Assembly: GCF_024029675.1 (NCBI RefSeq)
Contig: NZ_CP097121.1
Span: 1,364,001 to 1,428,000, forward strand
Origin: Fructilactobacillus carniphilus
GTDB taxonomy: Bacteria; Bacillota; Bacilli; Lactobacillales; Lactobacillaceae
Direction of reading: 5' to 3'
DNA length: 64,000 nt
Below the pieces are notes generated by a model. The model was not told the DNA's origin. It did not search any database and worked only from the letters and a program-made list of their open reading frames with translations. Of this stretch, positions 1-64,000 are shown one piece after another (positions within the stretch are counted from its first letter, which is position 1; each line of letters starts with the position of its first letter). The position numbers and the translations under genes are program-made.

Positions 1-50
1 GTCGACTAGCTTGTCGACACGCCACTTAAAAAACAAAAGGAGTTTAGATC

Positions 51-812
51 ATGCAGTTATCCCCAAAACGCAAAGACCAAATCATCAACTGGGCTTATCG
101 AACGGCAGGTTCGAACTGGTTCGATTTATTGGGAGTCGCTATCGTATTAGCAGCAACCATTTCGGCTGGTTATTACGCCACCACGTTAGCGCAGTCACCG
201 ATTCCGTGGCTCCGCGACAGTACCTGGAAGTGGTTCCCCTTAGGAATTGTCTCCACAATTTCAGCAGTTCTATCTGTGCTATCCACGCGGTACGTGGGTA
301 AGATTAATAACCTCGGAAATCTGATTGGGTTCATTAACATTGTGATTGCGGGGTTCGTGGACTATGCGTTGGGAAACTTTGGGGCGATTTATACCTATCC
401 AATTTCCTTCGTGCTTAATATGCTGGCTTGGTTCACATGGCGGACGATTTTTAAACATCGGAAGGGAACGGTTCCGCACGCTAAAGTTGTGATGCCGTTA
501 ATTGCGGTATTTGCCGTAATTATTAGCTTTGGAATTAACTACTGGGCGTTTCGCCAGGTAAACTTTTTGTTCATCATGACATCGTTAGTTTTTTCATTTT
601 CGTTAATGGCAGATATTTTGAACGTTTTTAAGGTTAAGTCACAATGGACCGCTTGGGGTGTCTATAACGTCCTCCAGTTGGTCCGGAACGTAACGATGGG
701 AAACTGGGCCAACGTTGGTAAGTACATTTACTACGTCCTCAACTCAATGATTTCGTTTGTCTACTGGAAGTTAACGGGAAAATCGGTGATCCAATCTCGG
801 GAGGCTAAATGA
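51..812 (+). CDS. pnuC: PnuC-family nicotinamide mononucleotide/riboside transporter
   Basis: A 253-residue integral membrane protein with about seven hydrophobic segments and the aromatic-rich second half typical of PnuC (an N-x-L-Q-L-x-R-N stretch near residue 210 and an N-S-M-I-S-F-x-Y-W motif near the end). PnuC proteins carry nicotinamide riboside or NMN precursors across the membrane by facilitated diffusion for NAD salvage. The start ATG follows an AAAAGGAG ribosome binding site at 37-44. The stop overlaps the next gene by ATGA, so the two are probably cotranscribed. The family call is confident. The exact substrate (nicotinamide riboside or another vitamin) cannot be read from sequence alone. 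Confidence 0.88.
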   Translation: MQLSPKRKDQIINWAYRTAGSNWFDLLGVAIVLAATISAGYYATTLAQSPIPWLRDSTWKWFPLGIVSTISAVLSVLSTRYVGKINNLGNLIGFINIVIAGFVDYALGNFGAIYTYPISFVLNMLAWFTWRTIFKHRKGTVPHAKVVMPLIAVFAVIISFGINYWAFRQVNFLFIMTSLVFSFSLMADILNVFKVKSQWTAWGVYNVLQLVRNVTMGNWANVGKYIYYVLNSMISFVYWKLTGKSVIQSREAK

Positions 813-1399
813 AAATCATTGACCTTGGCAAGGCCGTTTTACTAATCTTTTTAATCATCTTTGGGGTGTCGTTAGCAACTGCTTTACTGCTGAAAATCAG
901 ACCGGATTGGAACGAACCATTTTTAAAAATTATTCGTGATCTCCTCATTATTGGCTCGATTTTGTGGTATACGCTTCACGCTCACTTAGTTCAATTTCGG
1001 GGCTTGAATTTTAAACTGGACGGACTGGCGTTAGGGGTAGGGTTAATCGTTATGATTGGCTCAGTCCTGTTGGAACCAGATCAAGGTGATTCCATTAAGT
1101 TACTCCCCTACCAGGTGTTACAGGTGCTGATTTTTGCGCCTATTATGGAAGAAGTTATCTGTCGGGGTGTAATTTTTGGTAACTATGCTTCCGAACAGCT
1201 TGTCATTGCAACTTTAGTTTCCACAGTTTTGTTTGTGGCACTTCATTTTTCCACTAATCTAATTGAGATTGTAGAGTTCGTTTTGATTTCACTGATTCTT
1301 TGTTACGTTCAGTTTAAGACGGAAAATGTGCTAAATTGCATTGTGCTCCACTCTTTGTTGAATTTATCCCTGCTAATTGGAAGCCGATTTTTGCAATGA
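809..1399 (+). CDS. CPBP-family intramembrane glutamic endopeptidase
   Basis: A 196-residue polytopic membrane protein with the three motifs of the CAAX protease/bacteriocin-processing (Abi, CPBP) family. These are E114-E115-xxx-R119, F-x-x-x-H with His146, and H181-xxx-N185. Bacterial members are membrane metal-independent or glutamic proteases, often linked to bacteriocin self-immunity or peptide processing, but the substrate here is unknown. It overlaps pnuC by four bases (ATGA), which implies translational coupling, and it is followed by a terminator. Nothing nearby encodes a bacteriocin, so a specific role is not supported. Confidence 0.88.
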   Translation: MKIIDLGKAVLLIFLIIFGVSLATALLLKIRPDWNEPFLKIIRDLLIIGSILWYTLHAHLVQFRGLNFKLDGLALGVGLIVMIGSVLLEPDQGDSIKLLPYQVLQVLIFAPIMEEVICRGVIFGNYASEQLVIATLVSTVLFVALHFSTNLIEIVEFVLISLILCYVQFKTENVLNCIVLHSLLNLSLLIGSRFLQ

Positions 1400-1481
1400 T
1401 AAAGTACTATATAGCTCTGACTCAGACACTAATAGTAATAACAACAAAGACGATGGAAATAACAACTAAAAATTAACGTAG

Positions 1482-1519
1482 AAAGCGTTCTTGAAATTTA
1501 ATTTCAGGAACGCTTTTTT
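1482..1519 (+). terminator. Rho-independent terminator of pnuC-CPBP unit
   Basis: A 16-bp stem (AAAGCGTTCTTGAAAT paired with ATTTCAGGAACGCTTT, one G-U pair) is followed by a T run. It lies about 85 bases after the CPBP stop. The rest of the 1400-1792 gap holds A+T-rich DNA and the opp promoter. Confidence 0.85.
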
Positions 1520-1716
1520 GTTAACAGTTAGTTTTAGTCAGGGAATAATCACTGAATAATTAATTTTTTTAAGTGTGGAATTATTGAAAAAATAAAAAAT
1601 TTTCCCTTGTTTAATGATCATTTACAGTTGGCGATAATAATAGGATGAAAGCGAATTCAAGCCTAAGAAAAAATAAAAAGGTTCGTCATTTTCTTGCTGA
1701 AAAACAAAAAAACGGC

Positions 1717-1745
1717 TTGTAAGTTAAGAAAATGCGTCCTATAAT
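1717..1745 (+). promoter_or_regulatory. Promoter of the opp operon
   Basis: A -35-like TTGTAA (1717-1722), a 17-base spacer and a perfect TATAAT (1740-1745) lie 47 bases before oppD. No leader structure or clear operator is visible. Confidence 0.7.
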
Positions 1746-1792
1746 GAGTAAAATTTAAATTAAAGTTAAGGTATTTATTTGGAGACGATTTT

Positions 1793-2808
1793 ATGACAGC
1801 ACCGACAACAAAACGGCAAACGCTTCTCACGGTTAAGGATTTAACCACCTCATTTAAAATCGATGGGAAGTTTTATCCGGCGATTTCTGAAATTAATATG
1901 AAGATTAAACAAGATGAAATTCTGGCAATTGTGGGTGAATCTGGTTGTGGTAAGAGTACCTTGGTTAATTCCATCATGGGATTACAAGATCCTGCCGAAA
2001 CTAAGATTAGCGGCGAAATCGACTTTGAAGGACAAGATTTAACCCAAATTGATGAGAATACATACAACCAAATTCGGGGCGCCAAGATTGGCATGATCTT
2101 CCAGGATCCATTGTCAGCCCTAGATCCCCTGAAACGGATTGAGGATCAGATTCAAGAAACGTTGATCTATCATACCGATTTAAACGCCAACGAACGGCAC
2201 GCACGGGTGTTGGAATTGTTAGACCAGGTTGGAATTGTGGATCCGAAGCGGACGGCGCACCAATTTCCCCACCAGTTATCTGGGGGAATGCGCCAACGGG
2301 TCGTAATCGCCATTGCAATTGCATGTAAGCCGGATTTCATCATTGCCGATGAACCAAAACCACCGCGCTGGACGTAACGATTCAAGCGCAAATCTTGGAC
2401 TTGTTGCGGAGCATCCAAACTGAAAACCACGCTAGCATCATCCTAATCACTCATGATTTAGGGGTGGTGGCCGAAACCGCCGACTACGTGCACGTTATGT
2501 ATGCTGGTAAGATTGTGGAAAAGGGATCGGTTGACCAAGTCTTCAACGACCCCAAACATCCTTACACTCGTTCATTATTAAAATCAATTCCGCAAGCGGA
2601 CAGTGAAAACGATGATCTTTACGTGATTCAAGGTTCCGTTCCGTCATTGCAAAAGATGCCGCGGACCGGAGATGCCTTTGCACCCCGGATTCCTTGGATT
2701 CCGGCTAGTGACCACGAAGAACATCCTGAGATGCACCGCTTAGAGGATGGTCACGAAGTCCGGTGTACCTGCTACAAGAACTTTTACTTTAAGGAGGAAA
2801 GTGAATAA
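1793..2808 (+). pseudogene. oppD: oppD, oligopeptide ABC transporter ATPase, frameshifted
   Basis: The first of the two Opp ATPases. The N-terminal part is normal, with Walker A G-E-S-G-C-G-K-S at 48-55, L-S-G-G-M at 162-166 and Walker B D-F-I-I-A-D-E-P at 181-188. Directly after D-E-P, at bases 2356-2361, the frame is lost. The expected [11 protein letters not shown] continues only in the -1/+2 frame, and the original frame stops at 2377 after 194 codons. Two extra A residues (or one missing A) in the CCAAAACC stretch explain this. The remaining 140 or so residues, including the H-loop (L-I-T-H-D-L-G) and the C-terminal oligopeptide-binding extension, are intact to 2808. As written, no complete OppD is made. 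The run of A is not a canonical slippery heptamer, so programmed frameshifting is unlikely, but a sequencing error cannot be excluded. Confidence 0.85.
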
Positions 2809-3776
2809 TGAGCTTGTTAACGGTTAACAATTTAAAAGTTCACTTTCCCATTCGCGGCGGCTTTTTCAACCGCGTGGTCGACAAAGTTTACGCCGTCGAC
2901 GGAGTGAGTTTTGAAATCCAACCAGGAGAATCGTTTGGATTAGTTGGAGAATCCGGTTCGGGGAAATCAACGACAGGAAAGACCATCATCGGACTGGAAA
3001 AATCCACGTCCGGTGAGATTCAATTTAACGGGCAGCCGGTTGATACGAAGCACGAACGGGAAAAGCTAAACTACGATAAAGAAGTGCAAATGATTTTCCA
3101 AGATTCTTTTTCGAGTTTGAACCCCCGCAAACGGGTCGAAAGTATCATCGCCGAACCACTGAAAAACTTCGAAAAATTAACTCCCGAACAAGAAAAAATT
3201 CGGGTTTTGCAACTAATGAAGATTGTGGGGCTAGCTCCTGACATGCTGTACAAGTATCCCCACCAATTTTCTGGGGGCCAACGGCAACGGATTGGAATTG
3301 CCCGCGCCGTAGCCACGAACCCGAAGTTGATTATCGCGGACGAACCAGTTTCTGCCTTGGACTTATCGGTTCAGGCGCAGGTCTTGAACTTCATGAAGAA
3401 GATTCAACGTGAGATTGGGGTTTCCTACCTCTTTATCTCTCATGACCTCGGGGTGGTGCGACACATGTGTGACCGAATCGCGATTATGAATCGGGGCCAA
3501 ATCGTTGAAGTTGGTAGTCGAGCCGATATTTATCAACATGCTAAACACATTTACACCCAACGCTTACTCGCTGCCATTCCTAGTACCAACCTCGAAAAAC
3601 GGCAGAGTAACTTGGAACATAGACGAGAGATTGAAAAACAATATCAGGAACATAAAGATGACTACTACGATGAAAACGGTCGGGCCTACCCCATGGTTGA
3701 AGTTAGTCCCGGACATCTGGTCTCATTACCACCCAAAGAAGCACTGCATTACAAGCAATTAAAGGAGGAAGATTAA
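2808..3776 (+). CDS. oppF: OppF, oligopeptide ABC transporter ATP-binding protein
   Basis: A 322-residue ABC ATPase, full length for OppF. It has Walker A G-E-S-G-S-G-K-S near 47, the F-S-G-G-Q signature, Walker B I-I-A-D-E-P-V-S-A-L-D, and the C-terminal oligo_HPY-type extension. It pairs with OppD on the cytoplasmic face of the OppBC channel to drive peptide uptake. The start overlaps the oppD end (ATG at 2808) and is preceded by an AAGGAGG site at 2792-2798. The gene is intact, but its partner OppD is frameshifted, so it may no longer have a heterodimer partner. Confidence 0.93.
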   Translation: MSLLTVNNLKVHFPIRGGFFNRVVDKVYAVDGVSFEIQPGESFGLVGESGSGKSTTGKTIIGLEKSTSGEIQFNGQPVDTKHEREKLNYDKEVQMIFQDSFSSLNPRKRVESIIAEPLKNFEKLTPEQEKIRVLQLMKIVGLAPDMLYKYPHQFSGGQRQRIGIARAVATNPKLIIADEPVSALDLSVQAQVLNFMKKIQREIGVSYLFISHDLGVVRHMCDRIAIMNRGQIVEVGSRADIYQHAKHIYTQRLLAAIPSTNLEKRQSNLEHRREIEKQYQEHKDDYYDENGRAYPMVEVSPGHLVSLPPKEALHYKQLKEED

Positions 3777-3778
3777 TC

Positions 3779-4738
3779 ATGTGGAAAACAATTTTACGCC
3801 GAATCTTGATTATGATTCCCGAATTAATTGTCTTGAGTATCTTGGTGTTCTTGATGGCGAAGGCGATGCCGGGGGATCCATTTACTGGATCTATTAACCC
3901 AAAGAGTAACCCCGCTGAAATTCACCGATTGATGGCGGCCAATGGATTGTTTGATCCGTGGTACGTACAGTACTGGCACTGGGTGGTTAACTTGTTCCAC
4001 GGCAACTTAGGGATGAGTTATGAGTACCAGATGCCCGTGGTGGACTTGATTAAACAACGGGGAATGAACACCCTTTGGTTAGCGGTCTTCACAATGATTC
4101 TGACCTACGCGATTGGATTACCACTCGGAATTTACGCCGGGAAGAATGAAGGAAAATGGCCGGATACCTTAATTCGGATTTACACGTACGTTACGATGTC
4201 GATTCCATTCTTCGTGGTTCTTGTGATTGGAATCTGGATTTTTGGATACGCATTAGGGTGGTTCCCAACTTCAGGTTCTGTCTCACCGAGTGTTTCTGGT
4301 TTAGGACCAACTATTTTATCTCGACTAGGGCACATTATCTTACCGGGTCTCTTGGGAGCTTTATTTGGAACCGTAAATATCATTCAGTACTTACGTTCCC
4401 AAGTAATTGACTCCAAACACTCCGCCTTTGTAAAGACGGAAGTTGCCAAGGGGGTTCCTAGCAAGGCAATCTACCGGCACCACATCTTTAGAAATTCCGT
4501 GTTACCAATTGCCGCTTTCGCCGGCTACTCAATTACTGGATTACTAGCTGGTTCCATCTTTACCGAAATGATTTTCTCGTATCCAGGGATGGGACAACTA
4601 TTCTTAAACGCAGTTAACTTCCGTGATTACACGGTTATCACCACGTTAGTGTTACTGTACGGATTCTTGAACCTTTTAGGGACCCTACTTTCAGATATCG
4701 TCTTGAGTATCGTGGATCCCCGGATTCGGATTGAGTAG
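3779..4738 (+). CDS. oppB: OppB, oligopeptide ABC transporter permease
   Basis: A 319-residue permease with six membrane spans. It has a BPD_transp-type E-A-x-x-x-G-like coupling segment (E-V-A-K-G-V-P around 221-227) and the OppB N-terminal domain that starts W-K-T-I-L-R-R. It forms the membrane channel with OppC. It lies two bases after oppF behind an AAAGGAGGA site, within the opp operon. Length and motifs are normal, with no lesion seen. Confidence 0.93.
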   Translation: MWKTILRRILIMIPELIVLSILVFLMAKAMPGDPFTGSINPKSNPAEIHRLMAANGLFDPWYVQYWHWVVNLFHGNLGMSYEYQMPVVDLIKQRGMNTLWLAVFTMILTYAIGLPLGIYAGKNEGKWPDTLIRIYTYVTMSIPFFVVLVIGIWIFGYALGWFPTSGSVSPSVSGLGPTILSRLGHIILPGLLGALFGTVNIIQYLRSQVIDSKHSAFVKTEVAKGVPSKAIYRHHIFRNSVLPIAAFAGYSITGLLAGSIFTEMIFSYPGMGQLFLNAVNFRDYTVITTLVLLYGFLNLLGTLLSDIVLSIVDPRIRIE

Positions 4739-4753
4739 GAAGGAGGAACGAAG

Positions 4754-5695
4754 ATGGCATATGATTTTAACGGACGCGATGAGTTATCGGATGCCGAATT
4801 GCTAGAGTTATCTAGTGAAGCCGAAAATGAAGCTACGCCCAGTACCATTCGGGTAATGTTCAACGAATTCAAAGCAGATAAAGTCGCGATGGCCTCGGCA
4901 ATCTTTATCGTGGCCTTTATCATATTAGTGGTAATTGGTTCCTTCTTTATAAACGTTCCACAAATCATGCAAACGGATTTGATGGGCTACTATGCGAAAC
5001 CATTTACGAACTATATTTTAGGGGGAGACTCCTCTGGGCGACCAATTCTGTCGCAACTGGTTGTAGGGTCACGGAACTCAATCTTAATTGCGATTGGGCT
5101 AACCGCCATTTCTTCCACCTTTGGGGTGGTATATGGATTAGTTTCTGGATACTACGGAGGTTACGTTGATTTAACCATGCAACGGGTTTATGACTTCATG
5201 ATGATTATCCCGATGTTAATGACAATCATCGTGTTGGTTACGATTATCCCACACTACAACGCGATTACGTTAACCCTATTACTATCCATCTTTTACTGGA
5301 TGGGAACGTCGCGGTTGATTCGGTCTAGTACGTTAGCCGAGTCGCAAAAGGATTACGTTGCTGCATCCAAGGTCTCTGGTACCAGTAATTTCAAGATTAT
5401 GTTCCGATAAATTTTACCGAACATTTCATCTTTAATCATCGTTGATACCACGTTATCCTTTGCGGAAAACATCGGGGTGGAAACGGGACTATCTTACTTA
5501 GGGTTCGGGCTTCCTGATGGCACTCCTTCACTGGGGACGTTAATCGCGAACGCCAACGATCCAAACAACATCACGCAGTATTGGTGGACTTGGTTACCAG
5601 CTGCCTTAGAAATTATTTTGTTATGTTTAGCCATTAGCTACGTGGGCCAAGTATTACGGCGGACCGCCAATGCTTCCCAACGGCGGAGTAACTAA
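4754..5695 (+). pseudogene. oppC: oppC, oligopeptide ABC transporter permease, in-frame stop
   Basis: Reading in one frame from ATG 4754 to the natural stop at 5695 gives a 313-codon OppC with the usual N-terminal cytoplasmic tail, six spans and the coupling helix. Codon 219 (5408-5410) is TAA, where OppC proteins normally carry His in F-R-H-I-L-P-N. The sequence before it ends N-F-K-I-M-F-R, and after it continues I-L-P-N-I-S-S-L-I-I-V-D in the same frame. The stop removes the last two or three spans, so the 218-residue product should not form a working channel. A single C-to-T change from CAA would create TAA. With the oppD frameshift this makes two independent lesions in one transporter. 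Confidence 0.85.
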
Positions 5696-5783
5696 AGTAA
5701 TTAATCATTGAGGGAGGTGGTTGCGAATTTCACATCAGTTACGCGGTTCACAGCATCTAAAATTAAGGGAGGAAAAGCAGAAA

Positions 5784-7571
5784 ATGAAGAAACGATACAA
5801 ACTTGCCATGTGGGGAAGCGCAGCCTTAGTTGCCCTTTCACTGGCCGCCTGTTCTAATGGAGGCGACAGTGCCACGGCGAAAACGCCAAAATTGCCACAA
5901 ACTTTTAGTGCTTCAGGGAAAGCAAGTGAATCCGCTAATAACGGAACTTTGAAGATTGGGGAAGTTTCACCATCACCATTTACAGGGATTTCTGATCCAC
6001 TGTTGATTAGTGCTAAAACCGACCAGGATGTTTTCTTACCTGGTGGTCAAAACAACTTATTTGCCACCGACAATAATTACAAGATTAAGGACGGTGGTTT
6101 GGCCAACCTGCGCTTAGACCGGAAGAACAATACCGCCACAGTTACGCTTCGGAATAATGCTAAGTGGTCTAACGGAATGCCAGTAACGGCCAAAGACGTT
6201 GAATACGCCTACGAGGTGTTGGCTAACCCCCAAACGAAGTCCCAACAATATTCCGAAAACTTTGAAAACATTAAGGGAATGAAGGACTACCACGAAGGAA
6301 AGGCTGCTGGTATTTCAGGAATTACTTTCCCAGATGGTGAAAAAGGGAAGAAGACTGTGATTCACTTTGATCGGGTTACCCCAGCCATGCAATACGCTGG
6401 GAATGACTTTATGTGGGGAACGGTTGAACCATACGAATATTTGAAGGACGTTAAGATTCCTGACTTGGTATCGTCGGAAAAAATCCGGAAAACGCCAATC
6501 TTTACCGGTGCCTACAAGTTGGACAAAGTGGTTGAAGGGGAATCGACTAGTTGGAGTCCAAACAAGTACTACTGGGGCAAGAAGGCTCACATCAAACACA
6601 TTAATATCCAAATTGTTTCTCCAAGTAACGTGACCTCTGCGTTGAAAGCCAAGAAATACGACTTTACTCAAGGAGTTCAAGCTGCAGCTGATTATCCAAA
6701 GATTTCGAAGTTGAGTAATTACAAGGTGGTTGGTGCACCAGAACTAGGTTACTACTACTTTGGATTTAACTTGGGTCACTTAGATACCAAGACGAACACG
6801 CAGGTTACTGACAAGAACAAGAAGATGAGTAACAAGAACTTGCGGCAAGCCATGATGTACGCCATCGATCAAGACGAAGTTACTAAGAAATTTGGGAACG
6901 GAGTTTCATGGCGAGCTAATACCCTGCTTCCACCAGTATTTAAGAAGTATTACGACAAGAATGCTAAAGGGTTTACTTACGATCAAGCGAAGGCGGAAAA
7001 GCTGTTAGACCAAGCTGGTTACAAGAAGAAGGGTAAGTGGCGGACTCAACCAAATGGGAAACCATTGGAAATTAACTTTGCGGCACCAAACAGTTCTGAA
7101 TCAGCTAACGCCACTAGTAAGTACTACGTTCAACAATGGCGTAAGTTAGGCTTGAATGTGAAGTTTACTACTGGAAAGTTAATGGAAACAAACAGTTACT
7201 TTGAAGCTCTACAAAAACCAGATAACAAGGATATTGATGTCTGGAGAGGTGGTTTTAGTGTTAGTTCCGAACCAACTCCGACTGGATTGTACGGTAAAAG
7301 CGCACCATTCAACATGGGTCACTTTGTATCGAAAGAAAACACGCAACTGATGAGTAACATGAACAACGACAAGGCTTGGAACGAAAAGTACCGGGCTAAA
7401 CAATTTAAAGACTGGCAAGAATACATGAACAAGGAAACGGCTTACGCTCCTGCTTCGTTCTCTCTAGACTGGCAACCAGTTAACAAGCGGGTTAAGGGTT
7501 ACAGCGTTAAACCAGCTGATGGTGACAACGCATTTAGTAACTTGCAACTTACGCAAACTGAAACCAAATAA
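5784..7571 (+). CDS. oppA: OppA, oligopeptide-binding lipoprotein
   Basis: A 595-residue extracytoplasmic solute-binding protein (SBP_bac_5). It has a lipoprotein signal peptide: a basic start M-K-K-R-Y-K, a hydrophobic core and the lipobox L-A-A-C with Cys23. The mature protein shows the family's W-S-N-G-x-P-V-T-A-x-D-V region and the L-R-Q-A-M-x-Y-A-I-D motif. ATG 5784 is preferred to the TTG at 5721 because it follows AAGGGAGGA (5765-5773) and begins a correct signal peptide. It captures peptides for OppBCDF, but since oppC and oppD look broken it may only bind peptides, or work with other ATPases. A terminator follows. Confidence 0.93.
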   Translation: MKKRYKLAMWGSAALVALSLAACSNGGDSATAKTPKLPQTFSASGKASESANNGTLKIGEVSPSPFTGISDPLLISAKTDQDVFLPGGQNNLFATDNNYKIKDGGLANLRLDRKNNTATVTLRNNAKWSNGMPVTAKDVEYAYEVLANPQTKSQQYSENFENIKGMKDYHEGKAAGISGITFPDGEKGKKTVIHFDRVTPAMQYAGNDFMWGTVEPYEYLKDVKIPDLVSSEKIRKTPIFTGAYKLDKVVEGESTSWSPNKYYWGKKAHIKHINIQIVSPSNVTSALKAKKYDFTQGVQAAADYPKISKLSNYKVVGAPELGYYYFGFNLGHLDTKTNTQVTDKNKKMSNKNLRQAMMYAIDQDEVTKKFGNGVSWRANTLLPPVFKKYYDKNAKGFTYDQAKAEKLLDQAGYKKKGKWRTQPNGKPLEINFAAPNSSESANATSKYYVQQWRKLGLNVKFTTGKLMETNSYFEALQKPDNKDIDVWRGGFSVSSEPTPTGLYGKSAPFNMGHFVSKENTQLMSNMNNDKAWNEKYRAKQFKDWQEYMNKETAYAPASFSLDWQPVNKRVKGYSVKPADGDNAFSNLQLTQTETK

Positions 7572-7586
7572 TTTCTAATTTTTGGA

Positions 7587-7618
7587 CCCATAACGATGAA
7601 ATCGTTATGGGTTTTTTT
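7587..7618 (+). terminator. Terminator of opp operon
   Basis: A perfect 11-bp stem (CCCATAACGAT/ATCGTTATGGG) with a short GAA loop and seven T residues, 16 bases after the oppA stop. Confidence 0.9.
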
Positions 7619-7748
7619 ATAACCAGGAGGTGCTAGTATTAGAAAGCAACGAACTAACTTATATCTCATGTTGATCTCTATAGCTTACAAAAGGATGCCT
7701 ATCAATAGAAAGAAACTGGGTTTATTTAGACTGAAAGAAGGGAGAATT

Positions 7749-7916
7749 ATGATTGTAAATAATCTGAATCAGACGATTAGAATTAAAACTAATTCCAAAA
7801 CAGAGTTTAAACGGATGCTAGATGTGATTCGTCCTTCCGCACAAACTAGAAAAAGTTTAGAATACAGGAAGAGTGTGAAACAAGCACAATCCAAATTAAA
7901 TAAAGCATCATTTTAA
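7749..7916 (+). CDS. Small basic hypothetical protein (55 aa)
   Basis: I do not recognise this protein. The ATG at 7749 follows AGAAGGGAG (7736-7744), which is better placed than any upstream start. The product is 55 residues, strongly basic in its second half (many Lys and Arg: K-R-M, R-K-S-L, R-K-S-V-K), hydrophilic and probably helical, with no membrane segment. The coding strand is A+T-rich compared with opp. A second tiny gene with its own ribosome binding site starts 13 bases later. The pair sits alone between the opp terminator and a second terminator, so it may be its own short transcript. Confidence 0.5.
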   Translation: MIVNNLNQTIRIKTNSKTEFKRMLDVIRPSAQTRKSLEYRKSVKQAQSKLNKASF

Positions 7917-7929
7917 AAGGAGCAAACTT

Positions 7930-8037
7930 ATGAACAAAAAACAGATTATTTCGCTAACGACCTTTGCAATTGCTTTGGTTACTTTAGCCATTTCACTGTA
8001 TGATTTTTTGCATGAACTAACGAATTTTGAGGATTAA
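7930..8037 (+). CDS. Tiny single-span membrane peptide (35 aa)
   Basis: A 35-codon frame: ATG at 7930, TAA at 8035-8037. AAAAGGAGC (7915-7923) lies an ideal distance before the start. The peptide has a short basic N-terminus (M-N-K-K-Q), one hydrophobic segment of about 18 residues (residues 6-24) and an acidic tail ending F-E-D. That layout is shared by small membrane peptides and type I toxin-like proteins, but I see no antisense RNA that would make it a toxin-antitoxin pair. It is probably cotranscribed with the basic 55-residue protein just before it. Function unknown. Confidence 0.5.
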   Translation: MNKKQIISLTTFAIALVTLAISLYDFLHELTNFED

Positions 8038-8049
8038 TTTTTGTATAAC

Positions 8050-8090
8050 AAAAGAGCCGCAACCGACCTTCGTCAGTTACGACTCTTTTT
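8050..8090. terminator. Bidirectional terminator between small genes and multicopper oxidase
   Basis: A long stem (AAAAGAGCCGCAACCGAC with GTCAGTTACGACTCTTTT, several G-U pairs) flanked by A and T runs. It lies between convergent genes, so it can serve both strands. Confidence 0.8.
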
Positions 8091-8104
8091 AGTTTACGTT
8101 TAAA

Positions 8105-9658
8105 TTAGCACATGTCCATGCCCATCTTTTTGTAGGATTCCAAACTCTTGATTTTTAAGTCTTCTGGACGACAGTGTCGTTCTTCAGCCAGGGCATCCAT
8201 CAAGGTCTTCATGTCCATCAACTTGTACTTCTTGTATGGATCATCCTTAGTGTAAACCTGCAGTTGCGCCATCATTCCACCATCTTCGTGTTCGATGATG
8301 TGGCAGTGGTACATGAAGATTCCCGGGTGGTTAAACTTCATCTTAACCCGAACCGTTTCGCCGGCGTTAACCCCGATGGTATCTTTGTAACCACGTTCGT
8401 TTGGATATGGAGCTTCACCGTTTCGAGAAACCACCATGAATTGGCCACCGTGAGAGTGGTATGGGTGAATCATTCCCCCACAACAATCGTTGGTGTTTGT
8501 GATGTCCCAGTATTCGGACTTGCCGAGTTCTTGCCGGTCATCAATCCGCATCATACCGAATTTCTTTCCGTTGAATTCGACTTCTTCGTCAGTTCCAGAC
8601 ATCACAACTTGGTGAACTAATGAGTCCTTGTCAGGATCAGGGTAGTCCATGTCAGCGAGGTGGTCAGGAATTTCCGTGTTGTCCTTAGCGAATTCGTGAA
8701 TCTTGAACTTCAAGATTGGCGTATCGTCGGAGTACAGGGTCACTTCGTCGCCTGGTTTGTACTTACCAAAGTCTAAGACCACTTCCGTCCGTTCGGCACA
8801 GGTCATCATTAACTTGGTTAGGTAAACGGGTTCTGGCAGTAAACCACCATCGGAAGCGATTTGGGTCATCACCATGTCATCGCTCAGGTGTAAACGCCAT
8901 TCCCGCCGGTTTGAACCGTCTAAGAACCGTAACCGCAATTTTTGCGTGGTAACGTCAAAGTAAGGATTTACCGTTCCGTTGATTAAGGCCGTTGGTCCTT
9001 CAGTTCCATCTGGATCGTAGTCATCGTCGTAGTTCCATTGGTTGTGTTCGTCGAAACGACGGTCTTGTAAGATCACCGGAATGTCATCGACACCGTAGTT
9101 ACGTGGCAATGGCAGTGTGGCTTCGTGCTGGTCTTTTACGACCACGGCACAAGCCAAACCGTGCCAAACATCCCAACCAGTTAATGGACATGGGTGCGCA
9201 TGCAACCACGTGGTAGCAGCTGGTTGGTGCACTGGGAATTCGATTTCCTTGGCTTCACCAGGGTAAACCGGGGCATGACAACCACCGTCAATGTAAGGAC
9301 CGGGAACGTCTAAACCGTGCCAGTGGTAGGTAGTTAATTCGGGAAGACTATTTTTTAAGGTAACGTGGTAGTTCTTACCATCTTCATAAATAATCGTTTT
9401 CCCCAATAAACTTTGGTTGTAACCCCAAGTCTTGGTCTTTTCACCAGGTAAAATCTGGGTTTCTCCCGTTTGTGCTTCGACAGTGTACCAAACGTCGTTG
9501 CCATCCACCTTGTCTGGTTTTAAGACTTCTGGGATGTTCAGTTTGCTTTCAGGAGCATCGTGTTTTTCCAACGGAACGTAGCCGCCATCATGATAATCAT
9601 AAGCGGATTCGTTGAAAAAGTAGTCAGTATAAACGTGATGTTGTTCTTGTTCTGCCAT
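8105..9658 (-). CDS. Multicopper oxidase (laccase/SufI-like)
   Basis: A 517-residue, three-cupredoxin multicopper oxidase with all four copper-binding clusters: H-W-H-G at 112-115, H-A-H-P at 153-156, H-P-Y-H-S-H at 398-403, and H-C-H-I-I-E-H-E-D-G-G-M-M from 451. The last carries the type 1 Cys, His and axial Met. The family couples oxidation of phenols, metals or amines to reduction of O2 to water. No signal peptide is visible, so it is likely cytoplasmic. Related enzymes in lactic acid bacteria have been studied as laccases that break down biogenic amines. ATG 9658 follows AAAGGGTGG, while an upstream in-frame ATG gives a less family-like N-terminus. The C-terminus ends in a Met- and Cys-containing M-G-M-D-M-C tail. 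Confidence 0.92.
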   Translation of the reverse strand: MAEQEQHHVYTDYFFNESAYDYHDGGYVPLEKHDAPESKLNIPEVLKPDKVDGNDVWYTVEAQTGETQILPGEKTKTWGYNQSLLGKTIIYEDGKNYHVTLKNSLPELTTYHWHGLDVPGPYIDGGCHAPVYPGEAKEIEFPVHQPAATTWLHAHPCPLTGWDVWHGLACAVVVKDQHEATLPLPRNYGVDDIPVILQDRRFDEHNQWNYDDDYDPDGTEGPTALINGTVNPYFDVTTQKLRLRFLDGSNRREWRLHLSDDMVMTQIASDGGLLPEPVYLTKLMMTCAERTEVVLDFGKYKPGDEVTLYSDDTPILKFKIHEFAKDNTEIPDHLADMDYPDPDKDSLVHQVVMSGTDEEVEFNGKKFGMMRIDDRQELGKSEYWDITNTNDCCGGMIHPYHSHGGQFMVVSRNGEAPYPNERGYKDTIGVNAGETVRVKMKFNHPGIFMYHCHIIEHEDGGMMAQLQVYTKDDPYKKYKLMDMKTLMDALAEERHCRPEDLKIKSLESYKKMGMDMC

Positions 9659-9755
9659 TGTTTTCCACCCTTTCTTTTGGTTCATCTTTAGTTTACTACA
9701 ATTCCAATTTGGATAAAGCTTTTTTTGCAAATCTTAGGAAAAAAGTAAGGTAGTC

Positions 9756-10643
9756 TTATTTGCTTTGAATCTGCTTCGTGAGGACCTTGATGAGGTTCTT
9801 TTCCTTCGGCGTGAGTACGTGACTTTTGCGGTAGGCCACGGAAACGTAAAACGGAGGTAGTTCGTCATCTTGAATGGGTAGAGCGACCACGTTATCGGTT
9901 TCCCGGATGGCTTCGTCCGTTAGCATGGCAACCCCGACACCCCGACTGACCAGTTGCTTTAAAAGCTCGATGTCACTGGTGTTATAACTGGTGTGAACGT
10001 GGAGACTGTGGTCCCTAAGGAGTTGATTGAAAATTTGTTGGTGAATGAAACCGTCCGAAAATTCAATCACGTCCTGCTGGTCTAAGTCTCGGACCCGAAT
10101 CTGTTTCTGCTTGGCTAACGGCGAGTTCGGGGGCACAATCAGCTTAAATTCACTGCGAGCAACCACCTGAGCGTCAATCGTGGCACTGTCTAAGGGTGCC
10201 GCTGATCCCAAGAGAGCGACGTCAACACTGCCTTGCTTCAGTCGGTCTAGCAACGAGGCGGACCCACCTTCGATGTTATCCAAACTATCGAGGATACCGT
10301 CCTTTCGCAGGGTGATGGCTAGTTCAGGAAAGTAGTAGTTGGCAATAATCGGGGGCATCCCAAAGTTAATGTGCCCGCGCCCGTTGTTGTTTAAGTCATG
10401 GTTAATTGCTTCAACCTGTTCCGCAATTTTTTGGGTGTGTTCATATAAAGTTTGGCCCGCTTGATTGATCTTTACGTGATGGTGGGCCTGATTCCGATTA
10501 ATCAGTTCCACGTTAAATTCGGTTTCCAGCCGGTGAATGGCAATTGAAACGGTGGGTTGACTAACCCCAAAGTACGTGGAAACGGCCGTGTAGCTCTTTA
10601 GTTCAACGAGTTTATTAAAGTAGAGTAAATCCTGGAGTTTGAT
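9756..10643 (-). CDS. mleR: LysR-family regulator of malolactic genes, apparent AUC start
   Basis: A LysR-type regulator divergent from the malolactic genes, where MleR usually sits. Starting at the first ATG/GTG/TTG codon (GTG 10511) would remove the whole winged helix. Reading upstream in frame restores a textbook LysR N-terminus: L-Q-D-L-L-Y-F-N-K-L-V-E-L-K-S-Y-T-A-V-S, then G-V-S-Q-P-T-V-S-I-A-I-H-R-L-E. This extends to an AUC codon (10643-10641), 5 bases after GAGGTG and three codons after an in-frame TGA. No ATG, GTG or TTG exists in that interval. With the AUC start the protein has 295 residues, normal for LysR. The C-terminal effector domain (LysR_substrate) is intact. It is expected to activate mleA-mleP in response to L-malate. 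Confidence 0.82.
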   Translation of the reverse strand: MKLQDLLYFNKLVELKSYTAVSTYFGVSQPTVSIAIHRLETEFNVELINRNQAHHHVKINQAGQTLYEHTQKIAEQVEAINHDLNNNGRGHINFGMPPIIANYYFPELAITLRKDGILDSLDNIEGGSASLLDRLKQGSVDVALLGSAAPLDSATIDAQVVARSEFKLIVPPNSPLAKQKQIRVRDLDQQDVIEFSDGFIHQQIFNQLLRDHSLHVHTSYNTSDIELLKQLVSRGVGVAMLTDEAIRETDNVVALPIQDDELPPFYVSVAYRKSHVLTPKEKNLIKVLTKQIQSK

Positions 10644-10656
10644 AGGAACACCTCAT

Positions 10657-10671
10657 ATAAATTCTATTTAT
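10657..10671. promoter_or_regulatory. Palindrome in the mleR-mleA intergenic region, probable LysR box
   Basis: ATAAATTCTATTTAT is a perfect 6-3-6 inverted repeat containing the T-N11-A signature of LysR operators. It lies 14 bases upstream of the mleR start and about 13 bases before the proposed -35 of mleA, where an autoregulatory and activating site would be expected. The assignment to MleR is inferred from position. Confidence 0.55.
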
Positions 10672-10684
10672 GGAAAATCTGAGT

Positions 10685-10714
10685 TTGACTATCATTTTCC
10701 GTCTCTTTTAAGAT
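10685..10714 (+). promoter_or_regulatory. Promoter of mleA-mleP
   Basis: TTGACT (10685-10690), an 18-base spacer and TAAGAT (10709-10714). The same two hexamers, with a 16-base spacer, precede xfp. This would give a 5' leader of about 65 bases. A second TATACT at 10758-10763 lacks a good -35. Confidence 0.55.
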
Positions 10715-10785
10715 AGACGTGTTCAATGAATAATCTGAAAAGTAAATGTTACCTAATTATACTACGGAAAAAGGAGTCTTAGTTT

Positions 10786-12444
10786 ATGACAAAGAGTCAA
10801 GAGATTGTAAATAACCCCTTCTTAAACAAGGGAACGGCCTTTACGGAAGCAGAACGAAAAGCCCTCAACCTGGAAGGAATGTTACCACCACGCGTCCAAA
10901 CTCTCGATAAACAAGTAGAACGGGTATACGCTGAATACCAACAAAAGAGTAACGACTTAGAAAAGCGCGTTTACTTAATGAGCATTTTCAACGAAAACCG
11001 GGTGTTATTCTACGCCACGTTCGCTAAGCACGTGAGTGAATTCATGCCTGTTGTTTATGATCCAACCATCGCGGATTCGATTGAAAACTACAGCCGGATG
11101 TACGTGAACCCTCAAAATGCCGCTTTCTTATCTATCAATGATGACAGTCGGGAAACGATTCGGCAAAGCTTAGTGAATGCTGCTGAAGGTCGCGACATTG
11201 AATTATTAGTGGTGACCGATGGGGAAGGAATTCTCGGAATTGGTGACTGGGCAACCCAAGGAATCGACATTCCCGTTGGAAAGTTAATGGTATATACAGC
11301 TGCGGCCGGAATTGATCCAGCGAAAGTTCTGCCAGTGGTCTTAGATGCCGGAACAACTCGTGATGAATTACGGAAAGATCCGTTGTACGTGGGACTAGAC
11401 CAAGAACGGGACTACTCCGACAAGTACTACAACTTTGTGGATAACTTCGTCCAAGAAGCTGAAGACTTATTCCCGAACTTGTACCTGCACTTTGAAGACT
11501 TTGGTCGTTCTAACGCTGCTAACATCTTGGACAAGTACAAGGATGAATTCTTGGTCTTTAACGATGACATCCAAGGAACGGGAATCATTGTGTTAGCTGG
11601 AGTGCTTGGAGCTTTGAACATCTCTGGTGAAAAGATGACGGACCAAACCTACTTGTGTTACGGAGCCGGGACTGCTGGTGCCGGAATTGCACAACGGGTT
11701 TGTGAAGAAATGGTTCAAGAAGGTTTGTCTGAAGATGAAGCCAAGAAGCACTTCTACATGGTGGATAAGCAAGGACTCTTGTTTGACGACATGCCTGATT
11801 TAACTCCAGCTCAAAAGGAATTTGCTCGGAGCCGGTCTGAATTTGATAACAGTGAAGATCTAACGGACTTACTTTCAATTGTAAAAGCCGTTCAACCAAC
11901 CATTATGGTGGGGACTTCTACTAACCCAGGTGCTTTCACGGAAGACGTTGTGAAAGAAATGGCTGCCCACACGGATCGTCCAATTATCCTACCAATTTCG
12001 AACCCAACCAAGTTGTGTGAAGCAAAGGCCGAAGACTTGATTAAGTGGACCGACGGACGGGCTTTAGTTGCTACCGGAGTTCCAAGTGCTCCCGTTGAAT
12101 ACAACGGCGTTACTTACGAAATCGGTCAAGCTAACAATGCCTTGGTTTACCCTGGAATTGGTTTAGGAGCTATCGCTGCTACTGCTACCACGTTAAACGA
12201 TGCCATGATCAGTGCCGCTGCGCACTCCTTAGGGGGAATCGTGGATCCTAAACAACCGGGAGCAGCCATCTTACCACCAGTGGATCAACTCACGAAGTTC
12301 TCACAAACGGTGGCCAATGCCGTCGCCCAAAGTGCTGTGGATCAAGGCGTTACCAGAGAAACAATCAGTGATGTCAAAGAAGCCGTGGAAAACGAAAAAT
12401 GGTACCCGGTTTACACCGATCTCACTGACTTAGCAACTAAATAA
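10786..12444 (+). CDS. mleA: Malolactic enzyme (NAD-dependent malate decarboxylase to lactate)
   Basis: A 552-residue member of the malic enzyme/malolactic enzyme family, full length. Visible signatures are the N-terminal malic domain with [11 protein letters not shown] near the start, the metal- and malate-binding E-D-F-G-R-S-N-A region, F-N-D-D-I-Q-G-T-G (malic enzyme signature) and the Rossmann motif G-A-G-T-A-G-A-G-I. Malolactic enzymes decarboxylate L-malate directly to L-lactate and CO2 using NAD and Mn, which consumes a proton and helps generate proton-motive force. A malate permease follows 32 bases later and a LysR gene is divergent, which favours malolactic over ordinary malic enzyme. 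ATG is preceded by AAAAAGGAG. Confidence 0.92.
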
Positions 12445-12476
12445 ATTTGTTTTTAACTTAGGAGGATTGAACGTCA

Positions 12477-13469
12477 ATGACAGCGTTTTTAACATCATTG
12501 TCAAGTGTCGGTGAAATCGTCCTCGTCATTGCCTTAGGTTATTGGTTACGAAAATCAGGCCGATTAGGCGACACTTTCAAAGGCAACATTTCGTTCATTA
12601 TTATGAACATTGCATTACCAGTTTCTATTTTCATGTCCGTGGTGACCAACTTAAACCGGGATAAACTGATTAGTCTGTCCAGCGGCTTGCTGTACGTCTT
12701 TATCAGTTTTGTGATTGGATATGCGGTCGCCATCGCGTTGACCTACTTGTTTAAGATTCGCAAGGGACGGCGCGGAACTTTTATCAACATGTTCGTAAAC
12801 GCCAATACCATCTTCATTGGGATGCCGTTGAACATGGCCCTGTTCGGGGATAAAGGATTACCATACTTCCTGCTGTACTACCTGATGAATACAATTTCGA
12901 CTTGGGCAATTGGGATCTTCTTCATTTCTGCGGATGATCCGACCAAGACCAAGTCAGATGGTGGCTCGGCTAAGTTTAATTGGAAGAAGTTACTGCCGGC
13001 ACCGTTGATTGGATTCTTAGTGGCCTTAATATGGTTAGTGCTGGGGTTACCCATTACCTTCATCGTAGAACCACCAGCTTTCCCAATGCTTGGAAAGACC
13101 TTTACGATGATTGGTGGCTTAGTAACACCATTGTCACTGATTTACATTGGGATTATTCTGGCAGATGCCGGATTAAACTCAATTCACTTTGACCGAGATT
13201 CGATTTTGGCCCTCGTGGGTCGGTTCGTAATCTCACCTGCCATTATGATTGCGGTCTTGATGACTTTCAATGGGATGGGAGCTTCTGTTCCAGGACCAGA
13301 ATTAAGTACCTTCGTCATCCAAGCTGCCGCACCGGGATTGGCAGTCTTACCAATCTTAGTTGGAAACGCCCATGGAGACGTCGACTACGCTACCAACGTG
13401 GTCGTTACCAGTACGGTGCTCTTCGTCGTGGTAGTGCCAATTTTGATGGAAATCATTACCTTCCTATAA
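12477..13469 (+). CDS. mleP: Malate permease, AEC family (MleP)
   Basis: A 330-residue auxin efflux carrier/AEC family protein with about ten membrane spans in two repeats (N-terminal repeat with G-Y-W-L-R-K-S-G-R-L, C-terminal repeat ending P-I-L-V-G-N-A-H-G-D). In malolactic loci this family imports malate or exchanges it for lactate. It lies 32 bases after mleA with TAGGAGG in front and no terminator between, so the two are cotranscribed. A terminator follows the stop. Confidence 0.88.
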   Translation: MTAFLTSLSSVGEIVLVIALGYWLRKSGRLGDTFKGNISFIIMNIALPVSIFMSVVTNLNRDKLISLSSGLLYVFISFVIGYAVAIALTYLFKIRKGRRGTFINMFVNANTIFIGMPLNMALFGDKGLPYFLLYYLMNTISTWAIGIFFISADDPTKTKSDGGSAKFNWKKLLPAPLIGFLVALIWLVLGLPITFIVEPPAFPMLGKTFTMIGGLVTPLSLIYIGIILADAGLNSIHFDRDSILALVGRFVISPAIMIAVLMTFNGMGASVPGPELSTFVIQAAAPGLAVLPILVGNAHGDVDYATNVVVTSTVLFVVVVPILMEIITFL

Positions 13470-13486
13470 TCAAGAAATGTAATTAC

Positions 13487-13519
13487 GAAAGGGGTTCTGC
13501 CAGGAGCAGACCTCTTTTT
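13487..13519 (+). terminator. Terminator of mleA-mleP
   Basis: AGGGGTTCTGC and GCAGACCTCT form an imperfect stem around CAGGA, followed by five T residues, 17 bases after mleP. Confidence 0.75.
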
Positions 13520-13581
13520 GTGTTTCCAGCCCGTTTGTGGCAGAATTAAACGAATAATGGAGAAAGGCGGATGGAAGCAAA

Positions 13582-14217
13582 ATGACAGAACGACTAACGG
13601 CAGTTGCCGATTTTGCCCAACAGATGATGACGGGAGACCGTTCGGGGCATGGTTTTGATCACATTGAACGAGTGGTCAATCTGACCCGCCAGTTGCTGGC
13701 CGAAAATCCGGTTAACGGCGAAATTGCTCTCACAGCGGCATATTTACACGATTGTTTTGATGATAAGTTAACTGATGATCCGGCCGCCCGCCGCGCAGAG
13801 GTGGTGAACGAGCTGATGCAGGTGGGTTACCAACCAGAGGAAGTGGACCACATTTTGGCCATCATTGACCACATGTCGTTTGCTGCGAACCTGGAACAGC
13901 ACCAGAAATTAAGTCCCGAAGGACAGTTGGTGCAGGATGCCGACCGGCTGGATGCCATCGGGGCGATTGGCATTGCTCGGGCCTTTTCGTACGGAGCAGT
14001 GCACGGGTATGCGATGTACGATCCCAAGGTGCAACCCCGCGAAAACCTGACGAAGGGAAACTACCGGCAGCCCGAAACGACGATTAATCATTTTTACGAG
14101 AAATTGTTTAAATTGCCGGACCAAATGAACACGGCGACCGCTCGGCGGATTGGAAACGAACGGAAGCGCTATATGCAATCCTTTGTGACGGAATTTAAGC
14201 GGGAGTGGGAATTGTAA
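13582..14217 (+). CDS. HD-domain phosphohydrolase (first of a tandem pair)
   Basis: A 211-residue HD-superfamily metal-dependent phosphohydrolase of the YedJ type. Metal-binding motifs are H-G-F-D-H (residues 23-27), L-H56-D57 and the D-A-D-R-L-D-A-I-G signature near residue 115-125. Substrates are not known for this subgroup; nucleotides are the usual guess. The second copy starts 12 bases later and shares the same motifs in the same order, so the pair arose by tandem duplication. The ATG follows AGAAAGGCGG. Confidence 0.85.
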   Translation: MTERLTAVADFAQQMMTGDRSGHGFDHIERVVNLTRQLLAENPVNGEIALTAAYLHDCFDDKLTDDPAARRAEVVNELMQVGYQPEEVDHILAIIDHMSFAANLEQHQKLSPEGQLVQDADRLDAIGAIGIARAFSYGAVHGYAMYDPKVQPRENLTKGNYRQPETTINHFYEKLFKLPDQMNTATARRIGNERKRYMQSFVTEFKREWEL

Positions 14218-14229
14218 AAGGAGCAACCC

Positions 14230-14871
14230 ATGGATGAACGATTGCAACTGGTAAAGGAATACGTGCAAGCGCAACTGGCGTCTGACCACACGGGGCACGA
14301 TTTTGCCCACATTCAGCGGGTGGTTAAACTGACGCAAACGCTGTTACTGACGGAATCAGCGGATGCAACGTTGGCGCTGACAATTGCCTATCTACATGAT
14401 GTTCCGGACGAAAAACTGACGACTAATCCAAAACAGAAACGACAAGAAATTGCCACGAAACTGGCAGAGTGGGGTTATTCAACGGCAGCCATTCGGTTAA
14501 TCATGGACGACATTGCCCATTTATCGTTTTCCACTAACTTGCAACATCACTATGAGCTGGATCCGGCCGGGCAACTGGCGCAGGATGCGGATCGTTTAGA
14601 CGCCATCGGTCCGGTGGCGATTGCCCGCACGTTTGCGTATGGGGCGGTCCACGGGATTTCATTGTATGAAGCGCATGCAGATGCTTCAGAGTTGACCAGT
14701 AAAAGTGCATATCGGCATCCTACCGACACCTTTCATCACTACCAAGCGCGGACCCAGCGGGTGATGCAGCAGTTAAACACCATGACGGCGCAGCAGCTGG
14801 CGCAACGACGGTTAGCGGCGACCCAACGATTTTTAGATCAATTCCTGGCTGAATGGCAGGGAGAAAAATAA
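14230..14871 (+). CDS. HD-domain phosphohydrolase (second of a tandem pair)
   Basis: A 213-residue paralogue of the gene directly upstream. It keeps H-T-G-H-D-F-A-H near residue 21, L-H-D-V-P-D-E-K-L (C-F-D-D-K-L in its twin), and D-A-D-R-L-D-A-I-G-P-V-A-I-A-R. The metal ligands are all present, so both copies are likely active, but the flanking sequences have diverged substantially, which suggests an old duplication. It is cotranscribed with the first copy, with an AAAGGAGC ribosome binding site overlapping that gene's end. Function unknown beyond the superfamily. Confidence 0.85.
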   Translation: MDERLQLVKEYVQAQLASDHTGHDFAHIQRVVKLTQTLLLTESADATLALTIAYLHDVPDEKLTTNPKQKRQEIATKLAEWGYSTAAIRLIMDDIAHLSFSTNLQHHYELDPAGQLAQDADRLDAIGPVAIARTFAYGAVHGISLYEAHADASELTSKSAYRHPTDTFHHYQARTQRVMQQLNTMTAQQLAQRRLAATQRFLDQFLAEWQGEK

Positions 14872-14883
14872 GTCATGATGAAA

Positions 14884-14916
14884 CTCTCATCTGCGTTAGC
14901 AGGTGGGAGCTTTTTT
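14884..14916 (+). terminator. Terminator after HD pair
   Basis: CTCTCATCTGC pairs with GCAGGTGGGAG (with G-U pairs) around GTTA, followed by six T residues. Confidence 0.85.
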
Positions 14917-14965
14917 GTGATTGATTCTGAATCCTACGGGAATAATTGCTTCAATTAATCCCCGA

Positions 14966-14994
14966 TTTAATTAAAAGTGACAAAGTGTTACAAT
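14966..14994 (+). promoter_or_regulatory. Possible promoter of ndh-cydABCD
   Basis: TTTAAT (14966-14971), a 17-base spacer and TACAAT (14989-14994). The -35 is weak. The leader to ndh is about 105 bases. Confidence 0.4.
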
Positions 14995-15066
14995 GGACTT
15001 GAGCCTAGTAAATTCAGCGTTCCGTTGGATTTAGAATGTGGTAAGATTAGATGGGTAAAAAAGATT

Positions 15067-15085
15067 GCTAGTTAGATGAACTAGC
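15067..15085 (+). promoter_or_regulatory. Stem-loop in the ndh-cyd leader
   Basis: GCTAGTT AGATG AACTAGC is a perfect 7-bp inverted repeat with a 5-base loop. It ends seven bases before the GAAGGAGG ribosome binding site (15092-15097 core). It could be an operator or an mRNA structure affecting ndh translation. It has no T run, so it is not a terminator. Confidence 0.45.
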
Positions 15086-15106
15086 CAATAGAAGGAGGCA
15101 AGTCAA

Positions 15107-16282
15107 ATGAAAAAAGTATTAGTGATTGGAGCTGGGTTTGCCGGACTCCGGGCTTGTAAACGATTAGCAAAAAGCAAGCAAGACTTAGAAATCACCTTGG
15201 TCGACCGGACTCCTTACCATTACGATTCCACACAACTCTATCGCGTGGCAGCGGGTAGCATTGCTCCCGAGAAAATTATGTTCCGGATTGAAGACATCAT
15301 TAGTCCCAAGATCAAGTTCATTCAGGATGAAGTTCAAGTGATTAATGGGGACCACAACACGGTGACGTTGACTAACCACGGAGACATTAGTTACGACTAC
15401 CTGTTTAACGCGCTGGGCTTTGAACCAGAAACGTTCAACACGCCGGGAGCAGATACAGATGGGCTCCAAATCAGTAACATTGAAAATTCCAGCAGGGATG
15501 CCAAAGCGCTGCAGGATTCCTTAGCGAAATACGCACAAACTAAAGATCCGAAGTACCTGAGCATTTTGACCGTCGGTGGTGGTTTTACCAGCATCGAACT
15601 GTTGGGTGAATTAGTACATATGGTGCCAACCTGGGCCAAAAAATACGGCTTTCAGCCGAATGATTTAAAGATTACCTGTGTGGCTCCCGCCTTTTTAGGG
15701 ATGTTTAACGAGAAGCAATCTACATATGCAAAGCGGTATTTGGAAAAGAAGGGCGTTAACTTCATTCTAGGCTCGAACGTCAATAAGGTAACGGATGATG
15801 GAGTTTACTACGGTCAGGATAACCAATTCCTGCCAGCTGCCAACATTTTCTGGACCGCTGGAGTGAAGGGGAGCGACGTTATTGCCGCTTCTGGATACGA
15901 CCAACATCGTAACCGGGTCGTCGTCAATGACGACATGAGCTTACAAGCTTACCCGAACCAGTACCTCATTGGAGACGTTTCAGCCGTGAAGGATCCTACT
16001 TCAGGACAGATGTATCCCACGACGGCGCAAATTTCGATTTATGAAGCTAGTAACGCGGTCGCTAACTTAGAAAATAAGTTAGCCGGTAAGTCCGTGGCAC
16101 CGTTTAACTACCATTCATTAGGAACGGTCTGCTCGCTCGGACCACACAACGCGGTTGCTGACGTTTCGATGTTAGGCCTGAACGTTAAAATTAACGGCTT
16201 CATTGCCGCTGTCATTAAAAACATCATTTTCAAACGCAGTAGTTACGAACTATCTGGGTTGAAAATGATGCTACAAAGTTAA
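15107..16282 (+). CDS. ndh: Type II NADH dehydrogenase
   Basis: A 391-residue two-Rossmann flavoprotein of the NDH-2 family. The FAD fold starts V-I-G-A-G-F-A-G-L-R at residue 5, and the NADH fold shows T-V-G-G-G-F-T-S-I-E. Near the C-terminus are the Y-L-I-G-D-V-S-A-V FAD motif and a basic, hydrophobic tail for membrane attachment. It passes electrons from NADH to the quinone pool without pumping protons. It is the first gene of the cydABCD operon (17 bases before cydA), so enzyme and terminal oxidase are made together. A general pyridine nucleotide-disulfide oxidoreductase is the alternative, but context favours NDH-2. Confidence 0.9.
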   Translation: MKKVLVIGAGFAGLRACKRLAKSKQDLEITLVDRTPYHYDSTQLYRVAAGSIAPEKIMFRIEDIISPKIKFIQDEVQVINGDHNTVTLTNHGDISYDYLFNALGFEPETFNTPGADTDGLQISNIENSSRDAKALQDSLAKYAQTKDPKYLSILTVGGGFTSIELLGELVHMVPTWAKKYGFQPNDLKITCVAPAFLGMFNEKQSTYAKRYLEKKGVNFILGSNVNKVTDDGVYYGQDNQFLPAANIFWTAGVKGSDVIAASGYDQHRNRVVVNDDMSLQAYPNQYLIGDVSAVKDPTSGQMYPTTAQISIYEASNAVANLENKLAGKSVAPFNYHSLGTVCSLGPHNAVADVSMLGLNVKINGFIAAVIKNIIFKRSSYELSGLKMMLQS

Positions 16283-16299
16283 TTGAGGAGAGATGAAAG

Positions 16300-17739
16300 A
16301 TGTTCAACATTGGCATGAGCGTGGTTTCATTGGCGCGGTTCCAGTTCGCCATGACCACGATTTTTCACTTTTTCTTCGTACCGATGTCCATTGGACTAGG
16401 ATTGTTAGTTGCAATCATGGAGACGATGTACGTCATTAAGAAGAAGCCGATTTACCTCACCATGACCAAGTTCTGGGGCAAGATTTTCTTGCTGAGCTTT
16501 GCCGTGGGAGTCGTAACTGGGATTATTCAAGAATTCCAGTTTGGGATGAACTGGTCCAACTACTCCCGGTTTATGGGAGATATCTTCGGGGCGCCGTTAG
16601 CCATCGAAGCGTTGCTGGCCTTTTTCCTGGAATCAACCTTCCTAGGGATTTGGATGTTTACCTGGGATAAAATGAAACCAATTTGGCACTCGTTAATGAT
16701 TTGGTTGGTGGTAATTGGTTCAACCTTATCCGCCCTTTGGATTTTAGCGGCCAACAGTTTTATGCAGAACCCAGTGGGGTACAAGATTGACCCCAAAACT
16801 GGTCACGCAGTGATGACAGATTTCTTTGCCATCATTAAGAACCAACAACTCTGGTACGAATTCCCCCACGTTATCTTTGGGGCCTTCGTAACGGGCAGTT
16901 TCATTGTCGCTGGGGCATCTGCTTGGATGCTTTTTCGCAAGAAATCACCAGCTTTCTTCCGGAAATCAATGCGCCTTGGTCTGATTGTCGGGCTGTTTGG
17001 TCTACTCGGCGGCTTTGTGTCCGGAGACGGTCAGATGCTGTACTTAACTAAGGATCAACCCATGAAGTTTGCGGCTGCTGAAGGGGAGTACAAAAACGTG
17101 AAAAGTCCAGCGGCTTGGAGCGTGGTGCAAATTTCAAATACTAAGGAAAAAACGGCTTCCTATCGGATTGAAATTCCGTATATGTTGGACTTGTTAACCT
17201 ACCATAAACCAAGTGGCAACATCACCGGGATGGACCAGGTGAACAAAGACCTGCACAAGAAATACGATAAGAAGTTCGGGAAAAACATGAACTACTACCC
17301 ACCAGTTAACACGTTGTTCTACTCCTTCCGAATCATGGTGGCCGGAGCGGGAGCGCTCGGAATGCTCTCCCTGTTAGGACTGTGGTTCTCACGAAAACGG
17401 AAAAATACGATCGTCAAACAGAAGTGGTTACTGCTGTTATTGACCCTTGCCACCTTTGGACCATTCTTGATTAACAGCTGTGGTTGGATTGTGACCGAAT
17501 TAGGGCGGAACCCTTGGGTTGTGTACGGATTACTCCCAATCGCGGACGCCGTTTCACCAAGTACGAGTGCCGCAGCGGTCTTGTTTACGATTATTGTGTA
17601 CTTCTTTCTCTTCTCGTTCTTGGGCGCATTCATGTTTGTCTACGCCAAAAAGAACTTGGAAAAGGGACCAGAAGCCATCGACGATACAATTGAATACGAT
17701 ACAGAAGATCCGTTCTCAAAGGAGGCCTTTAGCAAATGA
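16300..17739 (+). CDS. cydA: Cytochrome bd ubiquinol/menaquinol oxidase subunit I
   Basis: A 479-residue CydA with nine or so membrane helices. It has the heme b595 His in the first helix (T-T-I-F-H-F), a heme b558 His in E-F-P-H-V-I-F-G, and the conserved G-R-N-P-W quinol/heme segment (G-R-Q-P-W in many relatives). The Q-loop is of the short type usual in Firmicutes. With CydB it reduces O2 to water using quinol. Second gene of the operon, overlapping cydB by four bases. Confidence 0.95.
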   Translation: MFNIGMSVVSLARFQFAMTTIFHFFFVPMSIGLGLLVAIMETMYVIKKKPIYLTMTKFWGKIFLLSFAVGVVTGIIQEFQFGMNWSNYSRFMGDIFGAPLAIEALLAFFLESTFLGIWMFTWDKMKPIWHSLMIWLVVIGSTLSALWILAANSFMQNPVGYKIDPKTGHAVMTDFFAIIKNQQLWYEFPHVIFGAFVTGSFIVAGASAWMLFRKKSPAFFRKSMRLGLIVGLFGLLGGFVSGDGQMLYLTKDQPMKFAAAEGEYKNVKSPAAWSVVQISNTKEKTASYRIEIPYMLDLLTYHKPSGNITGMDQVNKDLHKKYDKKFGKNMNYYPPVNTLFYSFRIMVAGAGALGMLSLLGLWFSRKRKNTIVKQKWLLLLLTLATFGPFLINSCGWIVTELGRNPWVVYGLLPIADAVSPSTSAAAVLFTIIVYFFLFSFLGAFMFVYAKKNLEKGPEAIDDTIEYDTEDPFSKEAFSK

Positions 17740-18761
17740 GTTTTTTACAATTACTATGGTACTTTGTAGTAGGGCTGTTATTTGCCGCTTTCTTAGTGCT
17801 GGACGGAGCCGACTTAGGAATCGGAATGGCAACGCGCTTTTTAGCGTTTAACTATGACGAACGGCAACAGTTACTACGGACAATTGGACCCCACTGGGAC
17901 GGAAATGAAGTGTTCCTGATTGCTGCTGGGGGATCAATGTTTGCCTCGATGCCAATGTGGTATGCGAGCCTCTTCTCTGGTTTCTACCTGCTCCTCTTCT
18001 TGGTGTTAATTGCTCTGATTTTTCGGGGAGTTTCGTTTGAATTTGCCGAAAACGCCGAAACCAAAAAAGGTCGGAACGCTTGGATGTGGACAAACTTCTG
18101 GGGAAGTCTATGTACAGCCTTCCTGTTTGGAATGCTCTTTACGGCCATGATTCAACCAGTGCCGATTGATGCCCAGGGTAACATCTTTGCAAGCTTTCTT
18201 GACGTGGTCAATCCATTGTCACTGCTCGGTGGGGTGGCCTTAACGGCGTTGTGCCTCTACCAAGGACTGCACTACGCTACGTTACGGACTTCCGGCTTAA
18301 TGCGGGACCACGCCGCCACTTTGTGTGGAAACATGTACTGGGCTGCTTACCCTGTGGAAGTGCTCTTTGCAATTGCGCTCTACTTTCAAACGGATTTCTT
18401 TGTGACTCATCCAATTGCTACGCTATTCTTCTTAGTGGTAATTGTGGCTACAACCGTGTGGGGGCACCTTGCCACGATTCGGGATCGAGAATGGTCGGCT
18501 TACATTGCCAGCACGGTCACTCTGGCAGCCCTCGTGGCCTTAATCTTTGTGGGCTTGTTCCCAAACGTTTTGATTGCCAGAAACTCGGCCCACACGATTA
18601 GCATTGTGTCTGCCTCGGCTACTAGTTACACGCTCGGAGTGATGACGGTGGTCTTGTGCATCCTCTTGCCAATCGTAATTGCCTACTTTACGTGGAGTTA
18701 CATCTCCCAGTGGCACCGGGTCTCATTACAAGAAGTTCAAGAAGACCAAGACGGTTATTAA
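17736..18761 (+). CDS. cydB: Cytochrome bd oxidase subunit II
   Basis: A 341-residue CydB with about eight membrane helices. The conserved N-terminal L-D-G-A-D-L-G-I-G-M segment and G-P-H-W-D-G-N-E-V-F motif, both CydB signatures, are present. It supports the heme pocket of CydA. It starts in an ATGA overlap with cydA and is followed 21 bases later by the exporter genes. Confidence 0.95.
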   Translation: MSFLQLLWYFVVGLLFAAFLVLDGADLGIGMATRFLAFNYDERQQLLRTIGPHWDGNEVFLIAAGGSMFASMPMWYASLFSGFYLLLFLVLIALIFRGVSFEFAENAETKKGRNAWMWTNFWGSLCTAFLFGMLFTAMIQPVPIDAQGNIFASFLDVVNPLSLLGGVALTALCLYQGLHYATLRTSGLMRDHAATLCGNMYWAAYPVEVLFAIALYFQTDFFVTHPIATLFFLVVIVATTVWGHLATIRDREWSAYIASTVTLAALVALIFVGLFPNVLIARNSAHTISIVSASATSYTLGVMTVVLCILLPIVIAYFTWSYISQWHRVSLQEVQEDQDGY

Positions 18762-18782
18762 ACCGCAGTAAGGATTGATAAA

Positions 18783-20531
18783 ATGTTTGATCAACAGTTA
18801 CTATCAATTCCGGGAATTAAAAAATTGATTGGCAAACTTAGTGGGCTTGCCGTGCTGCAGGCGCTAACCATCGTGTTAGAGGCTGTCTTCTTAGCGCGAT
18901 CGCTCGTAGTAGTTTGGCAGCGAGAAAAGATAGCGGCGCTAGTGGTGCCGGTGCTATCTTTTTTTGTTTTTTTCGCCCTTCGGTATTTAATTACCCGAAT
19001 TGAGAGTCAAATTACGGATAACTTTGCTGACCACGCGGTTGATCAGTTAAAGGCCCAGCTCTTACAACAGGAGTTTCGCTTGGGACCATGGATGGTGGCG
19101 GACGTTGGTTCGGGACACGTGGTCACGCTGGCCTTAGAAGGGCTGGACCAGGTCCAAAATTACCTGGATTTAATCGTGCTGAAAACGATTAACATGGCGA
19201 TTATTCCTTGGATCATCGTGGCTTACATCTTCTTTGTGGACTGGCTGTCGGCCGTGATTCTGCTGCTGATGTTTCCCGTGATTATCCTGTTCATGGTTAT
19301 CCTGGGACTGTCAGCCAAATCCAAGTCAGACCAGCAGTATGCCGAATTTAAACAGATGGCGAACGTCTTTGTCGATAGTATTCGGGGACTCAAGACGCTG
19401 AAGCTGTTTGGTTTGAGTAAAAAATATGGTGACAACATCTACCGGGTGAGTGAAAACTACCGGAAAAGTACGATGAGTGTGCTGAAGGTGGCGTTATTGT
19501 CAACGTTCGCACTCGATTTCTTCACCACGATTTCAATTGCCATCGTGGCGGTTTTACTGGGGCAGGCCTTAATCGTCGGCTCGATTGCCTTGCTACCAGC
19601 CTTAATCATCCTGATTCTGTGTCCAGACTACTTTTTCCCGGTGCGTGACTATGGAGATGACTACCACGCCACCTTGGACGGAAAGAACGCGCTGACGGAG
19701 ATTAACCGGATCCTCGCGATTCCTGCCCCGCATAGCGAAGTCCCACTGGTGGATTTTCAAAACTGGACGAGTGAGAGTCAGTTAGACGTGCGCGCCTTGA
19801 ACTTTACCTATCCCCAAGCAGACCAACCAGCGTTATCTGACCTGAACTTTACGTTACACGGCGATTTGAACGTTGGCATTATCGGAAAGTCGGGAGCCGG
19901 GAAGTCAACGCTTCTCAACGTGCTGGGTGGTTGGTTACAACCGGATGCCTCTGAAAAAGACCAGCCGTTGGTTGTCGATGGTCAGGCCGTGGATAGTCTG
20001 GCGCAAACTGCCTGGCAAAAGCACATCAGTTACATTCCCCAGCACCCGTACATTTTTGCCGGCACGATTGCCCAAAACGTGGCCTTTTATAAGCCGAATG
20101 CTGATCAGGTCGCCATTCATCAGGCAGTCCACCAAGCCGGGCTCGACACGTTCATTGCCGAGTTACCACAGGGATTAGAAACGGTGATCGGTGAAGGAGG
20201 CCGGGGAATCAGTGGAGGACAAGCCCAACGAATTGCTCTGGCCCGGGCGTTGTTAGACACGGACCGGACAATTCTATTGTTTGACGAACCAACCGCCCAC
20301 CTGGATTTGGAAACGGAATACGAATTGAAACAAACGATGACCAAGGTCTTTCACAATCATTTGGTCCTCTTTTCGACTCACCGGTTGCACTGGGTGAGCG
20401 CGATGGACTACGTGTTAGTGATGGACCAGGGTCGGATTGTGGAACAAGGAACGCCGGCGGAATTAAAGCAACAGAATGGTGTTTATCAAGAACTAGTGAA
20501 CGAGATTCGAGGTGAAAACAATGCAGAATAA
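18783..20531 (+). CDS. cydD: CydD, heterodimeric ABC exporter for cytochrome bd assembly
   Basis: A 582-residue fused ABC exporter half, with six membrane helices (1-310) then an ATPase domain with Walker A G-K-S-G-A-G-K-S, I-S-G-G-Q-A-Q-R and D-E-P-T-A-H-L-D. CydDC exports thiols (cysteine, glutathione in E. coli) and/or handles heme, and is needed for active cytochrome bd. The N-terminus (D-Q-Q-L-L-S-I-P-G-I-K-K) resembles CydD rather than CydC. In Bacillus-style naming the labels C and D are exchanged. It lies within ndh-cydABDC. Confidence 0.9.
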   Translation: MFDQQLLSIPGIKKLIGKLSGLAVLQALTIVLEAVFLARSLVVVWQREKIAALVVPVLSFFVFFALRYLITRIESQITDNFADHAVDQLKAQLLQQEFRLGPWMVADVGSGHVVTLALEGLDQVQNYLDLIVLKTINMAIIPWIIVAYIFFVDWLSAVILLLMFPVIILFMVILGLSAKSKSDQQYAEFKQMANVFVDSIRGLKTLKLFGLSKKYGDNIYRVSENYRKSTMSVLKVALLSTFALDFFTTISIAIVAVLLGQALIVGSIALLPALIILILCPDYFFPVRDYGDDYHATLDGKNALTEINRILAIPAPHSEVPLVDFQNWTSESQLDVRALNFTYPQADQPALSDLNFTLHGDLNVGIIGKSGAGKSTLLNVLGGWLQPDASEKDQPLVVDGQAVDSLAQTAWQKHISYIPQHPYIFAGTIAQNVAFYKPNADQVAIHQAVHQAGLDTFIAELPQGLETVIGEGGRGISGGQAQRIALARALLDTDRTILLFDEPTAHLDLETEYELKQTMTKVFHNHLVLFSTHRLHWVSAMDYVLVMDQGRIVEQGTPAELKQQNGVYQELVNEIRGENNAE

Positions 20532-22260
20532 GTGGCAACAAGACCAGTGGGTCCGTCCCAACTTAAAGCGGTATCGGAAGTTGCTCTGCCTGGTTTTCTT
20601 CCTGGGAGTCATCACGATTTTATGTGGGGTTGGGCTGATGTTTGTGGCCGGTTACTTAATCAGCCGAACGGCAACTCATCCCTATAACATCCTGGTCGTG
20701 TACGTGCCGGTGCTGTTAACCCGCGCGTTTGGGATTGGGCGGCCGGTGTTTAAATACCTGGAACGAATCAACAGTCACAACTGGGTCTTAAAGATTACGT
20801 CTAGCCTGCGAAAACGCCTGTACGTGACCCTGGAAAGTTCTGCTTTGTTTTTAAGCGAACAATTTCAATCGGGGAAACTACTGGGCTTTTTAGCCGATGA
20901 CATTGATCACCTGGAAAACTTCTACCTGCGGACGATTTTTCCCATCGTAGTGGCTTATCTAACTGGAATTGTGCTGTTAATTGGAATGGGAATCGTGAGC
21001 TGGCCGTACGCACTGGTGATGTTTGTTTTATTTGCTATTATCCTGGTGGTGATTCCCATCCTATCTCAATCGATTCAGGGAGCCACCCGGGTTCGGCAAC
21101 GCGAACTGGTACAGGATTCCTACCAACGACTGACGGATGCCACCTTTGGGATTGCCGACTGGATGATTTCGGGCCGGGAAGCGGAATTCGTGCAAACCGT
21201 GCGGAAGCAGGATGAACCTGCTGGCCAGTTGAACCGTAAGGCCAACCTGTTTGAATGGAACCGGGATTTCGTGGTGAAGTTGTTATTTGGACTGATGATC
21301 ATGGTGACCATTGGTTGGGCAGCGTTAGCGCTAACGGGGCACCAAGAAAGTGCCAATTACGCGGCCGCCTTTACTCTGGGGATTTTCCCACTGATGGATT
21401 CCTTTGGCGCGGTTCCACAGGCGGCCGAGGAAGGACCGATGTATCAGGAATCACTGAACCGGTTAAATGATCTCTCCCGCCAGGTGAAACCCCAACCAGT
21501 AAAGCCAGAACGTTTACCAGCGCCTAATTCATTACAAAAAATTCACTTTGAGAACGTTAGTTTTCACTATCCCAAGACGGACACGGACATCATTCAACAA
21601 GTGTCGTTTACCGTTCCGGCGGGCGAGTCGCTTGCCATCATTGGCCCGAGTGGGGTAGGGAAAACGACCCTTTTGGAACTACTAACTGGAAGTTTGGTTC
21701 CCACCCAAGGACAGGTCTGGTTTGACCAGCTACCGGCGCATGACCTCCAGACCGTGGCCAATCAGTGGTTTAGTGTGTTAGACCAGCAACCGTTCTTATT
21801 TAACACTACCATTATGAACAACGTCCGAATCGGAAATGAGCAAGCCACGGATGACGATGTCAAAAAAGCCATCCAGGAAGTGGGTCTCGCTGACTTAGTC
21901 AGGGAGCTTCCGAATGGCTTGGAAACGGATGTAAGTGAAAATGGAGTGCGGTTATCTGGGGGACAACGGCAACGTTTGGCGTTAGCCCGAATTTTATTGC
22001 AGGATAACCCAGTGGTGGTTTTAGATGAACCGACCGTGGGGCTTGATCCGATTACCGAACAGCAGTTAATCACGACGATTAACCGCGTCTTGGCTGGGAA
22101 AACCATGATTTGGGTGACCCACCATTTGCAGGGCTTGAACCACGTTAATCAAATTATCTTTTTGGAAAACGGGCACCTGAAGATGCAGGGAACGCCAGCA
22201 GAGTTATATCGGACTAACGAACGGTACCGTAACTTGTACCGAATGGACTTAGGGGAGTAA
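20521..22260 (+). CDS. cydC: CydC, partner half of the CydDC exporter
   Basis: The second ABC exporter half, 579 residues from ATG 20521, chosen over GTG 20512 because GAGGTG (20509-20514) sits at the correct distance before it. It has six helices, Walker A G-P-S-G-V-G-K-T, L-S-G-G-Q-R-Q-R and D-E-P-T-V-G-L-D. Its N-terminal membrane motif G-Y-L-I-S-R-T-A followed by R-A-F-G-I-G-R-P-x-x-K-Y-L-E-R is typical of CydC. It overlaps cydD by 11 bases and ends one base before the convergent polyprenyl synthase gene. Confidence 0.9.
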   Translation: MQNKWQQDQWVRPNLKRYRKLLCLVFFLGVITILCGVGLMFVAGYLISRTATHPYNILVVYVPVLLTRAFGIGRPVFKYLERINSHNWVLKITSSLRKRLYVTLESSALFLSEQFQSGKLLGFLADDIDHLENFYLRTIFPIVVAYLTGIVLLIGMGIVSWPYALVMFVLFAIILVVIPILSQSIQGATRVRQRELVQDSYQRLTDATFGIADWMISGREAEFVQTVRKQDEPAGQLNRKANLFEWNRDFVVKLLFGLMIMVTIGWAALALTGHQESANYAAAFTLGIFPLMDSFGAVPQAAEEGPMYQESLNRLNDLSRQVKPQPVKPERLPAPNSLQKIHFENVSFHYPKTDTDIIQQVSFTVPAGESLAIIGPSGVGKTTLLELLTGSLVPTQGQVWFDQLPAHDLQTVANQWFSVLDQQPFLFNTTIMNNVRIGNEQATDDDVKKAIQEVGLADLVRELPNGLETDVSENGVRLSGGQRQRLALARILLQDNPVVVLDEPTVGLDPITEQQLITTINRVLAGKTMIWVTHHLQGLNHVNQIIFLENGHLKMQGTPAELYRTNERYRNLYRMDLGE

Positions 22261-23232
22261 CTAGAGTGTGGCAAACACGCGGTGGAGTAACTTACGCAGT
22301 AACTTAGTGCTCGAATTTTGGGGTAACTGGTCTAACAGTTGTAAGGAGTTATGCACGTAGCCTTCTCCAATGGTTTGCGCGGCTGCTAGTCCACCACTTT
22401 CCGTTACTAACTGAACAATTAGATTAAGATCACCGAGTTCGAGGTGGTCTTTTTTTAATAGGGCGGCTAATTCGGGACCACGGTCGCTAGCTAGCGTCTT
22501 AATAATCGGGAGGGTGTAGGTCCCCTCCTGCACGTCATTCAGGCGGGGTAACCCGGTTTTGGGATCCACCCGAAAATCAGTCAAGTCGTTCAAAATTTGA
22601 AAGGCAAAGCCGATTTGATTGCCCAATTCCTCGGCCGTTTGACAGGTCGCTTGATCAGCTCCAGCTAACCGGGCGCCCTGACCAAAGCTAATCCGAAACA
22701 GCTCGTTCGTTTTCCCCTGGACGGCACACAGGTAGTCGTCTTCCGTCCGGTGCAAGTTAAAGTTTAATTCCGTTTGTTGAATTTCGCCGGCTAGCACGGC
22801 CTTCATGGCGGTAACACAGTATTCCAAGTTGGCAAAATCAGTTGAATAGCTCAAGAGCAGTTCAAAGTACTTGGTAAAGAGGTAATCACCCAGATAAATG
22901 GCCGTTTGTTCCCCAAACTGGGAGTTCAGGGTCGGTTGTCCCCGGCGGATGGTGGCGTCGTCAATGACGTCATCGTGCACGAGGGAGGCCAAGTGAATGA
23001 CTTCGACTGCGGCCGCTGCGTTGATTACCCGGTCACGGTTGGGAGTTTCTGGTCCCCAGGTGCTGGCCAGCAGGACAAAGGTAGCCCGTAACATTTTCCC
23101 ACTGCCGGTAATTAATTTTTGTAGAGCGGCTTTTTGGGTGGGATTTTCGACGTTTAACTGGAGTAACCGTTGTTCCACAGCGTGTAAATCGGTTTGAAGT
23201 TGCGAGGGCAAAACGTGAGTTAGTTTATCCAT
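22261..23232 (-). CDS. Polyprenyl diphosphate synthase (quinone side chain)
   Basis: A 323-residue trans-isoprenyl diphosphate synthase. It has G-K-M-L-R (45-49), the first Asp-rich motif D-D-V-I-D-D (87-92) followed by R-R-G, and a second motif N-D-L-T-D (215-219) in which the first Asp is Asn. It is similar in size to heptaprenyl/octaprenyl synthase component II (HepT/IspB). These enzymes make the long prenyl tail of menaquinone, which CydAB and NDH-2 require, and the gene is convergent with cydC with no gap. The combination suggests a quinone-dependent respiratory module. No other menaquinone genes are in the window. The Asn substitution may affect rate or chain length. Confidence 0.85.
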   Translation of the reverse strand: MDKLTHVLPSQLQTDLHAVEQRLLQLNVENPTQKAALQKLITGSGKMLRATFVLLASTWGPETPNRDRVINAAAAVEVIHLASLVHDDVIDDATIRRGQPTLNSQFGEQTAIYLGDYLFTKYFELLLSYSTDFANLEYCVTAMKAVLAGEIQQTELNFNLHRTEDDYLCAVQGKTNELFRISFGQGARLAGADQATCQTAEELGNQIGFAFQILNDLTDFRVDPKTGLPRLNDVQEGTYTLPIIKTLASDRGPELAALLKKDHLELGDLNLIVQLVTESGGLAAAQTIGEGYVHNSLQLLDQLPQNSSTKLLRKLLHRVFATL

Positions 23233-23281
23233 TGGTTTGTGTTTTCCTTCTAACTATAGTGTGCAAACGAGTGAAAATAAA

Positions 23282-23779
23282 TCATTCGGTAAGATCGGCG
23301 AAGTGACCGTGGACGAGATCCGCAATTTGTTCCGCGTTGACGAGGACGGACCGGCCAATTTGACCTGAGGAGACCACGATGTCACCTTGCTTCCGGGCGC
23401 TCTCGTCAAAGTAGATGGGATAACCCTTCTTTTCGTAAATCCCAATTGGCGTATTGGCACCGTGTTCGTAGGTAGTGGTCTGTTCGAGCTCTTTGAGGGG
23501 AATCATCCCCACTTTTTTATTGCCAGAAGCCTGCGCCATTTTTTTATAGCTTAACCGGGAATCCAGGGGCACTACGCCGACGACGGGTCCCGTTTTTTTA
23601 CCGGTTAACGCGAGGGTTTTGTAGATTTGGTGGTCGGGATAATCAGATGCGTTGGTATCCAATTGGGCGACGTCTCCATCTTTGTAGGTGGGAAAGATAA
23701 TTTGTTGGTAAGGAATCTTGTGTTGACTTAAAATTTGTTCCACTAGGGTCTTGTGAATTTTATTTTTCTTGTGCGCCAT
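23282..23779 (-). CDS. ybaK: Cys-tRNA(Pro)/Cys-tRNA(Cys) deacylase, YbaK/EbsC family
   Basis: A 165-residue YbaK-type trans-editing protein. Typical features are the early K-T-L-A-L-T-G segment with its conserved Lys, G-V-V-P-L-D-S-R-L-S, and the C-terminal S-A-R-K-Q-G-D-I-V-V-S-S-G-Q-I-G-R-S segment. It hydrolyses Cys wrongly attached to tRNA(Pro). The ATG follows GAGGTG. It stands alone between the polyprenyl synthase gene and mntH, and is transcribed divergently from mntH. Confidence 0.9.
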   Translation of the reverse strand: MAHKKNKIHKTLVEQILSQHKIPYQQIIFPTYKDGDVAQLDTNASDYPDHQIYKTLALTGKKTGPVVGVVPLDSRLSYKKMAQASGNKKVGMIPLKELEQTTTYEHGANTPIGIYEKKGYPIYFDESARKQGDIVVSSGQIGRSVLVNAEQIADLVHGHFADLTE

Positions 23780-23847
23780 TGTAGTTCACCTCCATTTTAT
23801 TTTAGCATAACTTACCAGCCGGAAATTTTTAATGACAATCTCTACTT

Positions 23848-23853
23848 TATAAT
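23848..23853 (+). promoter_or_regulatory. -10 element of mntH
   Basis: A perfect TATAAT lies 54 bases before the mntH start. No convincing -35 is seen at 16-18 bases upstream, so the promoter may need an activator. No clear MntR palindrome is visible. Confidence 0.4.
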
Positions 23854-23901
23854 GTACAATGGTTCTGAATTCCAATTTAATTTACAAAGGAGAGATTGCG
23901 G

Positions 23902-25476
23902 ATGGCAGAAGAACAAAAGAAACACCATTTAGTTGAATATGCGAACGGCAAGTCACTAGATGAGATCAACGGTTCCATCGAAGTTCCTAAGAACATTGGC
24001 TTTTGGAAAACCTTGTTCATGTACTCAGGACCAGGAGCACTGGTGGCAGTGGGGTATATGGATCCCGGAAACTGGGCGACGTCCATCACTGGGGGACAAA
24101 ACTTCCAATTCATGCTGATGTCCATCATCTTGATTTCAAGTTTGATTGCGATGTTATTACAATACATGGCAGCTAAACTTGGGATCGTGACCCAAATGGA
24201 TTTAGCCCAAGCAATTCGAGCCCGGACTAGTAAGGGGCTCGGAATTGTACTTTGGATTATGACCGAGTTAGCGATTATGGCAACTGATATCGCGGAAGTT
24301 ATCGGAGGTGCGATTGCCCTCTACTTACTGTTCGGGATTCCGATTGTCTGGGCGGTAATGATTACCGTACTGGACGTATTGGTCCTGTTGCTATTAACTT
24401 CAATTGGATTTAGAAAGATTGAAGCCCTAGTGGTGGCTTTGATTTTAGTTATTTTCTTAGTCTTTGCTTACGAAGTGGCCTTGTCTAAACCAGACTGGTT
24501 AGGCGTTTTGAAAGGGTTAGTTCCTAGTTTAGACACGATTAAAGAAAAACCAGTGGTCCACGGTATGTCACCATTGACGGGAACATTGGGGATTATCGGG
24601 GCAACGGTGATGCCTCATAACCTGTACTTGCACTCTGCGATTGCCCAAACGCGGAAAATCGATCACAGTGACGAAGACGATGTTGCTCGTGGCGTGAAAT
24701 TCTCTGCCTTTGATTCCAACATCCAGTTATCAATGGCCTTCTTCGTGAACGCCCTCCTCTTAATCATGGGAGTGGCCGTCTTTAAATCTGGAGTTGTAGA
24801 AGATACTTCCTTCTTCGGATTGTACGATGCTTTGAAGAACCCGGCCTTTATGACTAACGGGTTACTGGCTGGAGTGGCTAAGACGGGGATTCTTTCGACG
24901 TTGTTTGCGGTAGCCCTATTAGCTTCCGGGCAAAACTCCACGATTACGGGAACCTTGACCGGGCAAGTAATCATGGAAGGATTTGTTCACATGCGGATGC
25001 CACTGTGGGCGCGACGGTTAGTAACTCGATTGCTTTCCATCATCCCAGTATTACTCTGCGTCTTGATGTCAGCCGGAAAATCAGAACTGGCACAACACGC
25101 TGACATCAACAACCTGATGGAAAATTCCCAGGTCTTTCTGGCGATTGCCTTACCATTCTCGATGTTACCGGTCCTGATGTTTACGAACAGTCCAGTGGAA
25201 ATGCACGGGAAACGGTTCGTGAACTCCTGGTGGATTAAAATTTGTGGTTGGGTTTCTGTAATTACCTTAGTGTTCTTGAACATCTACAACATGCCGAGTG
25301 CGGTGCAAGGATTCTTCGGAGATAACCCATCTGCCAGTCAAGTTTCGTTAGCTAACGGAATTGCCTGGACGGTTAACATCTTCATCTTGGCCTTACTGGC
25401 TTGGGTACTGTACGATATCATTCGTTCGGACAAAAAGCTGGAAGCCAAACATGAAGCTCAAGCTGACGCTGAGTAA
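23902..25476 (+). CDS. mntH: Nramp-family Mn2+/H+ symporter MntH
   Basis: A 524-residue Nramp transporter with eleven or twelve spans. It has the metal-binding D-P-G-N motif in helix 1 (M-D-P-G-N-W-A-T), the helix 6 M-P-H-N-L-Y-L-H-S motif, and T-D-I-A-E-V-I-G in helix 3. It imports Mn2+ (and other divalent metals) with protons; lactic acid bacteria accumulate Mn for oxidative defence and for enzymes such as malolactic enzyme and phosphoketolase. ATG 23902 follows AAAGGAGAG and is preferred to the TTG at 23896. It is a single-gene unit with its own terminator. Confidence 0.94.
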   Translation: MAEEQKKHHLVEYANGKSLDEINGSIEVPKNIGFWKTLFMYSGPGALVAVGYMDPGNWATSITGGQNFQFMLMSIILISSLIAMLLQYMAAKLGIVTQMDLAQAIRARTSKGLGIVLWIMTELAIMATDIAEVIGGAIALYLLFGIPIVWAVMITVLDVLVLLLLTSIGFRKIEALVVALILVIFLVFAYEVALSKPDWLGVLKGLVPSLDTIKEKPVVHGMSPLTGTLGIIGATVMPHNLYLHSAIAQTRKIDHSDEDDVARGVKFSAFDSNIQLSMAFFVNALLLIMGVAVFKSGVVEDTSFFGLYDALKNPAFMTNGLLAGVAKTGILSTLFAVALLASGQNSTITGTLTGQVIMEGFVHMRMPLWARRLVTRLLSIIPVLLCVLMSAGKSELAQHADINNLMENSQVFLAIALPFSMLPVLMFTNSPVEMHGKRFVNSWWIKICGWVSVITLVFLNIYNMPSAVQGFFGDNPSASQVSLANGIAWTVNIFILALLAWVLYDIIRSDKKLEAKHEAQADAE

Positions 25477-25489
25477 AACAAATTAAAGG

Positions 25490-25526
25490 AACGTCTCACT
25501 CCAATCTAGGAGTGGGGCGTTTTTTA
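25490..25526 (+). terminator. Terminator of mntH
   Basis: AACGTCTCACTCC and GGAGTGGGGCGTT form a 13-bp stem with G-U pairs around AATCTA, then a T run. Confidence 0.85.
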
Positions 25527-25597
25527 ATGCCGGATTCCAGTTATTAGCTTAATTCTGCTATACTCTAATTATTCAATGAAAATGAGGTAGGTTGTTT

Positions 25598-26323
25598 GTG
25601 GCTGATTTAGTGTATCAAAAAGTAATGAAAAAACTGAAAGAACAAATTCGGAGCGGCCAGTTTACGAATAATCGTTTGCCCGACGAGCGAACCCTCAGCG
25701 AAACGTATCAGGTTAGTCGGAGTTCGATTAAACGAGCTCTTAGTATTTTGGCCCAACAGGGGGTCATCTTTAAAAAGCGGGGGTCGGGGACCTTTGTAAA
25801 CCCGTTGTACTTAAAGAACAAATCGATCTTTCGCTATGAGGGTTCCAACCTGGGGATTACCAACAACCTGAAAACGGAGGGGTATGAACCGAGCATTCGG
25901 GTGTTGGATTTTCAGGTGATTCCCGCGCCCACTGAGGTAAAGGAAAGTTTGTTTTTACAGGACGAAGAGTTTGTCTACGAGATTAAACGGCTCCGCTTAC
26001 TAAATGACCAGGCGATTATCATCGAAACTAGTTACATTCCAATTAAGATTGCGCCGGCGTTGACCAGAGAAATCGTGGCCGGGTCTTTGTTTGCTTACTT
26101 TGCCAAGGAATTGCATCATACCGGAACTAAGGCGGTGATGTCGTTAAAGGTCGAGCCGAGCAATGCTAACGATCAGGAACTGTTGCATTTGACCGTGACC
26201 GAACCGGTTGGTATCATGGAAGGTATTTTTTTCCTGGATAACGGGACGCCGTTTGAACTGTCGAAGATGCGGGTTCACTACTCCTACTTCAGCTATAACA
26301 CCTTTGTGGACCTACCCAACTAG
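25598..26323 (+). CDS. GntR/HutC-family transcriptional regulator
   Basis: A 241-residue HutC-type GntR regulator. The winged-helix domain (about 1-70) has L-P-D-E-R-T-L-S-E-T-Y-Q-V-S-R-S-S-I-K-R-A-L. The UTRA ligand-binding domain (about 85-235) has Y-E-I-K-R-L-R-L-L-N and I-I-I-E-T-S-Y-I-P. GTG 25598 is nine bases after GAGGT and is preferred to TTG 25592, which is too close. UTRA domains usually bind sugar phosphates or small metabolites. The gene lies just upstream of xfp in the same direction, and a near-perfect palindrome sits in between, so control of phosphoketolase is the obvious inference. Confidence 0.87.
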   Translation: MADLVYQKVMKKLKEQIRSGQFTNNRLPDERTLSETYQVSRSSIKRALSILAQQGVIFKKRGSGTFVNPLYLKNKSIFRYEGSNLGITNNLKTEGYEPSIRVLDFQVIPAPTEVKESLFLQDEEFVYEIKRLRLLNDQAIIIETSYIPIKIAPALTREIVAGSLFAYFAKELHHTGTKAVMSLKVEPSNANDQELLHLTVTEPVGIMEGIFFLDNGTPFELSKMRVHYSYFSYNTFVDLPN

Positions 26324-26351
26324 GGGGAAATAATTTGGTTAAATTTCCATA

Positions 26352-26369
26352 AATTGATACGTACCAATT
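26352..26369. promoter_or_regulatory. Near-perfect palindrome upstream of the xfp -35, candidate GntR operator
   Basis: AATTGATACGTACCAATT is an 18-bp palindrome with one mismatched pair, centred on ACGT and ending 10 bases before the -35. Its size and symmetry suit a HutC-type dimer. Assignment to the adjacent regulator is inferred. Confidence 0.55.
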
Positions 26370-26379
26370 GCTGAATTGT

Positions 26380-26407
26380 TTGACTTTTCAATAAAAGTTG
26401 TTAAGAT
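26380..26407 (+). promoter_or_regulatory. Promoter of xfp
   Basis: TTGACT (26380-26385), a 16-base spacer and TAAGAT (26402-26407), giving a leader of about 80 bases. Within it GAGTGCG (26421-26427) can pair with CGCATTC (26436-26442). The same two promoter hexamers precede mleA. Confidence 0.65.
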
Positions 26408-26494
26408 AGATGTTGTAGTTGAGTGCGTATGAGAGCGCATTCAGACTGTTTCTTCAGCCGTTAGGTTGATAATATTAAAAAGGAGTGTTATTGC

Positions 26495-28891
26495 ATGTCA
26501 GTAGATTATGATTCAAAAGAATACCTTGACAGAATGAAGCAATACTGGAACACTGCCAACTACTTATCAGTTGGTCAATTGTTCTTACGTGCCAATCCTT
26601 TACTTAAGGAACCCTTAACCGCAGATGACGTTAAGGTTAAACCAATTGGACATTGGGGTACGATTTCATCTCAAAACTTTATTTACACCCATTTAAACCG
26701 TGTAATTAACAAATACGACCTCAACATGTTCTACATTGAAGGTTCTGGTCACGGTGGCCAAGTAATGGTTTCTAACTCATACATTGATGGAAGCTATTCT
26801 GACATTTACCCAGAAATCACCCAAGACGAAAAGGGTATGGCTAAGTTGTTCAAACAATTCTCCTTCCCAGGTGGAATTGCTTCTCACGCTGCCCCAGAAA
26901 CCCCAGGTTCAATCCACGAAGGTGGAGAATTAGGTTACTCACTTTCTCACGGGGTTGGTGCTATCTTGGATAACCCAGATGTAATCGCTGCCGTTGAAAT
27001 CGGTGATGGTGAATCTGAAACTGGTCCTTTAGCTGGTTCGTGGTTCTCAAGCAGCTTCATTAACCCAGTTACTGACGGTGCTGCACTTCCAATTATTAAC
27101 TTGAACGGTTTCAAGATTGCTAACCCAACAATCTTCAACCGGACTTCTGACGAAGACTTACAAAAATACTTTGAAGGTTTAGGTTGGAAGCCATACTTCG
27201 TTGAAACGAACGAACCTCACGGAACTGACGTTGACGAAGCTAACGAAAAATTAGCTAAAGCAATGGATGCTGCCATCGAAGACATTCAAGCCATTCAAAA
27301 GAACGCTCGTGAAAACGAAACTGCTGAAACAGCAACTCGTCCACAATGGCCAATGATCATCTTCCGTTCCCCTAAGGGTTGGACTGGTCCAAAGGAAAAT
27401 CCAGAAGGCTTACCAATCGAAGGTTCTTTCCGTGCTCACCAAGTTCCATTGTCATTAAGTTCTGACAACATGGAAACTGCTGACGAATTTGTTAAATGGA
27501 TGGAAAGCTACAAACCAGAAGAATCATTTAACGAAGACGGTTCTATCAAGGAAGAATTGGTAGAATTAGCACCTAAGGGCGACAAGCGGATGTCAGTTAA
27601 CCCAATTACTAACGGTGGAATTGACCCGCAACCATTAGACTTGCCTGATTACAAAAACTACGCTGTTGACGTTCAAACTCCAGGTGCTACTGAAGCAATG
27701 GACATGGTCGTTTGGTCTGACTGGGTTCGTGACACAATGAAGAAGAACCCGAACAACTTCCGGGCCTTTGGACCTGATGAAGCTTGGTCAAACCGGCTTT
27801 GGGGTGTCTTTGAAACCACTAACCGTCAATGGGAACGTCAAATCGACGAACCATACGACGAACACATGGCTCACTACGGTCGGATTATTGATTCGCAATT
27901 ATCCGAACACGATGACGAAGGTTGGTTAGAAGGTTACGTCTTAACTGGTCGTCACGGTTTCTTTGCAACTTACGAAGCCTTTGGTCGAGTAGTGGACTCC
28001 ATGCTGACCCAACACTTCAAGTGGTTACGGAAAGCTTCAGAAATGAAGTGGAGAAAACAATACCCATCATTGAACTTCATTGATTCGTCAACTGTTTTCC
28101 AACAAGACCACAATGGTTACACTCACCAAGACCCAGGTATGATTACTCACTTGGCTGAAAAGAAACCAGCTTTCATCCGGGAATACTTCCCAGCTGATGC
28201 TAACACGTTATTAGCTACTGCTGACGTTGCTTTCTCAGATTACGAAAAGATTAACTTGATCACCACTTCAAAACACCCACGTCCACAATGGTTTAACATT
28301 GACGAAGCTACTGATTTAGTTCACAACGGACTTGGTAAGGTAGAATGGGCTTCAACTGACAACGGTGAAAAGCCTGACATCGTCATTGCTTCTGCCGGAG
28401 TTGAACCAACGCTGGAAGCATTAGCTGCCATTTCAATCTTGCACAAGAGCTTCCCAGACTTGAAGATTCGGTTTATCAACGTGGTTGACTTATTGAAGTT
28501 ACGGAGTCCTAAGTTTGACCCTCGTGGCTTGAGTGATGCTGAATTTAACAGCTACTTCACCACTGATACTCCAGTTCTGTTTGCCTTCCACGGTTTCGAA
28601 GACATCATCAGAACCATCTTCTTTGACCGTGCTAACCACAATGTTGATGTTCACGGTTACCGTGAAAACGGTGATATCACTACTCCATTCGACATGCGGG
28701 TCTTGAACCAATTAGACCGGTTCGACCTTGCTAAGGATGTTGTTGAAAACGTGCCTGGTTTAGCTGAAAAGCACCCAGAATTCATCCAAAAGATGAACGC
28801 TATGGTAGACAAGCACAACCGTTACATCCGCGAAGTTGGTACTGATTTACCAGAAGTAACAAACTGGAAATGGGAACCATTAAACAAGTAA
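26495..28891 (+). CDS. xfp: Xylulose-5-phosphate/fructose-6-phosphate phosphoketolase
   Basis: A 798-residue thiamin diphosphate enzyme, full length for the family. Conserved segments include I-G-H-W-G-T near 52, G-S-G-H-G-G-Q near 84, the ThDP-binding G-D-G-E-S-E-T-G-P, and [20 protein letters not shown] [15 protein letters not shown]. It splits xylulose 5-phosphate with phosphate into acetyl phosphate and glyceraldehyde 3-phosphate, the key step of heterolactic fermentation. Codon choice is more uniform than in the neighbouring genes (mostly GGT, CCA, AAC, GAA), as expected of a highly expressed gene. It is a single-gene unit with its own promoter and terminator. Confidence 0.96.
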
Positions 28892-28956
28892 TGATTGCCT
28901 AAGTTTGTAGGGGAGAACAAAAAACTCTCTTTTATAACAAATATAGTTTTTAATGA

Positions 28957-28992
28957 AAAATGCCGATACTTTAATTAGTATCGGCATTTTTT
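28957..28992 (+). terminator. Terminator of xfp
   Basis: AATGCCGATACT/AGTATCGGCATT, a perfect 12-bp stem around TTAATT, with flanking A and T runs. It may also serve the minus-strand toxin locus. Confidence 0.9.
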
Positions 28993-29031
28993 GTAGATAA
29001 AGTTATAGCTGGAGAAAGCAATCAGGTAACC

Positions 29032-29313
29032 TTAAATTCTAGTGATTTTTTCGATTTCCTTTTTGCTGACTGCTTGGACCTTTTTTGACCATTTTCCTTT
29101 GATGGCAGTATCAATTTTCGAGCTTAAACTATCTAATTTGCTTGTAACCCTTGCTTCCTCATGTTTAACTTCATTAATCTTTCTTTTATAGCGATGGCTA
29201 GCTGTACTTACTGCTCCACTACCAATGTACTGAACTAGCTGTCGTTCTAATTTTTTCTCTGCATCCTTAATCATTTTAGCATCTAGAATTGGATCATCTA
29301 ACATTGTCATCAT
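29032..29313 (-). CDS. Small helical protein, TlaA-like partner of the lipase effector (second)
   Basis: Up to 93 residues (the second or third Met is also possible, and the ribosome binding site is weak). It is all-helical in character and rich in Lys and Glu, with heptad-like spacing (E-A-R-V-T-S-K-L-D-S-L-S-S-K-I-D) and no signal peptide. It is the last gene of the minus-strand cluster, 21 bases after the previous one. In the S. aureus TslA system, two small helical-hairpin proteins (TlaA1, TlaA2) bind the C-terminal targeting domain and allow type VII secretion. Size, order and helical nature match that arrangement. Sequence similarity to TlaA was not tested. Confidence 0.6.
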   Translation of the reverse strand: MMTMLDDPILDAKMIKDAEKKLERQLVQYIGSGAVSTASHRYKRKINEVKHEEARVTSKLDSLSSKIDTAIKGKWSKKVQAVSKKEIEKITRI

Positions 29314-29334
29314 TGGCTCATTTCATTATTTAAT

Positions 29335-29670
29335 CTATTGGTCTTCTAATTCATCTAATTGTTTGTTCAATTCTTTTTGTTGTAATTGAAACTCATCGTC
29401 TAATTTAATTTCAGCTTGATTCCGCTGGCGCATAATCGTGTCACCAAATTCAGCAAACAAATAACCAGCCTTATTTTTAATTTCATCCGGTAATTGCAAC
29501 GAAACTAACAGATGATAAACACTATCGTGTTGTCTATTTAGATATTGGGTTCCTTGTTGATACGCACTAAAAATTTCATCCTGTTTTTGATGATATTCTT
29601 GCTTTAAATCATCCAATTTAGTTTCGCATTGTTCTTTTGCTTTGTAATTTTTTCTAGAATCTGAACTCAT
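29335..29670 (-). CDS. Small coiled-coil protein, TlaA/Lap-like partner (first)
   Basis: A 111-residue hydrophilic helical protein with a Gln/Glu/Lys-rich coiled coil at each end (residues 10-45 and 80-111) and a short hydrophobic middle (V-Y-H-L-L-V-S-L-Q-L-P). That is the hairpin pattern of Lap, WXG100-like and TlaA targeting proteins. Its start overlaps the stop of the upstream helical-domain gene (ATGA, 29670-29667), indicating translational coupling and probably fixed stoichiometry. Together with the next gene it would form the secretion complex around the effector's C-terminal domain. Confidence 0.65.
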   Translation of the reverse strand: MSSDSRKNYKAKEQCETKLDDLKQEYHQKQDEIFSAYQQGTQYLNRQHDSVYHLLVSLQLPDEIKNKAGYLFAEFGDTIMRQRNQAEIKLDDEFQLQQKELNKQLDELEDQ

Positions 29671-30209
29671 AAATGAAATTCCTTTGCTAACTGATTGTCA
29701 CTAGCGATCACTTCATTAATTCCCTGTTGAACTTTACTTGCCCACTCGGTGAATTTATTTCGCAAAGTTCGGGCTTTGGTAATTCTTCGATTAGCATCCT
29801 GTTCATACTTTCCTACGATACTATGATAATTAGCGCCATTATCATTTAAACAACTCATTACTTCATCTGAAGATAAATTAGGAGCAGCCATCATACTTTG
29901 TTCTTTAAATTTTTGCCAATATGATTTTTGCGCGCTAACGGCATTGTGCAGTTTATTAATAATCGCATCAAGACTTTCCGTGGCACCATCTCTAATTGCA
30001 GTAGTTAAAGCCATTGCTGCCGCTGCATCTAACATAATCTTATCCGCATCAGTTAACGCTCCACTGCTTTGCAAATCATGGTATTCATCTTGAAGCAAAC
30101 GTAATTTTAAATCAAATTTTTGAAATGGACTAGCAACGACTTGTCCGGTTCTATGCTCAAAATGGTAACTATCAAGGAAATGTCCATTAATAATACCCAT
30201 TAAACCCAT
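29667..30209 (-). CDS. Helical LXG-like targeting domain, in frame with the upstream lipase
   Basis: A 180-residue frame with a Gly-rich hydrophobic start (M-G-L-M-G-I-I-N-G-H-F-L-D-S-Y-H-F) and then long amphipathic helices (a 40-residue helix near 35-80 and another near 125-175). It lies in the same frame as the lipase and is separated only by an amber TAG and seven codons (S-K-D-G-K-S-F). The most economical reading is that lipase and helical region were, or still are, one protein of about 443 residues. This gives the reverse LXG order: toxin first, helical targeting domain last. Its own ribosome binding site is poor, so it may rely on readthrough, re-initiation, or be non-functional. Confidence 0.65.
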   Translation of the reverse strand: MGLMGIINGHFLDSYHFEHRTGQVVASPFQKFDLKLRLLQDEYHDLQSSGALTDADKIMLDAAAAMALTTAIRDGATESLDAIINKLHNAVSAQKSYWQKFKEQSMMAAPNLSSDEVMSCLNDNGANYHSIVGKYEQDANRRITKARTLRNKFTEWASKVQQGINEVIASDNQLAKEFHL

Positions 30210-30230
30210 AAAACTTTTCCCATCTTTTGA

Positions 30231-30998
30231 CTAAAACTCGCTTACTGAGAAATATTTACCTAAATGAGTAGAATCTTGCCAGTTACTAATCACATCAGAA
30301 CTATGATAATAATCTTTAAACATATCAGGATGCTTTTTGATATAATCCAAGTCTTTACTTGACAGGTTACTTGTTGGATCAGCACTAGAAAAAGCCGTCA
30401 TGGGGAAGTGATGTTTAGCAGCCAAATAAAAGATTAATGCTCCTCCTAAAGAATGCCCGGTTCCATGCTTAATATCGTTTGCTGAAAAGCCTTTCTGCTT
30501 TAACTTACTAACGGTATTATTATAAAAACGGTTTGCTACAGAAAACTGTGATTTCCCAGACTTAGTGGCACCTGCTCCATAGTTTCGAACCGGATGTTTT
30601 AGTTGTCTCTTCATTGAATTCACGACCATAAATTCAAGAATTCCCTTTTTTGACGTAAACATTGATGTTTTCCATATAAAAGTGTCAATGGCATTCTGAG
30701 CTTCAGGAATCTGAGTTGCATCGGTAAAATCATCTTTAACATCCATCGCATTTGTCCCGGCAATTGCAATCTGAATGTTATGATAATCGGGTTTCCCATT
30801 CACATAGGGAGCCACTGCCATCCCTTGAAATCCAGTTTTTTTATCATCTAAAGCATTAATAACTTTATATTGCTGTTTAGTTTTATCTATAAAAACACGA
30901 CCCGAACGTATAGATTTTTTTCCAAATTTAGATGCATCAACTCTATAGGACCAGTTGCTTAGTTCATTATTTTGTTGATCAGTTAACGGTACGTTCAT
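30231..30998 (-). CDS. Class 3-type lipase, toxin domain of a TslA-like type VII effector
   Basis: A 255-residue alpha/beta hydrolase with the nucleophile elbow G-H-S-L-G-G at 181-186 (Ser183). D235 (S-S-D-V-I-S) and H245 (T-H-L-G-K) are the likely remaining triad members. An N-terminal L-T-D-Q-Q-N stretch and an I-A-I-A-G-T-N segment near 76-83 fit phospholipase-like secreted lipases, yet no signal peptide is present. The start overlaps the preceding DUF1433-like gene by ATGA. After residue 255 an amber codon (30233-30231) interrupts the frame, which continues into a helical domain. The proposed role is an antibacterial or anti-membrane phospholipase secreted by type VII secretion. The fold call is firm; the system assignment is by architecture. 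Confidence 0.75.
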   Translation of the reverse strand: MNVPLTDQQNNELSNWSYRVDASKFGKKSIRSGRVFIDKTKQQYKVINALDDKKTGFQGMAVAPYVNGKPDYHNIQIAIAGTNAMDVKDDFTDATQIPEAQNAIDTFIWKTSMFTSKKGILEFMVVNSMKRQLKHPVRNYGAGATKSGKSQFSVANRFYNNTVSKLKQKGFSANDIKHGTGHSLGGALIFYLAAKHHFPMTAFSSADPTSNLSSKDLDYIKKHPDMFKDYYHSSDVISNWQDSTHLGKYFSVSEF

Positions 30999-31420
30999 CG
31001 TTTATCCTCTTCATAGTTATACTTGATTTTTATCTGATTAAAGTCACTTTTGCCTTTTTTAACATTCAATTTTCCCAGTTCACTGGCATAAGGTTTCTTG
31101 TCGTTAGCAATATCCATCTGATACATAGAAATATCATTTGATACATATCCATTAATATAGTAAACCCATTCAATGTACCCCATAGGGGAGACTGAATATT
31201 TATCAAATTCAACCGACTTTATACCGGCATAGTTATTTGCCAGATCTTCCACAATTTCTGTTTCATACTTTTTTAAAGCTTTTCGCTTTTCCTCATTTTC
31301 AATGGCCACTTTTCTTTGATGTTCTTGCACTTGATGAACTCCTCCAACTCCTAAAATTATGAGTAAAACTACTATTATCAAAATATATATAGTTGAAAAT
31401 TTACTTTTTTCCTTTTTCAT
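30995..31420 (-). CDS. DUF1433-like membrane-anchored immunity protein (copy paired with the lipase)
   Basis: A 141-residue protein: a Lys-rich N-terminus, one membrane segment (about 10-30, I-Y-I-L-I-I-V-V-L-L-I-I-L), a basic helix, then the DUF1433 signature I-K-S-V-E-F-D-K-Y followed by P-M-G and Y-I-N-G-Y. The start at 31420 follows AGAAGG and aligns with the other three copies; an upstream ATG would add an unlikely tail. In S. aureus the lipase TslA is neutralised by TilA-type surface lipoproteins. Here the anchor is a transmembrane helix with no lipobox Cys. Four copies occur in tandem. This one is directly coupled to the full lipase gene, so it is the best candidate for its cognate immunity protein. 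Confidence 0.65.
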   Translation of the reverse strand: MKKEKSKFSTIYILIIVVLLIILGVGGVHQVQEHQRKVAIENEEKRKALKKYETEIVEDLANNYAGIKSVEFDKYSVSPMGYIEWVYYINGYVSNDISMYQMDIANDKKPYASELGKLNVKKGKSDFNQIKIKYNYEEDKR

Positions 31421-31596
31421 ATTGGACCTTCTTTTAAATAAATTATGTGAAAAATAAGCAGTCAACTGCTTAATCATATTGTAACATTTTTAATATAAAA
31501 ATGAATTCTCAATTATAACTTTCGAATGCCAAATTTAGTGGATGATGAACAATAAATGAAAGTTTCCAAACCAAAAAAGATTTGAGCTGTTGAAAT

Positions 31597-31874
31597 TTAG
31601 ATTACATTGGTTGAAATTTCATTAACATTCGTCCCGGCAATCGCAATTTGAATGTTATGATAATCACGGTGCCCATTTACATAGGGAGCCATTGCCATTC
31701 CTTGAAATCCAGTTTTTTATCATCTAAAGTATTAGTAACTTTATATTTTTGGTTACTTTTGTCTGTTAAAACCATACCCGCACGTATAGCTTCTTTTCCA
31801 GTTTTAGCTACATCAACATCATAAGACCTATCACTTAAATATCTATTCTGTTGATCCGTTAATGGCATGCTCAT
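31597..31874 (-). pseudogene. Truncated, frameshifted second copy of the lipase gene
   Basis: The first 55 or so codons (M-S-M-P-L-T-D-Q-Q-N...L-D-D-K-K) match the N-terminus of the full lipase. A T run has six residues here against seven in the intact gene, so the frame is lost. In the corrected frame the similarity continues through P-Y-V-N-G and I-Q-I-A-I-A-G-T-N, corresponding to lipase residue 83, and then ends. Unrelated sequence and a TAA at 31599-31597 follow. It overlaps the stop of the neighbouring DUF1433-like gene by ATGA, as the intact pair does. It is a remnant of a second toxin whose immunity gene has been kept. Confidence 0.8.
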
Positions 31875-32296
31875 CGTTGATCCTCTTCGTAGTTATACTT
31901 GATTTTGATCTGCTTAAAATCACTTTTGCCTTTTTTGACGTTCAAATCACCTAGTCGACAAGCATATGGTTTTTTATCATCGTCATACATTAGGTATGAC
32001 GAAGGTTGCTTAGGATTATATCCATTAACATAGTAAAACCATTGCACTCCTCCCATGGGTGAAACCATATATTTATCAAATTCAACCGATTTTATGCCGG
32101 CATAGTTATTTGCTAAATCTTCTACAATCTCTGTTTCATACTTCTTCAAAGCTTTTCGCTTTTGCTCATTTTCAATGGCCACTTTTCTTTGATGTTCTTG
32201 AACTTTCTTAACCCCTCCGATGCCTAAAATGGTCAATAATCCTACTGTAATTAAAAGGCAGATAATGGAAAATTTTTTGCTCTTCTTTTTTTTCAT
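31871..32296 (-). CDS. DUF1433-like membrane-anchored immunity paralogue 2
   Basis: A 141-residue protein, nearly identical to paralogue 3 in the first 75 and last 30 residues (K-K-Y-E-T-E-I-V-E-D-L-A-N and G-K-S-D-F-K-Q-I-K-I-K-Y-N). It differs in the middle (G-G-V-Q-W-F-Y-Y-V-N-G-Y-N-P-K-Q and after). Variation limited to the presumed toxin-facing region is typical of polymorphic immunity families. It has one transmembrane segment near residues 9-28 and no lipobox. It is coupled by ATGA to the truncated lipase remnant, and is therefore now an orphan immunity gene. Confidence 0.62.
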   Translation of the reverse strand: MKKKKSKKFSIICLLITVGLLTILGIGGVKKVQEHQRKVAIENEQKRKALKKYETEIVEDLANNYAGIKSVEFDKYMVSPMGGVQWFYYVNGYNPKQPSSYLMYDDDKKPYACRLGDLNVKKGKSDFKQIKIKYNYEEDQR

Positions 32297-32480
32297 ACTG
32301 AACCTTCTTCTGATTAGTTTATATAATAAAACAAACTACAATTTAAACTGATTATTAAAGTTCGATCATAATTAGTTTATTATAAAACAGTTATCTATAT
32401 TTTATTTTGTATATTTTTTAGTTTTAGATGAATAAAAATAACAAGCTAGCTGAGCTATGACCCATAAATTAAAGCTATGC

Positions 32481-32909
32481 TCATCGCTGCTCCTCTTCAT
32501 AGTTATATTTGATTTTTATCTGCTTAAAGTCACTTTTTCCTTTTTTAACGTTCAATTTTCCTAGTTCACTGGCATATGGTTTCTTGTCATTAACAACATC
32601 CATTTGATACGTAGAAGCATCATTTGGTTTATATCCATTAATATAGTAATTCCATTCAATAGATCCCATGGGTAAAATTTCATACTTATCAAATTCAACC
32701 GACTTTATACCGGCATATTTATTTGCTAAATCTTCTACAATCTCTGTTTCATATTTCTTCAAAGCTTTTCGCTTTTGCTCATTTTCAATGGCCACTTTTC
32801 TTTGATGTTCTTGAACTTGATGAACTCCTCCAACCCCTAAAATGGTCAATAATCCTACTGCAATTAAAAGGCAGATAATGGAAAATTTTTTGCTCTTCTT
32901 TTTTTTCAT
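32481..32909 (-). CDS. DUF1433-like membrane-anchored immunity paralogue 3
   Basis: A 142-residue copy with the same plan: M-K-K-K-K-S-K, one membrane span, a basic helix (Q-E-H-Q-R-K-V-A-I-E-N-E), then I-K-S-V-E-F-D-K-Y-E-I-L-P-M-G and Y-Y-I-N-G-Y. Its stop overlaps the start of a vestigial frame of a few codons beginning M-S-I-A, which corresponds to the start of the lost lipase gene and lies behind the same GAGGAGCAGCG ribosome binding site. The ~180-bp spacer that follows is almost identical to the one beyond the next copy. Confidence 0.62.
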   Translation of the reverse strand: MKKKKSKKFSIICLLIAVGLLTILGVGGVHQVQEHQRKVAIENEQKRKALKKYETEIVEDLANKYAGIKSVEFDKYEILPMGSIEWNYYINGYKPNDASTYQMDVVNDKKPYASELGKLNVKKGKSDFKQIKIKYNYEEEQR

Positions 32910-33093
32910 ACCGAACCTTCTTCTGATTAGCTTATATAATAAAACAAACGATAATTTAAATTGATTGTTAAAATTTTATCATAATTAATTTATTATAAAA
33001 TAGTTATCTATATTTTGTTTTGTATATTTTTTAGTTTTAGATGAATAAACATAACAAGATAGCTGAGCTATAACCCATAAATTAAAGCTATGC

Positions 33094-33516
33094 TCATCGC
33101 TGCTCCTCTTCATAGTTATATTTAATTTTTATCTGCTTAAAGTCACTTTTTCCTTTTTTGACATTTAACTTTCCAATTATGCTTGAATATGGTTTCTTGT
33201 CGTCAACATCCATTTGATACAAAGAAACATCATTAGTTTTATATCCATTGATATAGTAAATCCATTCGACGGTTCCCATAGGGGAAACTGAATATTTATC
33301 AAATTCAACCGACTTTATACCGGCATAGTTATTCGCCAAATCTTCCACAATTTCTGTTTCGTACTTCTTCAAAGCTTTCCGTTTTTCCGCTTTTTCAATG
33401 GCAACTTTATGCTGATGTTTTTGTACTTGCTTAACTCCACCAGCTCCTAAAATTATGAGTAGAAATACTATTATTAAAATATAGATGGTTGAAAATTTAC
33501 TTTTTTGTTTTTTCAT
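33094..33516 (-). CDS. DUF1433-like membrane-anchored immunity paralogue 4
   Basis: A 140-residue protein, the most upstream gene of the minus-strand locus. ATG 33516 follows AGAAGGTCCCGT and gives the N-terminus shared by the family (M-K-K-Q-K-S-K-F-S-T-I-Y-I-L). It has one transmembrane helix, I-K-S-V-E-F-D-K-Y-S-V-S-P-M-G and Y-Y-I-N-G-Y-K. The N-terminal half resembles copy 1, while the downstream spacer resembles that of copy 3, suggesting recombination among copies. Its stop also overlaps a vestigial lipase start. A TATAAT-like sequence lies in the A+T-rich DNA just upstream (33550 region). Confidence 0.62.
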   Translation of the reverse strand: MKKQKSKFSTIYILIIVFLLIILGAGGVKQVQKHQHKVAIEKAEKRKALKKYETEIVEDLANNYAGIKSVEFDKYSVSPMGTVEWIYYINGYKTNDVSLYQMDVDDKKPYSSIIGKLNVKKGKSDFKQIKIKYNYEEEQR

Positions 33517-33752
33517 ACGGGACCTTCTTTTAATCAAATTATAATTATAATAAAAACTAAATACATTTTAATATAGTTCAAAAGGAAATCAAAATTTTAA
33601 TTAATACTGCTACGGTTAGCAAAAATAGTTTCGTCTCAATAGTGAAAGCAGAATTTTAAGGTTAACTAAATGGTAAAGCAGGTGAAGTTGTCATTACGAA
33701 TGATTATGTCCGTTAAATGATTCGAAGGGGGTTGAAAAGGATAATAATCAGT

Positions 33753-33781
33753 TTGACAGCCTTGGATTTTCGTGTTTTAAT
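33753..33781 (+). promoter_or_regulatory. Promoter of the aromatic amino acid operon
   Basis: A perfect TTGACA (33753-33758), a 17-base spacer and TTTAAT (33776-33781). Transcription would begin near 33788, a few bases before the ribosome binding site of the leader peptide. Nothing else is seen between 33538 and 33752. Confidence 0.8.
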
Positions 33782-33815
33782 AAAGCCATCATCTTTTCAG
33801 AAAGGAATTAAACTC

Positions 33816-33884
33816 ATGCCAACTCGTAAGGTAACGATGACGACCATTTGGGTCAACTTTTATAACTTCGCTTATTTTCAGTAG
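33816..33884 (+). CDS. Aromatic-rich leader peptide (22 aa) of the aro operon
   Basis: ATG 33816 lies eight bases after AAAGGAA (33801-33807). The frame ends at TAG 33882-33884 and encodes 22 residues. From residue 11 the order is I-W-V-N-F-Y-N-F-A-Y-F-Q, so six of the last eleven residues are Trp, Phe or Tyr. Such control peptides (PheL, TrpL types) sense charged tRNA through ribosome stalling. It is followed immediately by a self-complementary region and a terminator ahead of genes for making Phe, Tyr and Trp precursors. This is a regulatory peptide, not expected to have its own function. Confidence 0.82.
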   Translation: MPTRKVTMTTIWVNFYNFAYFQ

Positions 33885-34038
33885 CCGTTCGCAAGAATTT
33901 AGATGCGAACGGAACCGTTCGTATCTAAGCGGAGTAGGTTTAAGTTACTCAGTTAGATGCGCTAACTCTAGTTAATCTAACTGGGACTCATCGTCAAATT
34001 GCTACAGGAAGCACCTTTAATTCCAGGAATGCAATTCT
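33885..34038 (+). promoter_or_regulatory. Attenuator RNA with alternative pairings
   Basis: Directly after the leader stop, CCGTTCGCA (33885-33893) can pair with TGCGAACGG (33904-33912). The latter region extended (TTAGATGCGAACGG, 33899-33912) can instead pair with CCGTTCGTATCTAA (33915-33928), a 14-bp helix with one G-U. Further on, CAGTTAGAT (33950-33958) pairs with ATCTAACTG (33975-33983). Alternatively CTCAGTTAG (33948-33956) pairs with CTAACTGAG inside the terminator (34052-34060). These mutually exclusive helices form a pause/antiterminator/terminator chain. No T-box consensus is present. Confidence 0.72.
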
Positions 34039-34080
34039 AAAACCAGTCAGACTAACTGAGGTTAGCCGGGCTGGTTTTTT
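34039..34080 (+). terminator. Leader terminator (attenuator) of the aro operon
   Basis: AAAACCAG and CTGGTTTT enclose an inner CTAAC-TGAG-GTTAG hairpin and are followed by a T run, 23 bases before the first structural gene. A terminator in this position is only sensible as a conditional one. Confidence 0.82.
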
Positions 34081-34103
34081 GTTGTTTAAGGAGGGAGTAA
34101 TTT

Positions 34104-35279
34104 ATGGAAATTCACAAACGTCGATTAAGTTGGAGCTTATACTTTAATTATTTCATTCATGGGTTTGCGCTGATTATCTTAGCCCAAAACATGACTAGTT
34201 TAGCGACTAGCTGGCAGACTACGATTGCAGTGGTCTCTTACATTATGTCGGGAGTCGGAATTGGTCGATTAATCGCTTATCCGTTGACAGGCTGGTTATC
34301 GGATCGTTTTTCGCGGAAGAATTTTATTTATTTAGGATTGGCTTGCTATTTCGTTTTTGCCCTCGGAATGGTAGCGACCTCGAACTTAGTGATTGCTTAT
34401 GGCCTGGCCCTATTAGCTGGGATTGGTAATTCAGCGCTTGATGCCGGAACCTACACGACCCTAGTAGAGATTAATGAAGGCCGGGGCTCAGGAACCGTCA
34501 TTTTAAAAGCTTTTATCTCAGTTGGAGAATTTATTCTGCCGTTGCTGGTGACTAATTTAGCCACCCACCAGCTTTGGTTTGGTTGGAGCTTCGTGGTAAT
34601 GGCGCTATTAATTTTAGCTAGCGTAATTAACCTCTTATTCGTCCACTTTCCCCGTCCGTTAAGTGGGACGGAAACAGATACCACTTACCAGACTAATGTG
34701 GGGGAAACCCGGCGGCGGGTCGCCACAATTTGTTTGGCGTTGTACGGATTTACGGCGATGGCCGTGATGATTTGGTTCACGCAGTGGATTACCCTCTTTG
34801 CCCAACAGCACTTGCAGTTTTCTGCCGGGTTGTCGCATTGGCTGCTATCGCTTTACAGCATTGGATCGATTGTCGGCGTCTTAACCCTGTACGGTTATTT
34901 AAAACGGGAAAAATCAGAAAAATGGCTCTTAATCGGGTTTAACTTGGGAACGCTCGTGGCTTTATTATTAGTAATCTTTGGGACGAATCCACTGGTGGCC
35001 GAATTTGGTAGTTTGTTGTTTGGTTTTTGTTGTGCCAGTGGAGTCATGCAGTTAGGCTTAACCTGGTTCATGAACTTATACCCACATCGCCGCGGGTTAG
35101 TAACGGGGACCTTCTACTTCTTCGGGAGCCTGGCTTCTTTACTAGTTCCGTTAATTAGTGGTTGGTTATCCAAAACCAGCTTGCAACTAGCTTTTAGTGC
35201 CAACGTAGTAATTGCGGTGCTCGGAATTTGCTTAGCAATTGGAGCCACTGTCGCAATTAAATTAAGAAAGGAACACTAA
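34104..35279 (+). CDS. MFS transporter at head of aro operon
   Basis: A 391-residue major facilitator with twelve spans and the helix 2-3 motif G-W-L-S-D-R-F-S-R-K. As the first gene behind the aromatic attenuator, and one base from aroE, it probably moves a pathway intermediate or product. Candidates are import of shikimate, quinate or dehydroshikimate, or transport of an aromatic amino acid. The operon has no DAHP synthase or aroB, which fits uptake of a downstream intermediate, but substrate assignment is inference. Start ATG after AAGGAGGGAG. Confidence 0.82.
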   Translation: MEIHKRRLSWSLYFNYFIHGFALIILAQNMTSLATSWQTTIAVVSYIMSGVGIGRLIAYPLTGWLSDRFSRKNFIYLGLACYFVFALGMVATSNLVIAYGLALLAGIGNSALDAGTYTTLVEINEGRGSGTVILKAFISVGEFILPLLVTNLATHQLWFGWSFVVMALLILASVINLLFVHFPRPLSGTETDTTYQTNVGETRRRVATICLALYGFTAMAVMIWFTQWITLFAQQHLQFSAGLSHWLLSLYSIGSIVGVLTLYGYLKREKSEKWLLIGFNLGTLVALLLVIFGTNPLVAEFGSLLFGFCCASGVMQLGLTWFMNLYPHRRGLVTGTFYFFGSLASLLVPLISGWLSKTSLQLAFSANVVIAVLGICLAIGATVAIKLRKEH

Positions 35280-35280
35280 C

Positions 35281-36168
35281 ATGCGCAATGAAATTGATGG
35301 ACACACGATTTTGATTGGTTTAATGGCAACCCCCATTCGCCATTCCATGTCACCAACCATGCATAACCTTGCGTTTTCGGATTTAGGTTTGAATTACGTC
35401 TACCTAGCCTTTGAGGTGGATCAAGCCCACCTACCAGCTGCAATTCAATCCGTGCGCACGCTAGAAATGCGGGGAACTAATATTTCGATGCCGAATAAAC
35501 GAATTGTTCTCGAATTATTGGATCGGGTTGATCCCGCCGCGGAATTAATTAATGCAGTCAACACGGTAGTGAATGATGACGGGGTACTGACCGGATACAA
35601 TACCGATGGAATCGGCTTTATGCGCTCCCTTGCTAAAAATCAGTTAGAAATTCGCGGGGAAAAAATGACCTTGATTGGAACGGGTGGTGCCGGAACGGCC
35701 ATTGGGATTCAAGCCGCGTTAGATGGAGTTCGTGAGTTTGATATATTTAATCGCCAGGATGGGCAATGGGATGCGGCGCAGCGCTTAACCAAGATTATCA
35801 ACGAACAGACGTACGCCACGGCTCATTTGCATCCGCTCTCCGATCAAGCAGGGTTACGGCAGTCACTACAAACGTCGCGCATCTTGGTGGATGCCACGGG
35901 CGTGGGAATGAAGCCACTGGAAGGGCAGAGCTTGCTTAACGACCCGAGCTGGTTTCCTCAGGACCTGATTGTGTATGATACCGTTTACGCTCCTCGGACG
36001 ACCAAACTCATGCAGGTGGCACATCAGGCCGGAGTGAAGCATGTCATGAATGGATTAGAAATGATGTTAGAACAAGGAGCTGCGGCTTTTAAACTATGGA
36101 CCGGACAGGAGATGCCGGTGGCACACGTTCACCAAGTTTTATTTAACGAAGGGAGCCAGAATGGTTAA
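35281..36168 (+). CDS. aroE: Shikimate dehydrogenase
   Basis: A 295-residue AroE. The N-terminal substrate domain has H-S-M-S-P-T-M-H-N near 21-29 and M-P-N-K-R (catalytic Lys). N-x-V-N-T-V and Y-N-T-D-G-I-G-F follow, then the Rossmann domain with G-T-G-G-A-G-T-A-I. It reduces 3-dehydroshikimate to shikimate with NADPH; some relatives (YdiB, QsuD types) also act on quinate. It lies one base after the MFS gene and overlaps aroD by eight bases. Confidence 0.93.
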   Translation: MRNEIDGHTILIGLMATPIRHSMSPTMHNLAFSDLGLNYVYLAFEVDQAHLPAAIQSVRTLEMRGTNISMPNKRIVLELLDRVDPAAELINAVNTVVNDDGVLTGYNTDGIGFMRSLAKNQLEIRGEKMTLIGTGGAGTAIGIQAALDGVREFDIFNRQDGQWDAAQRLTKIINEQTYATAHLHPLSDQAGLRQSLQTSRILVDATGVGMKPLEGQSLLNDPSWFPQDLIVYDTVYAPRTTKLMQVAHQAGVKHVMNGLEMMLEQGAAAFKLWTGQEMPVAHVHQVLFNEGSQNG

Positions 36169-36913
36169 ACCAGTTCACATTGGACCGGTAACGTTAGGAG
36201 AGGAGACCCAAGTGGCAGTTCCGCTGGTGGCTGAAACCACGGAAGTGGTATTGAAGCAGGCACAGACTTTAAAGAAACTGAATCCCGACCTAGTTGAATG
36301 GCGGATTGATGGCTATCAAGCGGTTACCGATTGGGAGCAACTTGACGCCTGTGGAAGCCAATTACAACAACTGCTTGCGCCACTGTCCCTCTTAGTGACC
36401 TACCGCACGGTTGTGGAAGGTGGCGCCGGAACGTTAACTGGCTCAGCTTATCAGCAGTTATTACAACGGCTCGTTCAGGCTCCTTGGGTTCAAGCAGTAG
36501 ACGTGGAGTGGAACACCATTTCACTGCCGGCGTTGCAAGAACTGCAACAGAGCCAGTGCCCACTGATTCTTAGTCAACACCATTTTCAGGGCACGCCTTC
36601 TTTGGCAGAATTACGCCAGACTTTACAAGCAATGGCGGCAAGCGGAGCGGATGTCGTGAAAATGGCGACGATGCCCCACACGGCGAGAGATGTGCTCACG
36701 CTGTTAACGGCCACTAACGAGGCCCGACAACGGTTTTCGTGTCCGGTCATTACAATGGCAATGGGAGAATTAGGCAAAGTTACGCGGGTTACCGGCAATT
36801 TATTTGGGTCGGCGCTGACCTTTGCCGCTGGAGAACAACAATCGGCTCCGGGGCAATTGGATGTGGCGCTCGTTCGTGAGTTGTTGGCCACGTTTCCCGG
36901 AACAACAAAGTAG
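36161..36913 (+). CDS. aroD: Type I 3-dehydroquinate dehydratase
   Basis: A 250-residue class I enzyme with E-W-R-I-D (46-50), the catalytic pair S-Q-H-H (140/141) and the Schiff-base Lys167 in D-V-V-K-M-A. It converts 3-dehydroquinate to 3-dehydroshikimate. The start overlaps aroE, and the next gene follows 16 bases after the stop. Length and active site are normal. Confidence 0.93.
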   Translation: MVKPVHIGPVTLGEETQVAVPLVAETTEVVLKQAQTLKKLNPDLVEWRIDGYQAVTDWEQLDACGSQLQQLLAPLSLLVTYRTVVEGGAGTLTGSAYQQLLQRLVQAPWVQAVDVEWNTISLPALQELQQSQCPLILSQHHFQGTPSLAELRQTLQAMAASGADVVKMATMPHTARDVLTLLTATNEARQRFSCPVITMAMGELGKVTRVTGNLFGSALTFAAGEQQSAPGQLDVALVRELLATFPGTTK

Positions 36914-36929
36914 TAGAGGAGGAATTAGG

Positions 36930-37208
36930 ATGGAGGATTCACTTGAAACGGCGCGCCAAGAGATTCAAAGCATTGATGCGCAACTAATTCCGTTACTGGT
37001 AAAACGGTTAACAACTGCTCAACAAATTGCACAAATTAAACAGCACCATGGCTGGCCCGTTTTTGACCCAAAGCGAGAACAAGCGGTCTTACGGCAGGTT
37101 CAGACCACCGTTCCTGATTCGCGAGAACAGAGAGCAGTGGTAGAAATTTACCGAAAATTGATGCAAACGACGAAACAATTGGAACAGCAAACAATGGAGG
37201 ACGATTAG
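36930..37208 (+). CDS. Chorismate mutase, AroQ type, monofunctional
   Basis: A 92-residue all-helical AroQ-class chorismate mutase. Residues match the fold: R9 and the I-D-x-Q-L-I-x-L-L-x-x-R start, I-A-Q-I-K near 40, and P-x-x-D/E-P-K-R-E-Q-A-V-L. It rearranges chorismate to prephenate for Tyr and Phe synthesis. ATG 36930 follows AGAGGAGGAATTAGG and gives a family-typical N-terminus. It is not fused to a dehydratase or dehydrogenase, while tyrA and a dehydratase-like gene lie further down the operon. Confidence 0.88.
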   Translation: MEDSLETARQEIQSIDAQLIPLLVKRLTTAQQIAQIKQHHGWPVFDPKREQAVLRQVQTTVPDSREQRAVVEIYRKLMQTTKQLEQQTMEDD

Positions 37209-37209
37209 G

Positions 37210-38379
37210 ATGCTTAATTACGTTACTGCCGGAGAATCACATGGTCCCCAACTAACCGGGATTATTACGGGAGTTCCCGCCGGACTGAAATTGGATTTGG
37301 ATGAAATTAACGCCGCGTTAGCAGCCCGCCAAGGGGGTTATGGTCGGGGAAATCGACAAAAAATCGAACACGATCAGGTTCAAATCGTGGGTGGGGTTCG
37401 GCACCTGATTACCCTCGGGAGTCCAGTGGCACTCGTGATTCAAAATCGCGATCACGCCCATTGGAGTCAGATTATGGATCCGACCGCTCCAGAAACACCG
37501 CAGAACACGCTGCGAAAGGTAGAACGCCCCCGTCCGGGTCATGCCGATTTGGTAGGCGGGATGAAGTATCGGCACCGCGACCTCCGAAACGTGTTGGAAC
37601 GGTCGTCGGCCCGGGAAACGGCGATGCGAGTGGCCATTGGGAACATCTGCAAGCAACTGCTCCGGCAGTTAGACATCGATCTGGTGGGCTTTGTGACGCA
37701 GGTGGGTCCCATCGGCGGCGAGCAAGTTCCGACTCATGACGTGGCGCGGGTGACCGCTGCAATTCAGCAAAATGACCTTCGGATGGTCGATCAAGAAGAG
37801 GTCACTGCGGTGCACGATTTGATTGACCAAACCAAACGCGATGGTGATACCGTTGGTGGCATCATTCGGGTGATTGTTGAAAACGTGCCCGCCGGATTAG
37901 GGAGCTACGTTAACTGGGACACTAAGTTAGATGCAAAGCTGGCTGCAGCCGTGATGGGCGTCAACGCGATGAAGGGCGTTAGTATCGGGGATGGTTTCGC
38001 AGCTGCTCAAAGTTTCGGGAGCCAAGTTATGGATCCGATTAACTGGGACGAAACGGAGCACTGGTCGCGCGCAAGTGACCACCTCGGTGGTTTTGAAGGC
38101 GGGATGACGAACGGAATGCCGATTATCGTGAATGCCGCGATGAAGCCAATTCCGACTCTGTATAAGCCGTTACAGACAGCGGATGTAAACACCAAGGAAG
38201 CCAAGAAAGCCAACGTGGAACGCTCGGATACGACTGCGATTGTGCCGGCTTCCCTAGTGATCGAAAGCGTGGTGGCAATTGAACTGGTCAAGGCTCTGAC
38301 GGACACCTTTGATGGCAGTACGTTAGGCCGGTTGCAGGACCAAGTAGCCGCTTATCGCCAAGAACTAGCGGATTATTAA
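37210..38379 (+). CDS. aroC: Chorismate synthase
   Basis: A 389-residue AroC beginning M-L-N-Y-V-T-A-G-E-S-H-G-P-Q-L. It has the signature R-P-G-H-A-D-L-V-G-G-M-K-Y and R-S-S-A-R-E-T-A-M-R, and the late G-x-x-E-G-G-M-T-N-G segment. It makes chorismate from EPSP with reduced FMN. It starts one base after the chorismate mutase gene. Full length. Confidence 0.95.
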   Translation: MLNYVTAGESHGPQLTGIITGVPAGLKLDLDEINAALAARQGGYGRGNRQKIEHDQVQIVGGVRHLITLGSPVALVIQNRDHAHWSQIMDPTAPETPQNTLRKVERPRPGHADLVGGMKYRHRDLRNVLERSSARETAMRVAIGNICKQLLRQLDIDLVGFVTQVGPIGGEQVPTHDVARVTAAIQQNDLRMVDQEEVTAVHDLIDQTKRDGDTVGGIIRVIVENVPAGLGSYVNWDTKLDAKLAAAVMGVNAMKGVSIGDGFAAAQSFGSQVMDPINWDETEHWSRASDHLGGFEGGMTNGMPIIVNAAMKPIPTLYKPLQTADVNTKEAKKANVERSDTTAIVPASLVIESVVAIELVKALTDTFDGSTLGRLQDQVAAYRQELADY

Positions 38380-38380
38380 G

Positions 38381-38905
38381 ATGACGCTGGTGCATACGTT
38401 GGGACCACAAACCACTGATTGTTACCGAGCCGCCCAGGCTTATGTCAAACGCCATCCGGAGCATGAATATCAAATCATGTTACATTCCAGTTTTGCCGCG
38501 GCCATTGCCGCTGTCACGAAGCACCCCGGGGAGCAAATTTTATTACCGACGGCACTGCAACTAGCAGACGGGACCGACTGGGGCGCTTTACACTATCGTT
38601 ATTTGGAACGGTGGCAGTTGGTTGATGTCTTTTCCCATCCGCTCGATTCGTTGGTTTTGGTCCAGAGTCAGCGCCAAACGGGTTTCATCGATTTACATCC
38701 CGCAACGGCAGAATTAGCTCGGCCGTTGATTGACGACCAGCACCAACTGCGTTTTGCTGCGAGTAAATGGGCGGCCTACCAAGCCTATCGGCACGACGGG
38801 GAATTTTGCATTACCAATCAAGCTAATTTAGACCCGCAAGAACGAATTTTAAACCGGTGGGCCGTTGACATGGTCTGGACGGTTTATCAAGAACAGGAGG
38901 AGTAA
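38381..38905 (+). CDS. Short prephenate dehydratase-like/BacA-like protein
   Basis: 174 residues. The start T-L-G-P-Q-T-T-D-C-Y-R-A-A-Q-A-Y recalls the T-L-G-P-x-G-T-x-S-x-x-A-A opening of prephenate dehydratases and of BacA (prephenate decarboxylase of bacilysin synthesis). It continues with a periplasmic-binding-like two-lobe pattern and an I-T-N segment near 145. The T-R-F catalytic motif and ACT domain of ordinary PheA are absent, and the length is closer to BacA (about 200). No separate pheA is in the operon. It could be a divergent dehydratase, a decarboxylase or an inactive relative. It sits between aroC and aroA with 1- and 2-base gaps. The assignment rests on by-eye similarity. Confidence 0.5.
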   Translation: MTLVHTLGPQTTDCYRAAQAYVKRHPEHEYQIMLHSSFAAAIAAVTKHPGEQILLPTALQLADGTDWGALHYRYLERWQLVDVFSHPLDSLVLVQSQRQTGFIDLHPATAELARPLIDDQHQLRFAASKWAAYQAYRHDGEFCITNQANLDPQERILNRWAVDMVWTVYQEQEE

Positions 38906-38907
38906 AG

Positions 38908-40206
38908 ATGCGCAAGTTAGAGCAAGCTCCCCACGGACTGCACGGAGAGCTCGCGGTACCTGGAGATAAGAGTATTTCCCACCGAGCCCTGATGCTGGGG
39001 GCGGTGGCCATGGGAACCACGACCATCGAACATTGGTTAGCCGGGGAAGATTGCCAGCACACGTTACAAGCACTGCGGGACGTGGGCGTTCCGATTGAAC
39101 GGCAGGGAACTACGGTGATCGTGCACGGCAAGGGAGGCGCTGGCAACTTCGTGGCTCCCGCAACGCCATTAGCAATGGGGAATTCCGGAACCACGACGCG
39201 CTTATTGATGGGACTTTTGAGCGGCACGTCGTTTACCAGCGAGCTGGTAGGAGATAATTCTTTAGAACGCCGACCGATGCAACGGGTTACGCAGCCGCTG
39301 GCAGAACTGGGCGTTAGAATTGACCTCACCGCAGCTGGTACGTTGCCAGCGCACGTCCACGGTGGTCCGGTCCACGGCGGGACGGTGCGGTTGAACGTCG
39401 CCAGCGCGCAAGTGAAGAGTGCGGTGCTCCTGGCCGGTCTCAACGCACCGACGCCCACGGTGGTGGTAGAAAAACTGCCCACCCGGGATCATACGGAAAT
39501 TATGCTGCGCCAGTTTGGAGCGGACATCACAACGGCTACAGATCAACGCACCATCACACTGCAACCACAGCCACACTTAACCGGGCAGACCGTGGTGGTG
39601 CCTGGGGACCTCTCCTCGGCCGCCTTCTTTTTGGTGGCGGCCACCATTGTTCCGCAGTCCGAGGTGAAACTGACGAACGTTAACTTAAACCCAACGCGGA
39701 CCGGGATTCTACGAGTCCTAGACCAAATGGGCGCGGATGTTACCATCGAACCGATTCCAACTACTGGGGAACCCCGGGGTAATTTAGTGGTTCGCAGCAG
39801 TCAGTTACAACCAATTCACCTGACGGCTCCGGAGATTCCGGCGGTGATTGACGAGCTTCCGCTGGTGGCCCTCTTAGCCGCTACGGCAGACGGGACTAGT
39901 ACAATTCGCGGCGCTGCTGAGTTACGGGTTAAAGAAACCGATCGAATTGCAGTGCTGAAAAAGGAACTAGAGAAACTGGGGGTCGCGGTGACCGAGTATC
40001 CCGACGGATTGGCGATCACCGGGCGCCCGGCGTGGGACGTCCAGAATTCAGATTTAGATAGCCACGGGGACCACCGGATTGGCATGATGTTAGCGGTGGC
40101 GGCGTTACGGAGTCACACCCCGTTGACCTTACAAAACGAGGAGGCCGTGGCGGTTTCCTATCCCCAGTTTTTCACTGATTTAGAGCAATTACGGGAGGAT
40201 CATTAA
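38908..40206 (+). CDS. aroA: 5-enolpyruvylshikimate-3-phosphate synthase
   Basis: A 432-residue EPSP synthase. It has G-D-K-S-I-S-H-R-A near residue 19, the P-loop-like G-N-S-G-T-T-T-R-L (L-G-N-A-G-T in glyphosate-sensitive class I), the S-A-Q-V-K-S-A segment, and the late D-S-H-G-D-H-R-I-G-M-M. It joins shikimate 3-phosphate and PEP. The start follows AGGAGG and the stop overlaps tyrA by one base. Full length. Confidence 0.95.
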   Translation: MRKLEQAPHGLHGELAVPGDKSISHRALMLGAVAMGTTTIEHWLAGEDCQHTLQALRDVGVPIERQGTTVIVHGKGGAGNFVAPATPLAMGNSGTTTRLLMGLLSGTSFTSELVGDNSLERRPMQRVTQPLAELGVRIDLTAAGTLPAHVHGGPVHGGTVRLNVASAQVKSAVLLAGLNAPTPTVVVEKLPTRDHTEIMLRQFGADITTATDQRTITLQPQPHLTGQTVVVPGDLSSAAFFLVAATIVPQSEVKLTNVNLNPTRTGILRVLDQMGADVTIEPIPTTGEPRGNLVVRSSQLQPIHLTAPEIPAVIDELPLVALLAATADGTSTIRGAAELRVKETDRIAVLKKELEKLGVAVTEYPDGLAITGRPAWDVQNSDLDSHGDHRIGMMLAVAALRSHTPLTLQNEEAVAVSYPQFFTDLEQLREDH

Positions 40207-41300
40207 TGACAACGGTTTTCATTCACGGATTTGGTTTGTTAGGGAGTTCGCTGGCGCGAGTGCTGCGGCAGGGATCTGAACCGGTGACCATCATCGGCAG
40301 CGACCAGGATCACGCTCAAATTGATTACGCAAAACAGCACCAGTTGCTAGACCACATTAGTGCGGGCTTGGAACGGGCTCCGGAAGCGGATGTGATTATT
40401 TTAGCGACGCCGGTGGATCAAATTAAGCAAACACTGCGTGCGTTGGCAAAGTTGCCACTTCAACCGGGTGTGATTGTTACCGACGTGGGCAGCACAAAAC
40501 AGAGCGTGGTGGAAGCGAGTCAAGCATTAGCGGCCACCCCTGCGGTCTTTGTCGGCGGCCATCCGATGGCCGGATCTCATAAAACGGGAGCACGCGCTGG
40601 TCGGGCCGATTTATTTGAAAATGCCTTCTACTTTCAAACCCCGCAAAGTAGTGCCGAACGAGCTGCAGCCCAGCAACTACAACATTTGCTGGCCGGAACG
40701 AAAGCCAAGTTTGTCCAGATTACGCCTGAACGCCACGATCGGTTGGTGGGGCAGGTTAGTCATTTACCGCACGTGTTGGCGGCCGGACTGGTCAATCAGA
40801 GTAAGCAGGCACTGCAGTCAGATTCGTTGGGACTGCGCGTGGCAGCCGGTGGTTTTAAATCCATGACCCGGATTGCGGCGGCCGATCCCACGATGTGGCA
40901 GTCGATTCTGCTCAACAATGGTCCGGTGGTAAGTGACCAGGTGGCTGCTTACATCGAAACGTTACAACGGGTTCAGACCTCCATTGACCAGCAGGATGGT
41001 CCGGCACTCTGGGAATACTTTCAAAGCGCCCAGCAAAGTCGGCAACAATTAGAACAACAGGATGATAACCGAGGTGCGGGCTTTTACGACCTTTTCTTAG
41101 ACATTCCGGACCAACCGGGAACCATTGCGCGGGTGACGACGTTATTAGCCCAGGCCCACCTAAATTTGGTTAACCTGCAGATTTTAGAAGTCCGTGAGGA
41201 TGTCAACGGAATTTTACAGCTGACCTTTAGTACGGCGGCGGATGCCCAACGGGCGGAGGCGACGCTTGCACCCGAGTATCACATTGTGAGGAGGGATTAG
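40206..41300 (+). CDS. tyrA: Prephenate dehydrogenase with ACT domain
   Basis: A 364-residue TyrA. It has the N-terminal Rossmann motif G-F-G-L-L-G-S-S-L, the catalytic G-G-H-P-M-A-G-S-H-K-T-G segment, a helical dimer domain, and a C-terminal ACT domain starting D-I-P-D-Q-P-G-T-I-A-R. The ACT domain suggests feedback inhibition by Tyr. It oxidises prephenate to 4-hydroxyphenylpyruvate. It overlaps aroA by one base. Confidence 0.92.
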   Translation: MTTVFIHGFGLLGSSLARVLRQGSEPVTIIGSDQDHAQIDYAKQHQLLDHISAGLERAPEADVIILATPVDQIKQTLRALAKLPLQPGVIVTDVGSTKQSVVEASQALAATPAVFVGGHPMAGSHKTGARAGRADLFENAFYFQTPQSSAERAAAQQLQHLLAGTKAKFVQITPERHDRLVGQVSHLPHVLAAGLVNQSKQALQSDSLGLRVAAGGFKSMTRIAAADPTMWQSILLNNGPVVSDQVAAYIETLQRVQTSIDQQDGPALWEYFQSAQQSRQQLEQQDDNRGAGFYDLFLDIPDQPGTIARVTTLLAQAHLNLVNLQILEVREDVNGILQLTFSTAADAQRAEATLAPEYHIVRRD

Positions 41301-41301
41301 G

Positions 41302-41805
41302 ATGGATTTAATTTTGATCGGATTCATGGGCAGCGGCAAAACCACGATTAGTCAGTTACTCGGCGAACGATTGGGACTGCCCGTGACCGATTTAGACCAG
41401 GTGATTGTAGAAACCGCCGAACAATCCATCGCAGCCATCTTTGCCGAACAAGGCGAAGTAGGATTTCGTCTGTTAGAAACCCAGGCGCTCGCCACTCAGT
41501 TGGATCAACCGGGGATTTTAGCAACCGGAGGCGGGGTTCCCACGCAGGAACAGAATCGAGAACTCTTACAGCGCCATGCGGCTCCGGTGGTTTTACTGGA
41601 GATTGCGCCAGAAACGGCTTACGAACGGGTGAAAGCGGACGAGCATCGCCCGATTGCGAAAAACCTCGATTTAGCCGAACTAGCGGCGTTGAAAGCCTCC
41701 CGGCAGGCTTATTATCAAAGCTGTGCTGATTTAGTGGTGGACGCTAACCAAACTCCAGAGACGATTGTGAATGAGATTATAGATTATTTTCAAGCAATAA
41801 ATTAA
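41302..41805 (+). CDS. aroK: Shikimate kinase
   Basis: A 167-residue P-loop kinase with G-F-M-G-S-G-K-T-T (6-14), D-L-D near 32, G-x-R in G-F-R-L-L-E and A-T-G-G-G-V. It phosphorylates shikimate. It is the last gene of the operon, one base after tyrA. No strong terminator follows within the next 60 bases, so some readthrough toward the EamA gene is possible. Confidence 0.93.
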   Translation: MDLILIGFMGSGKTTISQLLGERLGLPVTDLDQVIVETAEQSIAAIFAEQGEVGFRLLETQALATQLDQPGILATGGGVPTQEQNRELLQRHAAPVVLLEIAPETAYERVKADEHRPIAKNLDLAELAALKASRQAYYQSCADLVVDANQTPETIVNEIIDYFQAIN

Positions 41806-41815
41806 AGATTCATAG

Positions 41816-41857
41816 TTTAATTCAGACTCCAAAAATGTTACAATAGCTAGCATTGTA
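41816..41857 (+). promoter_or_regulatory. Promoter and overlapping inverted repeat of the EamA gene
   Basis: TTTAAT (41816-41821), a 17-base spacer and TACAAT (41839-41844) with an upstream TG (extended -10). The -10 is the left arm of an inverted repeat TACAATAGCTAGCATTGTA (41839-41857) with outer 6-bp arms and an inner GCTAGC. A repressor bound here would block transcription. The regulator is unknown. Confidence 0.5.
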
Positions 41858-41898
41858 CGTAAAATTTAGGAAAAATTAATTTTTTAAGGAGTGATCTT

Positions 41899-42774
41899 AT
41901 ATTCAAAGGGAAAAATTTTTGGTTAATCGTTTCGATTATTGCAATTTCAATTTCTTCGATTTTAGTTAAACTAACTAATGCCCCATCAGCCGTGATGGGA
42001 ATGTATCGGATGTATTTAGCCAGTGTCTTTTTACTTCCAATGGTGTTAAAACATCGTGGTGATTTTAAAAAGATAACAAAGGTTAATTACGTTTATCTAA
42101 TCATCGCCGGTTTATTTTTAGCATTACATTTCGGTTTATGGTTTGAGTCTTTGAAATTAACGACGGTAACCAGTTCAACGGTCATCCTCTCGACCCAACC
42201 GATTGTTGCCCTATTTGGTGGCTTTTTGATCTATAAAGAAAAAGTGGATTTAAAGAGTTTCTTGACCATTATTGTGTCAATCATTGGAGTAATAATTGTC
42301 AGTTGGGGGGACCTCGGCGGTAATAACTCCCTTGCTTTGTTAGGTGATTTGTTATCGTTTTTAAGTGTAATTGCACTGGTATCTTACCTTTTAATTGGAC
42401 AAGCAAAAATTAAAAATATTTCGTTTTGGATATATAGTTTCATTGTTTTCCTAGTGGCAGGAGTATTTTTAAATCTCTTTAATTTGATGACCAACACGCA
42501 AATGACTGGATACTCCATTTATGACTGGTTCATGTTTGTGGCGTTAGCAATTTTTCCAACGATTGCGCATGTATTGTATAATTACTTATTGAATTTTGTT
42601 AGTCCAACTACCATCTCAATGAGTATGTTAGGAGAACCAATCGGAGCTACTATTTTAGCGGTAATCTTTTTACACCAAAAAGTTACGGCATTGCAGATTT
42701 TGGGGGGCGTGATTGTCTTGGTTGGCATCTATCTCTTCCTGAAAAATCAAAGTAAAGAAAATCAAGTCACCTAA
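41899..42774 (+). CDS. EamA/DMT-family permease, apparent AUA start
   Basis: A 291-residue drug/metabolite transporter with ten spans in two EamA repeats. The first ordinary start codon (GTG 41992) would cut off the entire first membrane helix. Upstream in the same frame is F-K-G-K-N-F-W-L-I-V-S-I-I-A-I-S-I-S-S-I-L-V-K, a normal helix 1. It begins at AUA (41899-41901), seven bases after AAGGAG, with no ATG, GTG or TTG available upstream. The substrate is unknown; members export amino acids, nucleobases or sugars. The coding sequence is more A+T-rich than the aro operon before it. Confidence 0.78.
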   Translation: MFKGKNFWLIVSIIAISISSILVKLTNAPSAVMGMYRMYLASVFLLPMVLKHRGDFKKITKVNYVYLIIAGLFLALHFGLWFESLKLTTVTSSTVILSTQPIVALFGGFLIYKEKVDLKSFLTIIVSIIGVIIVSWGDLGGNNSLALLGDLLSFLSVIALVSYLLIGQAKIKNISFWIYSFIVFLVAGVFLNLFNLMTNTQMTGYSIYDWFMFVALAIFPTIAHVLYNYLLNFVSPTTISMSMLGEPIGATILAVIFLHQKVTALQILGGVIVLVGIYLFLKNQSKENQVT

Positions 42775-42781
42775 AATCAGT

Positions 42782-42824
42782 AAAATGGTCACTAGTAATT
42801 CTTAATTACCGGTGACCATTTTTT
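42782..42824 (+). terminator. Terminator of the EamA gene
   Basis: AAATGGTCAC/GTGACCATTT with an inner GTAATT/AATTAC helix, flanked by A and T runs. A very stable hairpin. Confidence 0.88.
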
Positions 42825-42848
42825 ATTATAATTAGATAAGGTTAATGC

Positions 42849-42876
42849 TATACTTTGAAAATAATTACAATTATTT
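42849..42876 (+). promoter_or_regulatory. -10 box and adjacent palindrome upstream of the UvrA-like gene
   Basis: TATACT (42849-42854) is followed by AAATAATTACAATTATTT (42859-42876), a perfect 8-2-8 inverted repeat covering the likely start of transcription. A regulator could bind there to block the UvrA paralogue, but none is identifiable. The -35 is poor. Confidence 0.4.
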
Positions 42877-42967
42877 GAGGCTAACTTGATGGGTTACTTA
42901 ATGTTGAGAGTTAGTTAACTTAAATAAACCGAAAACGATAAAAAGTGAGTTTAATGGAGATAAGTAA

Positions 42968-45508
42968 ATGGAACCTGAAAGGCATCTTCCGCACCAAATC
43001 GAAGTCCGGGGCGGCAACGTCCACAACCTGAAAAACATTAACGTCAACATTCCCTTAAACCAGTTTGTGGCCATCTCTGGCCTCTCTGGTTCGGGGAAGA
43101 GTTCGTTAGCAATGGGAATTCTGTACGCCGAGGGGTCGCGTCGTTATCTAGAAGCGCTTTCGACCTACACCCGGCGGCGGATTAGCCAGAATCAGGGAGC
43201 GCCGCAAGTGCAGGAGGTCAAACATATTCCGTCGGCCTTAGCCCTGCGCCAACGACCCGATGTTCCGTCCGAACGTTCCACGGTGGGATCGATGACGGAG
43301 GTCTTTAACGTAGTGCGGCTAATTTTTTCGCGGTTGGGTTCGCCGGTTTGTCCCAACGGGCACCGGTTGAAACCCAGTCTAAACATTGCCCAAGTCATGG
43401 ATCTTCCAGGAGACAACACCGAGATGGGCTTATTGACCTGTCCGGTGTGTGGTGTTCAGTTTGAAGCCAAGTCGGCCGAGGATTTTTCCTTTAATGCTGC
43501 CGGGCGCTGTCTTAAATGTGACGGAACGGGAGAGGTACGGGAACTCGATGAACGCAAATTGATTGGTAACGAGAACCTGACCCTCGACGAAGGAGCCGTG
43601 GCGTCTTGGCACTTACCAGGTCGTAATTTCATGCCGACGGTAGCGGCTACGTTGGGCGTTCGGACGGATGTCCCGTACAAGGACTTAACTGACCACGAAA
43701 AGGATATTGTCCTGCACGGAGCCAAAAAACAGTATCCCGTGGATTTTCGGACGTCAACCGGACGGGTTTTTCATACCGATAACACGCTGTACGAGAACGC
43801 CTACGCCGCGGTTTATGATTCATTAAAAACAGCCAAGAGTGAACGGTCCCTGAACAAAATTAACCAGTTCTTTCACTTCTCAGTGTGCCCGGTTTGTCAC
43901 GGGAGTCGGTTGAATCCCGATTTATTGACCCAAATTGTCGGGGAAAAGAACATTGCCGAAGTAGCGGACCTAGCGCTTGGTGATTTAGCGGATTGGGAGC
44001 GCGTGACCAAGCACGAACTGCCGGATGACATGCAGCACATGACCGATATTTTATTTTCCAACTTACAAGCGACCCTGCATCCGTTGTTAGAACTGGGACT
44101 TGATTATCTAACCCTCTCTCGGGGCAGCAACACGCTGTCGACTGGTGAATTGCAACGGATTCAACTAGCTAAAACCCTGCGGACCGAGACCACCGGGGTC
44201 TTGTACGTCCTCGATGAACCATCGATCGGACTGCATCCAGATAACGTGAAAGGACTTCTCCACGTCTTTCGCGCCTTAATTGCGCAGGGCAATTCCCTGG
44301 TTGTAGTTGATCACGACGTGGACATTATTGCCACCGCCGATTGGATTATTGAAATTGGTCCCGGATCGGGGGCCCAGGGAGGCCAGGTGATTGCGGAAGG
44401 CACGCCAGCGCACTTGCAATCGGATCCAGAATCTTTAATCGGACCATTTTTATCTGGAAAAGCACCAGTTATGCACGAGAAGGTGGCTAGTCGGCCGGAT
44501 GCACAACAGCTGGATACCACGGTGCAGGTGGCTGATTACTTTAACCTGCACGATGTAACCATTACGATTCCCGGCAACCAGATTACGACGGTCACTGGTT
44601 TTTCCGGAGCGGGAAAAACCAGCTTGATTTTGGATAGTTTAGTGCCGGCAATTACGGCGCAAACTCGGGGTCAGCAACTACCGGAACAAGTCCTACGCTT
44701 GGATACCCAGTTAGATCACTTAGTTAGCGTTGATGCTAAACCGGTGGGGAAGAACGCTCGCTCCAGTTTAGCCACCTACACAAACATCATGGATAACTTA
44801 CGGAAGCTGTTTGCCAGTTTACCGGCCGCCCAGGAGCATCACTACAGTGTTTCGGACTTTTCGTACAACAATAAAAAGGGCGCCTGCCCGCACTGTGGTG
44901 GGATTGGCGTCATTACTTTAGACATTCAGTATCTGCCAGACATTGAGCAAACCTGTCCGGTGTGTCATGGAAATCGGTATAACGATGAGATTCAAGCAAT
45001 TAAGTGGCACGGCTATTCCATCGTTGATCTACTCAAGTTGTCCGTCCGGGATGCATTACCGGTCTTTCAAGAAGTACCCACCATTCAGCGGACCCTGCAG
45101 ACCTTAGCTGAAATTGGCCTTGATTACCTCCACTTAGGGGAAAGTACTCCAACCTTGTCGGGAGGGGAAGCCCAACGACTGAAACTGATTAACCACCTCG
45201 GCAAGCATCAGGAACGGACCCTGTTCGTGTTTGACGAACCGTCGATTGGATTGCATCCCCTCGACGTCCAAACCTTGCTGGGAGTCATGAACCAGCTTAA
45301 ACAACGCGGGGCCACCATCATTATCATCACGCATGATCTGGAGCTGGTGGCGAACTCTGATTATCTGATTGATTTGGGTCCCAAAGGGGGAGCAGCCGGT
45401 GGTCAACTGATGGCAGCTGGCACGCCACAAACTTTAGTTCAGTATCCGACTAGCCTAACCACTGAGTATTTAGCGCGGTACTGGCAGAAATTTGGGTTAG
45501 GTGATTAG
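42968..45508 (+). CDS. UvrA paralogue (excinuclease ABC subunit A-like ATPase)
   Basis: 846 residues, about 100 shorter than housekeeping UvrA. It has two ABC modules: Walker A G-L-S-G-S-G-K-S-S near 38, signature L-S-T-G-E (not L-S-G-G-E), then Walker A G-F-S-G-A-G-K-T-S and signature L-S-G-G-E-A-Q-R. Cys pairs for zinc are in C-P-V-C-G near 160 and C-P-H-C-G-G-I-G near 640. Short UvrA2-type proteins often lack the UvrB-binding domain and have been linked to resistance to DNA-binding drugs. No uvrB or uvrC lies nearby. Start ATG after TGGAGA. Confidence 0.88.
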   Translation: MEPERHLPHQIEVRGGNVHNLKNINVNIPLNQFVAISGLSGSGKSSLAMGILYAEGSRRYLEALSTYTRRRISQNQGAPQVQEVKHIPSALALRQRPDVPSERSTVGSMTEVFNVVRLIFSRLGSPVCPNGHRLKPSLNIAQVMDLPGDNTEMGLLTCPVCGVQFEAKSAEDFSFNAAGRCLKCDGTGEVRELDERKLIGNENLTLDEGAVASWHLPGRNFMPTVAATLGVRTDVPYKDLTDHEKDIVLHGAKKQYPVDFRTSTGRVFHTDNTLYENAYAAVYDSLKTAKSERSLNKINQFFHFSVCPVCHGSRLNPDLLTQIVGEKNIAEVADLALGDLADWERVTKHELPDDMQHMTDILFSNLQATLHPLLELGLDYLTLSRGSNTLSTGELQRIQLAKTLRTETTGVLYVLDEPSIGLHPDNVKGLLHVFRALIAQGNSLVVVDHDVDIIATADWIIEIGPGSGAQGGQVIAEGTPAHLQSDPESLIGPFLSGKAPVMHEKVASRPDAQQLDTTVQVADYFNLHDVTITIPGNQITTVTGFSGAGKTSLILDSLVPAITAQTRGQQLPEQVLRLDTQLDHLVSVDAKPVGKNARSSLATYTNIMDNLRKLFASLPAAQEHHYSVSDFSYNNKKGACPHCGGIGVITLDIQYLPDIEQTCPVCHGNRYNDEIQAIKWHGYSIVDLLKLSVRDALPVFQEVPTIQRTLQTLAEIGLDYLHLGESTPTLSGGEAQRLKLINHLGKHQERTLFVFDEPSIGLHPLDVQTLLGVMNQLKQRGATIIIITHDLELVANSDYLIDLGPKGGAAGGQLMAAGTPQTLVQYPTSLTTEYLARYWQKFGLGD

Positions 45509-45551
45509 TAATGATTGCTAAGGCTGGATTTTAATACAATACATGTAATTT

Positions 45552-45598
45552 AAAGCGGATTATTCAGTACGATATGTAGCTGGGTAGTTCGCTTTTTC
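45552..45598 (+). terminator. Probable terminator of the UvrA-like gene
   Basis: AAAGCGGATTA can pair with TAGTTCGCTTT (G-U pairs), with a smaller inner pairing, then TTTTTCG. It is 43 bases after the stop. Confidence 0.5.
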
Positions 45599-45621
45599 GT
45601 TAAAAAGATAATTTAATTCGT

Positions 45622-45652
45622 TGACTTAGAGTGTACTCTAAGGAATACCATT
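45622..45652 (+). promoter_or_regulatory. MerR-type promoter with dyad in a 19-bp spacer
   Basis: TTGACT (45622-45627), a 19-base spacer, TACCAT (45647-45652). The spacer is occupied by the perfect palindrome CTTAGAGTGTACTCTAAG (45626-45643). The over-long spacer with a central dyad is the hallmark of MerR-activated promoters. It drives the merR-cupin-CMD-DUF2255 unit, so the regulator controls its own gene. Confidence 0.8.
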
Positions 45653-45682
45653 AGGTTGTGAGTAGGAAAGGAGTTGGTTAGC

Positions 45683-46108
45683 ATCGCGAACGATTACTAT
45701 TCCATCGGTGAATTTGCGAAAAAAACGGGACTTTCAACGTATACGCTGCGGTATTATGAGCGGGAAAATTTGATTGTACCGCATCGAGATGAGAAGCAAC
45801 GGCGCTTTTATACGGAACAAGACGTCGGCTGGGTCCATTTCCTCATGCACCTGAAGGGCACCGGCATGTCTATGAATGAAATTCAACAGTACATTACCTG
45901 GCGGGCGCAGGGAGATGCGACCATTGAACAACGTAAAGAGTTACTACAAAACGTCCGAGAACGAAGCTTAGCCCAGATTCGGGAAACGCAAAATCATTTG
46001 GAGATTCTTTCCCATAAAATCGATTGGTATGACGGTAAATTGGACCATTCGATTCAGGATTCGGAATCTTTTGCGGAGTATTTGAAACAATTTAAAACCG
46101 AAAATTAA
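45683..46108 (+). CDS. MerR-family transcriptional regulator, apparent AUC start
   Basis: 141 residues with the N-terminal MerR winged helix (Y-S-I-G-E-F-A-K-K-T-G-L-S-T-Y-T-L-R-Y-Y-E-R-E-N-L-I), H-R-D-E-K-Q-R-R-F-Y, and a long dimerisation helix (S-L-A-Q-I-R-E-T-Q-N-H-L-E-I-L). There is no Cys-rich metal site, so it probably senses a small organic molecule or carbonyl stress, like the AdhR/NmlR groups. AUC at 45683 is nine bases after AAAGGAG (45667-45673). The only ordinary alternative, TTG 45674, touches that site directly and is badly spaced. It is cotranscribed with the next three genes. Confidence 0.82.
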   Translation: MANDYYSIGEFAKKTGLSTYTLRYYERENLIVPHRDEKQRRFYTEQDVGWVHFLMHLKGTGMSMNEIQQYITWRAQGDATIEQRKELLQNVRERSLAQIRETQNHLEILSHKIDWYDGKLDHSIQDSESFAEYLKQFKTEN

Positions 46109-46124
46109 CTAAAGGAGTATGAAC

Positions 46125-46541
46125 ATGGCAAACGAAATTAAAAATGAAAACGTTAAAAACGGAGTGATTTTTCCCGTCGGAGAAGACAATCCGTATGGAC
46201 AATACTTTACCGGGAAGAGCTTTTTGGACACTTTAGTGACCGATCCCGATCTTGATGCCGGGGTGGGAAACGTGACCTTTGAACCCGGGACGCGGAATAA
46301 CTGGCACGTCCACTACGGATATCAAATTTTGTTAGTTACCGGTGGGGAAGGTTGGTATCAAGAAGAAGGGAAACCAGCTCGGCACCTTGTTCCTGGAGAC
46401 GTCGTGGTCACTAAAAAGAACATCAAACACTGGCACGGGGCTACAAAAGACAGTTGGTTCGCCCACATTGCGATTACCAGTGGAAAATCAGAATTCTTAG
46501 AACCAGTTTCTGATGCAGAATACGATCAGTTAGGAGAATAA
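46125..46541 (+). CDS. Cupin-domain protein
   Basis: 138 residues with a single cupin barrel: metal motif 1 W-H-V-H-Y-G-Y-Q (with Gln in the later position) and motif 2 G-D-V-V-V-T-K-K-N-I-K-H-W-H-G. It is often found with carboxymuconolactone decarboxylase-like proteins, as here. ATG 46125 is seven bases after AGGAG and is preferred to ATG 46119. The metal site looks competent. Its reaction is unknown, but the neighbours suggest detoxification of a reactive carbonyl or quinone. Confidence 0.85.
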   Translation: MANEIKNENVKNGVIFPVGEDNPYGQYFTGKSFLDTLVTDPDLDAGVGNVTFEPGTRNNWHVHYGYQILLVTGGEGWYQEEGKPARHLVPGDVVVTKKNIKHWHGATKDSWFAHIAITSGKSEFLEPVSDAEYDQLGE

Positions 46542-46543
46542 CG

Positions 46544-46879
46544 ATGGCGCAAAAACAAACAGCAGGACACGATAACTTTGGTGATTTTGCCCCGAAATTT
46601 GCCGAAATGAACGACGACGTTTTGTTTGGTGAAATTTGGTCGCGGGAACAAAAACTTCCTGCTAAGCAACGAAGTTTAATTACGTGCACGAGCCTCATTT
46701 CCCAGGGCATCTTTGGCCCGTTGCAGTACCACTTAGAAACGGCGAAAAAGAACGGCGTTACTAAAGAAGAAATGGTGGAAGCCATTACCCAGTTAGCGTT
46801 CTACGCGGGTTGGCCCAAGGCGTGGACAGCGATGAGTCTTGCTAAGGAAGTTTATGCAGAAGACGAAAAGAAAGGATGA
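46544..46879 (+). CDS. Carboxymuconolactone decarboxylase-family protein
   Basis: 111 residues, all-helical AhpD-like CMD fold. It has the region K-Q-R-S-L-I-T-C-T-S-L-I-S-Q-G, where AhpD proteins use a C-x-x-C; only one Cys (in T-C-T-S) is present, so it is not a classical AhpD peroxidase. H-L-E-T-A-K-K-N-G-V-T-K-E-E and E-A-I-T-Q-L-A-F-Y-A-G-W-P are typical. It lies two bases after the cupin gene and overlaps the DUF2255 gene's ribosome binding site. Confidence 0.88.
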   Translation: MAQKQTAGHDNFGDFAPKFAEMNDDVLFGEIWSREQKLPAKQRSLITCTSLISQGIFGPLQYHLETAKKNGVTKEEMVEAITQLAFYAGWPKAWTAMSLAKEVYAEDEKKG

Positions 46880-46884
46880 TTGAA

Positions 46885-47268
46885 ATGGCTGAAAAATGGA
46901 CTGCCGCCCAACTACAAGAATTTAGTGAAGCTGATGACATGAAGGTTTCACCGTTTTACAGTGATGGAAAGACTTACGGCACCCCAACCTGGATTTGGTC
47001 CGTAGTTACAAATGATAATTTATACGTCCGGGCTTATAACGGCCAAAACTCTTCGTGGTACCAAGCGGCGATGCAGCAAGGAGCTGGTAAGATTCATTTG
47101 GCGGGTCAGGACTACGAGGTTAAATTTGAACGCGTTGCCAATACGCCTGAGTTAGACCACGCCATTAGTGCGGCCTACCAAACTAAGTATGCTAAGAGCC
47201 CCTATTTGCCACCGATGCTAAAAGAGGGACCGGTTGGAGCAACGGTGAAAATTATTCCTAATAATTAG
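46885..47268 (+). CDS. DUF2255-family protein
   Basis: 127 residues. W-T-A-A-Q-L-Q-E-F at the start, P-T-W-I-W-S-V-V, L-Y-V-R-A-Y-N-G-Q-N-S-S-W-Y-Q-A-A, and a C-terminal A-Y-Q-T-K-Y match DUF2255 (a split-barrel fold like nitroreductase-type F420/FMN proteins). These proteins often accompany SDR and CMD genes. ATG 46885 is eight bases after AAAGGA, while ATG 46876 overlaps the previous stop. Function unknown. Confidence 0.85.
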   Translation: MAEKWTAAQLQEFSEADDMKVSPFYSDGKTYGTPTWIWSVVTNDNLYVRAYNGQNSSWYQAAMQQGAGKIHLAGQDYEVKFERVANTPELDHAISAAYQTKYAKSPYLPPMLKEGPVGATVKIIPNN

Positions 47269-47279
47269 ATAGATTACAG

Positions 47280-47317
47280 AATTCATTGCTAGTTTTGCCG
47301 GCAATGAATTTTTTTAA
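47280..47317 (+). terminator. Terminator of the merR-cupin-CMD-DUF2255 operon
   Basis: AATTCATTGC and GCAATGAATT around TAGTTTTGCCG, then seven T residues. Confidence 0.82.
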
Positions 47318-47336
47318 GCATAATTTTTGAGGAAAT

Positions 47337-47370
47337 AAAAAACCCGACTACTACAATAGTCGAGTTTTTA
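47337..47370. terminator. Terminator of the SDR gene (convergent)
   Basis: AAAAACCCGACTA and TAGTCGAGTTTTT form a stem with flanking A and T runs, just beyond the SDR stop on the minus strand. Confidence 0.82.
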
Positions 47371-47377
47371 ACATGGT

Positions 47378-48127
47378 TTAAATTGGTTGTCCCGTGGGCC
47401 GAACCAAGACTTCGTTGATATCTACGTTTTCTGGTTGACTCATCATGAAGACTGCAATTTCAGCAATGTCTTCGGATTTTAGCCAACCATTCTTGTTGGC
47501 ACTGTTGCCTTCCAGCATTTGTTTTCTGATTTTTTCATCATGAACCGTTGAGTAGAGGTTCGTGTCCACGGCCCCGGGCGAAACAATTCCGGTTTTGATG
47601 CCGTTTTGGTGTTCTTCTTGGCGAAGTCCTTCCATGATGGCTCGGACAGCGTACTTGGAACCGTTGTAAACCGCGGAACCAGGGTAAACCACGTGTCCTG
47701 CGACGGAGTCGGTCGCCATGATCAAACCATGCCCTTGCTTGCGCATGATCGGAGTGGCGGCACTAATCCCGTTGAGCACGCCCATGATGTTGGTGTTTAA
47801 AATGGCTTGCCATTCATCTAACTTCTCGGCATCGGCTACCATTCCCTGAGGCATAATCCCGGCGTTGTTGTAGAGCACGTCTAATTGACCAAATTTTTCC
47901 ACCGCCAGGTTAACCAAACTTTGTACGTCCGTTAGCTTAGTTACATCGGTTAATTGAACGGCGAAGTTTTCAGGATGAGCCACTGTTTTTAGCATTTCAT
48001 CTAACTTGGCTTGGTTCCGCGAACCAATTACCACCTTGGCCCCGCGTTCGTTAGCTAACTTTGCGGTAGCGGCACCCATTCCAGACGAACCACCGGTAAT
48101 GACAACTACTTTATCTTTAACTGGCAT
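47378..48127 (-). CDS. Short-chain dehydrogenase/reductase
   Basis: A 249-residue classical SDR: T-G-G-S-S-G-M-G (11-18), N-N-A-G-I-M, and Y-N-G-S-K-Y as the catalytic Y-x-x-x-K with Ser upstream (D-S-V-A-G). It is NAD(P)-dependent; substrate unknown. It is convergent with the cupin/CMD/DUF2255 genes and has its own MerR-like promoter with the same TTGACTTAGAGTG half-site, so it probably belongs to the same regulon. Start after AAAGGAGG. Confidence 0.92.
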   Translation of the reverse strand: MPVKDKVVVITGGSSGMGAATAKLANERGAKVVIGSRNQAKLDEMLKTVAHPENFAVQLTDVTKLTDVQSLVNLAVEKFGQLDVLYNNAGIMPQGMVADAEKLDEWQAILNTNIMGVLNGISAATPIMRKQGHGLIMATDSVAGHVVYPGSAVYNGSKYAVRAIMEGLRQEEHQNGIKTGIVSPGAVDTNLYSTVHDEKIRKQMLEGNSANKNGWLKSEDIAEIAVFMMSQPENVDINEVLVRPTGQPI

Positions 48128-48159
48128 AATTTTTTCCTCCTTTTTAACTTAACAATGCT

Positions 48160-48190
48160 AATATAAACCTTCCACTGCACTCTAAGTCAA
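48160..48190 (-). promoter_or_regulatory. MerR-type promoter of the SDR gene
   Basis: On the minus strand TTGACT, a 19-base spacer and TATATT (48190 to 48160). The left half of the spacer matches the merR promoter (TTGACTTAGAGTG). The right half (CAGTGGAAGG) matches TACTCTAAGG at six of ten positions. Confidence 0.65.
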
Positions 48191-48200
48191 AGAGAAAGTT

Positions 48201-49430
48201 TTATTTTGATTGCAAAGCAGAACCACGCCGTAACTTATAGTAAACGAATCCCGCTGTGACAAGGGTAACGCCACCAAATCCAATGAATAAGCTGCCAATC
48301 TGGGAACCGACTAAACTTGCGAGTAGGCTGGTCAGAGCAATTCCGATGGGATAGCTAGCGGAGGTCATCGTTCCGGCTAGGGTAAATAATAAGCCCTTTG
48401 ATTCTGAGTTAAACATGGATTGGTAGAAGGTACTTTTGTAAATCAGTGCTGGAGCCACAATGAGACCAATTAAAAATAGCAGGAAGGCAGTGACGTAAAC
48501 CTGGGTGGAAAAGCCAATTAGGATGAATAAAACCGCGTGAAGAGCAATAGCTCCCGCCACGATTTTTAGCAAGGGCAATTGTTTTCGGTGATAGAGTCCC
48601 ACTAATAGTGAACCAAGGATGATTCCGACCGAAGTCATGGAATCTAAGAAGCCGTATTGAATCGCTGAATTGCCGTAGAGTAACTTAACCGCAATCGGTA
48701 GCAGAACGGTTAAACCGGCCCAGAGAAAGAGATTCCAGACGAAGTCTAAAATTAGGGCCGCAGCAATCGCATGATTAGTGAAAATGATGCGCAAGGCATT
48801 TTTTAAATCGGAAACGTAGCTAAGGTTCGGTTGCTGCTGGATCTGTGTTTGGTTTACTTTGATGCGCGAATAACAAAAGCTCACCACTAAGTATAGGCCG
48901 GCCACTAACCCATAAACCTTAAGGCCGTAACCAAGGGAAAGAACTAATCCCGATAGCAGTGCTCCCAGTAAATAGGTGAAGTCAAAGCTCATGGTGTTGA
49001 GGGAATTAGCCGTCACTTTGAGGTCAGAAGTGGGAAAGACTTCTTGAATAATCATCGAGGAACCACCCATTAACAAGGGTTTTACGGCGCCACTAATTAT
49101 TAATAAAACTAAAAAGAGACCTAAATCCACTGGATTGCGTAAGGGATTAAAAATTAAAAAGATAAAAACCAGTGCGTTAATTAGGTTGGCAACCGTCATT
49201 AAAGTAGTCTTTTGAAAGTGGTCCAGGAGGCCGCCGGCAAAAGGACCAATTAGCAGAGATGGAAGTTCTAAAGCGCCTAGCACGACCGCGATGATGAGGG
49301 GCGAATTGAAATGGTGGTAAGCAATCCAGACCAACGAAACGTTAGCAATGCTACTAGCGATGTTTGAGAGCGTATTGCCGGTGATTAACCAGCGAAAGGC
49401 GGCGTTGCGCAAAACCGGTAAGTAAGTCAT
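48201..49430 (-). CDS. MFS transporter
   Basis: A 409-residue MFS protein of the DHA3/MefE-like type with twelve spans. It has F-R-W-L-I-T-G-N-T-L-S-N near the start and G-P-F-A-G-G-L-L-D-H-F-Q-K-T between helices 2 and 3. It may export a drug or metabolite. It reads toward the SDR gene with a 73-base gap holding the SDR promoter and no terminator, so partial cotranscription is possible. Substrate unknown. Confidence 0.85.
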   Translation of the reverse strand: MTYLPVLRNAAFRWLITGNTLSNIASSIANVSLVWIAYHHFNSPLIIAVVLGALELPSLLIGPFAGGLLDHFQKTTLMTVANLINALVFIFLIFNPLRNPVDLGLFLVLLIISGAVKPLLMGGSSMIIQEVFPTSDLKVTANSLNTMSFDFTYLLGALLSGLVLSLGYGLKVYGLVAGLYLVVSFCYSRIKVNQTQIQQQPNLSYVSDLKNALRIIFTNHAIAAALILDFVWNLFLWAGLTVLLPIAVKLLYGNSAIQYGFLDSMTSVGIILGSLLVGLYHRKQLPLLKIVAGAIALHAVLFILIGFSTQVYVTAFLLFLIGLIVAPALIYKSTFYQSMFNSESKGLLFTLAGTMTSASYPIGIALTSLLASLVGSQIGSLFIGFGGVTLVTAGFVYYKLRRGSALQSK

Positions 49431-49548
49431 AAAAGTTAATTTCCTTTATTTAATTTAGGGTAGCTTAACCATAACACAAATGCGAACGTTTGTTTGGTGT
49501 TTTTCGTCGTAAAGGAAATAAAAGCGAACTTTATTAAATTTTGGAAGC

Positions 49549-49581
49549 AAAAAAACCGCCTTTTAGGAAAGGCGGTTTTTT
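49549..49581. terminator. Terminator between MFS and amidotransferase genes
   Basis: AAAAAACCGCCTTT/AAAGGCGGTTTTTT, a near-perfect stem around TAGG, at the end of the amidotransferase gene on the minus strand. Confidence 0.9.
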
Positions 49582-50248
49582 AGTGCGTCAGAAAATCTAG
49601 TAATTGGAACATTGCGGTTTTGTTTTCACTAGGGACCGGCGTGGTATCAATCTCCGTTGGCGTTTGCTGTAAATCGTTGTGATCCAAGGCATACCGACCA
49701 TCATTGACAATCATCTCGTGCACGTTATCTTGGGTGGGTTCCAGGTGAAACTGCAGGCCGATGATATTGTCGCCAATTAAAAAACCCTGCTGTTGCACTA
49801 AATCAGAACTGAACAACAATTCTGCTTGGTCGGGGAGTTCACAACAATCTTCGTGCCAATGCAAAGCAGTTAGCTGGTGAGGCAGACCCGGAATTTGGTC
49901 ACTTTGTAAGTAAACGGGCGCCCAGCCCACTTCTTTGGCAGGAGATTTAACCACTCGTTTGCCAAAAACTTTGGTAATTTGTTGAGCGCCAAAGCAGACT
50001 CCGAAGATGGGTTCATGGGCTTTAACCAGTTGCTGAATTAGCTCCCGTTCTTGTTCAATCCACGGAATCCCGTCGTTAGGACTCATAGGACCACCAAGAA
50101 TTACCAAGAAGTCGGTTTCTGCGGCCGTGGGTAACATCCCAAACATGTACGGGTGATAGACGTATAACTCGTAGTCGTGATTATCTGCCCATTCTTTAAT
50201 GGTGCCTGGACCTTCATCTGGAGTGTGTTGTAAAACGTTGATGCGCAT
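49580..50248 (-). CDS. Class I glutamine amidotransferase-like protein
   Basis: 222 residues with the GATase1 fold: G-G-P-M-S-P-N, the nucleophile elbow G-V-C-F-G-A-Q, and the His/Glu pair in L-Q-F-H-L-E-P. This resembles the free-standing GMP synthase glutaminase-like group (YfeJ-like), which are not part of GuaA. The target of the released ammonia is unknown. It may be a gamma-glutamyl hydrolase or similar. Start after AGAGGGAA. Confidence 0.88.
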   Translation of the reverse strand: MRINVLQHTPDEGPGTIKEWADNHDYELYVYHPYMFGMLPTAAETDFLVILGGPMSPNDGIPWIEQERELIQQLVKAHEPIFGVCFGAQQITKVFGKRVVKSPAKEVGWAPVYLQSDQIPGLPHQLTALHWHEDCCELPDQAELLFSSDLVQQQGFLIGDNIIGLQFHLEPTQDNVHEMIVNDGRYALDHNDLQQTPTEIDTTPVPSENKTAMFQLLDFLTH

Positions 50249-50345
50249 CGTAATTCCCTCTTTTTAGCTTTTAATTTGTGATAATCATACCATTTTCTAG
50301 CAAGCGGAGGGAATCACATTGATTAGTCCATTCCCGGACTCGGCG

Positions 50346-50351
50346 TATAAT
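50346..50351 (+). promoter_or_regulatory. -10 element of the small membrane protein gene
   Basis: A perfect TATAAT 45 bases before the start codon. No good -35 is seen. Confidence 0.4.
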
Positions 50352-50395
50352 TAAACTAGGAAATTAGAGCGAAATTTAAGTAAGTGAGTGATAGC

Positions 50396-50641
50396 ATGGT
50401 AGTTTTAATTGGATACAGTTGGTTAATCATTCTTAAAAAATTAGGATACTTGTTTCAACACGGCCTAACTGGGAGCCGGAGCATGGTGGTGCTCGCCACG
50501 CTACTGGTCACGGTGTTGGTGGTCGGCGTGTACTACTGGGCTAGTCACAGCCAACAGCAAAATAGCCAGACGATTGCGCGGATTGTGGGCCGAATTGGGT
50601 CGGTGATGAAGCGGATGATGGAATGGTTGCCGTTTAAGTAA
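50396..50641 (+). CDS. Small membrane protein, unknown function
   Basis: 81 residues with one clear membrane span (about 29-49, V-V-L-A-T-L-L-V-T-V-L-V-V-G-V-Y-Y-W) after a hydrophobic N-terminus (V-V-L-I-G-Y-S-W-L-I-I-L). A basic amphipathic tail (R-I-V-G-R-I-G-S-V-M-K-R-M) follows. The start is uncertain because the ribosome binding site is weak. It is a single gene between divergent and convergent neighbours with its own -10 and terminator. No family recognised. Confidence 0.6.
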   Translation: MVVLIGYSWLIILKKLGYLFQHGLTGSRSMVVLATLLVTVLVVGVYYWASHSQQQNSQTIARIVGRIGSVMKRMMEWLPFK

Positions 50642-50652
50642 CATTGCATGAA

Positions 50653-50689
50653 AAAATAACTCGCTGAGTGATTTTCAGCGGGTTATTTT
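50653..50689. terminator. Bidirectional terminator
   Basis: AAAATAACTCGCTGA and TCAGCGGGTTATTTT pair across GTGATTT, between the small membrane protein gene and the convergent pseudouridine synthase gene. Confidence 0.85.
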
Positions 50690-50700
50690 AGTTTGAATAA

Positions 50701-51591
50701 TTAAATTTTAAACGGAATTTCCATCTCCGGCGGCACTGGTGCCGTCACGGCTAGCGGTTGGTCAGTAAAGGGCGTTCGCATCCGAACCCGCCATGAATGT
50801 AGTTGCATTGCCTGGCCGTTCTCTGCTTGCGGATCATACAACGGATCGTTTTGAATCGGATGACCGAGAAATGCGAGATGCACCCGAATTTGGTGGGTCC
50901 GCCCGGTCTCTAGCTGAACCTCGAGCAAGCTTTCCGTCGGGCTACTCTGGAGCACGCGGTAATGGGTGACGGCGTCCTGGGCATTTGGTCCGTTGACCCG
51001 CCGTTTGCGCTGGTCGGTGGGGTCCAAACCGATAGGTGCTTTGATGATGCCGGCCGGGGCTAGTAGTTGTCCTCGAATTCGCACCAAGTATTCACGTTGG
51101 ATTTGTTTTTCCCGAATCATCTTGGTAAGAATCGGCACGGCGGCAGGGCTTTTGCCAAAGAGCAGTGCGCCACTGGTTTCCTGGTCTAAACGGTGAATCA
51201 TGTAGACCGGATTAGGTGCATAGTGGGCCGCTACTCCGTTTAAGACGGCGCCACTTTCACCCGGTTGGTTAGCGTGGGTCTTGATCCCGCGTGGTTTATT
51301 GACAATGACAAAGTCAGCGTTTTCAAAGAGAATCGGAATCGTGAGGTGCTCGTCTAACAGCGTCTTGGGGAACGGATTGCGAAAATCCTGGGGGAGAAAG
51401 GTTAAGTTAATAACATCGGAAGCTTGAAGCATCGTATTCATGGGTTGGTAGCGGCGGTTAACCAACACCCGTTGGTTTCTCCGTAAGTCGCCCACTAATC
51501 GTTTGGGCAGTTGCAACTGTTTCTTTAAAAAGTCCCGCAGTGCGATTGCCCCGGTCGCTGTTGCAACGGGTAATTCATAGTGCCACTGCAT
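50701..51591 (-). CDS. RluA-family pseudouridine synthase
   Basis: A 296-residue protein with an N-terminal S4-like region (R-L-V-G-D-L-R-R-N-Q-R-V-L-V-N) and the RluA/RluD catalytic core (H-R-L-D-Q-E-T-S-G, catalytic Asp). E-T-G-R-T-H-Q-I-R-V-H-L and D-P-L-Y follow. It isomerises uridines in 23S rRNA or tRNA; the exact site cannot be read from sequence. Confidence 0.92.
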   Translation of the reverse strand: MQWHYELPVATATGAIALRDFLKKQLQLPKRLVGDLRRNQRVLVNRRYQPMNTMLQASDVINLTFLPQDFRNPFPKTLLDEHLTIPILFENADFVIVNKPRGIKTHANQPGESGAVLNGVAAHYAPNPVYMIHRLDQETSGALLFGKSPAAVPILTKMIREKQIQREYLVRIRGQLLAPAGIIKAPIGLDPTDQRKRRVNGPNAQDAVTHYRVLQSSPTESLLEVQLETGRTHQIRVHLAFLGHPIQNDPLYDPQAENGQAMQLHSWRVRMRTPFTDQPLAVTAPVPPEMEIPFKI

Positions 51592-51611
51592 CTTAACTCC
51601 TTGCGGTTACG

Positions 51612-51640
51612 AAAAACCGACCACAAATGTGATCGGTTTT
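51612..51640 (-). terminator. Terminator of uspA
   Basis: On the minus strand AAAACCGATCAC and GTGGTCGGTTTT pair around ATTT, then TTCG. It lies directly after the uspA stop. Confidence 0.8.
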
Positions 51641-51656
51641 AATGATTGAACTCTAA

Positions 51657-52097
51657 TTACTTTACGATTAAAACGTCTGGTTTAGCAGTTCGAATGACGT
51701 AGTTAGTTACAGAACCAACCACTAGTTGTTCCACGGCAGATAAGCCGGTGGCGCCCATGACAATTAAGTCATCCTTGTGGTCTTCTGGGAATTCATGGGC
51801 AATAATCCGTTTCGGATTACCAAACCGCATGTGAATGGAAACATCGGTTAAACCAGCTTTTACGGCTGATTGTTTCAAAGTTTCCAAAATTTCCTTGGTT
51901 TGATCCGTCAACTTGTAAACTGTATCAGCAGAAACTGCGTTACCGTAGTTTCGGTTGAATTGCGTCACTTGGATGACGTTTAAGATGTCTAAGTGGCTGT
52001 TATTTTGTTTAGCTAATTCTACGGCGCGGTTCAAAACCGGCATGGTGTCTTCGCCGCCGTCTACAGGAGCTAAAATCCGTTTGTAATTCTCTGTCAT
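51657..52097 (-). CDS. Universal stress protein UspA family
   Basis: A 146-residue single Usp domain. I-L-A-P-V-D-G-G-E-D at the start and the nucleotide-binding motif G-A-T-G-L-S-A-V-E-Q-L-V-V-G-S-V-T-N-Y-V (G-2x-G-9x-G-S/T/N) indicate an ATP-binding member. ATG 52097 follows GGGGTG at six bases and is preferred to GTG 52106. Such proteins promote survival during starvation or acid stress. The gene is monocistronic. Confidence 0.92.
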   Translation of the reverse strand: MTENYKRILAPVDGGEDTMPVLNRAVELAKQNNSHLDILNVIQVTQFNRNYGNAVSADTVYKLTDQTKEILETLKQSAVKAGLTDVSIHMRFGNPKRIIAHEFPEDHKDDLIVMGATGLSAVEQLVVGSVTNYVIRTAKPDVLIVK

Positions 52098-52195
52098 TAC
52101 GATCACCCCGTTATTCTATTTCCTTAACTATATCATTTTTTGGCCTAATTGACACGCACAGGAGGGTCATTTCAACCGAAAAAATAAAAAAGGGT

Positions 52196-52224
52196 TTGAC
52201 AATGAATGGCGTCCGTGCTTAAAT
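52196..52224 (+). promoter_or_regulatory. Promoter of the branched-chain leader/dehydrogenase unit
   Basis: A perfect TTGACA (52196-52201), a 17-base spacer and TTAAAT (52219-52224). Transcription would start near 52231, just before the leader's ribosome binding site. Confidence 0.78.
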
Positions 52225-52254
52225 AGGAACAACTCAAAAGAGAGGAATTTACTA

Positions 52255-52317
52255 ATGAAGAACCGAACTTATTCAACTACCAATCGTTCCATTTTAGTCA
52301 TTGCGTTTGTCTCCTAA
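52255..52317 (+). CDS. Leader peptide (20 aa) with branched-chain codon run
   Basis: ATG 52255 is eight bases after AGAGGA (52241-52246), and TAA is at 52315-52317. The 20-residue frame starts M-K-N-R-T-Y-S-T-T-N-R-S and ends I-L-V-I-A-F-V-S. It thus has a run of Ile, Leu and Val codons just before the stop, as in ilv/leu-type leader peptides. It is followed by a hairpin and a terminator ahead of two amino-acid catabolic genes. It is probably a sensing peptide only. Confidence 0.72.
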   Translation: MKNRTYSTTNRSILVIAFVS

Positions 52318-52347
52318 CCGGAATCTACGCAGGGACGATTTGTTAGT

Positions 52348-52382
52348 GCTCAGCTAGATTCACCAGGTGACTGTAGCTGAGC
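52348..52382 (+). promoter_or_regulatory. Hairpin of the branched-chain attenuator
   Basis: GCTCAGCTA (52348-52356) pairs perfectly with TAGCTGAGC (52374-52382), with an inner TCACC/GGTGA helix. Its 3' arm can also pair with GCTCGCTA (52420-52427) in the terminator stem, giving a possible antiterminator. An upstream CTAAC (52314-52318), at the leader stop, can pair with GTTAG (52342-52346). Confidence 0.62.
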
Positions 52383-52416
52383 GGTTCTTCTAAGTTAATT
52401 CGAGAAGAAAGCTTTA

Positions 52417-52455
52417 CAAGCTCGCTACCAGTTCACGCTGGGGGCGAGCTTTTTG
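52417..52455 (+). terminator. Leader terminator (attenuator) before the PanE-like gene
   Basis: AAGCTCGC and GCGAGCTT enclose a CCAG/CTGG hairpin and are followed by a T run. It lies about 40 bases before the first structural gene, so it must be conditional. Confidence 0.8.
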
Positions 52456-52495
52456 TTTAGGTCGGGAATTCAGTTAGTTAGAGGAGGAATTGATG

Positions 52496-53455
52496 ATGCG
52501 ATATGGAATCATTGGCGCCGGAGCCATGGGTTACCGGTACGGAGTTTTATTACAAGAAAAGGCGGGCGTTCCGGTTGATTTTATTGAAACTTGGGATCCG
52601 AACCGCAAACAAGTTCGTGAACAGGGGGGCGTCTACGTGTCTCGCGATCATGAGAATCGTCATCTCGTTCCAATTAACATTTATGCCCCGGAAGAGTACG
52701 ACGGCCATCCTGACGTGTGGATTGTCTTTAAAAAACAAATGCAATTAGCCGACGAACTGAAACGGGACGCGGCTGCCGGCTTATTTACGGATGATCAGTA
52801 CGTCTTTTCCGCCATGAACGGATTGGGCCACTTTGAAAAATTAGCCCAGTATTTCAATCCTGACCAGATGCTCGCCGGAACGGCCATGATTGCCACCGTT
52901 TTAAACGGACCGGGCGACGTGGATTTCATGGGTCCAGAAAACGGGGAAGCGATGCACATGGCTCCGTACAACGACCAAGCCCCGGACGAAACGATGGAAG
53001 AAATCTATGCTGACTTTCAACGAGCTACTTTAGGACCAGAAATGAGCAATAACTGGTTAGGAATGTGTTTGACGAAGGTGGCCTTTAACGCCGTTTGTAA
53101 CACGCTTTGTACCATGTTTGAAATTAACATGGGGCAGTTTGGTTCCTATCCCGGTGCCGCGGAAATGGCCGAACAGCTCTTTAACGAAACCCATGATGCT
53201 GCCGCTCGGGCCGGCATCAAAATGATTGAAGATCGAGGCCAACAGGTTCAAAGCGTGCTGGATTCCTGTGTTAAGTTAAAGTACCACTACCCGTCGATGT
53301 ACCAGGACTTTTCGAAGGGTCGGCCCACGGAGGTTGACTACATTAACGGTTACATCGCCCGGCTAGGCCGGAAAAACGATTATCCGTGCCGGACGCACGA
53401 ATTTGTCACCCACGAAGTTCATTTAGCCGAACAAATGCGGAACTCTAAAAACTAA
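52496..53455 (+). CDS. PanE/ApbA-family 2-hydroxyacid or ketopantoate reductase
   Basis: 319 residues. It has a Rossmann start Y-G-I-I-G-A-G-A-M-G, the N-G-L-G segment near 107, the catalytic Lys in L-T-K-V-A-F-N-A-V-C-N-T-L, and the late S-M-Y-Q-D-F motif (S-S-M-x-x-D in the family). PanE homologues in lactic acid bacteria also act as D-2-hydroxyisocaproate dehydrogenases on branched-chain 2-keto acids. The upstream leader peptide with an Ile/Leu/Val run and the aminotransferase gene downstream favour that role over pantothenate synthesis. ATG 52496 is eight bases after GAGGAGG; ATG 52493 is possible. Confidence 0.82.
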   Translation: MRYGIIGAGAMGYRYGVLLQEKAGVPVDFIETWDPNRKQVREQGGVYVSRDHENRHLVPINIYAPEEYDGHPDVWIVFKKQMQLADELKRDAAAGLFTDDQYVFSAMNGLGHFEKLAQYFNPDQMLAGTAMIATVLNGPGDVDFMGPENGEAMHMAPYNDQAPDETMEEIYADFQRATLGPEMSNNWLGMCLTKVAFNAVCNTLCTMFEINMGQFGSYPGAAEMAEQLFNETHDAAARAGIKMIEDRGQQVQSVLDSCVKLKYHYPSMYQDFSKGRPTEVDYINGYIARLGRKNDYPCRTHEFVTHEVHLAEQMRNSKN

Positions 53456-53473
53456 ACAAGCGAGGTCAAAATT

Positions 53474-54661
53474 ATGCCATTTCATTATTCTAACTGTGTT
53501 CCTAAAAGCGATAGCAATGCCACCGAAGACATCTTAAAGGCGGCTGCCAATCCAAACGTAATCTCCTTTGCCGGTGGATTACCAGCTCCAGAACTATTCC
53601 CAGTCGCCGCCGTAAAAAAGGCCACCAATAAGGTTTTTGATCAATATGGGCAACAAGTTTTACAGTACGCGGGAACGTTGGGCTACCCCAAACTACGCAA
53701 ACAGATTGCACAAATCATGCAGGACCGGCAGGTAGATGCTAGTGTCGATAACATCGCAATTGCGACGGGGTCCCAACAAGCCATTGATTTGGTGGCCAAA
53801 ATGTTGATTAATCCGGGCGACGTAGTATTGGTGGAAGACCCCACCTACTTAGCAGCCTTAGACGTTTTTCGTTCCTATGGTGCTGATTTAGTTGGAGTAG
53901 CCATGGACGATGATGGCATGCAGATGGACGACTTAGAACAAAAGTTAGCTGCTCATCCAGATGCGAAGTTTATCTACACGGTGCCGAACTTCCAAAACCC
54001 AACCGGCCGGACGATGACGGCCACCCGGCGGGAACGGATGACGAAGATTGCTGATGCAGCTGGAGTTCCCATTGTGGAAGACGATCCGTACGGAGCCATC
54101 CGGTACGCGGGTGAGATGTTACCGCCGATCAAGCACTACGACCACACGGGGAACGTGGTTTCCATCAGTTCCTTTTCTAAGATGTTAGCTCCCGGACTCC
54201 GGATTGGGTGGCTAACGGCCGAACCAGCTTTCTTAAAGAAATACTCACTGCTGAAGCAAAATGCTGATTTGCACACCGATAATTTGACTCAGTACATCAT
54301 CTCGCAATTCTTAATGGATGAAGATTTGCCAGCGCACATCAAGAAAATCACGGATGTTTACGAACACCGCGCGAAGTTGATGTTAGCTGAGATTGACCGG
54401 GAATTTCCGGATGACGTTTACCACAGTCAACCCGAGGGTGGCATGTTCATCTGGGTGGAAGTGCCGGGTAACATTGACAGTGATGAGTTAGCCAAACGGT
54501 GCTTGGAAGCCAACGTGGCCGTGGTACCGGGCTCTGCTTTCTACTCAGGAAAGGCCCAACCGGGAACCTTCCGGCTGAACTTCTCCAACATGAATGACGA
54601 GCAAATCAAAGTGGGAATCAAACGGATTGCCCAGGTGTTAAATGATTTAGGTGCTGAATAA
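53474..54661 (+). CDS. PLP-dependent class I aminotransferase (branched-chain/2-aminoadipate-like)
   Basis: A 395-residue fold-type I aminotransferase of the LysN/MocR-like group. It has F-A-G-G-L-P-A-P-E-L-F-P near 33, Q-Y-A-G-T-L-G-Y, P-N-F-Q-N-P-T-G, and the PLP lysine in S-S-F-S-K-M-L-A-P-G-L-R-I-G-W. It lacks a regulator domain. It lies 18 bases after the dehydrogenase gene, so the pair could convert branched-chain amino acids to 2-keto acids and then hydroxy acids, which regenerates NAD. The exact specificity is inference. Confidence 0.85.
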   Translation: MPFHYSNCVPKSDSNATEDILKAAANPNVISFAGGLPAPELFPVAAVKKATNKVFDQYGQQVLQYAGTLGYPKLRKQIAQIMQDRQVDASVDNIAIATGSQQAIDLVAKMLINPGDVVLVEDPTYLAALDVFRSYGADLVGVAMDDDGMQMDDLEQKLAAHPDAKFIYTVPNFQNPTGRTMTATRRERMTKIADAAGVPIVEDDPYGAIRYAGEMLPPIKHYDHTGNVVSISSFSKMLAPGLRIGWLTAEPAFLKKYSLLKQNADLHTDNLTQYIISQFLMDEDLPAHIKKITDVYEHRAKLMLAEIDREFPDDVYHSQPEGGMFIWVEVPGNIDSDELAKRCLEANVAVVPGSAFYSGKAQPGTFRLNFSNMNDEQIKVGIKRIAQVLNDLGAE

Positions 54662-54741
54662 GAGTTCCTGTCTTTCGCTTTCAATGACCGACAATAGTCA
54701 GCTTGACGAAAATTCGGTATACTGAAGGAGAAAAGGATGGG

Positions 54742-55155
54742 ATGGCAATGAAAATTAAACGACTCACCTGGTGGACTTTGTTGACGTTAGGCTGTTTCTT
54801 ACTTCTGAACGCTGTGCTGAGTCTGGGGATCTTTCAGAGCAGCGTGGCTTCCTTCTGGCGGTCTGAAATTGCCGCCGTTGTCATGATTTTGTTACCGCTA
54901 GCGGTCGCTTGGTTGGGGATTCGCCTGGGTCTCTACGTGTTAGCGCTGGTGCAAGCGCTCTACGTGGTGGGCTACTGTAATGCCGTGTACCGTCTAATTC
55001 AGCTTCCCCACTTAGGCTTGCCGGTCCGTTGGGGCGGGCTCGTCTTGGTAGTGGGAGCGCTGGGAGTACTGTTATACTGGTTCCGGTTGGCTTGGCAAGT
55101 CCGGCAATCCTTAACCAAGGAACGAGTGCAGCGCTACCTGAAATTTAGAAAATAG
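54742..55155 (+). CDS. Four-span membrane protein, unknown function
   Basis: 137 residues from ATG 54742 (an earlier start would add a non-hydrophobic tail). It has four likely membrane segments (L-T-W-W-T-L-L-T-L-G-C-F-L-L, A-A-V-V-M-I-L-L-P-L-A-V-A-W-L, Y-V-L-A-L-V-Q-A-L-Y-V-V-G, L-V-L-V-V-G-A-L-G-V-L-L-Y-W) and a basic tail (V-R-Q-S-L-T-K-E-R-V-Q-R). It may be cotranscribed with the DUF1149 gene 11 bases later. No family recognised. Confidence 0.65.
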   Translation: MAMKIKRLTWWTLLTLGCFLLLNAVLSLGIFQSSVASFWRSEIAAVVMILLPLAVAWLGIRLGLYVLALVQALYVVGYCNAVYRLIQLPHLGLPVRWGGLVLVVGALGVLLYWFRLAWQVRQSLTKERVQRYLKFRK

Positions 55156-55166
55156 CGAGGATTTTC

Positions 55167-55640
55167 ATGAAGATTGAAGAAAATGACTTTGTCACGGAAG
55201 CAGAAGCTGGAACGTACGCGCACAAAACGGTTACGACGTCGTTGGCAGATTTAAACGAAGCAACGAGCCAAACGTTGCGACCGTTGGTAGAATTTGTGGA
55301 GGCGGCCGTGAACTCTGATAAGTTAGCCAGTGCCGACTTGCAGGTCAGTGACGCGGATATCTTAGTACAACTACAGACGTCAATTATTAACCTCCCGTTG
55401 GCATACGGAAAAAACATTCACAAGATTATGGTGGGTGATGGTGAAGTCGACGTGAACGTGTACATGATTATTGCGGCTCCAGAGATTAATCGCTCCAAGT
55501 TGCGAATCGATGAGTTAATGGCGGCCGAGCAATTGGTAAAGGATCCCGACCAAGCGTTAGATCAGTTTACGGACTGGCTCGAAGCCCAGTTAACCACGCT
55601 GGCCGAAAACCAACAGGCCGCCGCGGAAGAAGCAGACTAG
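55167..55640 (+). CDS. DUF1149-family protein
   Basis: 157 residues, acidic, matching the DUF1149 family of lactobacilli and relatives (a SecB-like fold). An early F-V-T-E-A-E-A-G segment and a middle L-P-L-A-Y-G-K-N-I-H-K-I-M-V-G-D-G-E-V are visible. There is no enzymatic motif and no membrane span. A chaperone-like role is possible but unproven. Start after AGCGAGGA. Confidence 0.82.
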   Translation: MKIEENDFVTEAEAGTYAHKTVTTSLADLNEATSQTLRPLVEFVEAAVNSDKLASADLQVSDADILVQLQTSIINLPLAYGKNIHKIMVGDGEVDVNVYMIIAAPEINRSKLRIDELMAAEQLVKDPDQALDQFTDWLEAQLTTLAENQQAAAEEAD

Positions 55641-55660
55641 CTAAATTAAAGTTAGTTTGC

Positions 55661-55836
55661 TATAATAAAGATATGCGACGAGCCGCATAAGCATAGCTTA
55701 TGATGGGAACCACATTAACTGCCGAATTGCAGGTGGCTTGACTAGGCGGTGATGTGAACACTGACCTAGTCCGCTTGGGAAACTAAGTGCCAAATGAAAA
55801 AGCACCTCTGATTTTTAAATCAGAGGTGCTTTTTTT
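55661..55836 (+). ncRNA. Structured small RNA with own promoter and terminator
   Basis: An extended -10 (TGCTATAAT, TATAAT at 55661-55666) would start an RNA near 55673. It contains three hairpins: CATAAGC/GCTTATG (55686-55702); CCAC-CTGC paired with GCAG-GTGG (55710-55736) with a bulge; and GACTAGG/CCTAGTC (55740-55746 with 55765-55771). A CTTGG-GAAA-CTAAG hairpin follows, and then a terminator stem AGCACCTCTGATTT/AAATCAGAGGTGCT with a T run (55797-55836). No coding frame lies downstream on this strand, so it is a free-standing RNA rather than a riboswitch. The RNA family is not recognised. The terminator also serves the convergent GNAT gene. Confidence 0.6.
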
Positions 55837-56371
55837 AGTTGCTAGTAGTTTTAAAATAATCCGCCTGGGTTAAGCCCATGTAGTGGGCATCCCGGTAGGC
55901 CCCGGCTGCAAAGAACTGGTCTTTAATCGTCCCTTCAATGTGAAAGCCAAACTTTTGGTAGATGTGTAGCGCTGGCGCGTTAGCGACGTCAACGTACAGG
56001 TAGAGTTTGTGCAGGTTCAACTGGGCGAAGGCTAAGTTGAGCAATTGTTCCATCGCGGCCTGGGCATAACCATTTCCATTTTCGTTATCTAACAGGGCAA
56101 TTTCAAATTCACCGACGCGCGCCACCGGATTTAAGTCGATGATTTCCACTAGTCCGACACCGTGGTGGGGATTTTCGGTGGTTTGAATCGTCTGACTGAC
56201 AATCTGGGGATCAGTGGTATGCTGCTTTAAAAAGTCACTGGCCTCATTTGCACCCAGTAGGGGCGGTTGAAACCAAAACCGTTGGGTGCTGGCTTGTTGA
56301 AACAAGGTTTGAATCAAGTCGTAATCAGCGGGTTCCGTGGTGAGGGGCTGTAAAAAGATGGAAGCAGGCAT
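55835..56371 (-). CDS. GNAT-family N-acetyltransferase (RimJ/RimL-like)
   Basis: 178 residues with the RimL-type acetyltransferase fold. It has G-V-G-L-V-E-I near the middle, then the acetyl-CoA loop region N-G-N-G-Y-A-Q-A-A-M-E and N-A-P-A-L-H-I-Y-Q-K-F-G-F near the end. The substrate is probably an amine or peptide N-terminus. It is 10 bases after the methyltransferase gene on the same strand. Related enzymes acetylate ribosomal proteins, spermidine or antibiotics. Confidence 0.87.
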   Translation of the reverse strand: MPASIFLQPLTTEPADYDLIQTLFQQASTQRFWFQPPLLGANEASDFLKQHTTDPQIVSQTIQTTENPHHGVGLVEIIDLNPVARVGEFEIALLDNENGNGYAQAAMEQLLNLAFAQLNLHKLYLYVDVANAPALHIYQKFGFHIEGTIKDQFFAAGAYRDAHYMGLTQADYFKTTSN

Positions 56372-56381
56372 GGCATTTCTC

Positions 56382-57227
56382 CTATTTGACTAAGTAAACG
56401 CGGTCGTTAATTAAATCGAAGTGGGGCAGGTACTGATTGAGCTGCTCAATCCCAGGGTCGTTAACCAACTCGACGTGTTTCCAGAAAGCCGGGGAATTCG
56501 TGGCACCGTCCTTTTCACCGATGGCAATCAGCTTAACCGGATGACCGTCGCGCCGGATGGCGGCTAAGAGTTCGTCATCAACCGGCACTCCGTCGGGCGA
56601 CCAGCTCATGATGACGTAGTCGACCTGGTCCTTGTACTTTTCGTAGGCCTCTAGAGCACTGAGTTTTTCAATCGGAGCCACCTGGTGCTTACCAGTTTCG
56701 TTTTCCGATTGCCACTCGAGGCTGTCGGTCCCAATCACGTTGGCCTTTTGGTCCAGCAACCCCTTGGTGATGTAGCCGTTGCCGGCCATCACTTCTAACG
56801 CTGGCTTACCGTCTAGATATTGAGCCAACTGTTGGGTAAAGGACGACGAGATGTAGGCCCACATGCCGTAGTGTTCCTCTAAGTAATCCCGAAATGAACG
56901 CAGGTCTTTGTCTACCTGAGGCAGCAGGTTGGAAATTCGATCCCACTCGCGGTCGCCAGCCGGATCACCCATCGCATACTGGTCGTTGACCCGTTGGTAC
57001 AATCGGTCCTGGATGTCATCCGGCAAAGTTAGATTAGGCAAGTCCTGGGGTAACCGACCAGCTTGCAGGAGTTGATTCGCCATCAGGGCGTGGTTGAGCA
57101 GGAACTTCACCTCCGGATAGTGGTCAAAGGCCGTGCGTTCGGTCTGTAACCGTTGAATGTAATTCGGAGTCTTTTTGACCGGCGGATGATTCTTTTGAAA
57201 GTTCTTCAGTAGTTTTTTTCGTTTCAT
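56382..57227 (-). CDS. SAM-dependent methyltransferase-like protein
   Basis: 281 residues. The N-terminal half is helical with a basic start. From about residue 140 a class I methyltransferase fold appears with A-L-E-V-M-A-G-N-G-Y-I-T-K-G-L (motif I) and V-I-G-T-D-S-L-E (acidic loop). V-D-Y-V-I-M-S-W-S-P-D-G-V-P (motif IV) follows. Target unknown. It is 14 bases after the XRE regulator gene and 10 before the GNAT gene, forming a three-gene minus-strand unit. Confidence 0.75.
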   Translation of the reverse strand: MKRKKLLKNFQKNHPPVKKTPNYIQRLQTERTAFDHYPEVKFLLNHALMANQLLQAGRLPQDLPNLTLPDDIQDRLYQRVNDQYAMGDPAGDREWDRISNLLPQVDKDLRSFRDYLEEHYGMWAYISSSFTQQLAQYLDGKPALEVMAGNGYITKGLLDQKANVIGTDSLEWQSENETGKHQVAPIEKLSALEAYEKYKDQVDYVIMSWSPDGVPVDDELLAAIRRDGHPVKLIAIGEKDGATNSPAFWKHVELVNDPGIEQLNQYLPHFDLINDRVYLVK

Positions 57228-57241
57228 TGTTGCTCCTAGGA

Positions 57242-57649
57242 TTAGTAGTTTAAATCAAGCTCTTCTTGGGTATCGCGACCATCGTCGTGACGACCCTTTT
57301 TCCCGTGCAAAAAGCCATCGATTAGTTGGTAAATCTCATACCGATCGTTTCCGGTCAACAGTTGCTCGTTAAAGTAAAGGTCCGTTCCGGAAATGAATAG
57401 TTTGGACAAGTCTGTTTTTTCGCTGTCGACCCGTCCGCTGAGGTAGTCCATCGAAATCCCGAAGTAGGTCGCTAATTTGCGGACCTCTACGTACGATGGG
57501 TTGCGGATGCCGCGCTCCCAGTTACCAATTTGGGATGCGGTGTTTTCGTGCCGCTTATCACTTGGAAACATTTCGTTTAGTTCAGTGGCTAGTTCGGCTA
57601 GGGTAATGTGTTTCCCGGTCCGTAAGGCCTTCAGTCTTTCTGGGAACAT
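57242..57649 (-). CDS. XRE-family transcriptional regulator
   Basis: 135 residues. The HTH_3 domain occupies roughly 1-70 with L-A-E-L-A-T-E-L-N and S-Q-I-G-N-W-E-R-G-I-R-N-P-S (recognition helix), then Y-F-G-I-S-M-D-Y-L-S-G. The acidic C-terminal part is unassigned. It heads the regulator-methyltransferase-GNAT unit and is divergent from rny. The perfect repeat CCCTA-AATGA-TAGGG (57689-57703) lies between the two starts, near its -35 position, so it may regulate itself. Confidence 0.87.
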   Translation of the reverse strand: MFPERLKALRTGKHITLAELATELNEMFPSDKRHENTASQIGNWERGIRNPSYVEVRKLATYFGISMDYLSGRVDSEKTDLSKLFISGTDLYFNEQLLTGNDRYEIYQLIDGFLHGKKGRHDDGRDTQEELDLNY

Positions 57650-57672
57650 AGCACGACCTCCTTTTTCTTAAT

Positions 57673-57703
57673 ATTATACTTCATCCATCCCTAAATGATA
57701 GGG
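57673..57703. promoter_or_regulatory. XRE promoter -10 and adjacent inverted repeat
   Basis: On the minus strand TATAAT (57678-57673) lies 24 bases before the XRE start. CCCTA-AATGA-TAGGG (57689-57703) is an inverted repeat near where the -35 should be. It is a candidate autoregulatory operator. Confidence 0.4.
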
Positions 57704-57777
57704 GGCTCCGTTTTAAATTAGGGGGTTAAATGGTATGATTAAAGTATAAAAATTACTAAAGAAGGGAGGGAGATTGG

Positions 57778-59367
57778 ATGCTTTATTTAGGAATTGCAGT
57801 GGTAACGTTAATTCTGGGATTAGTGGTTGGTTACGGTCGCGAAAACCACCAGTTGAATCACCGCCTATCAAAAGCGACTGCCCAAGCTGAACAAATCGAA
57901 CAGGAGAACCAGCACCAGATTAAACAAGTGGTGCAGGCCATCCAAACCAAGGTGGAAACGGACGTAGCTGAGCACCAGGACGAGGTCAACGAAGAAATTG
58001 ACGAACAAGTGGCCGAAAACCAACTGCGCCAGGAACGAGTGGAGCTCCAAGAAAAGAGTTTACAGAGCTTTGCTAGTCGGTTAGAAAAAAGCGAACAGAA
58101 CGTGCAACGGGAGCAAACCGAATTGCAGGAACTAGAGCAAACGATTGACCAAACCCAGCAGCAGGCCGACCAGTTAATTCAACAACGCACCGATTTACTT
58201 CACGAAAAGAGTGGGCTACTGCCCGAGCAAGCCGAACAGACCGTGTTGAACATGACGCAAACCGCGTTACAACAGGACTACGACCAATCGGTTCGGGATG
58301 AACACGAAGAACACGTGCTGACGGCCACCAAGGAAGCCCGCCAGTTAATGGTGGAAGCCATCCAAAATGGTCCAATCGATGTGCCACGCGATCACATTGA
58401 CCGCAACGTGATTATCCCAGATGAGGGGATGCGCAATAAAATTGTTGGGAAAAACGAACAACGCTTGCGTCTGTTGGAAACGCTAATTGGAGTGGATTTA
58501 ATCTTCAATCCAGATAGTCCCGAAACCTTGATCATTAGTACGAACGATCCGATTCGCCGGGAAATTGCCCGGGGCGCGATTAACGAATTAATTACGGCGC
58601 GCCAGCTGAATAACGCGGTGATTGAGAACGTGGTTCGTAGTACCGAACGGCAGGTGATTGAGCAACTTCGCCTGACCGGAGAAGAGACGTGCGCGAACCT
58701 CCATTTAGGTTGGGTACATCCGGACCTGATGAAACTAATCGGACGCTTGCAGTACCGGACTAGTTACGGGCAAAACGTCTTACAACACTCCGTCGAAGTG
58801 GCCGAGCTTTGTGGGATGATGGCCACGGAGTTAGGTGTGAACGTTCGCCTCGCCAAACGGGCCGGTCTGCTTCATGATATCGGAAAAGCGGTCGACCGCG
58901 AGGTAAATGGAACCCACGTGGAGTTGGGAGTGCAAATTGCTGAAGCCTACGGAGAAGAAGAGGCCGTGGTGGATGCAATTGCATCGTCTCACGGGGACGT
59001 TGATTCAGAAACCACGATTTCCGTCTTAGTCCGAGTGGCCGACTCCATGTCGGGAGCACGGCCGGGCGCGCGGAGTGAATCCGTGGAAGAATATTTGAAC
59101 CGACTCAAGGGCTTGGAACGAATTGCCAACGCTCATCCTGAAGTAAAGGATAGCTATGCGATTCAAGCTGGTCGGGAAATTCGGATGATGGTGGATCCGA
59201 AGGCCAGTGATGACGAGCAAACGGAGCAGTTAGCTCAACAGGTTTGTGCGCAAATCGAAGCTGAACTGACGTATCCCGGTAAAATCAAGGTAACGGCGAT
59301 TCGTCGATCGAACGCCGTTCAGTACGTGGGTGGCAAACAAGCCCCACGGAAAAAACACGTTAGTTAA
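57778..59367 (+). CDS. rny: Ribonuclease Y
   Basis: 529 residues. One N-terminal membrane helix (L-G-I-A-V-V-T-L-I-L-G-L-V-V-G) is followed by a long coiled coil rich in Glu and Gln (25-185). A KH domain follows (I-V-G-K-N-E-Q-R-L-R-L-L-E), then an HD domain with L-L-H-D-I-G-K-A and later I-A-S-S-H-G-D. Full length for RNase Y, the membrane-bound endonuclease that begins mRNA decay in Firmicutes. The start follows AAGGGAGGG. A terminator follows directly. Confidence 0.95.
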   Translation: MLYLGIAVVTLILGLVVGYGRENHQLNHRLSKATAQAEQIEQENQHQIKQVVQAIQTKVETDVAEHQDEVNEEIDEQVAENQLRQERVELQEKSLQSFASRLEKSEQNVQREQTELQELEQTIDQTQQQADQLIQQRTDLLHEKSGLLPEQAEQTVLNMTQTALQQDYDQSVRDEHEEHVLTATKEARQLMVEAIQNGPIDVPRDHIDRNVIIPDEGMRNKIVGKNEQRLRLLETLIGVDLIFNPDSPETLIISTNDPIRREIARGAINELITARQLNNAVIENVVRSTERQVIEQLRLTGEETCANLHLGWVHPDLMKLIGRLQYRTSYGQNVLQHSVEVAELCGMMATELGVNVRLAKRAGLLHDIGKAVDREVNGTHVELGVQIAEAYGEEEAVVDAIASSHGDVDSETTISVLVRVADSMSGARPGARSESVEEYLNRLKGLERIANAHPEVKDSYAIQAGREIRMMVDPKASDDEQTEQLAQQVCAQIEAELTYPGKIKVTAIRRSNAVQYVGGKQAPRKKHVS

Positions 59368-59397
59368 AATCCGTTTCCGGTGGGAACGGATTTTTTT
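59367..59397 (+). terminator. Terminator of rny
   Basis: AAATCCGTT and AACGGATTT pair across TCCGGTGGG, followed by a T run. Confidence 0.88.
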
Positions 59398-59467
59398 AGG
59401 AATGTGACAGATTTTCTAATTTGTGGACCGCTTATTTCTGGTTCTGTCGGCGCTTTTCCCGCGGAGT

Positions 59468-59497
59468 TTGAGTTTTAGGGACAGTTCTCGGTATAAT
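59468..59497 (+). promoter_or_regulatory. Promoter of the ECF transporter operon
   Basis: TTGAGT (59468-59473), an 18-base spacer and TATAAT (59492-59497), 42 bases before the S component start. No riboswitch-sized leader is present. Confidence 0.65.
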
Positions 59498-59539
59498 AAG
59501 GTTTAATGAAGCCCAAACAACTGGAGGAATTATTAGCTG

Positions 59540-60133
59540 ATGATTAAACAAACCAAAGCATTTCACCTGGCCATTTTAGCCCTGTTCATTGCCATTGTGA
59601 TTTTACAAAGTTTTGTTCCGTTTCTGGGGTACATTCCAGTCGGGCCGATTAACATTACGATTGTGCAGATTACCGTAATCATTGCAGCGGTATTGCTAGG
59701 ACCAAAGGATGGCGCCCTCTTAGGACTGGTCTGGGGACTATTATCCTGGGTTCGGGCCTTTGTGGCGCCCACGAGTCCCCTGAGTACGTTGGTGTTTACT
59801 AACCCATTAGTTTCGGTGGTCCCCCGGGTTTTAGTGGGACTTTTTGCCGGGTATGTCTTTTTATGGCTCACGCGGGCTCACTGGCGCCAAACCTGGGCGT
59901 TAATTGGGACCGGGGCCGTGGGTTCCGCGTTAAACACCCTGCTGGTAGTGGGCTTAATCGGGATTTTATATCGCACTCCCGCCGTGGCGCACGCGTATGG
60001 AGTTTCTAGTCCGGATTTACTAGGGAACGTATTGATGACACTGGTCGGAACGAATGGAATTCCGGAACTAATCCTGTCAGCAATCGTAGTGCCAATCATT
60101 GCCACCCCGTTGTTGAAACTCTGGCGCCGGTAA
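59540..60133 (+). CDS. ECF transporter S component (vitamin-binding, possibly pantothenate)
   Basis: A 197-residue membrane protein with six spans. The A-L-F-I-A-I-V-I-L-Q and G-Y-I-P-V-G-P-I-N-I-T-I-V-Q-I-T-V-I-I-A-A-V-L-L-G-P-K-D-G-A pattern belongs to the ECF S-component superfamily. G-Y-I-P-x-G with I-T-I-V is reminiscent of the PanT group, but specificity is uncertain. It lies 15 bases before the first ATPase, so unlike many S components it is genetically tied to its own A-A'-T module. Start after GGAGG. Confidence 0.82.
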   Translation: MIKQTKAFHLAILALFIAIVILQSFVPFLGYIPVGPINITIVQITVIIAAVLLGPKDGALLGLVWGLLSWVRAFVAPTSPLSTLVFTNPLVSVVPRVLVGLFAGYVFLWLTRAHWRQTWALIGTGAVGSALNTLLVVGLIGILYRTPAVAHAYGVSSPDLLGNVLMTLVGTNGIPELILSAIVVPIIATPLLKLWRR

Positions 60134-60148
60134 CGAGGGGAAAATAGG

Positions 60149-60991
60149 ATGGAAAAGCAAGTGGAAATTGAGTTTGAGCACGTTCAATTTCAATATCGGA
60201 ATCAGGACACCCCGGTACTCCAAGCGATTAACTGGCAAATTCCGACGGGCAGCTGGGTATCATTGTTAGGTAATAATGGGAGCGGAAAATCGACCCTGTT
60301 GAAACTGTTGGTGGGGTTAGAGCGGCCCCAGTCTGGAACGATTACCATCAACGGTCAGCCCGTCCAACCGATTACTCAGTCCGTTAATCCGACGGTCGGA
60401 ATGGTCTTTCAAGATCCCGATAATCAGTTTGTGGGGGCGACCGTCGCTGATGACGTGGCGTTCGGATTGGCCAACCAAGATTTAGAGCAAACGGAGTTAC
60501 AACGGCGAGTCCGGGCAGCTCTCCAGTTAGTGGACATGGAAACGGTCTTAGACAGAGCTCCGGACCAACTCTCTGGGGGCCAAAAACAACGGGTGGCCGT
60601 CGCCAGTGTGATGGCGCGGCGGCCCGCAGTGTTATTGTTAGATGAAGTTACCAGTATGCTGGATCCGCAGGGACGCCAGGAGTTGGTTACGCAACTGCAC
60701 CAGCTCCACCGGCAGTTTGGCACCACCGTCCTTGAGGTCACGCACCAACCGAACGAAGCGATGTTAGCCGATGAAGTCGTGGTTTTACACGATGGTAAAA
60801 TTGCGCGACAGGGAACGCCCGCTGCGGTTTTAAGTCAAAGTGAGCAGCTAGCGGATTGGGGACTGCAGGCCCCGCTTCTGTACCGGTTGCGCACTTGGCT
60901 AGCAACTCAAGGTTATTCCGTTTCTGAACAACAGGCGGCAACCAGTGCTGATTTGAGGGACGCTTTATGGCAATTGAAATCAAAAATTTAA
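60149..60991 (+). CDS. ecfA1: ECF transporter ATPase EcfA1
   Basis: A 280-residue ABC ATPase with Walker A G-N-N-G-S-G-K-S, Q-loop V-F-Q-D-P-D-N-Q-F-V-G (the N-Q-F form is typical of EcfA), L-S-G-G-Q-K-Q-R and Walker B V-L-L-L-D-E-V-T-S-M-L-D. It powers ECF uptake with EcfA2. It overlaps ecfA2 by 25 bases. Confidence 0.92.
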   Translation: MEKQVEIEFEHVQFQYRNQDTPVLQAINWQIPTGSWVSLLGNNGSGKSTLLKLLVGLERPQSGTITINGQPVQPITQSVNPTVGMVFQDPDNQFVGATVADDVAFGLANQDLEQTELQRRVRAALQLVDMETVLDRAPDQLSGGQKQRVAVASVMARRPAVLLLDEVTSMLDPQGRQELVTQLHQLHRQFGTTVLEVTHQPNEAMLADEVVVLHDGKIARQGTPAAVLSQSEQLADWGLQAPLLYRLRTWLATQGYSVSEQQAATSADLRDALWQLKSKI

Positions 60992-61836
60992 CCCACTGGT
61001 ATCCAGATCAACCAACGGCGGCCTTGCAATCACTTTCGCTAACCATCCCAGAGCACGAGATAACCGCCATCGTGGGGAAGACCGGGAGCGGGAAATCAAC
61101 CCTGATTAAGCATCTCAATGGTCTTTTACAACCAACCACCGGAGAAATTGAAATCGTAGGGAAACGGTTAACCCAGCGGAGCTCGGCGCGTGACTTACAA
61201 CGAGTGCGCCAGCAAGTCGGGATGGTGTTTCAAAATCCGGCTCAGCAGCTCTTTGCAAAGACGGTACTGGACGACGTAATGGCTGGTCCGTTGGCATTAG
61301 GAATGGAACGGGACCAAGCCCAGCAACGAGCACAAACGGCCTTACGATTGGTCCATTTTCCTACTCAGCTGCAAAATCAGGATCCCGTCTTACTTTCTGG
61401 CGGGCAACAACGGCGGGCCGCAATGGCCGGCGTCTTAGCTTTAGAACCACAAGTGGTTATTTTTGACGAACCCACGGCCGGATTGGATGCCCAGGGACAA
61501 CGTGAGTTGCTGCAATTACTGCACGACTTGCAAAGTGCGGGACGCACCATTATCATGGTGACCCACGAAATGGACCTCGTGGCCCAGTTAGCTAGTCAGG
61601 TAGTGGTACTTGCAAACGGTCAGCTGGCGTTTGCCGGCTCGCCGCGAATGCTGTTTCAATCCGAACCGGAGTTGGTGCAGGCCACTAATTTAGTCCTACC
61701 CGAACCACTCCAGGTGGCGCAAAAGTTCGCTCCGACTGCGCCCAGTTCGGAACTGCCGTTGACAGAACCTGAATTACAACGTTGGCTCTTACGGTGCTTA
61801 GGAAAGGATGATGACCATGGCTCCACAGCGGGATAA
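60967..61836 (+). CDS. ecfA2: ECF transporter ATPase EcfA2
   Basis: A 289-residue ATPase with Walker A G-K-T-G-S-G-K-S, Q-loop V-F-Q-N-P-A-Q-Q-L-F, L-S-G-G-Q-Q-R-R and Walker B V-V-I-F-D-E-P-T-A-G-L-D. It pairs with EcfA1. It overlaps ecfT. Confidence 0.92.
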   Translation: MAIEIKNLTHWYPDQPTAALQSLSLTIPEHEITAIVGKTGSGKSTLIKHLNGLLQPTTGEIEIVGKRLTQRSSARDLQRVRQQVGMVFQNPAQQLFAKTVLDDVMAGPLALGMERDQAQQRAQTALRLVHFPTQLQNQDPVLLSGGQQRRAAMAGVLALEPQVVIFDEPTAGLDAQGQRELLQLLHDLQSAGRTIIMVTHEMDLVAQLASQVVVLANGQLAFAGSPRMLFQSEPELVQATNLVLPEPLQVAQKFAPTAPSSELPLTEPELQRWLLRCLGKDDDHGSTAG

Positions 61837-62593
61837 TTGGGTGCGCCGGTTGACGCCGGGAACGCAACTACTGAGCACCATCCTGGGACTGGTAGCCGTT
61901 TTTTTAAACCAGAAGCTGGGGTTGGCAATCCTGTTGCTGCTGGGAAGCTTCGGGTTGGTTAAGCTGGCTGGTTTCAGCATACGCCGTTTTCTCCGACGCA
62001 TTCGGTTATTTGTCTTCTTTCTGATCTTAACTGCGTGCTTTCAATTACTATTGGTGCACACGGGACCCAGCTTGTGGCAATGGGGGATTTTGCAGGTGAC
62101 TTCCGGTAGCTTACGGGCGGCGGCGTTGTTATTGGCCAAGTTTGGGACGGCGCTGGTGGTGCTGAACCTTCTAACGTTAATTGCTAATCCGGTCGCAATG
62201 ACCGCTGCTTGTGAGCGAGGACTGGCCCCGCTCCAAAGAGTAGGAATTCCGGTGGGAGATGTCGCGTTAACCCTCAGCATTGCGTTTCGGTTCGTACCGA
62301 CGTTAACTGCTGAGTTCCAAACGGTGACCGCAGCACAACAGGCGCGCGGGATTACCTATCGCACTGGTCCTTTAAAACAACGAATCCAGGCGCTCTTAGC
62401 CGTGTTCTTGCCGGTGCTCGTGAATAGTTTTCGACGGGCCGAGGATTTAGCTGCAGCGATGCTCCTCCGGGGCTATGATGGGAAGCATCAATTACCCCAA
62501 TACCTGGTACCCCAACGAACGAGCAAGGACTGGCTCACAATCGGTACGAGCTTATTGCTTCTAGTATTAATCATTGGGATTAACTATTTATAA
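61817..62593 (+). CDS. ecfT: ECF transporter transmembrane component EcfT
   Basis: 258 residues with five or so spans and the two cytoplasmic coupling motifs with A-R-G (A-Q-Q-A-R-G-I near 170 and A-A-A-M-L-L-R-G-Y near 215) that grip the ATPases. ATG 61817 is eight bases after AAAGGA; ATG 61808 or 61811 would also work. It is the last gene of a complete S-A1-A2-T operon, so this cluster alone encodes a full ECF transporter. Confidence 0.9.
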   Translation: MAPQRDNWVRRLTPGTQLLSTILGLVAVFLNQKLGLAILLLLGSFGLVKLAGFSIRRFLRRIRLFVFFLILTACFQLLLVHTGPSLWQWGILQVTSGSLRAAALLLAKFGTALVVLNLLTLIANPVAMTAACERGLAPLQRVGIPVGDVALTLSIAFRFVPTLTAEFQTVTAAQQARGITYRTGPLKQRIQALLAVFLPVLVNSFRRAEDLAAAMLLRGYDGKHQLPQYLVPQRTSKDWLTIGTSLLLLVLIIGINYL

Positions 62594-62596
62594 CTA

Positions 62597-62635
62597 AAAA
62601 GACAGTTATTTCATCGCGAAATAACTGTTTTTTAA
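62597..62635. terminator. Bidirectional terminator between ecfT and nucleotidase
   Basis: AAAAAGACAGTTATTTC and GAAATAACTGTTTTTT form a long stem around ATCGC, with A and T runs on both sides. Confidence 0.9.
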
Positions 62636-62638
62636 TTG

Positions 62639-64000
62639 CTATTTAATTACTTTAAAGTTACGGGTGTGATCGGCCTTCACTTCAGGATGTTTTTGTAAGT
62701 ACTTGGCAATCAGGTTACTCATCGTAATCGTATCGTACCGGATCACTTTATCTTCACTATACATTGGGTAGTGACCACCCCCGACGGCGCGGTAGGTATT
62801 TAAGACGATCTTTAGTTTCATCTTATTGGTCACCGGTTTGCCGTGGTAGGTCGGATTAATGACGCGTTTCCCAATCGGATTAGAAACCTTAATCGTATAG
62901 TCAATTCCAGCGTACATGTCGTAGTTGTAATCACGAATTTTAGGATGGTGATACCTGGGATCAACGATAATTTGGTCGTTTTTAATTGTAAAGTATTCAG
63001 CCGTTTTTTCGAGCGCCGCCTTTAAGTCGGCCCCGGTAATCTCTAACAACGAGAGGGTGTTGGGGTAGACGTAGTTGGTGATGATGTTGCGCATTGTGAT
63101 GGGATTTTCAAAACCCCGGGCTTCGTTGGAAAAGAGGGCGGTAGCCGAGACATCGCAACCCATTGTTTCCATCTGGACCTTTTGAATGAAGTTGACGAAG
63201 GCCGAACCATGGAGTCGAACCTGGAACGGATCGTCATAGGTCATGCTGCCGTCAATGTGAGCCAAGGGCAGGGCTAGCCATTTTTCGACGTTGGCTTCCG
63301 TTGCCGTAAAACTTTCAGCCGTTGTGGAATCCGGTTTAGCGTCCCCGGTCTTAATCAATTTTTGGTGACTCTTTTGGACCTGGTAGCGACCGTTCACGCG
63401 CTCCAAGTCGAGTTGGATGCGGCCGACGTAACTGCCCCGGTGCCCCGGTTGGACGTAGGGAATCCCAAATAACTTGCCGGCGAGCGCCCGGTGTTGGTGT
63501 CCCGTTGCCATCACGTCAATGCCCGGCACCTGCTGCATAATTGCGTAGGCTTCGTTTTCACCGTCAATTTTATCGTTCGGTTTGCCGTCGCTTAAATCGC
63601 GTTCAAAACCACCGTGGTAAAGAACCACCACGACGTCTGCTTTTTCCCGCATTTCGGGGACGTACTTTTGGGCAGCTTCTAGTGCAGAGATAAACTTTAG
63701 ATTGTGAATGCTCGCCTGGTTTTCCCAAGCATCTACGGATTGAGTGGTAAGTCCGAGCACGGCGACCCTTAAATCACCGCAAGTTTTAATGGCGTAAGGA
63801 TCTCCAAATGCAGGGGTACCGTCGTCATTTAAAATGTTCGCGGACACAAATTGACGCTGACTGCCCGCAATGGCGTTTTTCAGGTAGTCTTGACCGTAGT
63901 TAAATTCATGATTGCCAATCGTTCCAAAGTCATACTTGATGCTGTTAAAGGCTGCATTAATCGCAGTCGGGGCCGGAGCTTTTTCGACCTCAGCTTGATA
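62639..64000 (-). CDS. Bifunctional metallophosphatase/5'-nucleotidase, 5' end outside window
   Basis: 454 codons are visible. The frame is open to the window edge, so the N-terminus is missing. It includes the Metallophos motif I-G-N-H-E-F-N-Y-G near the cut, then A-T-G-H-Q-H-R, G-H-R-G-S-Y-V-G, and the 5_nucleotid_C domain (about the last 220 residues) with N-E-A-R-G-F-E and G-A-D-L-K-A-A-L-E. Members hydrolyse nucleotides, or cyclic nucleotides, outside or inside the cell. Whether a signal peptide or cell-wall anchor exists cannot be judged. The C-terminus (D-H-T-R-N-F-K-V-I-K) lacks an LPxTG motif. Confidence 0.85.
   Translation of the reverse strand, partial: YQAEVEKAPAPTAINAAFNSIKYDFGTIGNHEFNYGQDYLKNAIAGSQRQFVSANILNDDGTPAFGDPYAIKTCGDLRVAVLGLTTQSVDAWENQASIHNLKFISALEAAQKYVPEMREKADVVVVLYHGGFERDLSDGKPNDKIDGENEAYAIMQQVPGIDVMATGHQHRALAGKLFGIPYVQPGHRGSYVGRIQLDLERVNGRYQVQKSHQKLIKTGDAKPDSTTAESFTATEANVEKWLALPLAHIDGSMTYDDPFQVRLHGSAFVNFIQKVQMETMGCDVSATALFSNEARGFENPITMRNIITNYVYPNTLSLLEITGADLKAALEKTAEYFTIKNDQIIVDPRYHHPKIRDYNYDMYAGIDYTIKVSNPIGKRVINPTYHGKPVTNKMKLKIVLNTYRAVGGGHYPMYSEDKVIRYDTITMSNLIAKYLQKHPEVKADHTRNFKVIK

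Follow-up and report, generated by a model that had tools for sequence, protein, structure and literature searches.

A leader rich in tyrosine and phenylalanine codons and a chain of alternative hairpins precede the shikimate/tyrosine operon of Fructilactobacillus carniphilus. We read this element as a ribosome-mediated (leader-peptide) transcription attenuator for the supply of Tyr and Phe, built as a relay of seven segments, with a probability of about 0.88. The window analysed comprises 64,000 nucleotides, positions 1364001-1428000 of the 1.49-Mb single-contig genome (95% complete); coordinates below count from its first letter. By computation we established the anatomy of the element, its conservation, the covariation of both of its states, the match of leader codons to a downstream segment, and a predicted dependence of the choice between the first two helices on the position of the ribosome. 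The original prediction had proposed a ribosome-controlled attenuator, and this is by far the best fit to a leader ORF with conserved codons, two covarying and mutually exclusive structures, a terminator and, in most relatives, a cognate operon. The class of mechanism is known. As far as our searches of the open-access literature tell, neither the aromatic leader nor this layout, sign, relay length and breadth in Bacillota has been described.

Anatomy of the leader region

The leader region lies on the plus strand between a divergent gene and a gene for an MFS transporter. Inspection of the sequence by eye identified a promoter at 33753-33781, consisting of TTGACA (33753-33758), a 17-nt spacer, an extended TG (TGT) and TTTAAT (33776-33781). 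Our consensus scan of the leader strand, which requires A as the second -10 base and applies a strict terminator rule, returned no promoter-like and no terminator-like site. In 54 of 94 leader loci, but in only 3 of 1880 shuffles, a promoter of the window's form lies 59-66 nt (75 nt in two loci) ahead of the leader's first codon, in agreement with the promoter first proposed. Downstream, the Shine-Dalgarno sequence AAAGGA (33801-33806) precedes a leader ORF at 33816-33884 with 22 codons and the stop codon TAG. Relatives have conserved leaders of this kind. Its translation, MPTRKVTMTTIWVNFYNFAYFQ, contains the six Trp, Phe and Tyr codons near its end that had been noted at the outset, namely W12, F15, Y16, F18, Y20 and F21.

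Between the leader and the MFS gene lie about 200 nt of strongly folding RNA. The folding energy of 33785-34085 was -95.3 kcal/mol compared to a shuffle mean of -67.5 kcal/mol (z -5.5; none of 100 shuffles as low). Inverted repeats and covariation delimit seven segments. Segment A (33885-33893) begins immediately 3' of the stop codon; B (33899-33912) can pair with A or C, C (33915-33928) with B or D, D (33948-33961) with C or E, and E (33971-33985) with D or F. Segment F (34039-34056) is either the antiterminator partner of E or the left terminator arm, and G (34061-34080), also supported by folding, is the right arm and is followed by a T-run. The inverted repeats in the first part of the chain are 33885-33893/33904-33912, 33899-33912/33915-33928 and 33920-33928/33953-33961, followed in the second part by 33950-33958/33975-33983 and 33961-33984/34043-34066. 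The terminator arms pair as 34039-34056/34061-34078, then T, and the terminator ends 23 nt 5' of the MFS start codon. Segment 0 (33866-33874) lies within the leader codons and can pair with C' (33926-33934), as judged from alignment pairing and from the fit of leader codons to their own C' in 57 species. Mutually exclusive helices that start at the stop codon and run into a terminator had been predicted, and both the repeats and the covariation of the two structures bear this out.

From this anatomy we infer that the leader is translated and that ribosomes stall on it, in which direction the switch responds, and which state a leader without a ribosome adopts. RNA polymerase would start behind 33753-33781, and a ribosome would translate the 22 codons. 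When Tyr- or Phe-tRNA is short, the ribosome would stall on the aromatic codons some 15-27 nt 5' of the stop codon, where it would cover the leader codons able to pair with C' and leave A free. A:B would then form, C would take D, E would take F, and the F:G terminator would be blocked, with readthrough into the aro operon. With ample charged tRNA, the ribosome would reach the stop codon and cover A, so that B:C, D:E and F:G form and transcription terminates. Such a multi-step relay shows how a row of hairpins could pass on what is decided at the stop codon, across 150 nt, to the terminator.

The leader-peptide attenuators of the pheL, trpL and hisL type in Proteobacteria have four to six segments. 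The window element shares with them a short ORF with cognate codons, competing hairpins, an intrinsic terminator and a cognate operon. In contrast to them, its first segment lies behind the stop codon, its terminator is in register with B:C, so that termination needs A to be covered, it has seven segments and no Rfam match, and it resides in a Bacillota host with many T-boxes. An E. coli-like reading with four segments was rejected, as the terminator shares its register with B:C and D:E rather than with A:B.

T-box-like or TRAP-like control is usual in Bacillota, and the F. carniphilus genome itself yields 28 T-box matches at E up to 0.001, five of them above the cut-off. However, comparison of the whole window with all 4227 Rfam families at gathering score gave no match to a T-box, another amino-acid operon leader, RF02863 or RF04312. 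Neither a T-box nor any other Rfam match appeared in 33740-34110 at E up to 1, and no T-box match was found in 12 related loci. We give control of this type next to no probability for the window element; leader-peptide and T-box control seem to coexist in this genome.

Conservation, covariation and ribosome position

Relatives of the MFS protein were drawn from ten genomes of the genus, 301 of the family (115 with a match) and 80 named contigs. The nearest named relative by MFS identity among the loci gathered is Fructilactobacillus lindneri (L114), with 64% in the best segment. An aromatic leader was found upstream in 94 of the 118 MFS-match loci, a set that holds some genomes twice and some weak paralogues. 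These leaders, 86 identified by rule and 8 by hand (five had failed the A:B filter, three other rules), represent 69 distinct peptides. Typical peptide ends across the gathered leaders, each directly before the stop codon, are YYYGFAYFR, YYFGLVYFR, YYYGYAWFK and YFNGFYYYFR. Among the named loci, from Lactobacillaceae and Sporolactobacillus, the leader is present in 63 of 80, often with the YYYGFAYFR end. In 53 of these 63 loci aro genes follow, though in L078, L086 and L093 only past a gap or an inverted gene. The other ten have no same-direction aro gene behind the MFS gene. Seven of them, mostly Lentilactobacillus (L079, L081, L082, L084, L092, L094 and L102), combine leader and MFS gene with an aroD-like gene on the other strand.

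Seventeen named loci lack a leader before the MFS gene. Nine of these have aroE-aroD ahead of it, and all nine show a covariance-model match before aroE, where the leader peptide is aromatic as well and ends, for example, in RYYGFYYFR or QYYGYYYL before the stop codon. No convincing leader was found in the remaining 8 of the 80, where two weak matches (E 0.017 and 0.061) came without an aromatic leader. An ORF preceded by a Shine-Dalgarno sequence and with at least five F, Y or W residues in its last 11 codons lies upstream in 59 of the 80 named loci, but in only 0.4% of 1600 local shuffles. Thus, the aromatic leaders are not a product of chance. A PheL-like leader had been considered notable for lactobacilli; the leader is real, but it is the usual arrangement of the family rather than a peculiarity of F. 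carniphilus. Leader-peptide control appears to be the usual one for the shikimate/tyrosine operon of lactic acid bacteria, beside a large T-box repertoire.

The aromatic codons are kept in relatives, as a check proposed together with the original prediction had asked. Counted from the stop codon, aromatic residues occupy codons -9, -8, -7, -5, -3 and -2 in 42, 53, 50, 44, 53 and 55 of 57 dereplicated sequences. TAT/TAC and TTT/TTC swap freely at -7, -5 and -3, and less so at the other aromatic positions. Glycine stands at -6 in 30 of the 57 leaders and phenylalanine at -2 in 52, while the last residue is variable. Tryptophan occurs within the last 12 codons of only 19 of the 69 distinct peptides. 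Judged by this conservation, Tyr and Phe are the predicted conserved signal and Trp a lineage-specific addition; in the window, F15, Y16, F18, Y20 and F21 would be the sensor codons and W12 the lineage-specific one. The suggestion that mixed codons sense several tRNAs at once probably holds for Tyr and Phe but not for Trp. A Trp-sensing role for W12 was rejected both for the rarity of Trp among the peptides and because the window's RNA is predicted to keep the terminating fold while a ribosome waits with the Trp codon in its A site. The leaders of Limosilactobacillus frumenti and L. kribbianus (L050, L052) end in YYRLADMN and FYSYADMN before the stop codon, with only two or three aromatic codons; they show the same relay despite this, and the pairing of leader and C' is kept.

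We then analysed covariation in an alignment of 57 dereplicated leaders. It consists of 59 sequences without Apilactobacillus L046 and L017, which were left out for an extra hairpin; L044, which has the extra hairpin as well, was kept. In the terminating set (B:C, D:E, F:G) 92.7% of the cells are paired and 30 of 36 pairs changed on both sides, whereas sliding the partners by one to three columns reduces pairing to 26-42%. The antiterminating set (A:B, C:D, E:F) gave 92.8%, with 20 of 27 pairs changed on both sides and 27-34% in the slid controls. For either set, none of 500 shuffles reached as high a value, where these shuffles, like the permutations below, ignore the relatedness of the sequences. 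That is, both the intrinsic terminator and its mutually exclusive antiterminator are backed by covariation. Segment 0 and C' pair in 70.8% of cells on a gapped alignment, versus 33-52% in slid controls. The leader codons fit their own C' with a mean of -13.6 kcal/mol versus -9.7 kcal/mol for the C' of other species; the own fit is better than the mean mismatch in 51 of 57 sequences, and none of 2000 permutations was as low.

This pairing can explain the constancy of the GFAY part of the peptide, which matters for another reading of the same leader. As in the model case TnaC, abundant free Tyr or Phe might cause the conserved (Y)YYGFAYF peptide to arrest, at the stop codon, the ribosome that makes it; A would stay covered and the terminator would form. 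A ribosome at the stop codon sits right on top of segment A, termination needs that ribosome to dwell, and the glycine at -6 and the phenylalanine at -2 are kept to a degree that exceeds the needs of codon counting. However, with leader codons fitting their own C' better than that of others, the GFAY pattern is explicable at the level of RNA. Moreover, variants such as GLVYF, GYAWF, SNYWYF and NFAAKYY exist, and the last residue varies. We regard nascent-peptide arrest as quite improbable.

For attenuation by a ribosome stalled on the aromatic codons, the competition of helices should depend on where the ribosome stands. We folded the RNA ahead of the ribosome only, with the front edge assumed 15 nt from the first P-site base. 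For transcripts that reach D, A:B wins over B:C in 43-48 of the 57 sequences when the A site holds one of the codons -9 to -4. The number falls to 32 at codon -3 and to 5 at -2, and at codon -1 and the stop codon no sequence prefers A:B. A stall on most of the conserved aromatic codons is thus predicted to free A, and a ribosome at the stop codon to cover it. A switch from A:B to B:C is predicted in 51 of 57, while six do not switch. Codons -3 and -2 are strongly conserved, though a stall at -2 should favour B:C. For RNA with no ribosome at all the prediction is split, and B:C wins in 22 of the 57.

The second half of the relay behaved differently in these folds. In transcripts that end before G, E:F is ahead of D:E at equilibrium in 43-48 of 57 sequences with stalls at codons -9 to -4, but it still beats D:E in 34 of 57 with the ribosome at the stop codon. 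Since this step is not clean at equilibrium, the model requires D:E to fold while F is still to be transcribed. For the window's own leader, A:B wins at -9 to -4, though E:F is favoured for stalls at -5 to -2 only. Folding for each ribosome position, which had been named as a check beforehand, thus predicts the first switch in most sequences but not a clean second one.

Distribution and relatives filed under other names

A covariance model of the element (R1) was searched at E up to 0.01 per genome; with its rough calibration, a few of the matches may be false. It detected the element in 241 of 397 Lactobacillaceae genomes, representing 31 of 40 genera. A sample of 398 genomes of the class gave 33 with the element, counting that of F. 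carniphilus and including other families of the order. All 59 loci from the family and class searches (L142-L200, matches in the own genome apart) carry an aromatic leader. At the 29 class-search loci (L172-L200) the next gene, by eye, encodes a TrpX-type ABC substrate-binding protein in 23 cases, is aroE in five and the MFS gene in one. One of the 23 TrpX-like genes was checked and scored 331.9 bits with the NCBIfam TrpX model, below the model cut-off of 390. These TrpX-like genes (L173-L181 and L184-L197) follow Tyr/Phe leaders (for example YFYSYFR before the stop codon), and others follow a Trp leader. The leader codons may indicate the substrate of the TrpX-like transporter, and the attenuator family suggests that transporter specificity, Tyr/Phe or Trp, can be read from them.

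The chain itself varies in length. In Apilactobacillus (L044, L046) one additional hairpin, D2:E2, brings the number of segments to nine with the register kept, and its arms also cross-pair. Contiguous pairs for D:E, E:D2, D2:E2, E2:F and F:G number 13, 14, 11, 13 and 11 in L044 and 12, 13, 12, 12 and 12 in L046. This growth of the row by a whole hairpin puts the relay idea directly to the test. The seven-segment form has six helices; as uninterrupted stretches of eight or more pairs, five of them appear in a Streptococcus-like leader (L193) and four in an Enterococcus-like leader (L200), while the rest are interrupted and were read by eye.

Two Rfam families hold elements of similar design. 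RF02863 (sRNA_2410) matches three of ten class-search loci scanned (L182, L183 and L200), each time before an aroE-like gene. sRNA_2410 is reported as a 195-nt RNA of E. faecium with two transcripts on Northern blots (PMC5593968), which would be in keeping with a short leader transcript. It resembles the window element in its aromatic leaders, which end in YYFSYFR before the stop codon and stand ahead of aroE-like genes, and in its helices; unlike the window element, it is filed as an sRNA without an assigned role, and its model gives no match in the window. In L200 the RF02863 match starts within the final codons of the leader and stops just short of the terminator's right arm, so that the mapped ends differ from those of the whole leader. 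The RF02863 sRNA is probably part of a terminated aromatic leader transcript. The converse, namely that the window element is a trans-acting small RNA in the manner in which RF02863 is filed, with readthrough incidental, would suit the discovery of the Enterococcus relative as an sRNA. But it is hardly probable given the leader ORF, the terminator, the covarying antiterminator and the position before the first aro operon gene in most named loci.

The second family, RF04312 (trpB motif), has been published as a strong riboswitch candidate, SRC-39-1, and its authors leave room for a classic attenuator (PMC11109978). We read 32 trpB-motif loci (L201-L232), the 12 best and 20 chosen by hand from the match list. 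A leader with Trp near the stop codon was found in 29 of them, usually ending in WQ(S/N)W(R/H)R or WQSR, and in 19 of the 32 with two Trp; these leaders end 14-33 nt before the motif. The exceptions are L229, with a Phe-type leader (FFFGFFR before the stop codon), L212, with a WQSR stretch and no stop at the usual place, and L232, where no leader was seen. Of five leaders read for their helices, L202, L205 and L207 show all four of the five-segment form, while L206 and L211 gave no run of eight pairs for C:D. The next gene in the 12 best loci is mostly trpB or a gene for a TrpX-like transporter, by eye. In both the trpB motif and the window element, segment A follows closely on the stop codon of the leader, the helices alternate and a terminator ends the chain. 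They differ in the Trp codons of the former, in its five segments (in three of the five read) and in the lack of a match of its model in the window. The trpB motif is probably a Trp leader-peptide attenuator, and by its design it is a sister of the aromatic leaders. The attenuator relay thus suggests a function for both RF02863 and RF04312.

The riboswitch label also bears on the window element, which could be a metabolite-binding riboswitch or a switch operated by an RNA-binding protein, with the small ORF incidental. Its conserved structure is extensive, and the candidacy of the sister motif is rated strong (PMC11109978). However, inspection by eye showed no invariant block of unpaired bases separating the helices, the part conserved at the 5' end is an ORF with a Shine-Dalgarno sequence and Tyr/Phe codons, and the sister elements carry Trp codons in the corresponding place. 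These findings make such a switch very improbable.

uORFC-13-1 of Acholeplasma aroF resembles the window element in that a uORF containing Phe codons is followed by a terminator and a gene of the shikimate pathway, though organism, gene and structure are other ones, in a comparison by description only (PMC8632094). A survey of 2010 knew of leader-peptide attenuators in Proteobacteria and Actinobacteria only, with ermC as the exception, and added a His leader of hisS/hisZ from bacilli (PMC2965389). The latter is likewise leader-peptide attenuation in Bacillota, but for histidine and with other genes. We lean, with moderate confidence, towards one old family of ribosome-reading relay attenuators that governs aromatic supply across Lactobacillales. 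It would comprise Tyr/Phe and Trp versions with five, seven or nine segments, added in pairs, and would have been filed in pieces as an Enterococcus sRNA and a riboswitch candidate. Its sign would be reversed compared to the trpL type, in that termination requires a ribosome on the leader stop codon.

The operon and its metabolic setting

Pfam names the aro genes behind the MFS gene, so that the leader does precede an aro operon as first claimed. All genes lie on the plus strand in the order MFS-aroE-aroD-CM-aroC-orf174-aroA-tyrA-aroK. The MFS transporter gene (PF07690, 34104-35279) is the first structural gene. It is followed by genes for shikimate dehydrogenase (aroE, 35281-36168), type I dehydroquinase (aroD, 36161-36913), chorismate mutase (36930-37208) and chorismate synthase (aroC, 37210-38379). 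Behind orf174 (38381-38905) come genes for EPSP synthase (aroA, 38908-40206), prephenate dehydrogenase with an ACT domain (tyrA, 40206-41300) and shikimate kinase (aroK, 41302-41805). Searches of the F. carniphilus genome (95% complete) for DAHP synthase (types I and II), for DHQ synthase and for the canonical prephenate dehydratase (PF00800) gave no match. Without a match to DAHP synthase or DHQ synthase, the shikimate pathway is headless by the measure of these searches. The MFS protein encoded at the front of the operon may be an importer of quinate, shikimate or a dehydro-form. Since lactobacilli live in food and in the gut, the way they control their aromatic amino-acid supply is of practical weight.

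The 174-aa product of orf174 has no Pfam match and a conserved HTLGP..TDS motif. In 35 of the 80 named loci a relative is flanked by aroC and aroA, and in L164 and L168 a relative is the next gene directly behind the attenuator. Its AlphaFold model (pLDDT 95.8) resembles a prephenate dehydratase without the ACT domain. Seven of the first nine structural matches are prephenate dehydratase chains, at TM-scores of only 0.53-0.58 and 12-15% identity. From this modelled fold, orf174 could encode a predicted prephenate dehydratase that may complete the Phe branch.

Upstream of the leader, on the minus strand at 30995-33537, we observed genes for four tandem paralogous small proteins of 141-160 aa, which have KKYETEIVEDLAN.YAGIKSVEFDKY in common and a hydrophobic N-terminus.
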